NCBI RefSeq assembly: GCF_900113655.1
Contig: NZ_FOQF01000028.1
Location: 1 to 48,440 of the forward strand
Origin: Pseudobutyrivibrio sp. OR37
GTDB taxonomy: Bacteria > Bacillota > Clostridia > Lachnospirales > Lachnospiraceae
DNA length: 48,440 nucleotides
Reading direction: 5' to 3'
Under the pieces are notes generated by a model. The model worked only from the letters and a program-made list of their open reading frames with translations, was not told where the DNA came from and searched no databases. Numbering within the stretch: position 1 is the stretch's first letter; each line of letters starts with the position of its first letter. Positions 1-48,440 of this stretch are shown piece by piece. Both the position numbers and the translations under genes were made by a program.

Positions 1-165
1 TGGGCGGCCCTGATCAGGAGAGTATTTATCTCTGACTAAATCATAAATAAAAGACCAATCAATGGCTTTATCTATAATTCTGAGAAGATGATCTTGAGGA
101 ACCAAGTCATCAGTGCATACAAATTCAATCTGCTTTCTAGCCTTCTCATTTTGTTCTGTAATCAT
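1..165 (-). CDS. IS1182-family transposase, N-terminal fragment (runs off left edge)
   Basis: The reverse strand from an ATG at 165-163 is open to the window edge (55 codons). The peptide begins MITEQNEKARKQIEFV and continues with LVPQDHLLRIIDKAIDWSF and a segment ending in DQGRP. This is the N-terminal signature of IS1182/IS5-like transposases (the domain once called DUF772), which bind DNA before the DDE catalytic domain. A GGGG-type ribosome binding site lies 8 nt upstream and a TATAAT box lies further upstream (194-199, reverse strand). The catalytic part lies outside the window, so it cannot be told whether the element is intact. The family call is from memory of the motif, not from a search. 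Confidence 0.75.
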   Translation of the reverse strand, partial: MITEQNEKARKQIEFVCTDDLVPQDHLLRIIDKAIDWSFIYDLVRDKYSPDQGRP

Positions 166-267
166 TATTCTAACCCCTTGTTTTGATAGTATTATTATAC
201 CAAAAAAGTAACTAGAAAGCTTGTGAAATCAAGGCTTTCTAAGAATTTAGATAGTTTAAAAATGAAA

Positions 268-293
268 GAACTGGAGTCCACAGACTCCAGTTC
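268..293. repeat. Perfect 11-bp inverted repeat (hairpin)
   Basis: GAACTGGAGTC at 268-278 pairs perfectly with GACTCCAGTTC at 283-293 around a CACA loop. It lies between the transposase start and the next gene. It may be part of the left end of the IS element, or a terminator protecting it from outside transcription. No clear T-run follows on either strand. Confidence 0.6.
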
Positions 294-314
294 CTCCTTA
301 TAAAAAAAGAAAAG

Positions 315-335
315 GTCGCGGCGGAAAGCCGCGAC
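315..335. repeat. GC-rich hairpin
   Basis: GTCGCGGC (315-322) pairs with GCCGCGAC (328-335) around GGAAA. It sits 18 nt before a canonical terminator. It could belong to the IS end or to the 3' end of an older gene lost to the left. Its role is not resolved. Confidence 0.55.
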
Positions 336-352
336 ACTTTGTCTACACTCTG

Positions 353-383
353 AAATGCATCAGTTTTCTGATGCATTTTTTTT
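353..383 (+). terminator. Rho-independent terminator
   Basis: AAATGCATCAG (353-363), a TTTT loop and CTGATGCATTT (368-378) form an 11-bp stem whose 3' arm runs into an eight-T tract ending at 383. It would stop rightward transcription coming from the truncated region on the left and so insulates the lipoprotein operon that starts just after it. Confidence 0.8.
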
Positions 384-413
384 GTTTAAATAAGGGCGTT
401 TTTATGATATAAT
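382..413 (+). promoter_or_regulatory. Probable promoter of the Sel1/CapA lipoprotein operon
   Basis: TATAAT at 408-413 is preceded by TGA, an extended -10 element (TGn). A weak -35-like TTGTTT lies at 382-387 with a long 20-nt spacer, so the extended -10 probably carries most of the activity. The predicted start is about 30 nt before the ribosome binding site at 440-444. Confidence 0.55.
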
Positions 414-449
414 TTGCGCTGATGGACTTATGTGTCTACGGAGGATTTT

Positions 450-1670
450 ATGAAGCGTAATATTCAGTTATTTTTAATATTATGTACTTGTGCACTTGCT
501 ATGTCCGCTTGCGGAAAAAAGGACGAGGAAGTAGCAGAGGATGTTGTTGACACTACAGAACAGGTAGCCCTAGAGGATGTTGAAGTAGAGGATTACACAG
601 TTCTTAAATATAACGAGCTTGAAGTTTTAGCCTATGAAGGCGATACCGATGCCATGGTTATGCTAGGACGCATGCTAGAATATGGCGCAGATGATGTTAA
701 GCAGAGCTTCCCAGAAGCAATCTCCTGGTATCAGATGGCTTCCGATTCAGGTAATATTGATGGAACCTGTGCTCTTGGATATTTTTATCTTACAGGTTCT
801 GGTGTAGATAAAAATTTAGAAAAGGCTACAGAATTATTTGATACAGCTATCCAGGGTGGTTCAGTCAACGCCTATGTTGGCAAGGCCAGAGTTCAGCTGG
901 CTCTTTTAAAAGAAGAGGAATCAAACGAAGAAGAAAGCCTTACCGAATCAAAAAAGGATACAGCTTCTGATGAGGAAGAGCAGGTTATCCCAGAAGCTGA
1001 AATAGAAATCTACGATTTATTTTACAAGGCACAGATTGCCGGTGATGTAGATGGCGCTTATTATTTAGGCTATTCTTATGAAAACGGAATAGGAACAAAT
1101 GTTGATTATAAAAAGGCCTATGATTACTATTCACGTGCTGCTAAAACAAATAGCACAGATTTAGCTGATCAATATGCTAAAAATAAGGCTAATGTAGCAT
1201 TAGGTCTTCTTTATATAAAGGGTAATGGAGTTGAGGCCAACACTGAACAGGCTATTGAATATTTCACAGCCGCTTCGGACAATGGCTACGCTAAAGGTAG
1301 CTATTACCTGGGCCAGATTTATGAAAATGGTGTAGGTCTTGACAGAGATTATGAAAAAGCCATGGAGTACTATTTAATGGCAGCCGATTTAGATTACGCC
1401 CCTGCGCTTAATCAAATTGGTTACATGTACTATAATGGGTATGGTGTAGATGTTGATTTTGCATCTGCAGTATATTATCAAAAGCTTGCAGCTTTGCAGG
1501 GATATGCAATAGCTCAGGTTAATCTAGGTTTTCTTTATGAAAACGGATACGGGGTAGAGAGGAATTTGGAAACAGCTTTAGCGTACTACGAAATGGCTGC
1601 TGATTCTGGTTATGAAGGAGCGATGGAGGCTGTTGTCCGAGTAGAGGCACAGATTAATGAAGAAATGTAG
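450..1670 (+). CDS. Sel1-repeat lipoprotein
   Basis: A 406-aa protein. The start is placed at ATG 450, not the upstream GTG at 432, because a GGAGG lies just before it and it begins a lipoprotein signal peptide (MKRNIQLFLILCTCALAM, then SAC with the lipidated Cys). After a short acidic linker the rest is a series of Sel1-like/TPR-type repeats of about 36 residues. Typical elements are AMVMLGRMLEYG, ALGYFYLTGSGV, YYLGYSYENGIG, ALGLLYIKGNGV, YYLGQIYENGVG and VNLGFLYENGYG, with a Glu-rich linker near residues 155-185. Such solenoids bind protein partners, so an extracytoplasmic scaffold role is likely but no partner can be named. The stop codon overlaps the start of the next gene, so the two are probably translationally coupled. 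Confidence 0.85.
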   Translation: MKRNIQLFLILCTCALAMSACGKKDEEVAEDVVDTTEQVALEDVEVEDYTVLKYNELEVLAYEGDTDAMVMLGRMLEYGADDVKQSFPEAISWYQMASDSGNIDGTCALGYFYLTGSGVDKNLEKATELFDTAIQGGSVNAYVGKARVQLALLKEEESNEEESLTESKKDTASDEEEQVIPEAEIEIYDLFYKAQIAGDVDGAYYLGYSYENGIGTNVDYKKAYDYYSRAAKTNSTDLADQYAKNKANVALGLLYIKGNGVEANTEQAIEYFTAASDNGYAKGSYYLGQIYENGVGLDRDYEKAMEYYLMAADLDYAPALNQIGYMYYNGYGVDVDFASAVYYQKLAALQGYAIAQVNLGFLYENGYGVERNLETALAYYEMAADSGYEGAMEAVVRVEAQINEEM

Positions 1671-3036
1671 CATACACTTTTTAGGAGTTTGCGTTATCAT
1701 CTCTTTATTTACCAGTTGTGGTAAAAGCACTACTGAGTTAGATACTGTTAAACTTACCAAGGACGAACCGCAGAAGATAGAAATAGTTGATTTATCTGAT
1801 GCATGGGACACTATTTTAAATAGCAGTACCATTGAATTTATAGGAGGTCATCCTATAGATGAATCATTCCTGGGTATGGTTACGGCAGATTACGGAGAGG
1901 ATGTTATTGAAGAAATTGCCAGTTATGCAAATTATGACACGGCAGATATTTGGTATCAGCTTACAGGCAAGAGCATTCATGTGCTCTGGTATGAATATTG
2001 TAATATGACAGGTCTTCAATCCTATGAATATGAAAAGACCTATGTTACAGATAAAGAATCAGAGGGCGATATAGTTATTGATTTTACAGGGGATGTTTCT
2101 TTTGCAGATGGTATTGCCACTACTGATTTCATGGATCATCAAATGAATGGTTTATATGATTGCTTTTCACAGGATTTACTTGATGAAATGCAATCCGCCG
2201 ATATTTTGATGATAAACAATGAATTTACTTATACCACAAGAGGAACACCACTTGCTGGTAAGGCCTACACCTTTAGAGGAAATCCTAGCAGGGTTTCACT
2301 AATGAAGGATTTAGGAGCTGATGTAGTCAGTGTAGCCAACAATCACGTTTATGATTATGACGAGATTGGGCTTTTAGATACACTCAATACACTTTCCCAG
2401 GCACAAATGCCTTATGTAGGTGCTGGAGTAAATTTAGAGGATGCAAAAAAGCCTGTTTACTTTATAGTAGGTGGCAGAAAGATTGCTATAGTAGCTGCCA
2501 CTCAAATAGAGCGAACACTTAACTATACAAAAGAAGCAACGGGAGTTTCCCCAGGAGTGTTAAAATGCCTTCATCCAGAGGTCTTCTGTCAGGTAATCAA
2601 GGAGGCTAAGGCTAATGCAGATTATGTAATAGTTTTTCCGCATTGGGGCACCGAAGGCAACGCCAATTATGGTGGCGATCAGGTGGCACTTGCAAGAGCT
2701 TTTGTGGAAGCAGGAGCAGACGCAATCATTGGTGGTCACACCCACTGCTTACAAACCGTTGAATATATGGATGATGTGCCTGTTTTCTACAGCTTGGGCA
2801 ATTATTGGTTTTCAACCACAGGCAATATGCCGGCAGCCTATAACACAGGTCTGGCACAGATTCACATTACAGAGGAAGGAAATATCGAATCATATTTCAT
2901 TCCTTGCAAATTTGACGCTGGTGTAACCAGCAAGCTTAGTTCAGAAGATATAGCATATAGCAATATCATAGATAGCCTTAATGGCATGTCAAAGACAGCC
3001 CATATTGATGAAATGGGTCGTATTAGTAAAAAATAA
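1657..3036 (+). CDS. CapA-family lipoprotein (poly-gamma-glutamate capsule-type metallophosphatase fold)
   Basis: A 459-aa protein whose ATG overlaps the previous gene by 14 bp. It starts with a lipoprotein signal (MKKCSIHFLGVCVIISLF, then TSC). After about 130 residues of unassigned sequence comes a PGA_cap/CapA domain with the expected metal-site motifs in order: DFTGDVSFA, NNEFTYT, VANNHVYDYDE, FPHWGTEGN and GGHTHCLQ. Family members are calcineurin-like enzymes. Some take part in poly-gamma-glutamate export or anchoring, but most have no defined substrate. No capB/capC genes are nearby, so a capsule role is not supported here. The pairing with a Sel1 lipoprotein suggests a joint surface function. 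Confidence 0.85.
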   Translation: MKKCSIHFLGVCVIISLFTSCGKSTTELDTVKLTKDEPQKIEIVDLSDAWDTILNSSTIEFIGGHPIDESFLGMVTADYGEDVIEEIASYANYDTADIWYQLTGKSIHVLWYEYCNMTGLQSYEYEKTYVTDKESEGDIVIDFTGDVSFADGIATTDFMDHQMNGLYDCFSQDLLDEMQSADILMINNEFTYTTRGTPLAGKAYTFRGNPSRVSLMKDLGADVVSVANNHVYDYDEIGLLDTLNTLSQAQMPYVGAGVNLEDAKKPVYFIVGGRKIAIVAATQIERTLNYTKEATGVSPGVLKCLHPEVFCQVIKEAKANADYVIVFPHWGTEGNANYGGDQVALARAFVEAGADAIIGGHTHCLQTVEYMDDVPVFYSLGNYWFSTTGNMPAAYNTGLAQIHITEEGNIESYFIPCKFDAGVTSKLSSEDIAYSNIIDSLNGMSKTAHIDEMGRISKK

Positions 3037-3075
3037 ATAGTTTTCTAGCTTAGCTAGATATAAGGAGGAATTTCT

Positions 3076-4620
3076 ATGAGTAAGAAACCTGTAGTACTTA
3101 TGGTTCTTGATGGATATGGTCTTAACGACAATCCAAAGGGAAATGCTATCGCAATGGCAAAAACACCTGTTATGGACAAGCTTATGGCTGAATGCCCTTA
3201 TGTGGCAGGACAAGCTTCAGGCATGTTCGTTGGACTTCCTGATGGTCAGATGGGTAACTCAGAAGTTGGACATATGAATATCGGCGCTGGCCGCATTATC
3301 TACCAGGATTTAACACGTATCACAAAGGCTATCAACGATGGCGAGTTCTTCGAGAACAAGGTTTTACTTGAAGCTATCGAAAATGCTAAAAAGACTGGCG
3401 GAGACATTCACCTTTGGGGTCTTCTTTCAGACGGTGGTGTACACAGCCACATCGAGCACCTTTACGGAATGCTTGAAATGTGCAAGAAGAACGGCCTTTC
3501 AAATGTATTCGTTCATGCTTTCCTTGATGGACGTGATACTCCACCAGCATCTGGTAAGGATTTCTTAGCAACACTTCAGTCTAAGATGGATGAAATCGGA
3601 GTTGGTGCAATCGCATCTATTTCTGGTCGTTACTACGCTATGGACCGTGATAACAACTGGGACCGTGTTGAGAAAGCTTACAATTCCTTAGTTAAGGGCG
3701 AAGGCGTTCTTGCAACTTCTGTACAGGATGCTATGCAGGCTTCTTATGATGATGGAGTTACTGATGAGTTCGTTCTTCCAACAGTTATCACTGATTCAGA
3801 AGGCAAGCCACTTTCACTTGTAAAGAATGGCGACTCAGTTGTATTCTTTAACTTCCGTCCAGACCGTGCTCGTGAAATTACTAGAGCTTTCTGTGATGAC
3901 AAGTTCACAGGATTCGATAGAGAATTCCTTGATTTATATTACGCTTGCTTCAAGGATTATGATGAGACAATCCCTAACAAGCACATCGCTTTCGAAAAAG
4001 AGAGCATTACAAATACATTCGGCGAGTTCTTAGCTAACAATGGTAAGAAGCAGTTAAGACTTGCAGAAACTGAAAAATACGCACACGTTACATTCTTCTT
4101 CAACGGTGGTGTTGAGGAGCCTAATAAGGATGAAGAAAGAATCCTTGTTAACTCACCAAAGGATGTAGCTACATATGACCTTAAGCCTGAGATGTCAGCT
4201 CCAGAGGTTGGCAAGAATCTTGTAGAGGCTATCAAGTCTGATAAGTACGATGTTATCGTTATTAACTTCGCAAACCCAGACATGGTTGGTCATACTGGCG
4301 TCATAGAAGCAGCTGTTGCAGCTGTAGAGCGTGTTGACTCACTTGTAGGAGAGGCCGTAGAGGCAGTTAAGGAGATGGACGGAGCATTGTTCATCTGTGC
4401 TGACCACGGTAATGCTGAGAAGATGATTGATTATGAGACAGGAGAGCCACACACAGCTCACACAACAAATCCTGTTCCATTTATCTTAGTTAACTACGAT
4501 AGTGACTATACCCTTAGAGAGGGCGGAGCTCTTTGTGATATCGCTCCTACACTTATCGAGATCATGGGTCTTGAGCAGCCAAAGGAGATGACTGGTAAGT
4601 CATTATTGATTAAGAAATAA
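3076..4620 (+). CDS. gpmI: 2,3-bisphosphoglycerate-independent phosphoglycerate mutase
   Basis: A 514-aa protein of full family length, preceded by AAGGAGG. It interconverts 3- and 2-phosphoglycerate in glycolysis and gluconeogenesis in the cytoplasm, using two metal ions (typically Mn). Visible signatures are VLDGYG with metal ligand Asp12, GNSEVGHMNIGAGR with the phosphorylated Ser62, DGRDTPP, SGRYYAMDRDNNWDR, FNFRPDRARE, and the C-terminal metal motif ICADHGNAEKM followed by HTAHTTNPVPF. It is read in the same direction as the purine genes downstream, 52 nt away, without an obvious terminator between them. It also supplies the 3-phosphoglycerate branch that feeds serine/glycine and hence purines, though co-regulation is only inferred. 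Confidence 0.97.
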   Translation: MSKKPVVLMVLDGYGLNDNPKGNAIAMAKTPVMDKLMAECPYVAGQASGMFVGLPDGQMGNSEVGHMNIGAGRIIYQDLTRITKAINDGEFFENKVLLEAIENAKKTGGDIHLWGLLSDGGVHSHIEHLYGMLEMCKKNGLSNVFVHAFLDGRDTPPASGKDFLATLQSKMDEIGVGAIASISGRYYAMDRDNNWDRVEKAYNSLVKGEGVLATSVQDAMQASYDDGVTDEFVLPTVITDSEGKPLSLVKNGDSVVFFNFRPDRAREITRAFCDDKFTGFDREFLDLYYACFKDYDETIPNKHIAFEKESITNTFGEFLANNGKKQLRLAETEKYAHVTFFFNGGVEEPNKDEERILVNSPKDVATYDLKPEMSAPEVGKNLVEAIKSDKYDVIVINFANPDMVGHTGVIEAAVAAVERVDSLVGEAVEAVKEMDGALFICADHGNAEKMIDYETGEPHTAHTTNPVPFILVNYDSDYTLREGGALCDIAPTLIEIMGLEQPKEMTGKSLLIKK

Positions 4621-4672
4621 GTAGCATTGCTATTTATATAAAACTAAATAAATAAAAAGAGAGGATTTGATT

Positions 4673-5539
4673 ATGAAACCAATTAAAGAAGGAAAAGTAA
4701 GAGAAGTATACGATAATGGAGATAGCATTATCATGGTGGCAACAGATCGTATATCTGCATTCGATGTTATCCTGAAAAACAAGATAGTAAACAAGGGTGC
4801 AGTGCTTACCCAGATGTCTAAGTTCTGGTTTGAACTGACAAAAGACATCGTTCCAAATCACATGCTTTCAACAGATGTAAAAGATATGCCAGAGTTCTTC
4901 CAAAACGAAGAATACACAGGCAAGTCAATGATGTGCAAGAAGCTCACAATGCTTCCAATCGAGTGCATCGTTAGAGGTTACATCACAGGTTCTGGCTGGG
5001 CCAGCTACAAGGAAAACGGTACAGTTTGTGGTATCAAGCTTCCAGCAGGGCTTAAGGAATCAGATAAATTACCTGAACCTATTTACACTCCTTCTACTAA
5101 AGCAGAAATTGGTGATCATGATGAAAACATCTCTTTTGAGCGTTCCATAGAAGTTCTTGAAAAGGAATTTCCAGGTCACGGCGAAGAGTACGCTAAGGCT
5201 CTTCGTGACAATACTATTGCTCTTTATAAAAAATGTGCTGACTATGCTCTTACAAAGGGCATCATCATTGCAGATACAAAGTTCGAGTTTGGTCTTGATG
5301 AGGATGGCAATATCGTACTTGCAGACGAAATGCTTACTCCAGATAGCTCACGCTTCTGGCCACTAGAGGGTTATGAGGCAGGACATGGTCAGCCATCATT
5401 TGATAAGCAGTTTGTACGTGATTGGCTTAAGGCTAATCCAGATTCTGATTACCTCCTTCCACAGGATGTTATCGATAAGACAATCGCAAAGTACTTGGAA
5501 GCATATAAGCTACTTACTGGTAAAGAGTTAGAAGTTTAG
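4673..5539 (+). CDS. purC: Phosphoribosylaminoimidazole-succinocarboxamide synthase (SAICAR synthetase)
   Basis: A 288-aa enzyme. ATG 4673 is preferred to the in-frame TTG at 4667 because AGAGAGG lies about 8 nt upstream of the ATG. It joins CAIR and aspartate with ATP in purine synthesis. Motifs seen are EGKVREVYDNGDSI (nucleotide-binding loop), ATDRISAFD, LPIECIVRGYITGSGW, DTKFEFGLD and LADEMLTPDSSRFWP, covering the two SAICAR synthetase signatures. The length fits the longer bacterial/yeast-like form (about 290-300 aa) more than the 240-aa Bacillus type. It is followed after 8 nt by purF. Confidence 0.96.
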   Translation: MKPIKEGKVREVYDNGDSIIMVATDRISAFDVILKNKIVNKGAVLTQMSKFWFELTKDIVPNHMLSTDVKDMPEFFQNEEYTGKSMMCKKLTMLPIECIVRGYITGSGWASYKENGTVCGIKLPAGLKESDKLPEPIYTPSTKAEIGDHDENISFERSIEVLEKEFPGHGEEYAKALRDNTIALYKKCADYALTKGIIIADTKFEFGLDEDGNIVLADEMLTPDSSRFWPLEGYEAGHGQPSFDKQFVRDWLKANPDSDYLLPQDVIDKTIAKYLEAYKLLTGKELEV

Positions 5540-5547
5540 GAGATTTT

Positions 5548-6993
5548 ATGACAGATTTAAGACACAAGGACATGCCATGGGACGATTTGCATGAGGAGTG
5601 CGGCGTCTTTGCCATGTATGATTTTGACGGTGGAGATGTTGCCTCCTCAATTTATTATGGCCTTTTTGCCTTACAGCACAGAGGACAGGAAAGTTGTGGT
5701 ATAGCAGTATCTGACACTAACGGACCAAAAAGAAATTATGCCTTAAATAAGGGGATGGGGCTTGTAAATGAGGTTTTTGACCAGGATATCTTAGAAGGTA
5801 TGCATGGTGATATCGGTGTAGGACACACCAGATATTCCACAGCTGGCTCATCTACAAGGGAAAATGCTCAGCCACTTGTTATTTCCTACTTAAAGGGAAT
5901 TCTTGGAATGGCTCACAACGGAAATCTTATCAATGCCGAGGAGCTTCGTGATGAGCTGTCACGCACTGGCGCCATTTTCCAAACTACCATAGATTCAGAA
6001 ACTATTGCATATCTGATTGCAAGAGAGCGATTAAACAGCGCCACAGTTGAGGAAGCAGTTGTTAGAGCCTGCGATAAGATAAAGGGTGCATATTCGCTTG
6101 TTGTTATGAGTCCAAGAAAGCTTATTGCAGTTCGTGATCCACAGGGCTTTAGACCTCTTTGCATCGGAAAAAGAGACAATGCCTACGTGGTTGCCTCAGA
6201 AACCTGCGCCTTAGACACTATTGGTGCTGAATACATCAGAGATGTAGAACCAGGAGAGATGATTACAATCTCACCTGAGTTTGGTATCAAATCTGACAAA
6301 AGCAGATGCGTAGACAAGAGCAAGCATGGACGTTGTATTTTTGAATATATTTATTTTGCCAGACCAGACAGTATCATTGATGGACAGTCAGTATACGAGT
6401 CACGTATTAGAGCAGGGCGATTCTTAGCTCAGGATTCTCCAGTAGATGCTGATTTAGTAGTTGGTGTTCCAGAATCGGGTAACGCTGCCGCTCAGGGATA
6501 TTCCTTGGAATCAGGCATTCCATACGGAACAGCATTTGTAAAAAACAGCTATGTTGGTCGTACCTTCATCAAGCCAAAGCAAGCTAGCAGACAGTCATCT
6601 GTTCAGGTAAAGCTAAATGCATTACGCGAGGTAGTCAAAGGAAAGCGAATCATAATGATTGATGATTCCATCGTCCGAGGCACAACATCTGATCGCATTG
6701 TTAAAATGCTCCGTGATGCAGGAGCCACAGAGGTTCACGTACGTATATCATCGCCACCATTCTTATGGCCATGCTATTTCGGTACAGATGTGCCATGTCG
6801 TGAGCAACTAATCGCATACAATCACTCCGTTGAGGAAATCAAAGATATTATCGGAGCTGATTCGTTAGCATACCTTGATTTCAAGCGTTTACCTCAGATG
6901 GTAGATGGCCTTGAAATCTGCCATGGATGCTTCGATGGCACTTACCCTATGGCCCCACCAGAAGGCGACATCCGAGGCGAATACGAAAAGTAA
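5548..6993 (+). CDS. purF: Amidophosphoribosyltransferase (glutamine PRPP amidotransferase)
   Basis: A 481-aa enzyme that catalyses the first committed step of purine synthesis (PRPP plus glutamine to phosphoribosylamine). A 17-residue propeptide ends before Cys18 (HEECGVFA), the expected N-terminal nucleophile of the class II glutaminase domain. LQHRGQESCGIAV, HTRYSTAG and MAHNGNLINA follow. The C-terminal half has the phosphoribosyltransferase motif IIMIDDSIVRGTTSDR. Cysteines in GRCIFEYIYFARPDS, WPCYFGTDVPC and EICHGCFDG match the positions that hold a 4Fe-4S cluster in the Bacillus-type enzyme, so an oxygen-sensitive Fe-S form is inferred. It sits between purC and purB with 8- and 10-nt gaps. 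Confidence 0.97.
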   Translation: MTDLRHKDMPWDDLHEECGVFAMYDFDGGDVASSIYYGLFALQHRGQESCGIAVSDTNGPKRNYALNKGMGLVNEVFDQDILEGMHGDIGVGHTRYSTAGSSTRENAQPLVISYLKGILGMAHNGNLINAEELRDELSRTGAIFQTTIDSETIAYLIARERLNSATVEEAVVRACDKIKGAYSLVVMSPRKLIAVRDPQGFRPLCIGKRDNAYVVASETCALDTIGAEYIRDVEPGEMITISPEFGIKSDKSRCVDKSKHGRCIFEYIYFARPDSIIDGQSVYESRIRAGRFLAQDSPVDADLVVGVPESGNAAAQGYSLESGIPYGTAFVKNSYVGRTFIKPKQASRQSSVQVKLNALREVVKGKRIIMIDDSIVRGTTSDRIVKMLRDAGATEVHVRISSPPFLWPCYFGTDVPCREQLIAYNHSVEEIKDIIGADSLAYLDFKRLPQMVDGLEICHGCFDGTYPMAPPEGDIRGEYEK

Positions 6994-7003
6994 GGAGAAT
7001 AAT

Positions 7004-8455
7004 ATGAGTACAGATAGATACACTAGCCCACTTTCAGAGAGATATGCAAGCAAGGAGATGCAGTACATCTTCAGTCAGGATAAGAAGTTTTCGACATGGC
7101 GTAGATTATGGATTGCCCTTGCTGAGACCGAGATGGAGCTTGGTCTTTCACAGGATGGAAAGCCAGTAATCACTCAGGATATGATTGACGAAATGAAGCA
7201 GCACATTGAAGACATCAACTATGATGTGGCTGTAGCCCGTGAGAAGGAAGTTAGACATGATGTAATGAGCCATGTATATGCGTATGGTAAGCAGTGTCCA
7301 AAGGCTGCAGGTATTATTCACCTTGGTGCAACCAGCTGCTACGTTGGTGATAATACAGATATTATTATCATGCGTGACGCACTTCTTCTAATCAGAAAGA
7401 AGCTTGTTAATGTTATTGCAGAGCTTGCGAACTTTGCAGACAAATATAAGAATCAGCCAACACTTGCATTTACACATTTCCAGCCAGCACAGCCTACTAC
7501 AGTAGGTAAGCGTGCAACACTTTGGCTTAACGAATTCGTTATGGACCTTGAGGACCTTGACTATGTTCTTTCTACTCTTAAGCTTTTAGGTTCTAAGGGT
7601 ACTACAGGTACACAGGCAAGCTTCCTTGAGCTTTTCAACGGTGACCATGACACAATCGACAAGATTGACCCAATGATTGCAGAAAAGATGGGCTTTAAAG
7701 CTTGCTATCCAGTTTCTGGTCAGACATATTCAAGAAAGGTTGATACAAGAGTTTGTAACATCCTTGCAGGTATTGCAGCATCAGCTCATAAAATGTCAAA
7801 CGATATCAGATTACTTCAGCATCTTAAGGAAGTTGAGGAGCCATTCGAGAAGAGCCAGATTGGTTCATCAGCTATGGCTTACAAGCGCAATCCTATGAGA
7901 TCTGAGCGTATTGCATCACTTTCTCGTTATGTTATGATTGATGCTCTCAACCCAGCTATCACATCAGCTACTCAGTGGTTCGAGCGCACTCTTGACGATT
8001 CAGCTAACAAGCGTCTTTCTATCGCAGAAGGCTTCTTAGCAACAGATGGTGTCCTTGACCTTTGCTTAAATGTTGTTGATGGTCTTGTTGTTTACGATAA
8101 GGTTATTACAAAGCGCCTTATGTCTGAACTTCCATTTATGGCTACAGAAAACATCATGATGGATGCTGTAAAGCTTGGTGGAAACAGACAGGAGCTTCAC
8201 GAAAAGATTCGTACACTTTCTATGGAGGCAGGTAAGAACGTTAAGGTAGAAGGTAAGGAGAACAATCTTCTTGAGCTTATAGCTGCAGATGACCAGTTTC
8301 CAATGGGACTTGAGGAGCTTGAAGCTACTATGGAGCCTAGCCGCTATGTAGGACGTAGCCCACGTCAGGTAGAGGTTTACCTACGTGACGTGATTAACCC
8401 AATCCTAGAAGAGAATAAAGATATCTTAGGCGTAAAAGCAGAAATAAATGTCTAA
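7004..8455 (+). CDS. purB: Adenylosuccinate lyase
   Basis: A 483-aa enzyme. ATG 7004 is chosen because GGAG precedes it and MSTDRYTSPLSERYAS is a typical start; the longer in-frame reading would overlap purF by about 90 nt. It removes fumarate from SAICAR and from adenylosuccinate, so it acts right after PurC and again in AMP synthesis. The fumarase/aspartase signature GSSAMAYKRNPMRSE lies around residue 287, and HLGATSCYVGDNTD and FTHFQPAQPTTVGKR are also present. It is the last gene of the purC-purF-purB run and ends 8 nt before the convergent prenyltransferase gene. Confidence 0.96.
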   Translation: MSTDRYTSPLSERYASKEMQYIFSQDKKFSTWRRLWIALAETEMELGLSQDGKPVITQDMIDEMKQHIEDINYDVAVAREKEVRHDVMSHVYAYGKQCPKAAGIIHLGATSCYVGDNTDIIIMRDALLLIRKKLVNVIAELANFADKYKNQPTLAFTHFQPAQPTTVGKRATLWLNEFVMDLEDLDYVLSTLKLLGSKGTTGTQASFLELFNGDHDTIDKIDPMIAEKMGFKACYPVSGQTYSRKVDTRVCNILAGIAASAHKMSNDIRLLQHLKEVEEPFEKSQIGSSAMAYKRNPMRSERIASLSRYVMIDALNPAITSATQWFERTLDDSANKRLSIAEGFLATDGVLDLCLNVVDGLVVYDKVITKRLMSELPFMATENIMMDAVKLGGNRQELHEKIRTLSMEAGKNVKVEGKENNLLELIAADDQFPMGLEELEATMEPSRYVGRSPRQVEVYLRDVINPILEENKDILGVKAEINV

Positions 8456-8463
8456 ATACTGTC

Positions 8464-9366
8464 TTATCTAAAAAGGGTAGCAAATAGTATTGCTACAAAA
8501 TAAGCACTATTAATAATTACATAGTTTTTTATTGAGCAGATGAAGGTTTTTTCTTTTATCTGCTCTTTTTTAAATCTTGAAATGTTCTTAGCTACAGGTA
8601 TTATGGAAATCATAAAAATAAGTGCAAAAGGATTTAAGATGTTAGCCACTGTCATAACACCTACAGCTATATAGCAAGCAATATAAAGTTCTGCAAAAAG
8701 CGTAACAGCTTTTCTTCGTCCAATATAATGAACGAGAGTAAGGCGATTAACGGCTTCGTCTTTTTCCAGGTCGCAAGTATTATTAGCAAGCATTATGTTA
8801 GAAGTAGTAAAGGTCATAACAAGTGAAAATAGCAGGAAGCTAATAAGCGGCATCACTTCAAGAGATAGGGATATAGTCTCTAAAGAAAGTGATAGTGTAA
8901 GATAGTGGCTAGGATTGTTGATATATAGCATCAAAAAAGGAATGAACATACCGTAGGCCACACCTGAAAATAATTCACCTAATGGAATTCTGGAAATTGG
9001 TATTGGACCAAAGGTGTAGAATATTCCAAGCATAAAACAAAATGCACCAAGCAAAAGCACAACTATACCAGTTTTATAGGCTAAATATAGGCCTAAAATG
9101 GTACTTATGGAAAGCATGGTAATTATACTTATAAATGCAGTCTTTCTAGGGATAGGTAGCATTTGCGGGTAATCCCTGCTGTCGATGTAATTGTTGATTC
9201 CAGTAGTGGTCAAATCAAAAATGAACATGGCAAAAAAGAAAACAACCATTAGCGGTATGTTTATAGGCTGCTTTGTGTAAATAATAAAAGCCAGTGTATT
9301 AATAAAAGCAAATATGCTTGTTATCTTAGTTTGAATTTCCACAAATTTTAAAAATTTCTTTATCAC
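8464..9366 (-). CDS. dmkA: UbiA-family prenyltransferase (DMK/menaquinone-type; DmkA-like)
   Basis: A 300-aa integral membrane protein with about eight hydrophobic segments. The two acidic motifs of the UbiA superfamily are visible: INNYIDSRDYP near residue 57 and the second, NTCDLEKDEAVNRLTLV, in the second half. Both bind Mg-diphosphate of the polyprenyl donor. UbiA/MenA enzymes attach the polyprenyl tail to 1,4-dihydroxy-2-naphthoate or a similar ring. Because the divergent genes encode an NDH-2 and a polyprenyl diphosphate synthase, a role in making the (demethyl)menaquinone that carries electrons from Ndh2 is inferred, as for DmkA in the Listeria EET locus. No men genes for ring synthesis are in the window. 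The gene has an AAGGAGA-type ribosome binding site. Confidence 0.82.
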   Translation of the reverse strand: MIKKFLKFVEIQTKITSIFAFINTLAFIIYTKQPINIPLMVVFFFAMFIFDLTTTGINNYIDSRDYPQMLPIPRKTAFISIITMLSISTILGLYLAYKTGIVVLLLGAFCFMLGIFYTFGPIPISRIPLGELFSGVAYGMFIPFLMLYINNPSHYLTLSLSLETISLSLEVMPLISFLLFSLVMTFTTSNIMLANNTCDLEKDEAVNRLTLVHYIGRRKAVTLFAELYIACYIAVGVMTVANILNPFALIFMISIIPVAKNISRFKKEQIKEKTFICSIKNYVIINSAYFVAILFATLFR

Positions 9367-9588
9367 TACAATCTCCTTATTTAAATTTTACTATTTTTAA
9401 GTATTATCAATCTCTAGCATTTTCCGACCGTTCAATCGTATAAAATTAAGTTGGTACATAATAAATAACATAAAATATTGTAATGTGCAATCATTTGTGT
9501 TATTCTAGTGAGACTCACCATTGTTAAAAATTGCACAAAATACAATCGGGCACAATGTAATACACATGAATTAAAGAAAGGGAATTAT

Positions 9589-11595
9589 ATGACGAACATA
9601 GTCGTAATTGGAGCAGGTTACGCGGGTGTACTTGCGACAAAGAAGTTGGAAAAAAAGCTTCGAAAGAAAAAGCTTGCGGGTGAAACTCAGATCACACTTA
9701 TTGATAAGCATCCATATCATACGATGCTTACAGAGCTTCACGAGGTTGCAGCTTGCCGAGTAGGAGAAGAAAGTGTAAAGATGAACCTTGACCAGATTTT
9801 CGCTGGACGCAAGGTTAATGTTGTACTTGATACAGTCACAAAAGTAGATTTTGAAAACAATACTGTTAAGGGTAAGAATGGTGAATATTCTTATGACTAT
9901 CTTGTTGTAGCTGCTGGTTCTAAGCCTACATATTTTGGTGTAGAGGGTGCACAGGAAAATAGTTATTCATTATGGTCATATGATGATGCTGTAAAGCTTC
10001 GTGACAGAATTCATGATTGCTTTAGAATGGCAGCTGATGAAACTGATATTAATAAAAGAAGAGAGCTTCTTAGCTTTTATATAGTAGGCGCAGGATTTAC
10101 AGGCGTCGAGATGGTTGGAGAGCTGGCCGAGTATACTCCAATTCTTTGCAAGCGCTTTAATATTAATAGAGATGAGGTAACTATAGTAGACGTTGATGGA
10201 CTATCGCGTCCAGTACCTATTCTTCCAGAAAAGCTTTCAAACAAGGTTGATAAGCGCCTTAAAAAGATGGGCGTTGATGTTGTGATGAATGCAAGCGTTG
10301 TTGGCGTTGGAAAAAATTTCATCAAGCTTAAGAAGAATGATGAAATTACTGAGCATGTTGCTGGCACAGTTATTTGGACAGCTGGTATTGAAAGCTCAGA
10401 TATAACATCTGAAATAGCAAAAGAAACAACAAGTGGTGGAAGAGGCAGAATACAGGTAGATGAAAATCTTCGCTCAGTTGATCATGAGAATGTATACGTA
10501 ATTGGTGACAATATGCTTTTCACAGCAAAGGGTGAGGAACGTCCAGTACCACAGATGGTTGAGAATGCAGAACATTCAGCGGCCACAGTTGCTAAGAATA
10601 TCGTCGCTACTATTACTAAATCAGGTGAGCTGGAAGCATATAACCCAAAATTCCATGGTGTAATGGTTTGCGTAGGTGGTAGATACGGTGTTGCAAGAGG
10701 TGGAATGGCAAAGCATCAGATAAATTTTGCCTCATTCTTCGCTATGTTTGCAAAGCACTTTATCAATATCATCTATTTCATTCAAGTAATGGGATGGACA
10801 AAGGTATTCTCATACCTTAAGCATGAGTTCTTCACAATAAGAAATAGACGAAGCTTCCTTGGCGGACACTTCTCTAACAGGACTCCTAGCTTTATGTTAG
10901 TGCCTCTTAGATTATGGCTTGGTGCCGTATGGGTATATGAAGGTGTCATGAAGATTGTGGAGGGCTGGCTTACTACACCAAAGCTTGCAGGCTTCTTTGG
11001 TGGTGCTAACACATGGTTTGATACATTGCTTGGCAGAATCGATCCAGCAACCGCAGATGCAGTGGCATCAGCCTCAACAGAAGCAGCTGGGGCTGCCGAC
11101 GCAGTAGCATCAGCATCTACAGCAGTTGCCGATGCTGCAGTACAGACTGGAACAGTTATATTTGATTGGAACTTTAAGCTTTTTGAAACAATACTTGTTT
11201 CAGGAGTAGATTTAGCTCAGTCTACAGTATCTGATATTGCCTTTAAGATACAGGTACCATTTGTAGATTGGTTCGTTACTAATGTGGTGCTTGCTAGCGA
11301 TGGCATGCAGATGTTCATGCAGATTTTGATTGTGGTGCTTCAGATTCTCATTGGTCTTGGGCTTATGGGCGGATGCTTTACATTCCTATCAGCAGGAGTA
11401 TCTCTTGTGCTTCAGGCAATGTTTGTTACAACTACAGGTTTATATTTGAATACGTTCTGGATGATTTTTGCCGGACTTGCTTTACTTTTTGGAGGCGGAT
11501 ATACACTTGGAATCGATTACTACTTAATGCCATTCCTAAAGAAGAAGTGGCAAAACGTCAAGTGGGCGAGAAAGTGGTATTTATACAATGACTAA
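9589..11595 (+). CDS. ndh2: Type II NADH dehydrogenase with C-terminal membrane (DoxX-like) extension
   Basis: A 668-aa protein. ATG 9589 is chosen for its AAAGGG site and the immediate Rossmann start (MTNIVVIGAGYAG); the upstream in-frame extension has no such features. Residues 1 to about 400 are a pyridine-nucleotide disulphide-type flavoprotein: FAD motif GAGYAG (8-13), TVTKVDF, NAD motif IVGAGFTGVE near 166, VIWTAGI, and the second FAD motif VYVIGDN. From about residue 410 the chain becomes hydrophobic, with several membrane segments resembling DoxX/quinone-associated proteins (RTPSFMLVPLRLWLGAVWVY). Between them is a 14-residue Ala/Ser-rich tandem duplication. Ndh2 of the Listeria EET locus likewise has a membrane C-terminus. 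It should oxidise NADH and reduce a (demethyl)menaquinone. It overlaps dmkB by 8 bp. Confidence 0.88.
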   Translation: MTNIVVIGAGYAGVLATKKLEKKLRKKKLAGETQITLIDKHPYHTMLTELHEVAACRVGEESVKMNLDQIFAGRKVNVVLDTVTKVDFENNTVKGKNGEYSYDYLVVAAGSKPTYFGVEGAQENSYSLWSYDDAVKLRDRIHDCFRMAADETDINKRRELLSFYIVGAGFTGVEMVGELAEYTPILCKRFNINRDEVTIVDVDGLSRPVPILPEKLSNKVDKRLKKMGVDVVMNASVVGVGKNFIKLKKNDEITEHVAGTVIWTAGIESSDITSEIAKETTSGGRGRIQVDENLRSVDHENVYVIGDNMLFTAKGEERPVPQMVENAEHSAATVAKNIVATITKSGELEAYNPKFHGVMVCVGGRYGVARGGMAKHQINFASFFAMFAKHFINIIYFIQVMGWTKVFSYLKHEFFTIRNRRSFLGGHFSNRTPSFMLVPLRLWLGAVWVYEGVMKIVEGWLTTPKLAGFFGGANTWFDTLLGRIDPATADAVASASTEAAGAADAVASASTAVADAAVQTGTVIFDWNFKLFETILVSGVDLAQSTVSDIAFKIQVPFVDWFVTNVVLASDGMQMFMQILIVVLQILIGLGLMGGCFTFLSAGVSLVLQAMFVTTTGLYLNTFWMIFAGLALLFGGGYTLGIDYYLMPFLKKKWQNVKWARKWYLYND

Positions 11596-12547
11596 TGTCA
11601 AATTAGATTTTGATACTGCCTTTGATGAGGTGAAAAAAGAGGCATCAAAAATAATTACTTCCGGACCTAGTCTTATTTCTGGTTATGTAAATTATCTTAC
11701 AGAGACCACAGGAAAAATGATGAGGGCAAAGGCCGTTCTTGCTACAGCTATGGATGCTGATGGTAATGTACCAAAGGATGCAATCAAATTTGCGGCAGCA
11801 GTGGAGGTGCTTCATCTTGCTACTCTTGTACATGATGATATTATGGATGATGCTGACACCAGAAGAGGGCAGATTACTCTTCAAAAGAAGGCCGGAAAGC
11901 GAATCGCTGTAATATGTGGTGATTACCTTTTAGCCTCTGCCATTCGAGAAATCTCTGAGGTTTCTCAGGAAGACAGATATAGAGATTTTGATTTTTCAAG
12001 ATATGTTCAGGCTATTGCTTTAGGTGAGCTTAGGCAGAATATCAACAACAGGAATTTTGGACTTAAGGTTTTTAGATATCTATCAATTATTGATGGAAAG
12101 ACAGCAGCTTTGTTTGAAGCTTCCTACCATGCAGGCGCAATGGCTGGTGGGGCAGATAAAAAGACACAGAAGCTGTACCGCAGATTGGGAAGATACACAG
12201 GAATCATTTTCCAACTGACAGATGATTGCATTGACTATGAGAACACTGCTGAATCAGCTTTAAAACCAGTTCAGTCAGATTTTGAAAATGGTGTTGTTAC
12301 ATTACCTTTGATTCATGTTTTTGAAAAGAGACCTGAATTAATTGACAAGGCTAAAGAAGGTACTCTATCAAAAGAAGAAGTCTTTGCTGCCGTAAAAGAA
12401 AATGATGGGGTAGGCTATACTCATAAAATTGCAGAAAAGTTTTATAAAAGAGCAAAAGCTATTATAAATCAGATAGAAATGTCCGATATACAATATGGTA
12501 TGTTATCTGGATTATTAGACAAAGCCTATACAGGCATAAAGGGATGA
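11588..12547 (+). CDS. dmkB: Polyprenyl diphosphate synthase (DmkB-like, HepT family)
   Basis: A 319-aa trans-isoprenyl diphosphate synthase. The first aspartate-rich motif is in LVHDDIMDDADTRRG and the second in LTDDCIDYEN, with the IDGKTAALFEAS motif between them. Together they bind the Mg-diphosphates of the allylic substrate and IPP. The start ATG lies within the last codons of ndh2, so the two are coupled. Next to a type II NADH dehydrogenase and a UbiA prenyltransferase, its likely job is to make the side chain of a dedicated demethylmenaquinone pool. The chain length cannot be read with confidence from the sequence. Confidence 0.9.
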   Translation: MTNVKLDFDTAFDEVKKEASKIITSGPSLISGYVNYLTETTGKMMRAKAVLATAMDADGNVPKDAIKFAAAVEVLHLATLVHDDIMDDADTRRGQITLQKKAGKRIAVICGDYLLASAIREISEVSQEDRYRDFDFSRYVQAIALGELRQNINNRNFGLKVFRYLSIIDGKTAALFEASYHAGAMAGGADKKTQKLYRRLGRYTGIIFQLTDDCIDYENTAESALKPVQSDFENGVVTLPLIHVFEKRPELIDKAKEGTLSKEEVFAAVKENDGVGYTHKIAEKFYKRAKAIINQIEMSDIQYGMLSGLLDKAYTGIKG

Positions 12548-12611
12548 TATTTATAGCTACCATGCTATGGATATATAGAACTATTCATCAAGAAAGAAAG
12601 GGTAAAACAAG

Positions 12612-13703
12612 ATGAAGAAGAATTTAGTTGCTTTAATGTGTGTTGCATCGATTGCAACAACAGCTTTCGTTGGTTGTGGTTCTAACAGCACAGCTGACAC
12701 AACAACAGAACAGGCTACAGCAGAGGCAGAAACATCAGTAGAAAAGGTTGATGTATCTAATGCTCCAGTTGCAGCAGAAGGTGAGCTTCTCACTGGTATT
12801 GGTACAAGCGTTTCAACTGCTGATTCTGTAGACGCAACAGCAGATGCTGATGGTACTGCACAGTGTGATGCTACAATCGCAGCCGTTACAGTAGATTCTA
12901 ATGGCGCTGTTGTAGAGTGTGTAATTGATATTGCACAGACAAAGATTGGTGTAAGTGCTGATGGAAAGATTACAGCTGACCTTGACGCAACATATCCTTC
13001 AAAGAGAGAACTCGGCGATGATTACGGTATGAAGAAGTTTTCTGCTATTGGTAAAGAATGGTTTGAGCAGGCAGATGCTTTTGCTGCATGGACTGTTGGT
13101 AAGACAGCAGAAGAAATCAGCAATATGTCTATCGAGCAGGGACTTGCAACAGATGAGGATTTAGTTGCATCAGTTTCAATCCATGTGACAGGCTTCCAGG
13201 CTGCAGTACTTGAGGCTATGAATAATGCAGTTGCAGGTGGCGCTGTAGAAGGTGACAAGCTTGGACTTGGTCTTTCTACAAAGATTTCTAATTCAGTAGA
13301 TGCAACAGCAGATGCTGATGGTACAGCAGAAGCTTATACAACTATTTCAGTGCTTACTGTAAATGGTGATGGCGTAATTACTAGCTCATTAATCGATGCA
13401 GTTCAGGGAAAGATTACATTTGATGCAAAGGGCGCAATTACATCAGACACAACTACTGAAGTAAAGAGTAAGAACGAGCTTGGTGATGCTTATGGCATGA
13501 GAGCTGCTTCTGCAATCGGTAAGGAGTGGAATGAACAGGCACAGGCTTATGCTGATTACACTGTTGGTAAGACTCTTGAAGAAGTAGAGGGCACAGCAAT
13601 TGAGGAAGGTCGCGCAGCAGATGCTGACCTTGCAGCTTCAGTTTCAATTCACATCACAGATTTTAATGCAGTTATTGCAAAGGCTGTTGAAAGTGCGAAG
13701 TAA
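12612..13703 (+). CDS. pplA: FMN-binding-repeat lipoprotein (PplA-like extracellular flavoprotein)
   Basis: A 363-aa protein with a lipoprotein signal (MKKNLVALMCVASIATTAFV then GC, lipid on Cys22), a Thr/Ala/Glu-rich linker, and two tandem repeats of about 135 residues (about 71-205 and 226-360). Both repeats share VDATADADGTA, KxELGDxYGM, SAIGKEWxEQA and TVGKT elements. Each ends in the same motif: DLVASVSIH (183-191) and DLAASVSIH (339-347). These align with the flavinylation motif of FMN_bind domains (DxxSGATxT), placing the predicted FMN-bearing residues at Ser189 and Ser345. Listeria PplA is likewise a lipoprotein with two flavinylated repeats that passes electrons from the membrane to acceptors outside the cell. 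An ApbE gene is directly downstream. RBS AAGAAAGAAAGGG. Confidence 0.88.
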   Translation: MKKNLVALMCVASIATTAFVGCGSNSTADTTTEQATAEAETSVEKVDVSNAPVAAEGELLTGIGTSVSTADSVDATADADGTAQCDATIAAVTVDSNGAVVECVIDIAQTKIGVSADGKITADLDATYPSKRELGDDYGMKKFSAIGKEWFEQADAFAAWTVGKTAEEISNMSIEQGLATDEDLVASVSIHVTGFQAAVLEAMNNAVAGGAVEGDKLGLGLSTKISNSVDATADADGTAEAYTTISVLTVNGDGVITSSLIDAVQGKITFDAKGAITSDTTTEVKSKNELGDAYGMRAASAIGKEWNEQAQAYADYTVGKTLEEVEGTAIEEGRAADADLAASVSIHITDFNAVIAKAVESAK

Positions 13704-13726
13704 TTAATTTAAAATTAAATAGCTGA

Positions 13727-13756
13727 GGGGGTGTGCATCCTTGCATGCCCCTTTTT
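13727..13756 (+). terminator. Rho-independent terminator between pplA and fmnB
   Basis: A GGGGTGTGC arm (728-736 of 13 kb) pairs with GCATGCCCC (13743-13751), with two G-T wobbles, around ATCCTT, followed by five T. It lies 24 nt after the pplA stop and 31 nt before the ATG of the ApbE gene. It could end most transcripts after pplA and let only some continue. Confidence 0.75.
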
Positions 13757-13786
13757 AATATTGAACGATTTTAGATAGGTATTAGT

Positions 13787-14869
13787 ATGAAGCGATTAAA
13801 GATTGCATCAGTAATTCTGATTATTTTTTTGATTATATTTATTTGGGCGGTACATTCTGGGAGGCTGTTTAGTGACAAGGCTGATGACAGCGGGGAACAA
13901 ATCAAATATACTGCCACATTTATGGATATTTTCGATACCCGAACAGAAATCCTTGGGTATGCAAATAATGAAGAAGAATTTTCAAACCAGGCGGAGCTGA
14001 TAAAAGACCGTTTAGTTTTTTATAATAATTTATATGATATTTATAACGACTATGATGGAATCAATAATATTAAAACCATCAATGATAATGCAGGCATCGC
14101 ACCTGTTCAGGTGGATGAAGAGATTATCAATTTGCTGAAGTTTAGCAAGGATATGTATGAACTTACTGACGGCAAGGTTAATATAGCCATGGGCTCCGTG
14201 CTTTCTATCTGGCATGAATACAGGGAGTACGGCAGTGAAAATCCCGACAGGGCAAGCCTGCCTACCATGGACGAGCTAAAAGAGGCAAATCAGCATACCA
14301 ATATAGAGAATATGATTATTGATGAAAAAGCAAAAACTGTCTATTTGACAGATCCTGAAATGTCTCTTGATGTAGGTAGTACAGGTAAAGGCTACGCCGT
14401 TCAAAGGGTGATGGAATATTGCAGGGAAAAGGGAATGGATAATATTCTTTTGAGTCTTGGCGGCAATATTTCAGGACTTGGCACACGTATTGACGGAACC
14501 CCTTTTAGAATAGCTATTCAGAATCCTGATTTAACCAGCACAGAACCATATATAGAAAAGGTTGATATTTCAGATGGCCAGTGTGTAGTATCTTCTGGTG
14601 ATTATCAGAGGTATTATGTGGTGGATGACAAGGTTTACTGTCATATTATCAATCCTGATACTTTATATCCGGCAGAGACATTTGCAGCGGTATCAATACT
14701 TACAGATGATTCAGGAAAGGCAGATGCTTTATCTACTGCAATTTATAATATGAGCTTGGAAGAAGGCATGGATTTTGTTAATGGATTAGAGGGCGTTGAG
14801 GCCATGTGGGTATATCACGATGGCTCAAAGGTCTATTCAGAACACTTTGAGGAAAGCATAGTAAAATAA
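13787..14869 (+). CDS. fmnB: ApbE-family FAD:protein FMN transferase (FmnB-like)
   Basis: A 360-aa protein with an N-terminal membrane anchor (hydrophobic residues about 5-27, no lipobox), so its catalytic domain should lie outside the membrane. ApbE motifs are present: FMDIFDT, KVNIAMGSVLSIWHEY, DVGSTGKGYA, LLSLGGNISGLG, HIINPDTLYPA (His286 onward) and TDDSGKADALSTA (from residue 306), which holds the metal/FAD-binding acidic residues. These enzymes transfer FMN from FAD to a Ser/Thr of an FMN_bind domain. The substrate is almost certainly the two-repeat lipoprotein encoded immediately upstream. It is separated by one base from eetA, so the last three genes form one unit. Confidence 0.92.
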   Translation: MKRLKIASVILIIFLIIFIWAVHSGRLFSDKADDSGEQIKYTATFMDIFDTRTEILGYANNEEEFSNQAELIKDRLVFYNNLYDIYNDYDGINNIKTINDNAGIAPVQVDEEIINLLKFSKDMYELTDGKVNIAMGSVLSIWHEYREYGSENPDRASLPTMDELKEANQHTNIENMIIDEKAKTVYLTDPEMSLDVGSTGKGYAVQRVMEYCREKGMDNILLSLGGNISGLGTRIDGTPFRIAIQNPDLTSTEPYIEKVDISDGQCVVSSGDYQRYYVVDDKVYCHIINPDTLYPAETFAAVSILTDDSGKADALSTAIYNMSLEEGMDFVNGLEGVEAMWVYHDGSKVYSEHFEESIVK

Positions 14870-14870
14870 A

Positions 14871-15248
14871 ATGAAGAAAAACGATTTAATCTTAATAATT
14901 GTAATACTGGCGTTGACTGCAATAAGTGTTGTGGGAATAACAGTCTCTAGAAAAATGAATAAGGCAGATGTAGCCTATGCTGTTGTGACTATCGATGGAA
15001 ATGAATATGGAAGATATCCACTTGATGAGGATATGGTTACCACCATCGAGCTAGAGGACGGAAGCTATAATATCCTTGAAATACATGATGGATATGCCCA
15101 AATTTCCGAGGCAAGCTGTAGGGATCAGATATGTGTTAATCATTTTCCTGTACATTATTCCAAGGAGATGATTGTATGTCTGCCAAATAGGCTTATTGTA
15201 GAAATTGTTGGTGGCGAGGAAAATGATGTAGATGGAGCCACAAATTAG
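14871..15248 (+). CDS. eetA: NusG domain II-containing membrane protein (EetA-like)
   Basis: A 125-aa protein with one N-terminal membrane segment (residues about 5-25) and a small beta-rich domain outside the membrane. The NusG_II family pattern is visible: ISEASCRDQICVNHF then IVCLPNRLIVEIVGG, with two cysteines in the CRDQICV segment. It has nothing to do with transcription. In Listeria the equivalent EetA is a membrane component of extracellular electron transfer, thought to work with EetB. Start ATG is one base after the fmnB stop, and the stop is followed 14 nt later by eetB. Confidence 0.85.
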   Translation: MKKNDLILIIVILALTAISVVGITVSRKMNKADVAYAVVTIDGNEYGRYPLDEDMVTTIELEDGSYNILEIHDGYAQISEASCRDQICVNHFPVHYSKEMIVCLPNRLIVEIVGGEENDVDGATN

Positions 15249-15262
15249 TGGGTGGAGGATTT

Positions 15263-15763
15263 ATGAAGACTAGACGAATTGCCTTTTTAGGCTTGTTAAT
15301 AGCTCTTGCATTTGTGCTTTCCTATGTGGAGTTTTTGCTACCCCTTAGTATAGGTATTCCAGGTGCTAAAATTGGTCTTGCCAATTTAGTAGTTATGGTT
15401 GCACTTTATACAATTGGTAATAAAAACGCATTTTTGCTTTCTTTAGTTCGTGTCATTCTTGTAGGACTTACCTTCGGCAATCTTGCAATGATGATATATT
15501 CCATGGCTGGTGCAATGCTTTCCTTTTTGGTAATGATAATTGCCAAGAGAACAAAGCTCTTTTCTATAACTGGAGTCAGTGTTTTAGGCGGTGTATTCCA
15601 CAATGTTGGGCAGATACTAGTAGCTATGTTTGTACTAGATACTGCAAGTCTTATATATTATTTACCATTTCTTATTGTAATTGGAACAATTTCAGGTATA
15701 GTAATTGGTATTATATCCGGTATGATAACCGCTAGGGTTGGAAGACTGTTTGATATAAAATAA
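15263..15763 (+). CDS. eetB: Gx transporter family membrane protein (EetB-like)
   Basis: A 166-aa protein with five to six membrane segments. ATG 15263 is preferred to the GTG at 15248 because GGAGG lies at 15254-15258. The sequence MKTRRIAFLGLLIALAFVLS, followed by PGAKIGLANLVVMVALY and FGNLAMMIYSMAGAMLS, is typical of the Gx transporter family. This family is often mislabelled heptaprenyl diphosphate synthase component I and is related to ECF substrate-binding subunits. Its Listeria counterpart EetB is required for extracellular electron transfer. Here it closes the cluster. No aspartate-rich catalytic motif is present, so an enzymatic role in prenyl synthesis is not supported. Confidence 0.85.
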   Translation: MKTRRIAFLGLLIALAFVLSYVEFLLPLSIGIPGAKIGLANLVVMVALYTIGNKNAFLLSLVRVILVGLTFGNLAMMIYSMAGAMLSFLVMIIAKRTKLFSITGVSVLGGVFHNVGQILVAMFVLDTASLIYYLPFLIVIGTISGIVIGIISGMITARVGRLFDIK

Positions 15764-15790
15764 TGTGAAAGTTTTTTTTAGAAAACTTTA

Positions 15791-15819
15791 TTGCATTAAA
15801 GTGGTGAATGATGTAAAAT
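15791..15819 (+). promoter_or_regulatory. Probable gdhA promoter
   Basis: TTGCAT (15791-15796) and TAAAAT (15814-15819) are separated by 17 nt and lie about 50 nt before the gdhA start. Just upstream, AAAGTTTT and AAAACTTT (about 15769-15790) form a short AT hairpin that may end the eetB transcript. Confidence 0.5.
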
Positions 15820-15850
15820 CTGTACTAGATTTTTTATCTGAACTACATAA

Positions 15851-17233
<1,383 letters not shown>

Positions 17234-17280
17234 AATATCACTTTAATTAAAATTTGGTTATTAATAACTGATTAATCATT

Positions 17281-17311
17281 AACCTGGGACTAATTTGCCC
17301 CAGGTTTTTTT
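17281..17311 (+). terminator. gdhA terminator
   Basis: AACCTGGG (17281-17288) pairs with CCCAGGTT (17299-17306) followed by a T-run. It ends gdhA and lies 17 nt before the -35 box of the next promoter. Confidence 0.85.
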
Positions 17312-17327
17312 ATGCATAAAAATAGGA

Positions 17328-17357
17328 TTGACAGAAAAAAATGCAGAGGTATATAAT
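17328..17357 (+). promoter_or_regulatory. Strong consensus promoter for the surface-protein gene
   Basis: TTGACA (17328-17333) and TATAAT (17352-17357) are both perfect consensus hexamers, with an 18-nt spacer. They lie about 70 nt before the start at 17429. Confidence 0.8.
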
Positions 17358-17428
17358 TGATAATATTTGAAAATAATACTCAAACTATAACGTTTTCAAA
17401 ATAGAGTATTTTAGGAGGATGTACCAAA

Positions 17429-20400
17429 ATGAAAAAGACTTTGCGTAAGGTATATAGCTTTTGCCTTGCATTAGTAATTACCTTCACAACTGTTGTGACT
17501 GATGTTTATGCTACAGAACTTCAGCAATCAGCTGAAACAGAAGTGACAGAGAACACAACAGACACTAATATTCAGACCGAAAATGGGGAGAATATTATAA
17601 ATGAAGAACCTGGCATAGATAGTACAGTGCCAGCTGAAAATCAGACACAGACTACAGAAGGAAACCAGCTTCCTGATGCAAATGAGAATAGCCAAACTTC
17701 TGCAGATGAAGCAACAGAACAGCAAACAGACCCTCAAGCAGCTGAAAAAGAGGCAGCTGAAGAAGAGATAGCTGATGGAGAGGTATCTGAAGAAGAGCTT
17801 TTAGTGGAAGAAGCAGATGAAGAGGAGCTTCTAGAGGATTCTGAGCGAGTGAAGCTTGATGAAAATGGAGTGCTTACAATAAAAGGTATTACTATTATTG
17901 AGAGTTCCGATTTAAAATCGATTAAGAAGGATGAAATTAAGAAAATCGTATTTCCTGATAACCTTCAGACAATCGGTGATGGTGCATTTTATAATTGTAA
18001 AAACCTGGAATCTTTAGAGCTTCCATCATCATTGACAAGTATAGGGAAAAATGCATTTTGCCGTTGCTCAAAATTAAAGACAATAGTAATTCCTGAGAAT
18101 GTTAGAACAATTGGATCTTGCGCTTTTGGCTCCACTAACATCAGTTCAGTTACACTTTTAACTAAGAATGTTGCTATTACCAGTACAACAACATATGATG
18201 GTGCGTTTTTTGAAGTGGCAAGTACTTATGAACAGCCTGTTATCACAGAGCTTGTTATTCCAGAGGGAACAAGAACATTTCCATCAATATTCAGAAGTAG
18301 TAGATTTGGTGGAAGTGCATCTACTATAGTTGTGCCTAAATCTGTTATCAGTATGCCAAAACACGCTTTTCGAGGATCAAAAGGAATTAGACAAATTGAT
18401 TTTTTAGGTGATAATGTTTCATTTACTACAGCTCAAGATATTTTTTATTCATGTTCTAGCTTGGAATATGTTTTTTGTAACAAGGGCACCACAACAGAAA
18501 AGTCCCTTCAGGCTTATGTGGCGAAGAAAAAGTTAGGTGTAAATGCCATAGTTACAAGAAACAAAATATCCTATAACCTAAACGGTGGCAGTCTTGCTGA
18601 GGGTGTTACAAATCCAGTAGGCTTTGTGGCTACTCAGGAGCCACTCACAATTACAAGCCCATCAAGAGAGTTTTACGATTTCAAGGGCTGGTACTTAGAT
18701 GCAAAATTTACAAAGCCAGCTATCGCTATAGAAAATATTAAGGATGGCAAGGGTACACTTGATGTTACAAATTTCAAGGACAACATCACCCTCTACGCAA
18801 AGTGGGAAGGTCCTATTTATAACATCACTTTCGATGCAAAGGGTGGTACAGCTTCAAAGACTGAAGTTCGCTATGTAAAGGGCGATACCTTTGGAGAGCT
18901 ACCAACAGTTACTCCACCGGCAGGAAAGATATTCCTTGGCTGGTTTACAAAGGAAGGTGTGGAGATTACAAGTACCTCAAAGGTAGATCAGGTTGCTACA
19001 AGCTCAGTTGTAGAGGCTCTTTATTCAACTGTAGTTACTACGGTTGACGCTCCTTCAATTTCGCTTTGGGGACAGGAATCTGTGGCAGATGCTACAGGCA
19101 AGATTCCTGCTGAATTAAATAGCAAAGTGACTATCTCTACTACAACAGAGGATGCAGAAATTACATATTCGATTTCTGGTGCAGCTACTGCTTCAAATCA
19201 GAAATATGAATCAGATATTTTATTGAACAAAGCTGGAGAGTATGTTATTACAGCAAAAGCCACAAAGGATGGAGCTACAAGTGAGCAGACTAGCGCTACA
19301 TTTGTTGTGGCGGATGAGGAGATTGATGAAGTAGTCAAGGCCGATGAGGATGAAGACAAGTTTGTTGTAACCTATAAGGGAAAGAAGGTCGAGGACGGTA
19401 CTGAAACTCTTCAATTCACTGGCTCAAAGGTTACCTTCGAATCTAAAGATATTAAGGTTTATTACAACAAAAAGGCTCTTACAGAAAAGGTAGATTATAC
19501 TATTTCTTACGAGAACAATACAAAGGCTGCAACCTTTGAACAGAGAAACGCTTCAGGCAAGCTTGTTGCTCCAGCTTTAGTTATCAATTTTAAAGGCAAT
19601 TATACAGGAAAGCTTAAGAAATATTTTACTATCAAGGATAAGTCTGAAAATGCTGAAAAGCTAGCTTCAAACAAGGTAGTAATCAATCTTGATCAGGCCA
19701 CCTTCACATACAAGAAGGATACTGAGGCAAAGCCAGCAATTACTGTTCAGTACAAGAAATCAGCAAAAGAGATTATTGATATTGATGCAAAAGAATACAC
19801 AGTAACTTATGCAAACAACATCAATGCAGGTAAGAATGCAACAGTAACAGTTATATTTACAGGTGAAAAGTATTACGGTACAGCTTCAAAGAAGTTTGAG
19901 ATTAAGCCAATCGATTTGACAGAGCTTCAGAAAGCAGGTGATCTTGCAATTTCTGATAGCAATGCTTCAAGCACAAGCTTTGCGGTAAAGGCTAATAAGG
20001 GCAAGAAGCCATCGGATTTATATTTACATATCAAATCAACAAATGAATGCGTTGACTATGCATACCTTACAGGTCGAAGCGTAAAGTTTGTAAAGGACAA
20101 GAATACTGGCAAGATGAACTGTGTTGCCACATTTACAGGAAAGACAAATTACAAGGGTAAGGTTACCTTTACCGTTCCTGTTGAAAAGACAAAACTTTCA
20201 GATGCTACAGTTTATGGAATCAATAGTTCTGGCTACAATAAATACTTCAAGGCATCAGGCCTTGCTGGTGTGGCAGCCTTTGCAAATACAGTTGTAGCAC
20301 CTATTTACAATGAAAAGCAGGTAAACTACAAGAAGGCTACATATACACTTGCAGACAATTATGGAACAGTTTTAGGTAGCAGCGATTACTCAATGTACTA

Positions 20401-21169
20401 TCAGGTTAAGACTTCCTCTGACACTAGCTTTAAGGAGCCAGCCAACATTAAATATCCTGCTGGTACAGAGATTAAGATAACATTCACAGCCAAAGACAAC
20501 AGCATGTACGAGGGCACAAAGGAGGTTGTGTATAAGATTCTTGAGGGAAGCTATTACAACATTTCAAATGAGGCAGAGGCAGCAGCTTTTGAAACAGCCT
20601 TTGATGTAACCTGCCCTGATGTTGTTTATGCAAACAAAGCTAACAATTGGGTACCAAAGCTTAATGTTTATAACCCAAGACTTAATGTAAATCTTAAAGA
20701 GAATAAGGAATTTACAGTTGTTTACAATGTGGTAAATGAGACTGTAGTTTCTGGTAAATACAAAAATAAGACTACAAAGACAGTGCTTGCTTCAGGTGCG
20801 GAGCTTAAGAAGGATGCAAAATACACTGTACCTGTTGGAACAGTTATACGTGCAACAATTACTGGAACTGGTACTTATGAAAAGTGCCAAAGCTACACAA
20901 CAACCTTTAGAATTGGATACAACATCAATTCAGTGAAGGTTACAGTAAAGGCCCAGGATTACAATAACAAAAACAGTGGTGTAGTTCCTACTAAGAGTGA
21001 CATCACAGTTACTTTAAAGAATTCAACAGTGAATTCTTCAAACTACCAGATTACTCATTTTGCAAAGAATAACAAGAAGGGAACAGCTACCTTTGAGCTT
21101 ATAGGAAAGAATAATTATGTAGGTACTAAGAAGGTAAGCTACAAGATTAATCCTAAGAAGTTCTTTTAA
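17429..21169 (+). CDS. Large secreted surface protein: BspA-type LRR plus InlB B-repeats
   Basis: A 1246-aa protein with a Sec signal peptide (MKKTLRKVYSFCLALVITF, cleavage near DVYATE). The order is: a Thr/Gln/Glu-rich low-complexity region (about 30-145); BspA/LRR_5 leucine-rich repeats (about 150-370; LQTIGDGAFYNCKNLESLEL, LTSIGKNAFCRCSKLKTIVI); two InlB B-repeat (Flg_new) modules (about 380-460 and 461-532; ISYNLNGGSL, FKGWYLDAKF, LGWFTKEGV); a chitobiase/hexosaminidase C-terminal-like module (about 537-627); then repeated Ig-like beta modules to the end (FKGNYTGKLKKYFTI, FTGEKYYGTASKKFEI). It has no LPXTG motif, SLH domain or C-terminal membrane anchor, so it is probably secreted or held non-covalently. 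Adhesion is a family-level inference. It has a GGAGG site and its own strong promoter. Confidence 0.88.
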   Translation: MKKTLRKVYSFCLALVITFTTVVTDVYATELQQSAETEVTENTTDTNIQTENGENIINEEPGIDSTVPAENQTQTTEGNQLPDANENSQTSADEATEQQTDPQAAEKEAAEEEIADGEVSEEELLVEEADEEELLEDSERVKLDENGVLTIKGITIIESSDLKSIKKDEIKKIVFPDNLQTIGDGAFYNCKNLESLELPSSLTSIGKNAFCRCSKLKTIVIPENVRTIGSCAFGSTNISSVTLLTKNVAITSTTTYDGAFFEVASTYEQPVITELVIPEGTRTFPSIFRSSRFGGSASTIVVPKSVISMPKHAFRGSKGIRQIDFLGDNVSFTTAQDIFYSCSSLEYVFCNKGTTTEKSLQAYVAKKKLGVNAIVTRNKISYNLNGGSLAEGVTNPVGFVATQEPLTITSPSREFYDFKGWYLDAKFTKPAIAIENIKDGKGTLDVTNFKDNITLYAKWEGPIYNITFDAKGGTASKTEVRYVKGDTFGELPTVTPPAGKIFLGWFTKEGVEITSTSKVDQVATSSVVEALYSTVVTTVDAPSISLWGQESVADATGKIPAELNSKVTISTTTEDAEITYSISGAATASNQKYESDILLNKAGEYVITAKATKDGATSEQTSATFVVADEEIDEVVKADEDEDKFVVTYKGKKVEDGTETLQFTGSKVTFESKDIKVYYNKKALTEKVDYTISYENNTKAATFEQRNASGKLVAPALVINFKGNYTGKLKKYFTIKDKSENAEKLASNKVVINLDQATFTYKKDTEAKPAITVQYKKSAKEIIDIDAKEYTVTYANNINAGKNATVTVIFTGEKYYGTASKKFEIKPIDLTELQKAGDLAISDSNASSTSFAVKANKGKKPSDLYLHIKSTNECVDYAYLTGRSVKFVKDKNTGKMNCVATFTGKTNYKGKVTFTVPVEKTKLSDATVYGINSSGYNKYFKASGLAGVAAFANTVVAPIYNEKQVNYKKATYTLADNYGTVLGSSDYSMYYQVKTSSDTSFKEPANIKYPAGTEIKITFTAKDNSMYEGTKEVVYKILEGSYYNISNEAEAAAFETAFDVTCPDVVYANKANNWVPKLNVYNPRLNVNLKENKEFTVVYNVVNETVVSGKYKNKTTKTVLASGAELKKDAKYTVPVGTVIRATITGTGTYEKCQSYTTTFRIGYNINSVKVTVKAQDYNNKNSGVVPTKSDITVTLKNSTVNSSNYQITHFAKNNKKGTATFELIGKNNYVGTKKVSYKINPKKFF

Positions 21170-21205
21170 TTTTGGATGATGCCATTTTGGCAGAGGAATT
21201 GATAG

Positions 21206-24052
21206 ATGAAAAATAAGCCATTTATTATCGGGGGAATAATTGCTTGCGTATTAATTATTGGTGGAATTATAGGATTTATATTGGCGAAAGGCAATTCAGG
21301 GAATGAATCTCTTGATGGTATAGAGCCTGTAGCTTTTGAAAAAGTTTCAGAGGATGATGCTATTTCAGAAAAGGAATATATGGCACTTCTCAATGAAGCC
21401 TTTAACTATGAGGACTCTATAGAGTATTCCGATAATAAAATCACTGGTAAGGCTGCAGTGGCTAAAGGCGTGGACCGCCTTGGCCCTGCTTACCGTGAAT
21501 ATCTATTGGATGGAACCGAAGATACTCCAGAAACCAGATTTGAACTTGTAGAAAAGAAAGGGGTTCTATCAAAGGAGTTTGAGGATGCATATTTAAGCAG
21601 TACTCAAGCAGAGGCGCTTATTAAAAATTTTACAGCCCTTGCTACAATAGAGGACTATCATGTTTCTGTATCTAAGTATGAGGCTGCTGAAGGTGTTGTA
21701 GATGGTTCTGATTGGACAGCGACCTATTACACCAGCCATGAGGATGGAACCGAAGAGGCTCTTATTGAAATAAAGGGCGAAGCACCTTCTGTTGGAGAAA
21801 AGCTAATCTACAAGGATACTGTAGGTGTTCTTCGTGGAGGTACTATCAGTGCTATTGAAAAGCGCGACGGTGATATCTACGATGTATTGACTACAAAGCC
21901 ACAGAGTCTGGATGATTTATTAACTGATTATACGGTTGCAGGCTATGTTGATTGGTCCCAGGTGGCTGCACTTAATACAGAGGATGGGACTCAGGTTTTA
22001 GATACCTCTGGTGTTCCTAATTATAGCTTTGTATCCACAAATAAAGACAAGGGTGTAAAGACAACTGTTACAGTAACAGGAACAGTGTCAATCAGTAATG
22101 CTTCATCAGATGATGCTGAAGTTGGGCTTGAGGTTACTGGCTTTAAAATAGGAGATAAGGATTATTCTTATCTTTGTGATGCCTTTAATTCAGCTAAAGA
22201 ATCTTATGAAAATATTTCTGAACTAGCTGATGACGCAGGTGATGAAGAGACAGATGATGAAGATGCAGGTGATGAAGATACAGGGGAGGAAGACTCATCA
22301 ACGGTCGATATTGAAATCTCCTTAGAAGATTTTCAGCTTTATGCCTATGCAAACAAAGAGGGTGGCTTTTATTATGAATGTCTGTATAAGCCTGTCTTAA
22401 AAATGGGTGATGCCAAGATTAATTATTCCTTTGATTTGCCAGCTATTCCAATTCCTCTTGGTATTGCAAAAATAGATTTGGCTTTAGGTCTTCATGCTGA
22501 CATGGAAATGGAAAATATTGATGTTGTAATAACCACTGAAAATCCTACTGGAACTATAATAGTTTTCGATGAAAATGGTTATTCCAAGACTGAGGAAAAA
22601 GCAAAAATTGTAAGTTATTTTGAAAATGGAAGCACAAATGAGGAAGCTGCAACAATTACATTAACATCGGGAGTTACACTCAAGGCTTCATTGACTATAC
22701 TTGAGGTTTCAGTAATTGATCCTAAAATAGATTTCTATGCAAAGCTATCTGCTGAGCAGCTTGAAATTGTGCCTGGGTTTGAAAATGCATGCTGGGAAGC
22801 CAAAGTTGTAGGACCAATGATTGATTTTTATATTACAGATGATGAGTCGGAATCGTTAGCTTCCTATATAGCAGATTCGCTTATAAAACTTAATATAATC
22901 GAGGACACCAAGATTCCTTTACTAACAGAAGCAAATACTTTCAGCCTATATTATCACTTGGAGTTTGATGATTCTCCTATGATTAAGGAGGATCCAAACC
23001 ACGATGCATCTGTCTGCACCCATGTTGCAGAAGATGGCAGCAGATCAAAGATTAGACGCCATGTGGATTATACGCTTCCTAAGTCTATTGATGAAATTGA
23101 CATTGATAAGAAGACAGCTAAGCTTTACCAGGATTTTCTTGATGGAAAAGTTACAGCGTCTGTAGTAAAAGATAACAATTATCCTGATGCTTTTGAGGAT
23201 GTGAATAAAGAGTATTCATTTGATGACTTGTACAATGATACTTTAAAAGATCATTCTAAGAAATGTGAAGATTGGGATTTTGAGAAAGACTATTATGATT
23301 ATTCTATTACTAATAATAGGATAGAATATATTGATGCAGGTAAAGATGACAATCCTGAAATGATTATCACTTTTTCAAGAAAGTCATTAAACTATGATTC
23401 ATCGAATGATTGGGCTAGAGTTATTTTAAGAAATAATGATGGGAAGCTTGAAATATGCTATAGATATGTTATCTCTTTATATTCAGGTGACGGCGCTGAT
23501 ACTGGGGCAGATATTTATTACAACGGAATGATATATGATACCTATTCTGGAGTAAATTACGGCGGCTACAGTTGTGGCTTTATAGATAGTGATGGAGTAT
23601 ATCGTGATTGGTATAAATATAGTACAATAACAGTAACAAATGGAATGTATACAAGTACAGGAGAATACAAGCCTATTTTTGATGATGATAATACCTGGGG
23701 AATAGTTGGAATTCATATTCCTCCTTATGATGACGATAATGAGGCAGATTCTGCATACTCATATATATGTCCTAATATTGAAACATGGGAAGAACCAGAT
23801 AAAAATCAAATAAGTATTGGCGAAGACCCTGCTTTAATTTATGACACAAACTCTGATTACAAAGCTAATTTTGATGCTTTTGTAAAGGGAATGGCAAATT
23901 TTAGAGAACTCCAAAAGGATAATGATGGATATTCCTTTTATAAAGAATACGGGTATTTTAACGAAGTATTAAGTATTGCAAAATCAAAAGAGCTTGTAGA
24001 AGAACAAAGACAAAAAATCGGACTTACTGACGACATATATTATGTAGACTGA
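21206..24052 (+). CDS. Membrane-anchored extracellular protein of unknown function
   Basis: A 948-aa protein I do not recognise. An N-terminal hydrophobic segment (MKNKPFIIGGIIACVLIIGG and onward to about residue 28) anchors it, and the remainder should be outside. The chain is very acidic. It contains a short Asp/Glu-rich near-repeat around residues 345-368 (DAGDEETDDEDAGDEDTGEE) that divides an N-terminal part from a beta-rich middle (FDLPAIPIPLGIAKIDLALG) and a Tyr/Asp-rich C-terminal third (YNGMIYDTYSGVNYGGYSCG). The Asp-rich stretches might bind calcium; this is inference. It follows the LRR protein by 36 nt with an AGAGGA site and no terminator, so both are probably co-transcribed. The gene ends before a perfect hairpin terminator. 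Confidence 0.75.
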   Translation: MKNKPFIIGGIIACVLIIGGIIGFILAKGNSGNESLDGIEPVAFEKVSEDDAISEKEYMALLNEAFNYEDSIEYSDNKITGKAAVAKGVDRLGPAYREYLLDGTEDTPETRFELVEKKGVLSKEFEDAYLSSTQAEALIKNFTALATIEDYHVSVSKYEAAEGVVDGSDWTATYYTSHEDGTEEALIEIKGEAPSVGEKLIYKDTVGVLRGGTISAIEKRDGDIYDVLTTKPQSLDDLLTDYTVAGYVDWSQVAALNTEDGTQVLDTSGVPNYSFVSTNKDKGVKTTVTVTGTVSISNASSDDAEVGLEVTGFKIGDKDYSYLCDAFNSAKESYENISELADDAGDEETDDEDAGDEDTGEEDSSTVDIEISLEDFQLYAYANKEGGFYYECLYKPVLKMGDAKINYSFDLPAIPIPLGIAKIDLALGLHADMEMENIDVVITTENPTGTIIVFDENGYSKTEEKAKIVSYFENGSTNEEAATITLTSGVTLKASLTILEVSVIDPKIDFYAKLSAEQLEIVPGFENACWEAKVVGPMIDFYITDDESESLASYIADSLIKLNIIEDTKIPLLTEANTFSLYYHLEFDDSPMIKEDPNHDASVCTHVAEDGSRSKIRRHVDYTLPKSIDEIDIDKKTAKLYQDFLDGKVTASVVKDNNYPDAFEDVNKEYSFDDLYNDTLKDHSKKCEDWDFEKDYYDYSITNNRIEYIDAGKDDNPEMIITFSRKSLNYDSSNDWARVILRNNDGKLEICYRYVISLYSGDGADTGADIYYNGMIYDTYSGVNYGGYSCGFIDSDGVYRDWYKYSTITVTNGMYTSTGEYKPIFDDDNTWGIVGIHIPPYDDDNEADSAYSYICPNIETWEEPDKNQISIGEDPALIYDTNSDYKANFDAFVKGMANFRELQKDNDGYSFYKEYGYFNEVLSIAKSKELVEEQRQKIGLTDDIYYVD

Positions 24053-24077
24053 TAAATTAATAGTAGAACATAATAAG

Positions 24078-24107
24078 AATGCCTGCCACCTTTTGGTGGC
24101 AGGCATT
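24078..24107 (+). terminator. Perfect 13-bp terminator-type hairpin (insertion site of the intron)
   Basis: AATGCCTGCCACC (24078-24090), TTTT and GGTGGCAGGCATT (24095-24107) pair without mismatch, 25 nt after the stop of the 948-aa gene. The T-tract expected after the stem is missing here, but TTTTAA appears just after the intron's 3' end at 29183. The intron thus seems to have split the hairpin from its U-tract. Confidence 0.75.
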
Positions 24108-24131
24108 AATTCGGTTTGCGCGCCATGGGCG

Positions 24132-24141
24132 CGCTCTAACG
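24132..24141. repeat. Left target-site duplication of the IS4 element
   Basis: CGCTCTAACG here is identical to 25758-25767. The two copies directly abut the outer ends of the IS4 terminal inverted repeats. Joining the flanks through one copy restores continuous intron sequence. Confidence 0.8.
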
Positions 24142-24241
24142 CAATGTCATTAACTTTAGAGTATTTCTTACAAAAATCAAAGTTTTTAATGATGGTAAGG
24201 AAGATGATTATACGGAAAAATTATTTTTGGGCATGCAAAAT

Positions 24242-24264
24242 AGGCAGGAATATACTCCCTGCCT
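24242..24264 (-). terminator. Probable terminator of the IS4 transposase gene
   Basis: On the minus strand AGGCAGG and CCTGCCT form a 7-bp stem followed by ATTTTG, 24 nt downstream of the transposase stop. The T-run is short. Confidence 0.5.
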
Positions 24265-24287
24265 GTTGCAGATATGTATTAGTTGAA

Positions 24288-25625
24288 TTAAGACAATCTA
24301 TAATTAAAACTCATAACAGAACGATCTTTCTTCTTGCGTCGGATTGCTTTTCTGTTTGGACGAATAGGTGTCAAATATTTAGACAAAATATTTTTGATTG
24401 TTTTGCAGCTAATCTTTCCCTTGATAAATAGTCTAGATGCATGAATTGCTATTGAAAAACTAGATTTATAATCATGTTTTCGTGTTAAGCATTCTAGTTT
24501 ATGACTACTCATTATTAAAGATACAAAATTATAAAGCAAAAGGTGTGCATATATTTCTTGATAGATTAAATCTGTCTTGCGGGCATGAAAATTTAATAGA
24601 CCAAGTGGATATTTAAGGTCTCTAAAAGAAGTTTCTATTCCCCAGCGCATAGAGTATAGCTTTTTAATTTCAGAAAGCGAAAATGTTTCGGCAGGTAAAT
24701 TTGTAAGGAGTGTTTCATAGGTATCTTCGCCGAGCTTAATTTTTAGAATTCTAAAAGGAAGATGATAAAACATAAGAACATCACGTTCACCTGCAGAATT
24801 GATGAAAAAATCAAAGTTTTCGGGATGAGATATACGTTTATAGGTGTTTTTATTTTTGTAAAGTTCCCAGTGATCTTTAGTTCTTCCAGCAGACAAATGT
24901 AAATTGATAAAAATGTCGTATTCATTGTCTTGTGGCAAATCAAGACCATTAGCTATACCGCCGCTACTAGTAGCATCTTTGACTCGAAAAAGGAATTTCC
25001 ATCCTTTTTCTTGTATGTGAGCAAGTGCATTATAGGATTCGTATCCTCTATCAGCAATAATAAGAGTATCCATAGTGCTTGCATTACGATCAACCATGTC
25101 AATGAGAGCCTGGTTTTCATTTGCATTACGACTTTTCTGAATGATGGTATCAACATATATTTTGCCACATACATCGTATAGGGCATTTAAATGTAAAAGG
25201 TTATAAGGCCTTTGATCATTTATTCTAGGAAAATAAGAATCTTTGTCTTTAGGATTAGTTGGTACGTGTAAATCAGAACCATCAATAGCTAAAACGCGGT
25301 AGCTCTTGTATGTTGCATTAGGATTTGAACTGTTGGTAAAGGATTTGAAGATATCCTCAAAAGCAGTTGGAAGTATTTTAGAACGTTGCTGTACAAATGC
25401 AGCTGCAGTTGGAGTAGTATCTGAACAGTTGAAAAAGGATAAGAGTTCGTTGTTTATACTACTTCCAGACATTTGGAGAATTGAGTTAATAATAGTTTTA
25501 AAAGAAAGCTTACGCGTTCTAGAGTGGTCAGTTGGATTTTTTACATAAGATGCTTTGTTAAGTAAAATTTGGTCAATAGAATCAAATAAATTTCTACGTA
25601 GTGTGTTGGGTTTTAAATATTTCAT
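24288..25625 (-). CDS. IS4-family DDE transposase
   Basis: A 445-aa protein that appears intact. The IS4 signature Y-(2)-R-(3)-E-(6)-K is present as YSMRWGIETSFRDLK, and other DDE positions fit VLAIDGSDLHVP (first Asp) and TLIIADRGYES (second Asp). It cuts and inserts the element whose inverted repeats flank it. A good GGAGG site (AGGAGGAACTGC before ATG) supports the start. The gene is antisense to the host intron. No frameshift is seen, so the element may still be active. Confidence 0.92.
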   Translation of the reverse strand: MKYLKPNTLRRNLFDSIDQILLNKASYVKNPTDHSRTRKLSFKTIINSILQMSGSSINNELLSFFNCSDTTPTAAAFVQQRSKILPTAFEDIFKSFTNSSNPNATYKSYRVLAIDGSDLHVPTNPKDKDSYFPRINDQRPYNLLHLNALYDVCGKIYVDTIIQKSRNANENQALIDMVDRNASTMDTLIIADRGYESYNALAHIQEKGWKFLFRVKDATSSGGIANGLDLPQDNEYDIFINLHLSAGRTKDHWELYKNKNTYKRISHPENFDFFINSAGERDVLMFYHLPFRILKIKLGEDTYETLLTNLPAETFSLSEIKKLYSMRWGIETSFRDLKYPLGLLNFHARKTDLIYQEIYAHLLLYNFVSLIMSSHKLECLTRKHDYKSSFSIAIHASRLFIKGKISCKTIKNILSKYLTPIRPNRKAIRRKKKDRSVMSFNYRLS

Positions 25626-25666
25626 GCAGTTCCTCCTGTGAAAAAGTGAATGTACTTAATCACAAG

Positions 25667-25698
25667 GGATTTTTTGCTAAGTAATTAGCAAAAAATCC
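25667..25698. repeat. Perfect 14-bp hairpin upstream of the IS4 transposase
   Basis: GGATTTTTTGCTAA (25667-25680) and TTAGCAAAAAATCC (25685-25698) pair fully around GTAA. It lies 40 nt before the transposase start, inside the element end. Such structures in IS elements often limit transposase expression from outside transcripts. Here that role is inferred. Confidence 0.6.
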
Positions 25699-25757
25699 GC
25701 ATACTATGAAATATTTGTCAAGCTATTTTAAATTTTTTTCTTAACTTAATGCCATTG

Positions 25758-25767
25758 CGCTCTAACG
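25758..25767. repeat. Right target-site duplication of the IS4 element
   Basis: CGCTCTAACG, identical to 24132-24141. It is followed directly by GGTGAAAGTCCC of the interrupted intron. Confidence 0.8.
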
Positions 25768-25941
25768 GGTGAAAGTCCCAAACACGCCTAGGCAACGAGG
25801 AAGTGTATAGCTGAACAGCAAGACCTGCTAAGAGTTGTCAAGTGATAAATATGAAATTTAGTATATTTGATTTTAGAGCATAAGAAATAGACTGCCTGAA
25901 ATAGCCAGTCAAAGAGAATCTGATATTTTTTGTATTTGTTT

Positions 25942-27141
25942 TTAAATAGAGTTTAAGTAAGCACTTATTCTTGCATAATAGATTCTTAAAAATTTATTAC
26001 AGCCTGCAATCATATAGACATAGTAATGCTTCCCTTCAGTTCGTTTTTTATCCAAAAACTGATAGACTGGATCATCGATTTGTTGATGTCGAAGGATACA
26101 ATCCATAACTGTAAAAAGTGTCTTACGTAAAGCCGAAGAGCCTCGCTTTGATATACCACGACTCTTTATATCAATGGTTCCTGATTGATATGGAGAAGAA
26201 TCGATACCGGCATATGCTATTAATGCCTTACGGCTATGAAATCTTCTGATATCACCAATCTCAGCAATAAGTTGTGGTCCTAATGTTGTTCCTACTCCAG
26301 GAAGAGACATGACTGCAGGATATTCAGGTAATTGAGACGCAATACGGTTCATCTCTTGACGGATTTTTTCTAAAGCGTCAATCAAAGAAATAAGTTCTTT
26401 GGCAGTTTCTGTAATTATGAGTTTTGTATTAGAGTTTGCTGGCATGCTTGCAACTGTTTGATTGGCTAATTGATAAATATCATTAACTTTGTTTGACTGA
26501 TAGTGATAACCATTTTTAGAGCACCACTTCTGGTACGAACGTTCAAGTGAATTAATTGTTTTTGTGGTTATACAGTCTTTGTGCCAATAATCTTTGATAA
26601 AGTCAATCCATTTTTGGTGACCATCTTTGCGTGGTGTTTTGCCAAACAATCCATCAATACCAGGAAATGTTTGATCTGATAAAGCTATGAGATTATTTGT
26701 CAAAGCTACTTTAAGTTTGGTGTACTGCGTGAACTGACGGTTGTAGATTTTAAGAGCCTGACGTAATTCTTCTTCTGGTATATATTCAGGTAAATCAAGC
26801 CACCGATTCAATCCGTAGTTTGCGATTTTTATAGCATCCTTTTTGTCAGTCTTAACTCTACGAATACTGGAGTTGTCGTAATCATGGATAAGTATGGCGT
26901 TAACAACTGAAATGTAAAGGCCAGAGTTATACAGATAGTTAGCAAGTGGTTCATAGTAACGACCTGTATATTCCATAACAATTCTAGACTCGCCTTTAAG
27001 AGATTTGATTTGCGAAACAAGCTTTTCAAAATCTTCTTCTGTGTGATTGATTTCAAAAGGTGAAGCAACGATTTCGCCGAAAGGACGCATGATGGCAACA
27101 GTACTTTTTCCTTTAGAAACGTCAATTCCTACTGAATTCAT
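25942..27141 (-). CDS. IS110-family DEDD recombinase/transposase
   Basis: A 399-aa protein, intact. ATG 27141 is chosen over an upstream in-frame start because AAGGAGA precedes it and MNSVGIDVSKGKSTVAIM is the classic IS110 N-terminus. The RuvC-like DEDD residues are in VGIDVSK, IVMEYTGRY and VKTDKKDAIKIA. The C-terminal Tnp_20 domain holds LPGVGTTLGPQLIAEIGD, LIAYAGIDSSPYQSG and SKRGSSALRK, the last carrying the conserved serine region. IS110 enzymes insert a circular element at a site chosen by a bridge RNA encoded next to the gene. Confidence 0.93.
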   Translation of the reverse strand: MNSVGIDVSKGKSTVAIMRPFGEIVASPFEINHTEEDFEKLVSQIKSLKGESRIVMEYTGRYYEPLANYLYNSGLYISVVNAILIHDYDNSSIRRVKTDKKDAIKIANYGLNRWLDLPEYIPEEELRQALKIYNRQFTQYTKLKVALTNNLIALSDQTFPGIDGLFGKTPRKDGHQKWIDFIKDYWHKDCITTKTINSLERSYQKWCSKNGYHYQSNKVNDIYQLANQTVASMPANSNTKLIITETAKELISLIDALEKIRQEMNRIASQLPEYPAVMSLPGVGTTLGPQLIAEIGDIRRFHSRKALIAYAGIDSSPYQSGTIDIKSRGISKRGSSALRKTLFTVMDCILRHQQIDDPVYQFLDKKRTEGKHYYVYMIAGCNKFLRIYYARISAYLNSI

Positions 27142-27189
27142 AATACATTCTCCTTTGTGAGTTGTAATTGTAAATGGTAACCATTCAGA

Positions 27190-27362
27190 ACTCATTACGA
27201 TTCAATCTACTTAGTGACACGAGCGTGAAGCCCAACCTGCTAAAAACGAACGCTGCAACGAGAGGATGGTTATCAGTCTTGCGTTACGGGCGTTATAGCC
27301 CAAGGGTGTCCCCGATAAACCATTTACCCTCTCATTTTAGCTTAATAATGAGGTTGGAAACT
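27190..27362 (-). ncRNA. Probable IS110 bridge RNA region
   Basis: The 220-nt noncoding left end upstream of the recombinase start is the place where IS110-group elements encode their bridge RNA. The minus strand holds several potential stem-loops, for example GGGCTATAACGCCC (rc of about 27289-27302) and GAGAGG...CCTCTC arms (rc of about 27260-27334). I did not fold it in full or assign target- and donor-binding loops. The call rests on position and family knowledge. Confidence 0.5.
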
Positions 27363-27811
27363 GAATGATAAATATTTTTATATATCCAACAATTACATTG
27401 TAGTAGGGTGTCCATCGTGAGGTGGAATCTGAAGGAAGCTGTAGGCAAACTCTCGGTCCGACGGACAGAAATCACATATAAGGCTAGGTTCTGCTTGGTA
27501 AGTCTGCCGAATAAGATGAAGCCGTAAAGTTGCCGTTTGTAGGAATCGAGTAAATGTGGCGGATAGATGAGAGGAAAGAGCGTGCACCTTAAGCGTGGAG
27601 GTCTCACAGAGGTTCCATTAGCCTAGTAACAACGAACTGTGAGAAGTCAGCCGAGCCCATAGTAGTGAAGAAATCTCTGTAATGGAGATGGAGTGAAGGG
27701 GCGAACAATCAATAAGTTTGAGTATGTCTCGTGTTGCAGAAATGACAACATCTGCCGTAACCAATCGGGATAAGGGTGGTCAAATTAAGCGGGGCGGAAA
27801 GGAAAGAACGC

Positions 27812-29095
27812 ATGGACACAAGTAGTCTAATGGAGCAGATACTATCCAGCGATAATCTCAACAGAGCATATCTGCAAGTCGTACGAAATAAAGGTGCAGA
27901 GGGAGTGGACGGAATGAAGTACACAGAACTCAAGGAACATCTTGAAAAGAACGGCGACATCATCAAGGAACAGTTGAGGACAAGAAAGTATAAACCTCAG
28001 CCAGTACGAAGAGTGGAGATACCAAAGCCTGATGGTGGTATCAGAAACCTAGGAGTACCAACAGTAACAGACAGATTCATACAACAATCCATAGCACAGG
28101 TTTTAACACCAATCTATGAGGAACAATTCCATGACCACAGTTATGGATTCAGACCTAATAGATGCGCACAGCAAGCAATCCTAACAGCGCTCGACATGAT
28201 GAATGACGGCAATGATTGGATTGTAGATATTGACTTGGAAAAGTTCTTTGACACAGTAAATCACGATAAACTTATGACCATCATAGGTAGAACTATTAAA
28301 GATGGAGATGTTATTTCTATCGTTAGGAAATACTTGGTCAGTGGAATCATGATTGATGATGAGTACGAGGACTCTATTGTGGGAACACCACAAGGAGGAA
28401 ATCTCTCGCCATTACTGGCGAATATCATGTTGAATGAACTTGATAAGGAGATGGAAAAGCGTGGGCTTAACTTTGTAAGATATGCAGATGACTGTATTAT
28501 CATGGTTGGTAGTGAAATGTCTGCTAATAGAGTCATGAGAAATATCTCTCGATTTATCGAGGAGAAACTAGGTCTCAAGGTCAACATGACCAAGAGTAAA
28601 GTAGATAGACCAAGTGGACTAAAATACCTTGGATTTGGATTCTACTTTGATTCAAGAGCCCATCAGTTCAAGGCAAAACCACATGCGAAATCAGTAGCGA
28701 AGTTTAAGAAGAGAATGAAAGAACTTACACGTCGTAGTTGGGGCGTCAGCAACAGCTATAAAGTGGAGAAACTTAATCAGCTCATCAGAGGATGGATTAA
28801 CTACTTCAAGATAGGTAGTATGAAAACTTTATGTAGGAAGATGGATAAACACATCCGATACAGACTCCGCATGTGCATTTGGAAACACTGGAAAACTCCA
28901 CAGAATCGTGAAAAGAACCTTGTAAAACTTGGAATTGACAGAGATACTGCAAGACGAGTTGCATACACAGGTCATAGAATAGCCTATGTTTGCAACAAGG
29001 GAGCGGTGAATGTAGCAATAAACAACAAGAGACTGGCCTCATTTGGATTAGTCTCAATGTTAGACTATTACACCGAAAGGTGTGTTACTTGTTAA
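27812..29095 (+). CDS. ltrA: Group II intron reverse transcriptase/maturase (class C-like)
   Basis: A 427-aa protein from ATG 27812 (site AAAGGAAAG). The intron-encoded RT blocks appear in order: LNRAYLQVVRNKGAEGVDGM (RT0), VRRVEIPKPDGGIRNLGVPT, RFIQQSIAQVLTPIYEEQFH, YGFRPNRCAQQAI, WIVDIDLEKFFDTVNHD (first catalytic Asp), GTPQGGNLSPLLANIMLNEL, VRYADDCIIMV (catalytic YADD), LKYLGFGF, then the thumb/maturase domain (IRGWINYFKIG, RYRLRMCIWKHWK). There is no HNH endonuclease domain, as in class C introns. It looks intact and may act on related introns in trans even if its own ribozyme is disrupted. Confidence 0.93.
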   Translation: MDTSSLMEQILSSDNLNRAYLQVVRNKGAEGVDGMKYTELKEHLEKNGDIIKEQLRTRKYKPQPVRRVEIPKPDGGIRNLGVPTVTDRFIQQSIAQVLTPIYEEQFHDHSYGFRPNRCAQQAILTALDMMNDGNDWIVDIDLEKFFDTVNHDKLMTIIGRTIKDGDVISIVRKYLVSGIMIDDEYEDSIVGTPQGGNLSPLLANIMLNELDKEMEKRGLNFVRYADDCIIMVGSEMSANRVMRNISRFIEEKLGLKVNMTKSKVDRPSGLKYLGFGFYFDSRAHQFKAKPHAKSVAKFKKRMKELTRRSWGVSNSYKVEKLNQLIRGWINYFKIGSMKTLCRKMDKHIRYRLRMCIWKHWKTPQNREKNLVKLGIDRDTARRVAYTGHRIAYVCNKGAVNVAINNKRLASFGLVSMLDYYTERCVTC

Positions 29096-29103
29096 GTTGA
29101 TTG

Positions 29104-29183
29104 AACCGCCGTGTACCGAACGGTACGCACGGTGGTGTGAGAGGTCGGAAATTCTCAGCAGAGAGAATTTCCTCCTACTCGAT
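29104..29183 (+). ncRNA. Group II intron domains V and VI
   Basis: Domain V: ACCGCCGTG (29105-29113) pairs with CACGGTGGT (29128-29136), then TACC/GGTA around a GAAC tetraloop, with the expected 2-nt bulge (CG, 29126-29127). The catalytic triad reads CGC (29107-29109), as in IIC introns, instead of AGC. Domain VI: GGAAATTCTC (29147-29156) pairs perfectly with GAGAATTTCC (29163-29172). The likely branch A is 29177, seven nt before the proposed 3' end CGAT at 29183. Confidence 0.85.
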
Positions 29184-29196
29184 TTTAAGCTTTATT

Positions 29197-30570
29197 TTAA
29201 TCTACAACACGATCTTCAATTGGAATATATTTTTTATGTGGGCAGACAGTCATGTAAGCAGGTCTCATAATCTTGCCCTTGTGGCAAACCTCTTCCATGC
29301 GGTGCGCACTCCATCCTGCAATACGGGCGATGGCAAATATTGGAGTAAACAGTTCTCCTGGAATGCCAAGCATCTGATAAACAAAGCCAGAATAGAAATC
29401 CACGTTTGGTGAAACACCCTTATAAATCTTGCGCTCCTCAGCGATAATCTTTGGAGCAAGCTTTGCTACCAATTCATAGAGGTTGTATTCCTTTTCCATT
29501 CCCTTTTCAACCGCAAGCTTTTCTACAAAGGAGTGGAAGGTAATGGCACGAGGATCTGATATTGAATAAATAGCATGTCCCATACCGTAGATAAGCCCTG
29601 CTTTATCGAAGGCTTCACCATGAAGTAAGGCTCTAAGATATGTGCCAACCTCTTCTTCGTCAGTCCAGTCATTAAGGTGGGCCTTCATATCTTCAAACAT
29701 ACGAACAACCTTGATATTGGCACCACCGTGCTTAGGTCCCTTAAGTGAGCCTAAAGCTGCGGCAATAGCAGCGTAGGTATCTGTACCTGAAGATGAAACT
29801 AGGTGAGTGGTGAAGGTAGAGTTGTTACCACCACCGTGCTCCATATGAAGGATTAAAGCTACGTCTAAAAGCTTTGCCTCAAGAGGAGTAAATTTACTGT
29901 CTGGTCTTAAGCAATGCAAAATGTTTTCTGCTGTAGAATAATCAGGTCTAGGCTGATGAATGATGAGTGAAGCATCATTATAGTAATAATCGTAAGCAGC
30001 ATAACTATATACAGAAAGCAGAGGAAAGCTGGCAATGAGCTGAAGGCACTGTCTAAGTACGTTTGGCTCTGATGTATCATCTGCTCTGTCATCATTTGAA
30101 TATAGTGCAAGAACTGATCTTGCAAGAGAGTTCATCATATCCTTAGATGGACTCTTCATAATCATATCTCTAACGAAGTTTGGTGGAAGAGAGCGATAGC
30201 TTGCCAAAAGAGCTTTGAATTCTTCAAGCTGTTCTTCGGTAGGGAGACTGCCAAATAATAATAGGTAAGTACATTCTTCAAATCCAAAATGCTGTTCTAA
30301 AGGAATGTTTCTAACTAAATCCTGAACATTGTAGCCTCTATAAAAAAGCTGACCGTCGCAAGGCACTTCCTTGCCGTCAACAAATTTCTTTGAATTAACC
30401 TCTGAAATTTCAGTGATACCAACAAGAACACCTTTACCGTTAAGGTCACGTAAGCCACGTTTTACATCATAGGTGGTGTATAATTCCGGATCTATGTATG
30501 AGGATTTCTTGGAAAGCTCCGCAAGCTTTTCCAGCTCTGGAGTGATTTCGCTGAAGTTTTCGATTGCCAT
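29197..30570 (-). CDS. gltA: Citrate synthase
   Basis: A 457-aa protein with an AAAGGAGG site. It condenses oxaloacetate and acetyl-CoA to citrate, here most likely to feed 2-oxoglutarate and glutamate synthesis. Motifs are HMEHGGGNNSTFTTHLVSSS (with catalytic-type His), GSLKGPKHGGANIKVV and GMGHAIYSISDPRA, followed by YSGFVYQMLGIPGELFTPIF and ARIAGWSAHRMEE. An N-terminal extension of about 40 residues (ITPELEKLAELSKKSSYIDP) is typical of clostridial citrate synthases. It is divergent from pckA. Its stop lies only 13 nt from the 3' end of the group II intron, so its transcript reads into the intron in antisense. Confidence 0.95.
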   Translation of the reverse strand: MAIENFSEITPELEKLAELSKKSSYIDPELYTTYDVKRGLRDLNGKGVLVGITEISEVNSKKFVDGKEVPCDGQLFYRGYNVQDLVRNIPLEQHFGFEECTYLLLFGSLPTEEQLEEFKALLASYRSLPPNFVRDMIMKSPSKDMMNSLARSVLALYSNDDRADDTSEPNVLRQCLQLIASFPLLSVYSYAAYDYYYNDASLIIHQPRPDYSTAENILHCLRPDSKFTPLEAKLLDVALILHMEHGGGNNSTFTTHLVSSSGTDTYAAIAAALGSLKGPKHGGANIKVVRMFEDMKAHLNDWTDEEEVGTYLRALLHGEAFDKAGLIYGMGHAIYSISDPRAITFHSFVEKLAVEKGMEKEYNLYELVAKLAPKIIAEERKIYKGVSPNVDFYSGFVYQMLGIPGELFTPIFAIARIAGWSAHRMEEVCHKGKIMRPAYMTVCPHKKYIPIEDRVVD

Positions 30571-30691
30571 AACAAATTTCCTCCTTTAACACACTAAAGT
30601 GATTTAATGTATGTTACCATAAACAGTGTAATTGCACAAGTTTTATAGATTATTATTGTATAAATGTGAAAACAATTTTTTATTTAAATGA

Positions 30692-30720
30692 TTGACTTTA
30701 AAATGTCGAAAAATTAAAAT
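30692..30720 (+). promoter_or_regulatory. Probable pckA promoter
   Basis: TTGACT (30692-30697) and TAAAAT (30715-30720) have the ideal 17-nt spacing. This predicts an untranslated leader of about 80 nt before pckA. It lies in the 235-bp region shared with the divergent gltA. Confidence 0.6.
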
Positions 30721-30805
30721 GATACTTAGCGAAAATTAGTTTATACTACCAAATGTGGATTAGAGTGAACTAATAAATAAAAATAGAAAAGTGAGGTATG
30801 ACAAG

Positions 30806-32419
30806 ATGGCTAATGTTGATTTAACTAAGTATGGCATCACAGGAACAACTAGTATTGTACACAATCCTTCTTATGAGGATCTCTACAAGGCAGAGATGAA
30901 TCCTTCATTAGAGGGTTATGAGAAAGGTAAAGAGACAGAGCTTGGTGCTGTTAATGTTATGACAGGTATCTACACAGGTCGTTCACCTAAGGATAAGTTT
31001 ATCGTAGTTGATAAGAATTCTGAGAACACAGTATGGTGGACTTCTGAGGAGTATCCAAACGATAACCACAGAATGAGTGAAGAAACATGGGCAGCAGTTA
31101 AGGAAATCGCTAAGAAAGAGCTTTCAAACAAAGATCTTTTTGTAGTAGATGCATTCTGCGGTGCCAACAAGGACAGCCGTATGGCAGTTCGTTTCATCGT
31201 TGAGGTTGCTTGGCAGGCTCACTTTGTTGAAAATATGTTTATTAAGCCTACAGCTGAAGAGCTTGCAAACTTCGAGCCAGATTTCGTAGTTTACAATGCA
31301 TCAAAGGCTAAGGTAGAAAACTACAAGGAGCTCGGTCTTAACTCTGAGACTTGCGTAGCTTTCAATATCACATCTCGCGAGCAGGTTATCATCAATACAT
31401 GGTACGGCGGAGAGATGAAGAAGGGTATGTTCTCTATGATGAACTACTTCCTTCCACTTAAGGGTATGGCTTCAATGCACTGCTCAGCTAACTGCGATAT
31501 GGATGGAAAGCACACAGCAATCTTCTTTGGTCTTTCTGGAACAGGTAAGACTACACTTTCTACAGATCCAAAGCGTCGTCTTATCGGTGATGATGAGCAC
31601 GGCTGGGATGATAACGGCGTATTCAACTTCGAAGGTGGTTGCTACGCAAAGGTTATCGGTCTTGATAAGGAATCTGAGCCAGATATCTACAATGCAATCA
31701 AGAGAGATGCTCTTCTTGAGAACGTAACAGTAGCTGATGATGGCAAGATTGATTTTGATGACAAGAGCGTTACAGAGAACACTCGTGTATCTTACCCAAT
31801 CGAACACATCAACAACATTGCAGCTGAAGTAAATAAGGTTTCTGCTGGTCCTGATGCTGAAAACGTAATCTTCCTTTCAGCTGATGCATTCGGAGTACTT
31901 CCTCCAGTATCAATCCTTACACCAGAGCAGACAAAGTACTACTTCCTTTCTGGTTTCACAGCTAAGCTTGCTGGTACAGAAAGAGGTATCACAGAGCCTA
32001 CACCTACATTCTCTGCTTGCTTCGGTCAGGCATTCCTTGAGCTTCATCCTACAAAGTACGCTGAGGAGCTTGTTAAGAAGATGGAGAAGTCTGGAGCAAA
32101 GGCTTACCTTGTTAACACAGGATGGAACGGAACTGGAAAGAGAATCACAATTAAGGATACAAGAGGTATCATCGATGCTATCCTTTCTGGCGATATCAAG
32201 AAGGCTCCTACAAAGACAATTCCTATGTTCAACTTCGAAGTTCCTACAGAGCTTCCAGGCGTAGATCCTAAGATTCTTGATCCTAGAGATACATATGCTA
32301 ACGCTTCTGAGTGGGAAGAGAAGGCAAAGGATCTTGCTGCTAGATTCAACAAGAACTTTGTTAAGTACACTACAAACGAAGCTGGTAAGGCACTTGTTTC
32401 TGCAGGTCCACAGTTATAA
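30806..32419 (+). CDS. pckA: ATP-dependent phosphoenolpyruvate carboxykinase
   Basis: A 537-aa protein of standard length. ATG 30806 is favoured by GTGAGG at 30791-30796; an in-frame GTG at 30791 overlaps that site. It interconverts oxaloacetate and PEP. In anaerobes such as rumen clostridia it can also run toward oxaloacetate by fixing CO2. Visible elements are [15 protein letters not shown], the P-loop [16 protein letters not shown] (GLSGTGKT at 242-249), [20 protein letters not shown] and [14 protein letters not shown]. Codon bias suggests high expression. A noncoding RNA gene follows it. Confidence 0.97.
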
Positions 32420-32494
32420 AAGAGAATGATGAGTCAGGTTTTTGTTTGTTTATAACACAAATAAGGAAAATCTGTGAAAAATTCGTTCTTTATT

Positions 32495-32520
32495 TTGACA
32501 CAAATTTGTTGTACTATAAT
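32495..32520 (+). promoter_or_regulatory. Probable promoter of the 6S-like RNA
   Basis: TTGACA (32495-32500) and TATAAT (32515-32520) are perfect hexamers but only 14 nt apart. A TTTTGA two bases further upstream would give 16 nt. TATAAT places the RNA start near 32527. Confidence 0.6.
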
Positions 32521-32539
32521 TGCAGGTAGTAAACATACC

Positions 32540-32740
32540 GAATGTTAACCTAACCTGGGATGTACGATTTAACTTATCCTTTTTGAACCTACATTTACTT
32601 TAAATGGAATGCTTACATTTCTAATTGGCTGTCAGGCCTCCATTGCGCAGGGGAAGGCAAAAAATTAGTTGCGGCGATCCACCTAGCTAGAGCTAGGAGT
32701 CAATTGATAGGCCCGGCACCTCCGGGTTAGGTTTTGAATG
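32540..32740 (+). ncRNA. ssrS: Probable 6S RNA
   Basis: A roughly 190-200-nt noncoding stretch whose ends pair: AACCTAACCTGG (32547-32558) with CCGGGTTAGGTT (32722-32733), a 12-bp closing stem with one G-U. Inside, CCTTTTTGAACC resembles the TTTTGAACC segment of the Bacillus 6S RNA, and AAGGCAAAAAATTAG followed by GCGGCGATCCACC resembles the conserved 3' half. 6S RNA mimics an open promoter and binds the housekeeping RNA polymerase. It has its own promoter and a terminator. It lacks SRP RNA, tmRNA or RNase P signatures. I compared it from memory only. Confidence 0.7.
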
Positions 32741-32749
32741 AAAGTAGTG

Positions 32750-32777
32750 GCGGCTATGCGTTGCATAGTCGCTTTTT
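32750..32777 (+). terminator. Rho-independent terminator after the 6S-like RNA
   Basis: GCGGCTATGC (32750-32759), GTT and GCATAGTCGC (32763-32772) form a 10-bp stem with one G-T pair, followed by five T. It lies 34 nt before the next start codon. Confidence 0.85.
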
Positions 32778-32811
32778 CTTTGCTAAAATTGGGGATTGAG
32801 GAGATAAAATT

Positions 32812-33654
32812 ATGTGGACATTCTTAGGCTATGGAAAAACTTATTTAGATAAATGCGGAAGAGATAACATCGGGGCTTATGCTGCACAGACTGCATATTT
32901 TATGATTATGTCAGCTATTCCGGTAATGATGCTTCTTGTTTGGGCAGCAGGCTATGTGCCTTCTATAAATGAGTACATGAACGAACTTATTTATGATGTT
33001 CTTCCAGATACTTTCTCCCCATATATAGTTAGGTTTATGGGGCTTATTACCCAGGCATCAGTTGGAATGATTTCTATCTCGATTATCATGGCTATCTGGG
33101 CATCTGGGAAAGCCTTCCAGAATCTTATGGTAGGCCTTAATCAGGTTAACAAAATCGAAGAGACTAGAAACTGGTTCTTAAGAAGATTCAAAGCAATCTT
33201 TTATACACTGGTATTACTTTTAGTTATCATCGTTATTATGCTGATGCTTGTATTTACTCAAAAGCTACAGTACTATGCCGACAATTATTATGGTTTATTG
33301 GCTTATGTCGTTGGTATCAGGCCTTTGTTTAGAGGAATATTTGTATTCATATTCCTTGTTATCGTATTTACGTTTTTGTTTACCGTACTTCCAAATAAAA
33401 ATCTTACCTTTTTCAGTCAATTACCTGGCGGCTTCTTATGTGCTGCCAGCTGGTATATTTTTAGTTTGATTCTTGCAATATGGGTAAAGATTTTTAACAC
33501 CTATTCAATGTACGGAGCCTTTGCCACCATGATGATGTTCATGTTTTGGCTTTACTTCTGTATGTATTTCATGCTTATGGCAGCAGAGGCTAATGTATTT
33601 TTTGAGCAAGCCTTCGGCATGGCATGGCAGAAATTTATACAAAGATTCAAATAG
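32812..33654 (+). CDS. YihY/BrkB-family inner membrane protein
   Basis: A 280-aa protein with about six membrane segments. The family pattern is seen in DNIGAYAAQTAYFMIMSAIP near the N-terminus, WASGKAFQNLMVGLNQV in the middle and YGAFATMMMFMFWLYFCMYF near the end. The family was once called ribonuclease BN, but that activity belongs to another protein. Its real function is not established; transport across the membrane is the usual suggestion. A GAGGAG site precedes ATG 32812. The gene is separated from queA by 94 nt. Confidence 0.88.
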   Translation: MWTFLGYGKTYLDKCGRDNIGAYAAQTAYFMIMSAIPVMMLLVWAAGYVPSINEYMNELIYDVLPDTFSPYIVRFMGLITQASVGMISISIIMAIWASGKAFQNLMVGLNQVNKIEETRNWFLRRFKAIFYTLVLLLVIIVIMLMLVFTQKLQYYADNYYGLLAYVVGIRPLFRGIFVFIFLVIVFTFLFTVLPNKNLTFFSQLPGGFLCAASWYIFSLILAIWVKIFNTYSMYGAFATMMMFMFWLYFCMYFMLMAAEANVFFEQAFGMAWQKFIQRFK

Positions 33655-33748
33655 AAACATCATATAAAGTGGACTGATAATAATTAGTGTGCTACACTAT
33701 GGAGAGCCGATTATTGCGGAATATTGTTTATAATTAGAAAGAAGTTTT

Positions 33749-34780
33749 ATGTTAGTTAAGGATTTTGATTACGAGCTTCCTGAAGAACTCATCGCTCAGG
33801 ACCCTCTTGAAAAAAGAAGTAATTCAAGACTTATGGTTTTGGATAAAAACACAGGTGAGACAATTCATAAACATTTCTATGACATCAAGGAATATCTTAA
33901 GCCAGGCGATTGCCTGGTTATCAACAACACTAAGGTTATTCCAGCCAGATTGTATGGTGCCAGAGTTGGAACTGGCGGTAAGGTTGAAATTCTTCTCTTA
34001 AGAAGAATCAGCGACAACCAGTGGGAATGTCTGGTTAAGCCTGGCAAAAAGGCTCGTCCTGGTATGGAAATATCCTTTGGCGATGGTCTTTTAATGGGTA
34101 AAATCGTTGATATTGTTGATGAAGGAAACAGAATTATCGAGTTTAGCTACGAAGGAATTTTCGAAGAAATTCTTGATAAGCTGGGCGAAATGCCACTTCC
34201 ACCATATATCACTCATAAGCTTCAGGACAGAGATAGATACCAGACTGTTTATGCTAAATATGATGGTTCGGCCGCAGCACCAACTGCCGGCTTACACTTT
34301 ACACCAGAGCTTCTTGAAGAAGTTAAGGCTATGGGTGTTAGAATCGCAGAGGTTACTCTTCATGTAGGTCTAGGCACCTTTAGACCTGTTAAGGAGGAAG
34401 AGGTTTTAGACCACCACATGCATGCAGAATATTACATCCTCAATCAAGAGGCTTGCGATATTATAAATGAAACAAAGGCTAATGGCGGCAGAGTTATTTC
34501 GGTTGGAACCACAAGTACACGTACCCTTGAATCTGCAGCAGAGCCAGGAAAGCCACTAGTTCCAAAGAGTGGATGGACTCAGATTTTCATCTACCCAGGA
34601 TATGAGTTTAAGGTAATTGATGGACTTATTACTAATTTCCATCTTCCACAGTCAACTCTTATCATGCTTGTATCTGCACTTGCAGGTAGAGAGCATGTGC
34701 TTGCAGCCTATGAAGAGGCAGTTAGAGAAAAATACAGATTCTTCTCCTTTGGAGATGCAATGCTGATTACAGAATTATAG
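33749..34780 (+). CDS. queA: tRNA preQ1(34) S-adenosylmethionine ribosyltransferase-isomerase
   Basis: A 343-aa protein. It transfers and isomerises the ribosyl part of SAM onto preQ1 at the wobble base of Asp, Asn, His and Tyr tRNAs to give epoxyqueuosine. Diagnostic segments are [18 protein letters not shown] at the start, [49 protein letters not shown] and [20 protein letters not shown]. No tgt or preQ1 synthesis gene is nearby in the window. It is followed by pheS after 22 nt. Confidence 0.96.
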
Positions 34781-34802
34781 ATTTATGTTTAGGGAGGAAG
34801 CC

Positions 34803-35858
34803 ATGATAGATATTATATCTGAATTGAGCGCCAAGTTTGAAACAGAGCTTTCTAATATTAAAAATTCAGAAGAGCTTGAAAATATCCGTGTTTCATACTT
34901 AGGCAAAAAAGGTAGCGTTACAGCTGCAATGAAGGAAATGGGCAAGCTTTCTGTTGAAGAAAAGAAAGAATTTGGCCAAAAGATTAATGTACTTAAGAAC
35001 TCTGTTGCTGAGAAAATTGCTGCAAAGAAAGAAGAGATTGCAGCTTTAGAGCTTCAGAAGGAAATCGATAAGGTTCCTGAGTTTGATATGTCTCTCCCAG
35101 AGCATTTTGATCAGGGTAGCTATCATCCTATTACACTTGTTCAGCGTCAGTGCGAGACTATCTTTAAGTCAATGGGCTTTACAGTAGAGGATTACAGTGA
35201 AGTTGTTACTGATTACGAATGCTTTGAAGCAGTTAATATCCCTAAATATCACCCAGCTCGTGATATGCAGGATACATATTATCTTGAAAATGGACAGCTT
35301 CTTAAGTCTCAGACTACAGCTGCTCAGAATGCTATTTACAAGAAATATCGTAAGCAGTTACTTGAGAATGGTACACCTATTAAGGCTATCTTCCCAGGAC
35401 GTTGCTTCAGAAACGAAGCTACAGATGCATGTCATGAAAACACATTCTTCCAGATGGAAGGTGTTATGGTTGGCAAGGATATCTCTATTTCAAACCTTAT
35501 CTACTTCATGAAGACTATGCTTTCAGAAGTATTTAGACGTGATATTAAGGTACGACTTCGTCCAGGTTTCTTCCCATTTGTGGAGCCAGGCTTTGAGCTT
35601 GATATCAACTGCCTTAACTGCGGTGGTAAGGGATGCCCATCTTGCAAGCATTCAGGATGGCTTGAGCTTTGCCCATGTGGTATGGTTCATCCAAAGGTTC
35701 TTGAAGAGGGCGGTATCGATCCTGATAAATACACAGGCTTCGCTTTCGGACTTGGTCTTACAAGACTTGCAATGATGAAATACGGAATTAAAGACATTCG
35801 TGACCTGAACAGCGGTAATCTTTCAAGCTTAGCTCAGTTCACTGATGATGAGCAATAA
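34803..35858 (+). CDS. pheS: Phenylalanyl-tRNA synthetase alpha subunit
   Basis: A 351-aa protein. ATG 34803 is used because AGGGAGG lies 6 nt upstream; an in-frame ATG at 34785 precedes that site. The N-terminal coiled coil (residues 1-90) contacts tRNA-Phe. The catalytic class II core has ARDMQDTYY (motif 2 region), PGRCFRNEATDACHENTFFQ, PFVEPGFELDINC and the motif 3 stretch GFAFGLGLTRLAMMKYGI. A four-cysteine zinc-finger-like insert, CLNCGGKGCPSCKHSG, is found in many Firmicute PheS proteins. It works as an alpha2-beta2 complex with PheT, encoded 15 nt downstream. Confidence 0.97.
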   Translation: MIDIISELSAKFETELSNIKNSEELENIRVSYLGKKGSVTAAMKEMGKLSVEEKKEFGQKINVLKNSVAEKIAAKKEEIAALELQKEIDKVPEFDMSLPEHFDQGSYHPITLVQRQCETIFKSMGFTVEDYSEVVTDYECFEAVNIPKYHPARDMQDTYYLENGQLLKSQTTAAQNAIYKKYRKQLLENGTPIKAIFPGRCFRNEATDACHENTFFQMEGVMVGKDISISNLIYFMKTMLSEVFRRDIKVRLRPGFFPFVEPGFELDINCLNCGGKGCPSCKHSGWLELCPCGMVHPKVLEEGGIDPDKYTGFAFGLGLTRLAMMKYGIKDIRDLNSGNLSSLAQFTDDEQ

Positions 35859-35873
35859 GGGAGGACTAAAATC

Positions 35874-38234
35874 ATGTTTATTTCAATGAATTGGATCTCT
35901 GATTTTGTTGACCTTAGTGGTCTTGACAAGATGGAGCTTATTGCAAAGTTCTCTCTTGCAACAGCAGAGGTTGAAAATGATATTTTCCACAAAGGTGAGG
36001 ATTTATCTGGAGTTGTAGTTGCTGAAATCAAATCAGTAGAAGAGCATCCAGAATCAAAGAAGCTTCATCTTTTAAAGGTAGATGCTGGTGACGGTAAGCT
36101 TACAGATGTTGTCTGTGGTGCGCCAAACGTTCGCGTTGGCATGAAGACAGCTTTCGCAAAGGTAGGAGCACAGCTTGGCGATATCACAATCGCTCCAAGA
36201 CCACTTGCAGGCTACGATTCTTACGGAATGTGCTGTTCTGAAAAGGAAATCGGAATTTCTGATAACAACGACGGTATCATGGACATCACAGAGGATGTGG
36301 CAAATGGTACTGATATTAAGGATTTATACGAAATCGATGATATCATCTTCGAAGTTGATAATAAGTCACTTACAAACCGTCCTGACCTTTGGGGACACTA
36401 CGGAATCGCTAGAGAGTTCGCTACAATCGCAAAGCGTCCTCTTAAGGAGCTTCCTACACTTGATTTAAGCAAGTACGACAATCTTGAAAAGGTTGATCTT
36501 AAGATTGAGGATGAGCTTTGCCAGAGATATTCATCTCTTAAGGTAGAGAACATCGAAAAGAATGTTGCACCAATGAATATGCGTATTCGTTTATTCTACT
36601 GCGGCATGAGAGGAATCAATCTTCTTGCAGATTTAACAAACTACATCATGCTTGAAATGGGCCAGCCAATGCACGCATTCGATTCACGTAAGGCTGAAAA
36701 GATTCGTGTTAAGAGATTTGACAAGCCTTTTACATTTACAACACTTGATGGAGTAGAGCGTAACATCGATGAAAACACACTTATGATTTGCAATGGTGAC
36801 ACACCAGTTGCTATCGCTGGTATCATGGGTGGTCTTGATTCAGAAATCGTTGAAGATACAACAACACTTACACTTGAGTCAGCTACATTTAATGCAGCTT
36901 CAATCAGAAAGAGCGCAGTTCGTCTTGCTCACAGAACAGATGCATCTGCTCGCTACGAAAAGAGTCTTGATCCAGAAATGACTACCGTTGCCATCGCTCG
37001 TTTCATGAAGCTCCTTTCTGAAATTGATCCAGGTGTCAAGGTTGTATCCGCGCTTACTGATGATTATCCATTCCATTATCCACATGTTGCACTTGATTTT
37101 GACAAGGATTTTGTGGATAAGTACACTGGAATTGAAATTACAAATGAGCACATTGTGGATACCCTTACAGCTTTAGGCTTTAAGGTAACTCAGGATGGGG
37201 ATAACTTCCATGTAGATGTACCATCTTATCGTGCAACTAAGGATATCAGCCTTAAGGCAGATATCATCGAAGAAATCACACGTATCTACGGATATGATAA
37301 CTTCGAACTTTCTACAACAAATGCACCTCTTTACCCAGTTCGTATGGCAGAGGACAAAAACGTTGAAGATAGAATTAAGGATATCCTTGTTAAGAGATTT
37401 AGACTTCATGAGGTTCATTCTTATGTATGGCAGTATGCTGATGAATACAAGAAGCTTGGAATGGAAGTAGAGGACAACATTAAGCTTGCTAACTCTACAA
37501 ACCCTAACATTGAAACACTTCGTCGTTCAATCATTCCTACACAGCTTTGTCAGGTTAACTACAACACAGGCTATGCTACTGATTTTGGTATCTTTGAGGT
37601 TGGTCGTGTAGTGGAAGGCCTCAAGGAAGATGGTCTTTGCGACGAGCACAAAAAGCTTTGCATTACATTATTCTCAAAGACAAAGTCTCTCGAAAAGCTT
37701 TATTTTGAGCTTCGTGATATGATTGCTGAGACTATTGAGGATGTTAGACACAAGGCTCTTTCTTACAAGACACTTGAGGCTACTCATTCTTATGAGCATC
37801 CTAAGAATTTATACAGCTTAGTACTTGATGATACTGTTATTGGTGAGATGGGCGTTGCACATCCACTAGTTTCAAAGAAGATTGATAAGAAGGCAGCTAT
37901 CGTATTTGCAGAAATCGATATCGAGGCACTTGCAGATATTAAACAACAGCCTATTTCTTATGAGGAACCTTCAAAGTATCCTTCAATTGAAGTAGATTTA
38001 TCATTTATTGCCGAGAAATTTTCAGAAATAAATGATACAATAAAAGTAACAGCTGGAGATATACTGAAAAAGGTAGGAGTTGCCGATGTATATTCTGATG
38101 GTTCTAGCAAGTCAATTACAGTCAGACTTCTCTTTGGTGATGATGAGCGTACACTTACTCACGAGGAAGTTCAGAAGGTTGTTGACGATATAGTAGAGAA
38201 GCTTAAGAATAAGGGCATCAATCTTAAGGGGTAA
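35874..38234 (+). CDS. pheT: Phenylalanyl-tRNA synthetase beta subunit
   Basis: A 786-aa protein of normal length, started by GGGAGG then ATG 35874. Domains in order: N-terminal EMAP/tRNA-binding fold (about 40-150; HPESKKLHLLKVDAGDG), B3/B4 editing domain (about 200-390, with RLAHRTDASARYEKSLDP), B5 domain (about 400-475; IIEEITRIYGYDNF), the inactive synthetase-like core (about 490-680), and the FDX-ACB anticodon-binding domain at the C-terminus (KYPSIEVDLSFI to the end). The editing domain clears Tyr-tRNA-Phe. It forms an operon with pheS; no T-box leader was seen in front of either gene. Confidence 0.97.
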   Translation: MFISMNWISDFVDLSGLDKMELIAKFSLATAEVENDIFHKGEDLSGVVVAEIKSVEEHPESKKLHLLKVDAGDGKLTDVVCGAPNVRVGMKTAFAKVGAQLGDITIAPRPLAGYDSYGMCCSEKEIGISDNNDGIMDITEDVANGTDIKDLYEIDDIIFEVDNKSLTNRPDLWGHYGIAREFATIAKRPLKELPTLDLSKYDNLEKVDLKIEDELCQRYSSLKVENIEKNVAPMNMRIRLFYCGMRGINLLADLTNYIMLEMGQPMHAFDSRKAEKIRVKRFDKPFTFTTLDGVERNIDENTLMICNGDTPVAIAGIMGGLDSEIVEDTTTLTLESATFNAASIRKSAVRLAHRTDASARYEKSLDPEMTTVAIARFMKLLSEIDPGVKVVSALTDDYPFHYPHVALDFDKDFVDKYTGIEITNEHIVDTLTALGFKVTQDGDNFHVDVPSYRATKDISLKADIIEEITRIYGYDNFELSTTNAPLYPVRMAEDKNVEDRIKDILVKRFRLHEVHSYVWQYADEYKKLGMEVEDNIKLANSTNPNIETLRRSIIPTQLCQVNYNTGYATDFGIFEVGRVVEGLKEDGLCDEHKKLCITLFSKTKSLEKLYFELRDMIAETIEDVRHKALSYKTLEATHSYEHPKNLYSLVLDDTVIGEMGVAHPLVSKKIDKKAAIVFAEIDIEALADIKQQPISYEEPSKYPSIEVDLSFIAEKFSEINDTIKVTAGDILKKVGVADVYSDGSSKSITVRLLFGDDERTLTHEEVQKVVDDIVEKLKNKGINLKG

Positions 38235-38262
38235 TCATTATTAATTGTTGGGAGGCATGAGC

Positions 38263-38610
38263 ATGGAAGAGAAGAGAAAAAACAAAAGATTGGATATTGA
38301 CGTAAAGGTCGAAATCGAGAGAATCGATGAAGAAAACATCACCACTGTTAAATACATGGAGGTTGATGTAGTTAATATTTCAAAAACAGGTTTAGCTTTC
38401 AGAGTACCAGAAATCAAATTTGAAGTTGGTGCATGTTTTGATGCTAAAATCCAAATCTGGACCAAGGAAACAATCGATACAGTATTTAAGGTTGTTCGTG
38501 TAAATGAATTGGATAATGGTATCTTTGAGTATGGATGCATCTTTGTTGGAATGACAGATACAGATGCTTTGAAAATCGAAATCTACCAGCTCTTTAATGA
38601 TGCACAATAG
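38263..38610 (+). CDS. PilZ domain protein (c-di-GMP receptor)
   Basis: A 115-aa protein. ATG 38263 is chosen because GGGAGG at 38250-38255 is then 7 nt away; the earlier ATG at 38257 is too close to that site. The PilZ c-di-GMP-binding elements are present: RKNKR near the N-terminus (RxxxR) and VNISKTGLAF (N/DxSxxG). The rest is the small beta barrel alone, with no attached output domain. It should bind cyclic di-GMP and act through a partner protein, commonly affecting motility or exopolysaccharide. The partner is not indicated by the neighbours. Confidence 0.85.
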   Translation: MEEKRKNKRLDIDVKVEIERIDEENITTVKYMEVDVVNISKTGLAFRVPEIKFEVGACFDAKIQIWTKETIDTVFKVVRVNELDNGIFEYGCIFVGMTDTDALKIEIYQLFNDAQ

Positions 38611-38634
38611 TATATTTATTGGGAGAATATTTAC

Positions 38635-39513
38635 GTGAATACTAGTATAATTTTTCCGAATTTGCATATTACTCTTGATAATGTTGGAAAAGGATTCTAT
38701 ATTGGATCCTTTTTCATTGCATTTTACGGGGTAATTATTGCAATCGGAATGCTTATTGGAGTCAGTTTTATTCTTAAGGAAGCAAAGCGTGTAGGCTTTA
38801 ATGAAGATGAGTTCCTAGACATCTGTATTATCACAATTATAGTTGGAGTTTTAGGAGCTAGAATCTATTATGTTGTTTTTGCCTGGGATTATTACAAGGG
38901 TAATCCAATCAGCGTTTTCAATATAAGGCAAGGAGGCTTGGCTATATACGGAGGTGTACTTTTTGGAATTGCCTGCGTATATATTTTATCTCGCATAAAA
39001 AAGCTTGATTTCCTTAAGGTTATGGATGTGGCAATGTTTGGCGTAATAATCGGCCAAATATGTGGAAGATGGGGCAATTTCTTTAATAGAGAGGCCTTTG
39101 GGCAGTACACAGATGGCTTATTTGCGATGCTGCTTCCACTTGATGCAATACGTTCCATGGATGATGTTACCACTGAAATGCTTACAAACCTCGTAACTGT
39201 TAACGGAGTGGATTACATTTCAGTTCATCCTACATTCCTATATGAATCCCTTTGGAATTTAGGTTTGTTGGTATTGCTTATATGCACCAGAAAGAAAAAG
39301 CCTTTTGACGGCTATGTTTTCTTTATGTATTTGATAATCTACGGAGCTGGCCGCTTCTGGATAGAAGGCTTACGTACAGATCAATTGAAATTGTGGGCAA
39401 CAGGCCTGCCGGTTTCTCAATTGTTGGCAGCGGTCTTGGTGGTTCTAGGAACGGGATTATTTGTATATAATTTTAAAAAGCAAGGTGCTGAAATAGTAAA
39501 AAAAGAAAAATAA
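38635..39513 (+). CDS. lgt: Prolipoprotein diacylglyceryl transferase
   Basis: A 292-aa membrane enzyme starting at a GTG with GGGAG upstream. It moves a diacylglyceryl group from phosphatidylglycerol to the lipobox cysteine of prolipoproteins, such as those at 450, 1657 and 12612. About seven membrane segments are visible. The Lgt signature GRWGNFFNREAFG lies at about residues 144-156, and the conserved RQGGLAIYGGVLFG and GRFWIEGLRTDQLK are also present. It lies 24 nt after the PilZ gene and ends before a strong terminator. Confidence 0.96.
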   Translation: MNTSIIFPNLHITLDNVGKGFYIGSFFIAFYGVIIAIGMLIGVSFILKEAKRVGFNEDEFLDICIITIIVGVLGARIYYVVFAWDYYKGNPISVFNIRQGGLAIYGGVLFGIACVYILSRIKKLDFLKVMDVAMFGVIIGQICGRWGNFFNREAFGQYTDGLFAMLLPLDAIRSMDDVTTEMLTNLVTVNGVDYISVHPTFLYESLWNLGLLVLLICTRKKKPFDGYVFFMYLIIYGAGRFWIEGLRTDQLKLWATGLPVSQLLAAVLVVLGTGLFVYNFKKQGAEIVKKEK

Positions 39514-39526
39514 ATTGTATTTTTTT

Positions 39527-39556
39527 AAAGACATTGGATATCCAATGTCTTTTTTT
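39527..39556 (+). terminator. lgt terminator
   Basis: AAAGACATTGGA and TCCAATGTCTTT form a perfect 12-bp stem (39527-39552) around TA, running into a T-tract to 39556. It separates the pheS-lgt region from the division cluster. Confidence 0.85.
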
Positions 39557-39600
39557 ATGCACTTTTTTATCAGATATTGTGTTTTTTGTGGTCTGGCCCA

Positions 39601-39617
39601 CCACTTTCTACCACATC
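39601..39617 (-). promoter_or_regulatory. Two MraZ-box-like repeats in reverse orientation
   Basis: Read on the minus strand, the sequence has GATGTGG and AAAGTGG, with the GTGG cores 10 nt apart, the same spacing as the forward boxes about 85 nt downstream. Their role is uncertain. Confidence 0.4.
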
Positions 39618-39693
39618 TAGAATATGCCAGAAAACATTGATTTTTCACGGTTCTTGGGTTGCGTCAAAAGCTTTAATGGTATAAAATGTAGTT

Positions 39694-39735
39694 AAAAGTG
39701 GAGGAAAGTGGAATAAAAGTGTCACAAAGTGGTGG
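39694..39735 (+). promoter_or_regulatory. MraZ-binding boxes upstream of mraZ
   Basis: Four AAAGTG-type repeats start their GTG cores at 39698, 39708, 39719 and 39729, that is every 10-11 nt on the same DNA face. Three are AAAGTGG and one (39719) is AAAGTGT. MraZ is known to repress its own dcw promoter through such tandem boxes. A -10-like TATAAA (39680-39685) lies directly upstream, so bound MraZ would sit over the transcription start. Confidence 0.8.
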
Positions 39736-39753
39736 AAAGGAGGAAATGCTGAT

Positions 39754-40185
39754 ATGTTCATGGGCGAATACTGTCACAATCTAGACGCTAAAAATCGTCT
39801 TATTATGCCAGCTAAGTTTCGTGAGCAGCTAGGAGAGCATTTCATTGCCACTAAAGGACTTGATGGATGCTTGTTTGTCTATCCTATGAGCGAATGGGAG
39901 ACAATCGAAGCAAAGTTTAGAGAGATTCCACTTACCACAAAGGATGCTAGAAAATTCTCGCGTTTCTTCTTTGCAGGAGCAGCAGAGTGTGATGTGGATA
40001 AGCAGGGAAGAGTACTTATCCCTTCTACATTAAAGGAATATGCTGGCATCGATAAGGAAGTAGTTTCAGTAGGTGTTTTAAACAGAGTTGAAATCTGGTC
40101 TAAGGAAAGATGGCAGGATGAAGGCACCTACGATGATATGGATGAAATCGCAGAACACATGGCTGAGTTAGGATTGGGAATCTAA
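39754..40185 (+). CDS. mraZ: Transcriptional regulator MraZ
   Basis: A 143-aa protein with two AbrB-like half domains, each with the DxxxR motif: [15 protein letters not shown] and [14 protein letters not shown]. It forms a ring-shaped oligomer and binds the tandem boxes in front of its own gene. GGAGG precedes ATG 39754. Its stop codon shares a base with the rsmH start (TAATG), so both are coupled. Confidence 0.95.
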
Positions 40186-41123
40186 TGGAATTTAATCATT
40201 ATTCAGTTCTCTTGAATGAGACAATCGACAATTTAAATATTAAACCAGACGGGATTTATGTTGATGGTACCCTTGGCGGTGGCGGACATTCATACGAAAT
40301 CGCTAGTCGACTTACCACTGGACACCTCTATGGCTTCGATCAGGACACGGACGCATTAAAGGCAGCTGGTGAGCGACTCGCTCCTTTCAAGGATAGGGTT
40401 ACCACAATTCATAGCAATTATGAATTTATGAAGGAACGCCTTGATGAAATCGGAGTTGATAAGGTTGACGGAATCATGCTTGACCTTGGCGTGTCTAGCT
40501 TCCAGTTAGATGAAGCAGACAGAGGCTTCACCTATAGGGTAGAGGATGCACCTTTGGACATGCGTATGGACAAGGACAAGGAAATGACAGCGGCGGATAT
40601 TGTAAATACTTATTCTCCAGAAGATTTAACAAGAGTCTTGTTTACCTATGGCGAGGAAAAGTTTTCCAAGCAGATAGTTAAAAATATTGTAAAGGCAAGG
40701 GAGGTTGCTCCTATCCTTACAGCAGGACAGCTTAATGAAATCATAGCAGCAAGTATTCCAAAGAAGGCTCAGGTGGGCCAGGGACATCCTTCAAAGAGAA
40801 CCTATCAGGCTCTTCGAATAGAATTAAACAGGGAGTTAACAGTCTTAGAAGACCATATAGATGATATGATTGACCTTCTAAATCCAGGTGGAAGATTATG
40901 TATTATTACCTTCCATTCCTTGGAGGATAGAATCACGAAGGTCGCTTTCAAGAGAAATGAAGATCCATGCACATGCCCAAAGAATTTTCCAGTTTGTGTG
41001 TGTGGCAAGAAATCAAAGGGAAAGGTTGTTACCAGAAAACCAATCCTTCCAAGTGAAAAGGAACTAGAAGAAAATTCAAGATCAAAAAGCGCAAAGCTTA
41101 GAGTATTTGAAAAAATTGATTAA
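40185..41123 (+). CDS. rsmH: 16S rRNA (cytosine(1402)-N(4))-methyltransferase
   Basis: A 312-aa SAM-dependent methyltransferase (MraW). It methylates N4 of C1402 in the ribosomal P site. Family landmarks are [15 protein letters not shown] at the N-terminus, SAM-binding [62 protein letters not shown] and the [11 protein letters not shown] end. A cysteine-rich segment ([15 protein letters not shown]) may bind metal. It is second in the dcw cluster, as usual. Confidence 0.96.
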
Positions 41124-41207
41124 GGAGATTAAAAAGCAGGCAGCTTTTTATGTATTGAAAAGGGAGTTTATTGCTAGTTTTACAAGCGAGAGTTTAGGAG
41201 TTAGAAA

Positions 41208-41696
41208 ATGCAAGAAGTTAGAACTTATTATTACAATCAGGGGAATGCGGTTAGGAAAGAGACAGAATTAGTCTTAAGCCCTGCTAGAAGTCTGCCTACT
41301 AGAGAACAACGAGAACGAGAAAAGCGTGAAGAAGCCAAAAGACTTCAGAAGATTACAGATAGAAGAAGAGCGGCGGCTCTTAGAAAAAATAGATTATTAA
41401 CAGGTTATATGATAGCGGCGGTTGTGCTTACTTGTCTGATGCTTGTTGGATATGTTGGTTTGCAAACAAGCGTTACCACAAGAATGAATCATATTGCAGA
41501 TTTACAAAACGAGTTATCAACTGTAAATGCTGATAACAAGGCTGCAGAAAGCAGAATCGCAACTACAACAAATCTTTCGGAAATTAAAGATAAAGCCATA
41601 AATGAACTAGGAATGGTGTATGCAACCAACAATCAAATAGTGTATTATAGTGTAGATGGTTCCGACTACATGAGTCAGTATCAGGATATTCCATAG
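41208..41696 (+). CDS. ftsL: FtsL/DivIC-like division protein
   Basis: A 162-aa bitopic protein. A basic N-terminal cytoplasmic tail (about 1-65, rich in Arg/Glu: TREQREREKREEAKR) precedes one membrane segment (about 66-86) and a short coiled coil outside (HIADLQNELSTVNADNKAAE). The C-terminus AINELGMVYATNNQIVYY is typical of FtsL/DivIC. It should join FtsQ/DivIB and the division PBP in the septal complex. It has low sequence conservation, so the name relies on topology and on its place between rsmH and the PBP gene. TAGGAG site 8 nt upstream. Confidence 0.82.
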   Translation: MQEVRTYYYNQGNAVRKETELVLSPARSLPTREQREREKREEAKRLQKITDRRRAAALRKNRLLTGYMIAAVVLTCLMLVGYVGLQTSVTTRMNHIADLQNELSTVNADNKAAESRIATTTNLSEIKDKAINELGMVYATNNQIVYYSVDGSDYMSQYQDIP

Positions 41697-41711
41697 AATA
41701 GAGATTCAGCA

Positions 41712-43775
41712 ATGGCTAGTAATAAAAGACGAAGATTAAAACCGAATAATAAAATATTAAAAAGAATGCAACGCAAGCTCTGGGTAGTTTTCGGAATTGT
41801 TTGTATTCTTTTTGTTGTTCTAATAGGTCGAGTAATGTACATTCAGCACACTAGTGGTGATAAGTACGAAAAGATTGTATTGTCCCAGCAGGATTACGAC
41901 AGCACAATTATCCCATTCCAAAGGGGAAATATAGTCGATTCCAGAGGTACAGTTCTTGCAACTAGTGTTGATGTTTACAACGTTATCTTGGATTGCAAGG
42001 TTTTAAATGGAAATGATAAAAAATTTCCAGGAAGCACTCAGGCTACAATTAATCTTGTTACCGAATGCTTCGATGAGATAGATGCAGATAAAATCAAAAC
42101 ACAGCTTTCAAAAAACGCTAATAGTCAGTACTATGTTTTAGCAAAGAGAGTATCCTATGAGGAGATGGCTGATTTCCAGGAGAAAAAAGCATCAGAGGGT
42201 AATAAAGGAAAGATTTTTGGCATCTGGTTTGAAAAGGAATATATTAGACAGTATCCTTATGGCTCACTTGCTGCAGCCACAATAGGTTATGCTAGTAGTG
42301 GTAATGTTGGTGTTATCGGTCTTGAGAATAAATATTCATCAATACTAAATGGTATTAATGGTCGTACCTATGGATATCTGAATTCCGATAATAATTTAGA
42401 GCAGACTACAATTGATGCCACAAATGGAAATAATATTGTTTTATCACTGGATGTTAATATTCAGACTATCGTAGAAAAGGCTGTTGCAGATTGGAATGCA
42501 ACCACAGCAGCCAACTGGAATGCAGAGCATCCGGATGAGCCAGAGACCTTCGGTTCAAAACATACAGCGGTGCTTGTTATGAACCCAAATAATGGTGAAA
42601 TATATGCCATGGCTCAATACCCAAATTTCGATTTGAACAATCCTAGAGATTTGACACCATACTTCTCACAGGAAGATATTGATGCCATGGATCAGGATCA
42701 GAAGATGGATGAGCTTAACAAAATATGGCAGAACTTTTGCATTACCTATACTTATGAGCCAGGTTCTACCTTTAAGCCATTTACAGTTGCAATGGGGCTT
42801 GAAACCGGAGATTTAACTGGTGATGAAACCTATTTTTGCGATGGTGGTGAAATGATTCCTGGCTACCCTAAGCTAGTAAAGTGTGTTGCTCATAATAAGG
42901 GTGGACATGGTACTCAGACCATTGCAGACGCACTTTCCAATTCCTGCAATGATGCTCTTATGCAGATGGTTCGTGTGATTGGACCTGAAACTTTTTCTGA
43001 TTATCAGTCTATTTTCGGCTTTGGACAAAAGACAGGCATCGATTTAACAGGAGAGGCTAGTACAGCTAGCCTTATATATAGTAAGGAAGATTTGAATTCT
43101 GCTATCAACTTAGCTACAAATTCCTTCGGTCAGAACTTTAATACTACTATGATTCAGCTGGGCACAGGTTTTTGTTCTTTGATTAATGGTGGATATTTAT
43201 ACGAACCACATCTTGTTACAAAGATTACAGATTCAAATGGAAATACAGTTTCAGAAATAGAGCCTGTTGTTCAAAAAAGAACAATCTCTAAGGAAACTGG
43301 AGACTTAATAAAAAGCTATTTGGAATATGTTGTTTCTGATGGTACAGGTAAAACTGCCGGTGTAGATGGCTATCGAATTGGAGGAAAGACAGGTACTGCC
43401 GAAAAGCTTCCTCGTGGAAATCACAAATATTTAGTTTCATTTATTGGCTTTGCACCAGTTGATAATCCGCAGGTAGTGGTGTATGTTATTGTAGATGAGC
43501 CTGGAGTAGGAGCAATTGGAAATAACCAAGCTCACAGTAGCTTTGCCCAAGAGATATGTCACAATATTTTCGAACAGATATTGCCATATCTTGGCGTTGA
43601 ATCCTCTCTTACAGAGGAGGAGCAGGCACAGGCTGCTCAATCCTTAACAGAGCAGGCGCAGGCTACACCTGACGAAGGTGTTACAGAGGATACCCCAGAA
43701 GGAGCAGAGTCCACAGCAGATCCATCTGAAACACCAGAGGTTTCAGAAGACACTGAGGATGTACCAGGTCAATAA
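41712..43775 (+). CDS. ftsI: Division penicillin-binding protein (class B transpeptidase, FtsI/PBP2-like)
   Basis: A 687-aa class B PBP. One N-terminal membrane segment (about 20-42) is followed by the PBP dimerisation domain (IIPFQRGNIVDSRGTVLATS) and a transpeptidase domain with the three active-site motifs: S352-T-F-K355 (EPGSTFKPF), S409-N-S411 and K559-T-G (GGKTGTAEK). It cross-links septal peptidoglycan and is the target of beta-lactams. There is no PASTA domain. Instead the last 60 residues are a Glu/Thr/Pro/Gln-rich disordered tail. It sits between ftsL and mraY, so a division role rather than elongation or sporulation is inferred. Confidence 0.92.
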   Translation: MASNKRRRLKPNNKILKRMQRKLWVVFGIVCILFVVLIGRVMYIQHTSGDKYEKIVLSQQDYDSTIIPFQRGNIVDSRGTVLATSVDVYNVILDCKVLNGNDKKFPGSTQATINLVTECFDEIDADKIKTQLSKNANSQYYVLAKRVSYEEMADFQEKKASEGNKGKIFGIWFEKEYIRQYPYGSLAAATIGYASSGNVGVIGLENKYSSILNGINGRTYGYLNSDNNLEQTTIDATNGNNIVLSLDVNIQTIVEKAVADWNATTAANWNAEHPDEPETFGSKHTAVLVMNPNNGEIYAMAQYPNFDLNNPRDLTPYFSQEDIDAMDQDQKMDELNKIWQNFCITYTYEPGSTFKPFTVAMGLETGDLTGDETYFCDGGEMIPGYPKLVKCVAHNKGGHGTQTIADALSNSCNDALMQMVRVIGPETFSDYQSIFGFGQKTGIDLTGEASTASLIYSKEDLNSAINLATNSFGQNFNTTMIQLGTGFCSLINGGYLYEPHLVTKITDSNGNTVSEIEPVVQKRTISKETGDLIKSYLEYVVSDGTGKTAGVDGYRIGGKTGTAEKLPRGNHKYLVSFIGFAPVDNPQVVVYVIVDEPGVGAIGNNQAHSSFAQEICHNIFEQILPYLGVESSLTEEEQAQAAQSLTEQAQATPDEGVTEDTPEGAESTADPSETPEVSEDTEDVPGQ

Positions 43776-43821
43776 TTATTTGTTTAATCAATTTTAGTTA
43801 TTTTTGGATTGGAGTTATATT

Positions 43822-44769
43822 ATGTTTGAAGTTTTTTTACCAATGTTAGTAAGCTTTATTATAGTGTTAATACTAGGACCTATTTGTATTCCTCTCTTAA
43901 GACGTCTTAAGATGGGTAACACTGAAAGAGAATACATTAAAGAACACAAGCTAAAGAACGGCACACCTTCAATGGGTGGAATTATGATTCTTATTGCTTT
44001 TTCTATTGTAGGTTTTTATTATGCTAGATTTAGTCCACATATTTACCCAATCCTTTACCTTACATTAGGCTTTGGTATTATTGGTTTCGTTGATGATTTT
44101 TTAAAGGCAATCAAGCACAGCTCTGATGGCTTAAAGGCATGGCAGAAGATGCTTGGCCAGCTCCTTGTAACAACTGGCTTTGCAGTATACATGGTTAAAT
44201 TTTCTGATGTAAACTTGGAAATCAGAATCCCATATACTGGCGCTTTTATAGATATAGGCTGGCTTGCAGTTGTAGTTTTATATCTTGCAGTTTTGGGAAC
44301 AGTTAACGGTGCCAACTTTACAGACGGCTTAGACGGACTTGCAACATCAGTAACACTTGTTATCGCTGCATTTTTCGGAATAGTTTCAATCACCTTATAT
44401 TCAGATATCACTCCAGCAGCTGCTGCCATGGTTGGTGCGCTTCTTGGATTTTTAATGTTTAATGTACATCCAGCTAAAATTTTCATGGGTGATACAGGCT
44501 CACTTGCTTTAGGCGGATTTGTTGCAGCAAGTGCTTACATGTTAAAAATGCCTGTATTCATTATTTTAGTTGCACTTATTTATTTAGTAGAAGTTTTATC
44601 AGTTATTCTTCAGGTAGGCTATTTTAAGCTTACTCACGGAAAACGTATTTTTAGAATGGCGCCTATTCATCACCATTACGAATTAGGTGGCTGGTCAGAA
44701 GTAAAGGTTGTGGCAGTATTTACAACAGTTACTATTTTCTTGTGCGTATTTGCATATTATTTAGTATAA
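43822..44769 (+). CDS. mraY: Phospho-N-acetylmuramoyl-pentapeptide transferase
   Basis: A 315-aa protein with about ten membrane segments. ATG 43822 is supported by GGAG 7 nt upstream; the earlier in-frame TTG has no such site. It makes lipid I from UDP-MurNAc-pentapeptide and undecaprenyl phosphate. Active-site elements are NGTPSMGGIMIL, GFVDDFLKAIKHSSDGL (Asp pair), NGANFTDGLDGLA, HPAKIFMGDTGSLALGG and MAPIHHHYELGGWSE (His cluster). Confidence 0.96.
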   Translation: MFEVFLPMLVSFIIVLILGPICIPLLRRLKMGNTEREYIKEHKLKNGTPSMGGIMILIAFSIVGFYYARFSPHIYPILYLTLGFGIIGFVDDFLKAIKHSSDGLKAWQKMLGQLLVTTGFAVYMVKFSDVNLEIRIPYTGAFIDIGWLAVVVLYLAVLGTVNGANFTDGLDGLATSVTLVIAAFFGIVSITLYSDITPAAAAMVGALLGFLMFNVHPAKIFMGDTGSLALGGFVAASAYMLKMPVFIILVALIYLVEVLSVILQVGYFKLTHGKRIFRMAPIHHHYELGGWSEVKVVAVFTTVTIFLCVFAYYLV

Positions 44770-44787
44770 GGAGTTGGGGAAGAGTTT

Positions 44788-45948
44788 ATGGCAAGAGAGC
44801 AGGATCTGGCGGCCTCTAGAAAAGAGGAGCGACGGCGAAAAAAAATTAAAAAGCTTTTGAACTTTGACTATACCTTATTACTTATCGTTGTGTTTATTTT
44901 AGCCTTCGGGTTAGTTATGCTTTACAGCACATCAGCTTATGCAGCTACATTAAAAACAGGCCAATCTTCATTTTATTTAAAGAAACAGCTCTTTGCTGCT
45001 TGCCTCGGTTTTATGGGAATGTTTTTCACTACCAAAATCGATTATAGAAGATGGGCACATTTGACCTTTCCTTTTTATGTAATTTCTATATTTTTATGTA
45101 TAGCAGTTATTTTCGTAGGTTCAACTATTAACGGACAGTCTCGTTGGCTCAGCTTTGGTGGTATAAATGTACAGCCATCTGAAATTGGAAAGATATCGGT
45201 AATACTGTTACTTGCCAATCTTATAGATCGCTATCCAAAAGCCTTTCGCTCTCTTAAGGGAAATATTAAGGCACTAGGATTATATGCATGTCCTTTGGTT
45301 GCGGTAGTTGCCTACAACAATCTTTCGACAGCTATTATCATTTTGGGAATAGCCTTTGTTATGGCGTTTGTAGCTTCCCCTAAAAGCTGGTATTTCTTTG
45401 CGGCTTTTGGCTTTGCAGTTTTTGTAATTATAGCTTCCATTCCATTGGTAGGTTACCGTGCTGGGCGTATCCAGGCTTGGCTACATCCGGAGGATTACAT
45501 TAGTAGTACCGGCTATCAGACTCTTCAAGGCCTTTATGCCATAGGTAGCGGGGGCTTGTTTGGAAAAGGCTTAGGAGAAAGTATGCAAAAATACATTGTT
45601 CCAGAAGCACAGAATGATATGATTTTTTCTATTATATGTGAGGAGCTTGGTGTATTTGGAGTGGTCTGCGTTATACTTTTGTATATTCTGATGCTCTATA
45701 GACTTTTGTATATTGCTAATCATGCTAAGGATATGTTTGGTTCTTTCATTTGTATAGGAATTATGGCACATATTGCTATTCAGGTTATTTTGAATGTTGC
45801 AGTAGTTACCAACTCAATGCCAAATACAGGTGTAACATTGCCTCTCATAAGCTATGGTGGAACTTCAGTGGCTATTTTGCTTACGGAAATAGGTTTTGCT
45901 CTTAGTGTTTCTAAAAATATGGAGTTCAAGGAGGACGATTATGTCTAG
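44788..45948 (+). CDS. ftsW: SEDS peptidoglycan glycosyltransferase FtsW
   Basis: A 386-aa SEDS protein with about ten membrane segments after a very basic N-terminal tail (KEERRRKKIKK). Signature parts are LVMLYSTSAYAA, GINVQPSEIGKISVILLLA, ALGLYACPLVAVVAYNNLST, STGYQTLQGLYAIGSGGLFG, DMIFSIICEELGVFG and MPNTGVTLPLISYGGTSVAI. It polymerises lipid II at the septum together with the class B PBP two genes upstream. Called FtsW, not RodA, from its place in the division cluster. It overlaps ftsQ by 8 bp. The usual neighbours murD and murG are missing. Confidence 0.93.
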   Translation: MAREQDLAASRKEERRRKKIKKLLNFDYTLLLIVVFILAFGLVMLYSTSAYAATLKTGQSSFYLKKQLFAACLGFMGMFFTTKIDYRRWAHLTFPFYVISIFLCIAVIFVGSTINGQSRWLSFGGINVQPSEIGKISVILLLANLIDRYPKAFRSLKGNIKALGLYACPLVAVVAYNNLSTAIIILGIAFVMAFVASPKSWYFFAAFGFAVFVIIASIPLVGYRAGRIQAWLHPEDYISSTGYQTLQGLYAIGSGGLFGKGLGESMQKYIVPEAQNDMIFSIICEELGVFGVVCVILLYILMLYRLLYIANHAKDMFGSFICIGIMAHIAIQVILNVAVVTNSMPNTGVTLPLISYGGTSVAILLTEIGFALSVSKNMEFKEDDYV

Positions 45949-46702
45949 AAGACGTAGAAGACGAAGTATCGGAAGTCTTATCCTTGGATTAATCGAATTA
46001 ATATTGGCAATAGCTATATTAATTGCTATTGGCCTTGGGGCAGCATACTTTTTCTGCCCGTTAAAAAAGATTGAAGTTGAAGGTACTGATTTATACACAA
46101 AGGATGAAATAATCAATTACATTATCGATGATGAGTATTCCCATAATACCGTTTATGCATTCGTGAAAAACAAGCTTTTTCCTAAAGGGGATGCTGAATT
46201 CATTGAATCCTTTGATGTGTCTATAACAGGAGCTAATTCACTTACCATCACCTGTAATGAAAAGGCTATTTTAGGCTACATATTAACAGAAGATGGTAAA
46301 TACATATATTTTGATTATGATGGCAACATAGTAGAAATAAGCGAGACCTTTGTTGATAGAGGGTATATGCAAATAGATGGTGTATCTCTTGAGGAACCTC
46401 AGATTGGCAAGGCACTTCCTATTGGCGATGATGAAATGGGTTATCTGACATCACTGATTAAAATACTTCATAAGAATAGTTTGATGCCAAAAGTTATTTC
46501 TTATGATGCAAAAAATCATATTACAATAAGCTATGATACATACAGTATTTCATTGGGAAGCAGCTACCTCTTAGAGGAGAAGATTGATAGGATGCTTAGG
46601 ATACTTCCACAGATTGAAGGTTTATATGGTACACTACATCTAGAAAATTATTCGAACCAAAATACAGATATTGTATTCGAAAAAGAAGATGTTGTTGAAT
46701 AA
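45941..46702 (+). CDS. ftsQ: Division protein FtsQ/DivIB
   Basis: A 253-aa bitopic protein. ATG 45941 is chosen because AAGGAGG lies 5 nt upstream. It has a basic tail (MSRRRRRRSIGSL), one membrane segment (about 14-36), and a POTRA domain beginning FFCPLKKIEVEGTDLYTKDE, followed by the FtsQ beta domain (ITCNEKAILGYI, IYFDYDGNIVEIS, ILHKNSLMPKVIS). It links FtsL/DivIC-type proteins and the septal synthases. The gene overlaps ftsW and is followed by a 140-nt gap with a separate ftsZ promoter. Confidence 0.9.
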   Translation: MSRRRRRRSIGSLILGLIELILAIAILIAIGLGAAYFFCPLKKIEVEGTDLYTKDEIINYIIDDEYSHNTVYAFVKNKLFPKGDAEFIESFDVSITGANSLTITCNEKAILGYILTEDGKYIYFDYDGNIVEISETFVDRGYMQIDGVSLEEPQIGKALPIGDDEMGYLTSLIKILHKNSLMPKVISYDAKNHITISYDTYSISLGSSYLLEEKIDRMLRILPQIEGLYGTLHLENYSNQNTDIVFEKEDVVE

Positions 46703-46729
46703 ATAAATGGAATTTTTATTAAAAAACGG

Positions 46730-46756
46730 TTGCGAAATATAGTGAAAAAATATAAT
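46730..46756 (+). promoter_or_regulatory. Probable ftsZ promoter
   Basis: TTGCGA (46730-46735) and TATAAT (46751-46756) are separated by 15 nt. The leader of about 80 nt contains a small AACCTC/GAGGTT hairpin (46805-46820) directly before the AAAGGAGG site. Confidence 0.55.
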
Positions 46757-46842
46757 ATTATTAGTGTACATTTACGAGTATGCATTTGGTATTAGATATT
46801 TTGCAACCTCCCTTAGAGGTTTAATAAAAGGAGGATAAAGTT

Positions 46843-48057
46843 TTGATTAACATTACGACTGACGAGACAGGGGCTCCTGTTAGAATCATTGTTGTTGGTG
46901 TCGGCGGAGCTGGCAACAATGCAGTAAAGCGTATGGTTGAAGAGGGAATAGGGGGAGTTGAGTTCATCGGAATCAACACTGATAAGCAGGCACTTGATTT
47001 ATGCAAGGCGCCTACTCTTTTAGCTATAGGTGAAAAAACTACTGGTGGAAAAGGTGCTGGCGCCAATCCAGAAGTAGGTCAAAAGTCCGCAGAAGAGAGC
47101 GCAGAGGATATCTCATCAGCAATCAAAGGTGCTGATATGGTATTCATTACATGCGGAATGGGTGGCGGTACAGGTACTGGTGCAGCTCCTGTTGTTGCAA
47201 AGATTGCAAAGGAACAGGGCATCCTTACAGTTGGTATTGTTACTAAGCCTTTCCAGTTCGAAGGAAAGCCACGTATGAACAACGCTCTTAATGGTATTGA
47301 GAGATTAAAAGAAAATGTAGATACATTGATTGTTATCCCTAACCAGAAGCTTGTTGAAATCTGCAACAAGAGCATGGGTATTGGTGAGAGCTTTAGAATG
47401 GCTGATGGTGTTTTACATCAGGCTGTTCAGGGTATTACTGATCTTATTACTAAGAACTCACTTATCAACCTTGACTTCGCAGATGTTACTACAGTCATGA
47501 AGGATAAGGGCTTAGCACACGTAGGTATCGGTTCTGCTAAGGGAGATGAGAAGGCTCTTGAGGCTGTTAAGGCAGCTGTTGCTTCTCCACTTCTTGAGAC
47601 TAGCATCCAGGGTGCTACAGATGTCATCGTTAATATCTGTGGTGATGTTGGACTTAACGATGCTAACGAGGCTACATCATACGTACAGGATATGACAGGT
47701 GCAGATGCTAACATTATTCTTGGTATCACTGTTGATGAGTCTATGGATGATGAAGTTTCTGTTACAGTTATTGCTACAGGTCTTGGTGATCCAGCTCCAG
47801 CAGGCAGCTTCCGTAACACATCAGGTATGGTATATAATACACAGCCAAGACAGTCTAGCGCAGATATTCTTGGCAGCATGAATAGAGTGGCAGCTCCAGC
47901 AGGCCAGTCAGGCATTACAAATACACCACCTGTTGTTAACAGAACAGTGGTACAGAGCACAGTGCAGCGTCCATTGACACCTACAGTACCTACAGAAAGC
48001 ACAGTTCCTGAGCTTAATATCAAAATGCCAGATTTTATGAATTCAATTAAGAAATAG
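46843..48057 (+). CDS. ftsZ: Cell division GTPase FtsZ
   Basis: A 404-aa tubulin homologue that forms the Z ring. It begins at a TTG codon: AAAGGAGG lies 8 nt before it, [20 protein letters not shown] is the natural N-terminus, and the next in-frame Met is inside the GTPase core. GTP-binding parts are [23 protein letters not shown], the tubulin loop GGGTGTG (107-113) and [12 protein letters not shown] variable linker of about 85 residues ends in [17 protein letters not shown], the conserved C-terminal peptide (usually IPDFL-like), which binds FtsA/SepF/ZapA-type partners. There is no ftsA in the window. Strong terminator downstream. Confidence 0.97.
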
Positions 48058-48063
48058 ATTTTT

Positions 48064-48089
48064 AGCCCCATGTAGATGGGGCTTTTTTT
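48064..48089 (+). terminator. ftsZ terminator
   Basis: AGCCCCAT (48064-48071), GTAG and ATGGGGCT (48076-48083) form a perfect 8-bp stem followed by seven T, 7 nt after the ftsZ stop codon. Confidence 0.92.
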
Positions 48090-48127
48090 ACTTTATAGGA
48101 AATTTCTCCTTCGGAGAAATCTTGAAC

Positions 48128-48152
48128 TAAAAAGGCCCGCGCGGAGGCGGGC
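48128..48152 (-). terminator. Terminator of the minus-strand small ORF
   Basis: On the minus strand GCCCGC, CTCCGC and GCGGGC form a hairpin followed by CTTTTTAG, 21 nt downstream of the stop of the small ORF. It faces the ftsZ terminator, so the two transcription units converge. Confidence 0.8.
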
Positions 48153-48172
48153 ATGAAAACAAGAAGTATTAC

Positions 48173-48358
48173 TTAGAAGATATAAAAACCTTCTGCACCT
48201 ACTTCATCTTCTGGATCAAAATCATCATCTTCAAGGAAATAGTGCATATCTAATAAATGATCATCGCTCATAGCTTTGATGTCAGATGCCGTCATTCCTT
48301 CAGGTGGATTTTGGATATATTTAGTTCTTATTTCATCTACAGGATTGTTGTTACTAAT
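48173..48358 (-). CDS. Small acidic protein of unknown function, probable AUU start
   Basis: A 61-aa protein I do not recognise. The reading frame continues upstream to a GTG at 48394, but that codon has no ribosome binding site. In contrast GGAGGTGAT (a nine-base match to the anti-Shine-Dalgarno) ends 5 nt before ATT at 48358-48356, in frame, giving (M)SNNNPVDEIRTKYIQNPPEG onward. The C-terminal third is strongly acidic (FLEDDDFDPEDEVGAEGFY). A dedicated terminator downstream supports a real transcript. Alternatives are initiation at the GTG or at an internal ATG (EGMTAS). No function can be assigned. Confidence 0.6.
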   Translation of the reverse strand: MSNNNPVDEIRTKYIQNPPEGMTASDIKAMSDDHLLDMHYFLEDDDFDPEDEVGAEGFYIF

Positions 48359-48440
48359 AAGAATCACCTCCAAGCTTTTTAATGATTTTAACACTTGGAG
48401 AAAGATATAGGAACCTATCCAGCTTTAGCCCAAGCTCTTT

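Follow-up and report, generated by a model that had tools for sequence, protein, structure and literature searches.

The segment 8464..15763 of the window (the whole stretch of 48,440 nucleotides of Pseudobutyrivibrio sp. OR37 analysed here) is, judged by its sequence, a locus of the known Listeria type for flavin-based extracellular electron transfer (EET). Its seven EET genes, all with intact frames, encode a DmkA-type prenyltransferase, an NDH-2 with a membrane tail, a polyprenyl synthase, a PplA-like lipoprotein, an ApbE, a NusG_II protein and EetB. The locus is a further case of a known EET type. Taken as a whole, the explanation that we find quite probable is that of an overflow outlet for NADH, running through NDH-2, a quinone and PplA, and using scavenged DHNA.

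Gene content and related loci

The locus contains the following genes:

8464..9366, minus strand: dmkA, UbiA/MenA-type DHNA polyprenyltransferase, divergent from the other genes (Pfam UbiA, 2e-18)
9589..11595, plus strand: ndh2, type II NADH dehydrogenase over residues ~1-430, with a C-terminal membrane tail over ~430-668 (Pfam)
11588..12547, plus strand: dmkB, polyprenyl diphosphate synthase, with an 8-nt overlap with the end of ndh2 (Pfam polyprenyl_synt, 2.2e-53)
12612..13703, plus strand: pplA, lipoprotein with two FMN-bind2-like repeats and a lipobox-like FVGC at residues 19-22
13787..14869, plus strand: fmnB, ApbE flavin transferase with an N-terminal anchor (Pfam ApbE, 6.9e-66)
14871..15248, plus strand: eetA, NusG domain II membrane protein (Pfam NusG_II, 1.2e-28)
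15248..15763, plus strand: eetB, ECF-S-like, putative FAD exporter subunit (Pfam PF07456, Hpre_diP_synt_I, 8.8e-40)

A preliminary description of this DNA had named the set dmkA, ndh2, dmkB, pplA, fmnB, eetA and eetB, and both families and order agree with it. The profile searches that it proposed as a check match ApbE, NusG_II and PF07456, but the FMN_bind model misses the PplA-like protein, which Pfam and NCBIfam also leave unrecognised.

Among the 44 related long-flank loci used to count gene content (loci of at least 16.5 kb only), 32 carry the five core genes dmkA, ndh2, dmkB, pplA and fmnB, and 20 carry all seven; ndh2 is present in 32, and the four other core genes in the identical 32. 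The nearest relatives are Pseudobutyrivibrio and Butyrivibrio, and P. ruminis DSM 9787 has the locus too. Ndh2 shares 93% identity with its counterpart in a P. ruminis MAG, and it falls in a clade of 16 rows (100/100), 15 of which have a divergent dmkA. The Ndh2 tail is matched in 82 of the 393 genomes searched, and in neither of the two same-genus genomes listed, which suggests that the trait is dispensable.

The Ndh2 profile matches solved bacterial chains of the NDH-2 type (4nwz, E 3.3e-73; YjlD 9pxk, E 7.6e-68). The tail is weakly MauE/DoxX-like, with a score below the cut-off, and the hydrophobic C-terminal segment was judged by eye. An operational definition of EET, as excerpted from PMC8238504, is a NADH dehydrogenase with a transmembrane helix inside a flavinylation gene cluster; here, an NDH-2 with a membrane segment (by eye) adjoins an apbE/FMN-binding gene.

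In Listeria monocytogenes, the order of the EET locus is dmkA, ndh2, eetA, eetB, dmkB, fmnA, pplA, fmnB. Common to both are the gene families, the two-site flavoprotein lipoprotein, the ApbE catalytic residues and EetB. The window differs in being without fmnA (ECF-T), in its divergent dmkA, in having Ser acceptors where Listeria has Thr143 and Thr265, and in an ApbE without the lipobox Cys. Clostridial loci of the form ndh2-dmkB-dmkA-(eetA-eetB)-pplA-fmnB, in Ruminiclostridium, Mobilisporobacter, Sinanaerobacter, Muricomes and others, have the same genes, but dmkA is in line there and divergent in the window. Compared with 30 such non-divergent loci, identity is 56-72% for Ndh2 and 43-55% for PplA, and as low as 25% for EetA. 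The NosR-ApbE module of Clostridium, proposed for Fe(III) reduction, likewise combines a flavinylated carrier and an ApbE as a fermenter's outlet; its carrier, however, is a membrane protein of the NosR type, and the available portion of the source describes no ndh2/dmk/pplA operon (PMC13134045). A literature search on Butyrivibrio or the rumen together with EET, covering few subscription journals, returned no study of such a locus; in the accessible part of PMC10794557, EET appears only in a reference.

The flavoprotein and its flavin transferase

Two flavinylation sites are predicted in PplA, by homology to clostridial relatives and by motif:

13176..13178, plus strand: predicted flavinylation site Ser189 in repeat 1, motif D-L-V-A-S-V-S
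13644..13646, plus strand: predicted flavinylation site Ser345 in repeat 2, motif D-L-A-A-S-V-S

Each repeat has ~155 amino acids, with three long strands and helices; the FMN-bind2 domain is described as a flavinylated domain of ~160 amino acids, often paired and packed via beta-sheets (PMC10979944). Of the 79 aligned sequences, window included, 15 have Ser and 64 have Thr as the acceptor residue, with identical counts for repeat 1 and repeat 2; the 79 are what is left of 81 PplA sequences once two short ORFs are set aside. The alternative that PplA is a lipoprotein without flavin was discarded because of the conserved motif D-L-x-x-S-V-[S/T], the gene context and the fold.

The best solved match of FmnB is 7esa (E 1.7e-33), which we take to be Listeria FmnB, and the spacing of the named residues agrees. 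In the alignment with 7esa, residues S270, R275, H286, D313, T317 and N227 correspond to S257, R262, H273, D301, T305 and N216 of Listeria FmnB, whose catalytic residues are named in PMC8906456. By this alignment, the catalytic residues of FmnB are kept.

Supply of FAD

In Listeria, EetB is an FAD-binding ECF-S subunit that exports FAD, and export needs FmnA, for which the Listeria EcfT is no substitute (PMC9973259, in the sections available). The EetB of the locus is homologous to this subunit, and a function in export would follow by analogy with that work; its match to the ECF_trnsprt model is very weak (E 0.11). FmnA, the dedicated ECF-T, is missing, and a search of the genome with PF02361 found no second ECF-T: the single match lies outside the EET locus, where a fused EcfA-EcfA' adjoins it. 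The genome also contains a RibU-like importer gene behind an FMN riboswitch. The preliminary description had held the flavin exporter genes to be absent, which is right for fmnA but not supported for the exporter as a whole, since EetB is a homologue of the FAD-exporter subunit; the search for ECF/RibU-type transport that it suggested yields the ECF-T, the fused EcfA-EcfA' and the importer.

Supply of quinone

DmkA matches two NCBIfam models of DHNA polyprenyltransferases with E-values of 8e-71 and 7e-70, each under the curated cut-off. Four steps of quinone synthesis were searched for by score cut-offs in the one draft assembly, which is 99.99% complete; a novel route would escape such a search. 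None has a match over its cut-off: the best scores are 78.5 bits for MenD (244.2 needed), 136.5 for MenB (342.7) and 74.6 for MenG/UbiE (158.35), and MqnA has zero matches. Consequently, either the quinone comes from outside or lipid quinone is not made, and the genome appears, on its gene content, to lack every known route to DHNA. The dedicated demethylmenaquinone of the preliminary description, if read as made by the cell, is not supported by this search for men genes, which it had itself suggested. Listeria, by contrast, makes its own DHNA; here the head-group genes searched for, MenD, MqnA and MenB, have no match over cut-off.

MenB passes its cut-off in none of 49 genomes, 0 of a set of 13 and 0 of a set of 36. 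The set of 36, own genome excluded, was picked from the 82 genomes matching among 393 by the Ndh2-tail match alone (E<=2.8e-23), not by pplA, and since only 13 of these 36 match at E<=1.6e-52, some of the remaining ones may not be of EET type. MenD-like matches at E<=0.001 occur in 13 of the 13 genomes; 12 are under the cut-off, and are probably other TPP enzymes. G038 is the sole genome of the 13 with MenD over the cut-off, and G115 reaches 183 bits. Both genes were rejected as quinone genes: their neighbours are of sugar-nucleotide, glycosyltransferase or polysaccharide type (by eye), and a MenB match is absent from both genomes. Pfam's low cut-off of 26 for MqnA is passed in one of the 13 genomes (G038, 25.4 bits; 26.1 with neighbours) and in five of the 36 (28-47 bits).

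A similar situation is that of the FLEET locus of Lactiplantibacillus plantarum, also a fermenter and a quinone auxotroph: its EET is supported by exogenous DHNA, and needs exogenous DHNA or riboflavin (PMC10746273, PMC9888254, as excerpted). Differences are the single ECF-T outside the locus and the Rnf operon in the genome of the window, whose host is presumably, from its kin, a strict anaerobe.

The path of the electrons

In the proposed mechanism, NDH-2 would pass electrons from NADH to a naphthoquinone in the membrane, DmkB and DmkA having prenylated DHNA scavenged from outside. EetB and the one ECF-T of the genome would bring FAD to FmnB, which would place two covalent FMNs on PplA, and PplA would take electrons from the quinol and deliver them to Fe(III), soluble shuttles or other acceptors outside the cell. 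The most likely role would be that of an NADH overflow valve, running when neighbours supply DHNA. What was observed is the genes with their order and families, the catalytic residues, the lack of quinone genes over cut-off, and the statistics of motif and hairpin; from these we infer electron flow, DHNA uptake, control by Rex, PplA excess and acceptors. The path from NADH through NDH-2 and quinone to a flavinylated PplA at the surface, already claimed in the preliminary description, is still the best reading.

The locus might instead mainly feed flavinylated reductases, rather than minerals or electrodes, with PplA as a relay: NDH-2 quinol or Rnf electrons would reach two FMN_bind/FAD_binding_2 proteins, and these would reduce substrates resembling fumarate, urocanate or enoates on the outer side of the membrane. 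The genome does encode two such proteins, of 588 and 693 amino acids, both of which have, by eye, a hydrophobic stretch at the N-terminus, and extracytosolic reductases of fumarate and urocanate that carry covalent flavin are known (PMC8238504, in the text available). We nevertheless consider this rather unlikely: the 588-aa gene is directly 3' of the rnf operon (named by eye except for rnfG), which suggests a different electron source, neither gene adjoins the EET locus, and the substrates are candidates only. Another unlikely reading, though one that deserves some weight, is that no lipid quinone is made and that NDH-2 directly reduces free DHNA, soluble naphthoquinones or flavins, with DmkA and DmkB minor. 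It agrees with the lack of quinone synthesis genes over cut-off, and with L. plantarum, where, in the parts of PMC9888254 at hand, DHNA is a diffusing shuttle and deleting dmkA or dmkB changes little or nothing, unlike ndh2 and pplA, which are important. The presence of dmkA and dmkB in every one of the long loci that carry ndh2, however, argues for their use.

That PplA receives its electrons from ferredoxin through the Rnf complex, and not from NDH-2 and quinone, is improbable. Four of 80 related loci have pplA-apbE beside rnf without a nearby ndh2, as have, by eye, G115 and probably G030, and the genome of the window has Rnf; but its rnf is on another contig (C80), and pplA shares one operon with ndh2. 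Even less credible is a relic, with inherited genes no longer in use: the missing Ndh2-tail matches in the same genus and the missing quinone genes would fit, but the seven frames are intact, the ApbE active-site residues are kept, and the closeness of Ndh2 to that of the P. ruminis MAG speaks against it as well.

The region upstream of ndh2

One candidate operator is found 5' of the operon:

9521..9538, no strand: Rex-operator-like palindrome TTGTTAAAAATTGCACAA, upstream of ndh2, one mismatch to TTGTKAANNNNTTMACAA

The Rex operator consensus is TTGTTAANNNNTTAACAA (PMC8457756, PMC2883068, as excerpted). A gene for a Rex-type protein is present in the genome, and such a protein is encoded in 13 of 13 genomes searched. 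In the window, the Rex pattern with at most 2 mismatches has 2 matches for 1.69 expected, so that this site alone is not significant, and the closest relatives do not keep it at that position. Six stretches of the genome, 86 kb long, hold four matches with at most 2 mismatches: two are intragenic, and the other two are intergenic, one ahead of rex and one ahead of a crotonase gene. Two of the stretches had been picked for holding these genes.

For clostridial loci as a group, Rex-like sites are found 5' of ndh2 in 20 of 45 upstream regions, which are partly dependent (two loci are from Ruminiclostridium cellobioparum, and L105 and L116 share one site), versus 24 of 1652 random windows and a rate of 3.1% in Markov sequences. 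The Markov control is the fairer one, because the A+T content of these regions is 0.71, versus 0.57 in their loci, and random-window and gene-upstream controls thus flatter the enrichment. Among loci of the divergent type, only 4 of 15 have a site with at most 2 mismatches.

A NADH dehydrogenase of Bacillus subtilis is known to be under Rex control, and in Calderihabitans, Rex-like motifs precede multihaem cytochromes thought to serve EET (PMC7306483, in part). With these precedents, the involvement of Rex is an extension and not a first. The accessible part of a Listeria Rex paper (PMC8389512) names no EET gene; in a literature search covering few subscription journals, no paper brought redox sensing by Rex together with both NADH dehydrogenase and EET, and the texts available tie Rex to EET genes nowhere beyond the Calderihabitans case. 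On these statistics, an operator-like site for Rex, the NADH/NAD+ sensor, often stands before clostridial EET loci, though its role in the genome of the window is uncertain.

The redox balance of rumen butyrate producers affects the hydrogen, hence the methane, that is formed. It is conceivable, although we are somewhat more inclined to doubt it than to hold it, that clostridial EET loci are quinone-scavenging, NADH-gated outlets, in fermenters that cannot make DHNA, and that Rex commonly keeps them repressed as long as NADH is low. Such an outlet would then open only in an over-reduced cell whose neighbours supply DHNA, and the redox balance of a rumen butyrate producer would be coupled to cross-fed quinone, in competition with hydrogen release. 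An EET outlet that depends on cross-fed DHNA would connect the quinone makers and the fermenters of the community in a way open to test.

As a separate observation, upstream regions of ndh2 in Lachnospiraceae contain a conserved TTG-N7-CAA near the presumed -35, with TTGCGCAA-like boxes in the leader; this element overlaps the right half of the Rex-like site of the window.

A hairpin between pplA and fmnB

The gap between these two genes contains one further feature:

13725..13754, plus strand: terminator-like hairpin of 13 pairs, 6 of them G-C

Such hairpins occur in 33 of 67 pplA-fmnB gaps, versus 1 of 54 gaps before pplA and 0.9% of shuffles, although folding is also stronger than in shuffles for the gaps before pplA (mean z -1.5; below -2 in 20 of 54), and only 5 gaps after fmnB were measurable. 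The 67 gaps are drawn from 81 loci, window included, of which 9 have no complete pplA or fmnB and 5 have gaps outside 30-350 nt. The hairpin probably holds pplA mRNA in excess over fmnB; with the Rex-like sites, it would offer handles on the timing of the locus and on the excess of PplA.

The locus and its neighbourhood

The seven open reading frames reported in the preliminary description are all found at their coordinates, and six of the seven match the expected Pfam families. The locus genuinely belongs to the known flavin-based EET kind, and it is intact. Since it has many relatives in Clostridia, its interest lies not in its mere presence, but in a missing quinone supply, a missing ECF-T partner and two regulatory signals. 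The window is one entire contig of a draft genome of 3.56 Mb, 99.99% complete. Among the matches listed, the nearest named relatives are a P. ruminis MAG (85% for PplA, 93% for Ndh2), Lachnospiraceae XBD2001 and P. ruminis DSM 9787, and these sequences thus indicate a rumen-type Lachnospiraceae.

The start of dmkB overlaps the end of ndh2 by 8 nt, fmnB and eetA are 1 nt apart, and eetB overlaps the final base of eetA; consequently, ndh2 through eetB can be read as a single operon, from which dmkA is divergent. The flanking genes, identified by eye, are purB-like and glutamate-dehydrogenase-like.

Conservation across related loci

Among the best 80 of at least 574 confirmed related loci, 47 contain the five core genes ndh2, dmkA, dmkB, pplA and fmnB. 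When only the 44 of these 80 that span at least 16.5 kb are considered, 32 have the five core genes and 20 all seven; pplA-fmnB occurs without ndh2 in eight, four of which adjoin rnf, and pplA without a recognised fmnB in four. The Ndh2 tail has no match in either same-genus genome listed. The distribution of the locus is patchy.

The Ndh2 tree of 44 rows places the window in a group of 16 (support 100/100), together with 14 rows labelled Lachnospiraceae and one Oscillospiraceae; dmkA is divergent in 15 of the 16. One related locus (G051, L058 about 3710-4270) carries, between dmkB and fmnB, a PplA-like lipoprotein with one repeat.

Quinone supply

The preliminary description left the men genes to be sought elsewhere in the genome. 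Of the quinone pathways, the four steps searched for all fall short of recognition: scored against cut-offs, the top MenD match reaches 78.5 bits (cut-off 244.2), MenB 136.5 (342.7) and MenG/UbiE 74.6 (158.35), and MqnA has zero matches. The search was extended to 13 family genomes picked by PplA and 36 further Clostridia picked by Ndh2-tail match. MenB exceeds its cut-off in 0/13 and 0/36, MenG in 0/13, MenD in 1/13, and MqnA in 1/13 (26 bits) and 5/36 (28-47 bits); a single family genome, G038, has both MqnA and MenD. To carry EET genes while lacking any recognisable route to DHNA is thus the general pattern within the sample, although the six MqnA-positive genomes may have the futalosine route. 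MenD-like proteins in G038 and G115 (L059 7742-9475, L060 7420-9174) lie within polysaccharide-type gene clusters, apparently not for quinone biosynthesis.

Among the 13 family genomes, seven have ndh2 and dmkB next to pplA, with dmkA as well in six of these. The other six have just pplA and fmnB at the locus, sometimes with eetA/eetB; this count covers ndh2 in the neighbourhood of pplA.

L. plantarum, a proven EET case, uses exogenous DHNA supplied by neighbours (PMC10746273; PMC9888254), and DmkA and DmkB are of little importance there (PMC9888254). This small effect leads us to entertain a less likely scheme in which the lipid quinone would not be made, and NDH-2 would reduce free DHNA, other water-soluble naphthoquinones or flavins directly.

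FAD supply and flavinylation

The preliminary description held that the FAD exporter is absent. This is so for FmnA, Listeria's dedicated ECF-T, which is not found in the window's EET locus; EetB is present there. PMC9973259 shows that Listeria EetB binds FAD and resembles ECF-S subunits, that PplA flavinylation without added FAD requires EetB, FmnA and EcfA/EcfA', that EcfT cannot substitute for FmnA in export, and that a clean eetA deletion has no phenotype.

Of the ECF/RibU-type transport to be sought elsewhere in the genome, a RibU-like ECF-S of 209 aa is present shortly 3' of an FMN riboswitch, with one ECF-T and no second. This sole ECF-T match of the profile search adjoins a truA-like gene and a fused double ATPase:

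L162 (own-genome ECF-T region) 7743-9506: EcfA-EcfA' fusion, 587 aa

The 13 genomes examined have one to five ECF-T each. In the simplest model, one common ECF core would serve both RibU import and EetB export. Because Listeria EcfT cannot stand in for a separate FmnA, the single ECF-T is a real difference between the two systems.

The top solved-structure match of FmnB is 7esa (E 1.7e-33), presumably Listeria FmnB. For the Listeria enzyme, PMC8906456 names Ser257, Arg262, His273, Asp301, Thr305 and Asn216; judged by spacing in the 7esa alignment, their equivalents here are Ser270, Arg275, His286, Asp313, Thr317 and Asn227. A lipobox-like pattern is present in 39 of 72 FmnB sequences, whereas the window's FmnB has no Cys in residues 1-45.

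Two further proteins look like flavinylated reductases and may use FmnB in common with PplA: a 588-aa FMN_bind and FAD_binding_2 protein directly following the genome's rnf operon, and one of 693 aa, encoded on a separate contig, that combines FAD_binding_2 with two FMN_bind domains. In other genomes, pplA-apbE adjoins rnf with ndh2 not nearby, by eye at L057 7158-15938 (G115) and probably at L056 4923-10987 (G030), and also at L128, L133, L143 and L157; such an arrangement is possibly an Rnf-fed version of PplA.

Probable regulatory signals

The first signal lies between pplA and fmnB:

13725-13754: G+C-rich hairpin with T-rich tail

The folding z of this gap is -3.9, and the mean over 67 pplA-fmnB gaps is -3.7 in one measurement and -3.8 in a second. 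A terminator filter is passed by 33 of the 67, versus 1 of 54 gaps 5' of pplA and 0.9% of shuffles. We read the hairpin as a probable site of partial termination or 3'-end protection, which would hold PplA in excess over FmnB.

The second signal lies upstream of ndh2. The Rex operator for Clostridiaceae is given in PMC8457756 as TTGTTAANNNNTTAACAA. A palindrome within two mismatches of it is found in 20 of 45 ndh2 upstream regions, in 24 of 1652 random windows, in 3.1% of Markov sequences modelled on the same A+T-rich regions, and upstream of pplA, fmnB, dmkA and dmkB in 3/77, 0/74, 0/34 and 0/48. The signal comes chiefly from loci with dmkA in line (16/30; divergent, 4/15). The window has one such site:

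9521-9538: Rex-operator-like palindrome, one mismatch

At the homologous place in the nearest relatives, no more than a variant of the right half of this site is kept. All 13 genomes examined encode a Rex-type protein. Because of the class enrichment, Rex control is likely for the class of loci; because the window's site is poorly kept in its kin, such control is only a possibility for the present genome. In Bacillus, Rex reportedly controls an NADH dehydrogenase. Cytochrome-type EET genes offer a precedent in Calderihabitans, based on motifs only (PMC7306483).

In Butyrivibrio-type loci, the region corresponding to window 9367-9588 shows a conserved TTG-N7-CAA near the presumed -35, and the ndh2 leader has TTGCGCAA-like boxes.

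Other features of the window

By eye, the segment 17429-24052, 3' of the glutamate dehydrogenase gene, encodes a large secreted surface-type protein (1246 aa, leucine-rich-repeat-like segments) and a membrane-anchored protein (948 aa). It is followed by a small mobile-element cluster, with two transposase-like frames immediately ahead of a group II intron, and by a 6S RNA:

24288-25625, minus strand: transposase-like ORF (by eye)
25942-27195, minus strand: transposase-like ORF (by eye)
27411-27586: group II intron part RF02001
27623-27701: group II intron part RF01998
27776-29095: reverse-transcriptase/maturase-like ORF, 3' of the intron parts (by eye)
32549-32732: 6S RNA RF00013, 71.8 bits, 3' of a pckA-like gene (by eye)
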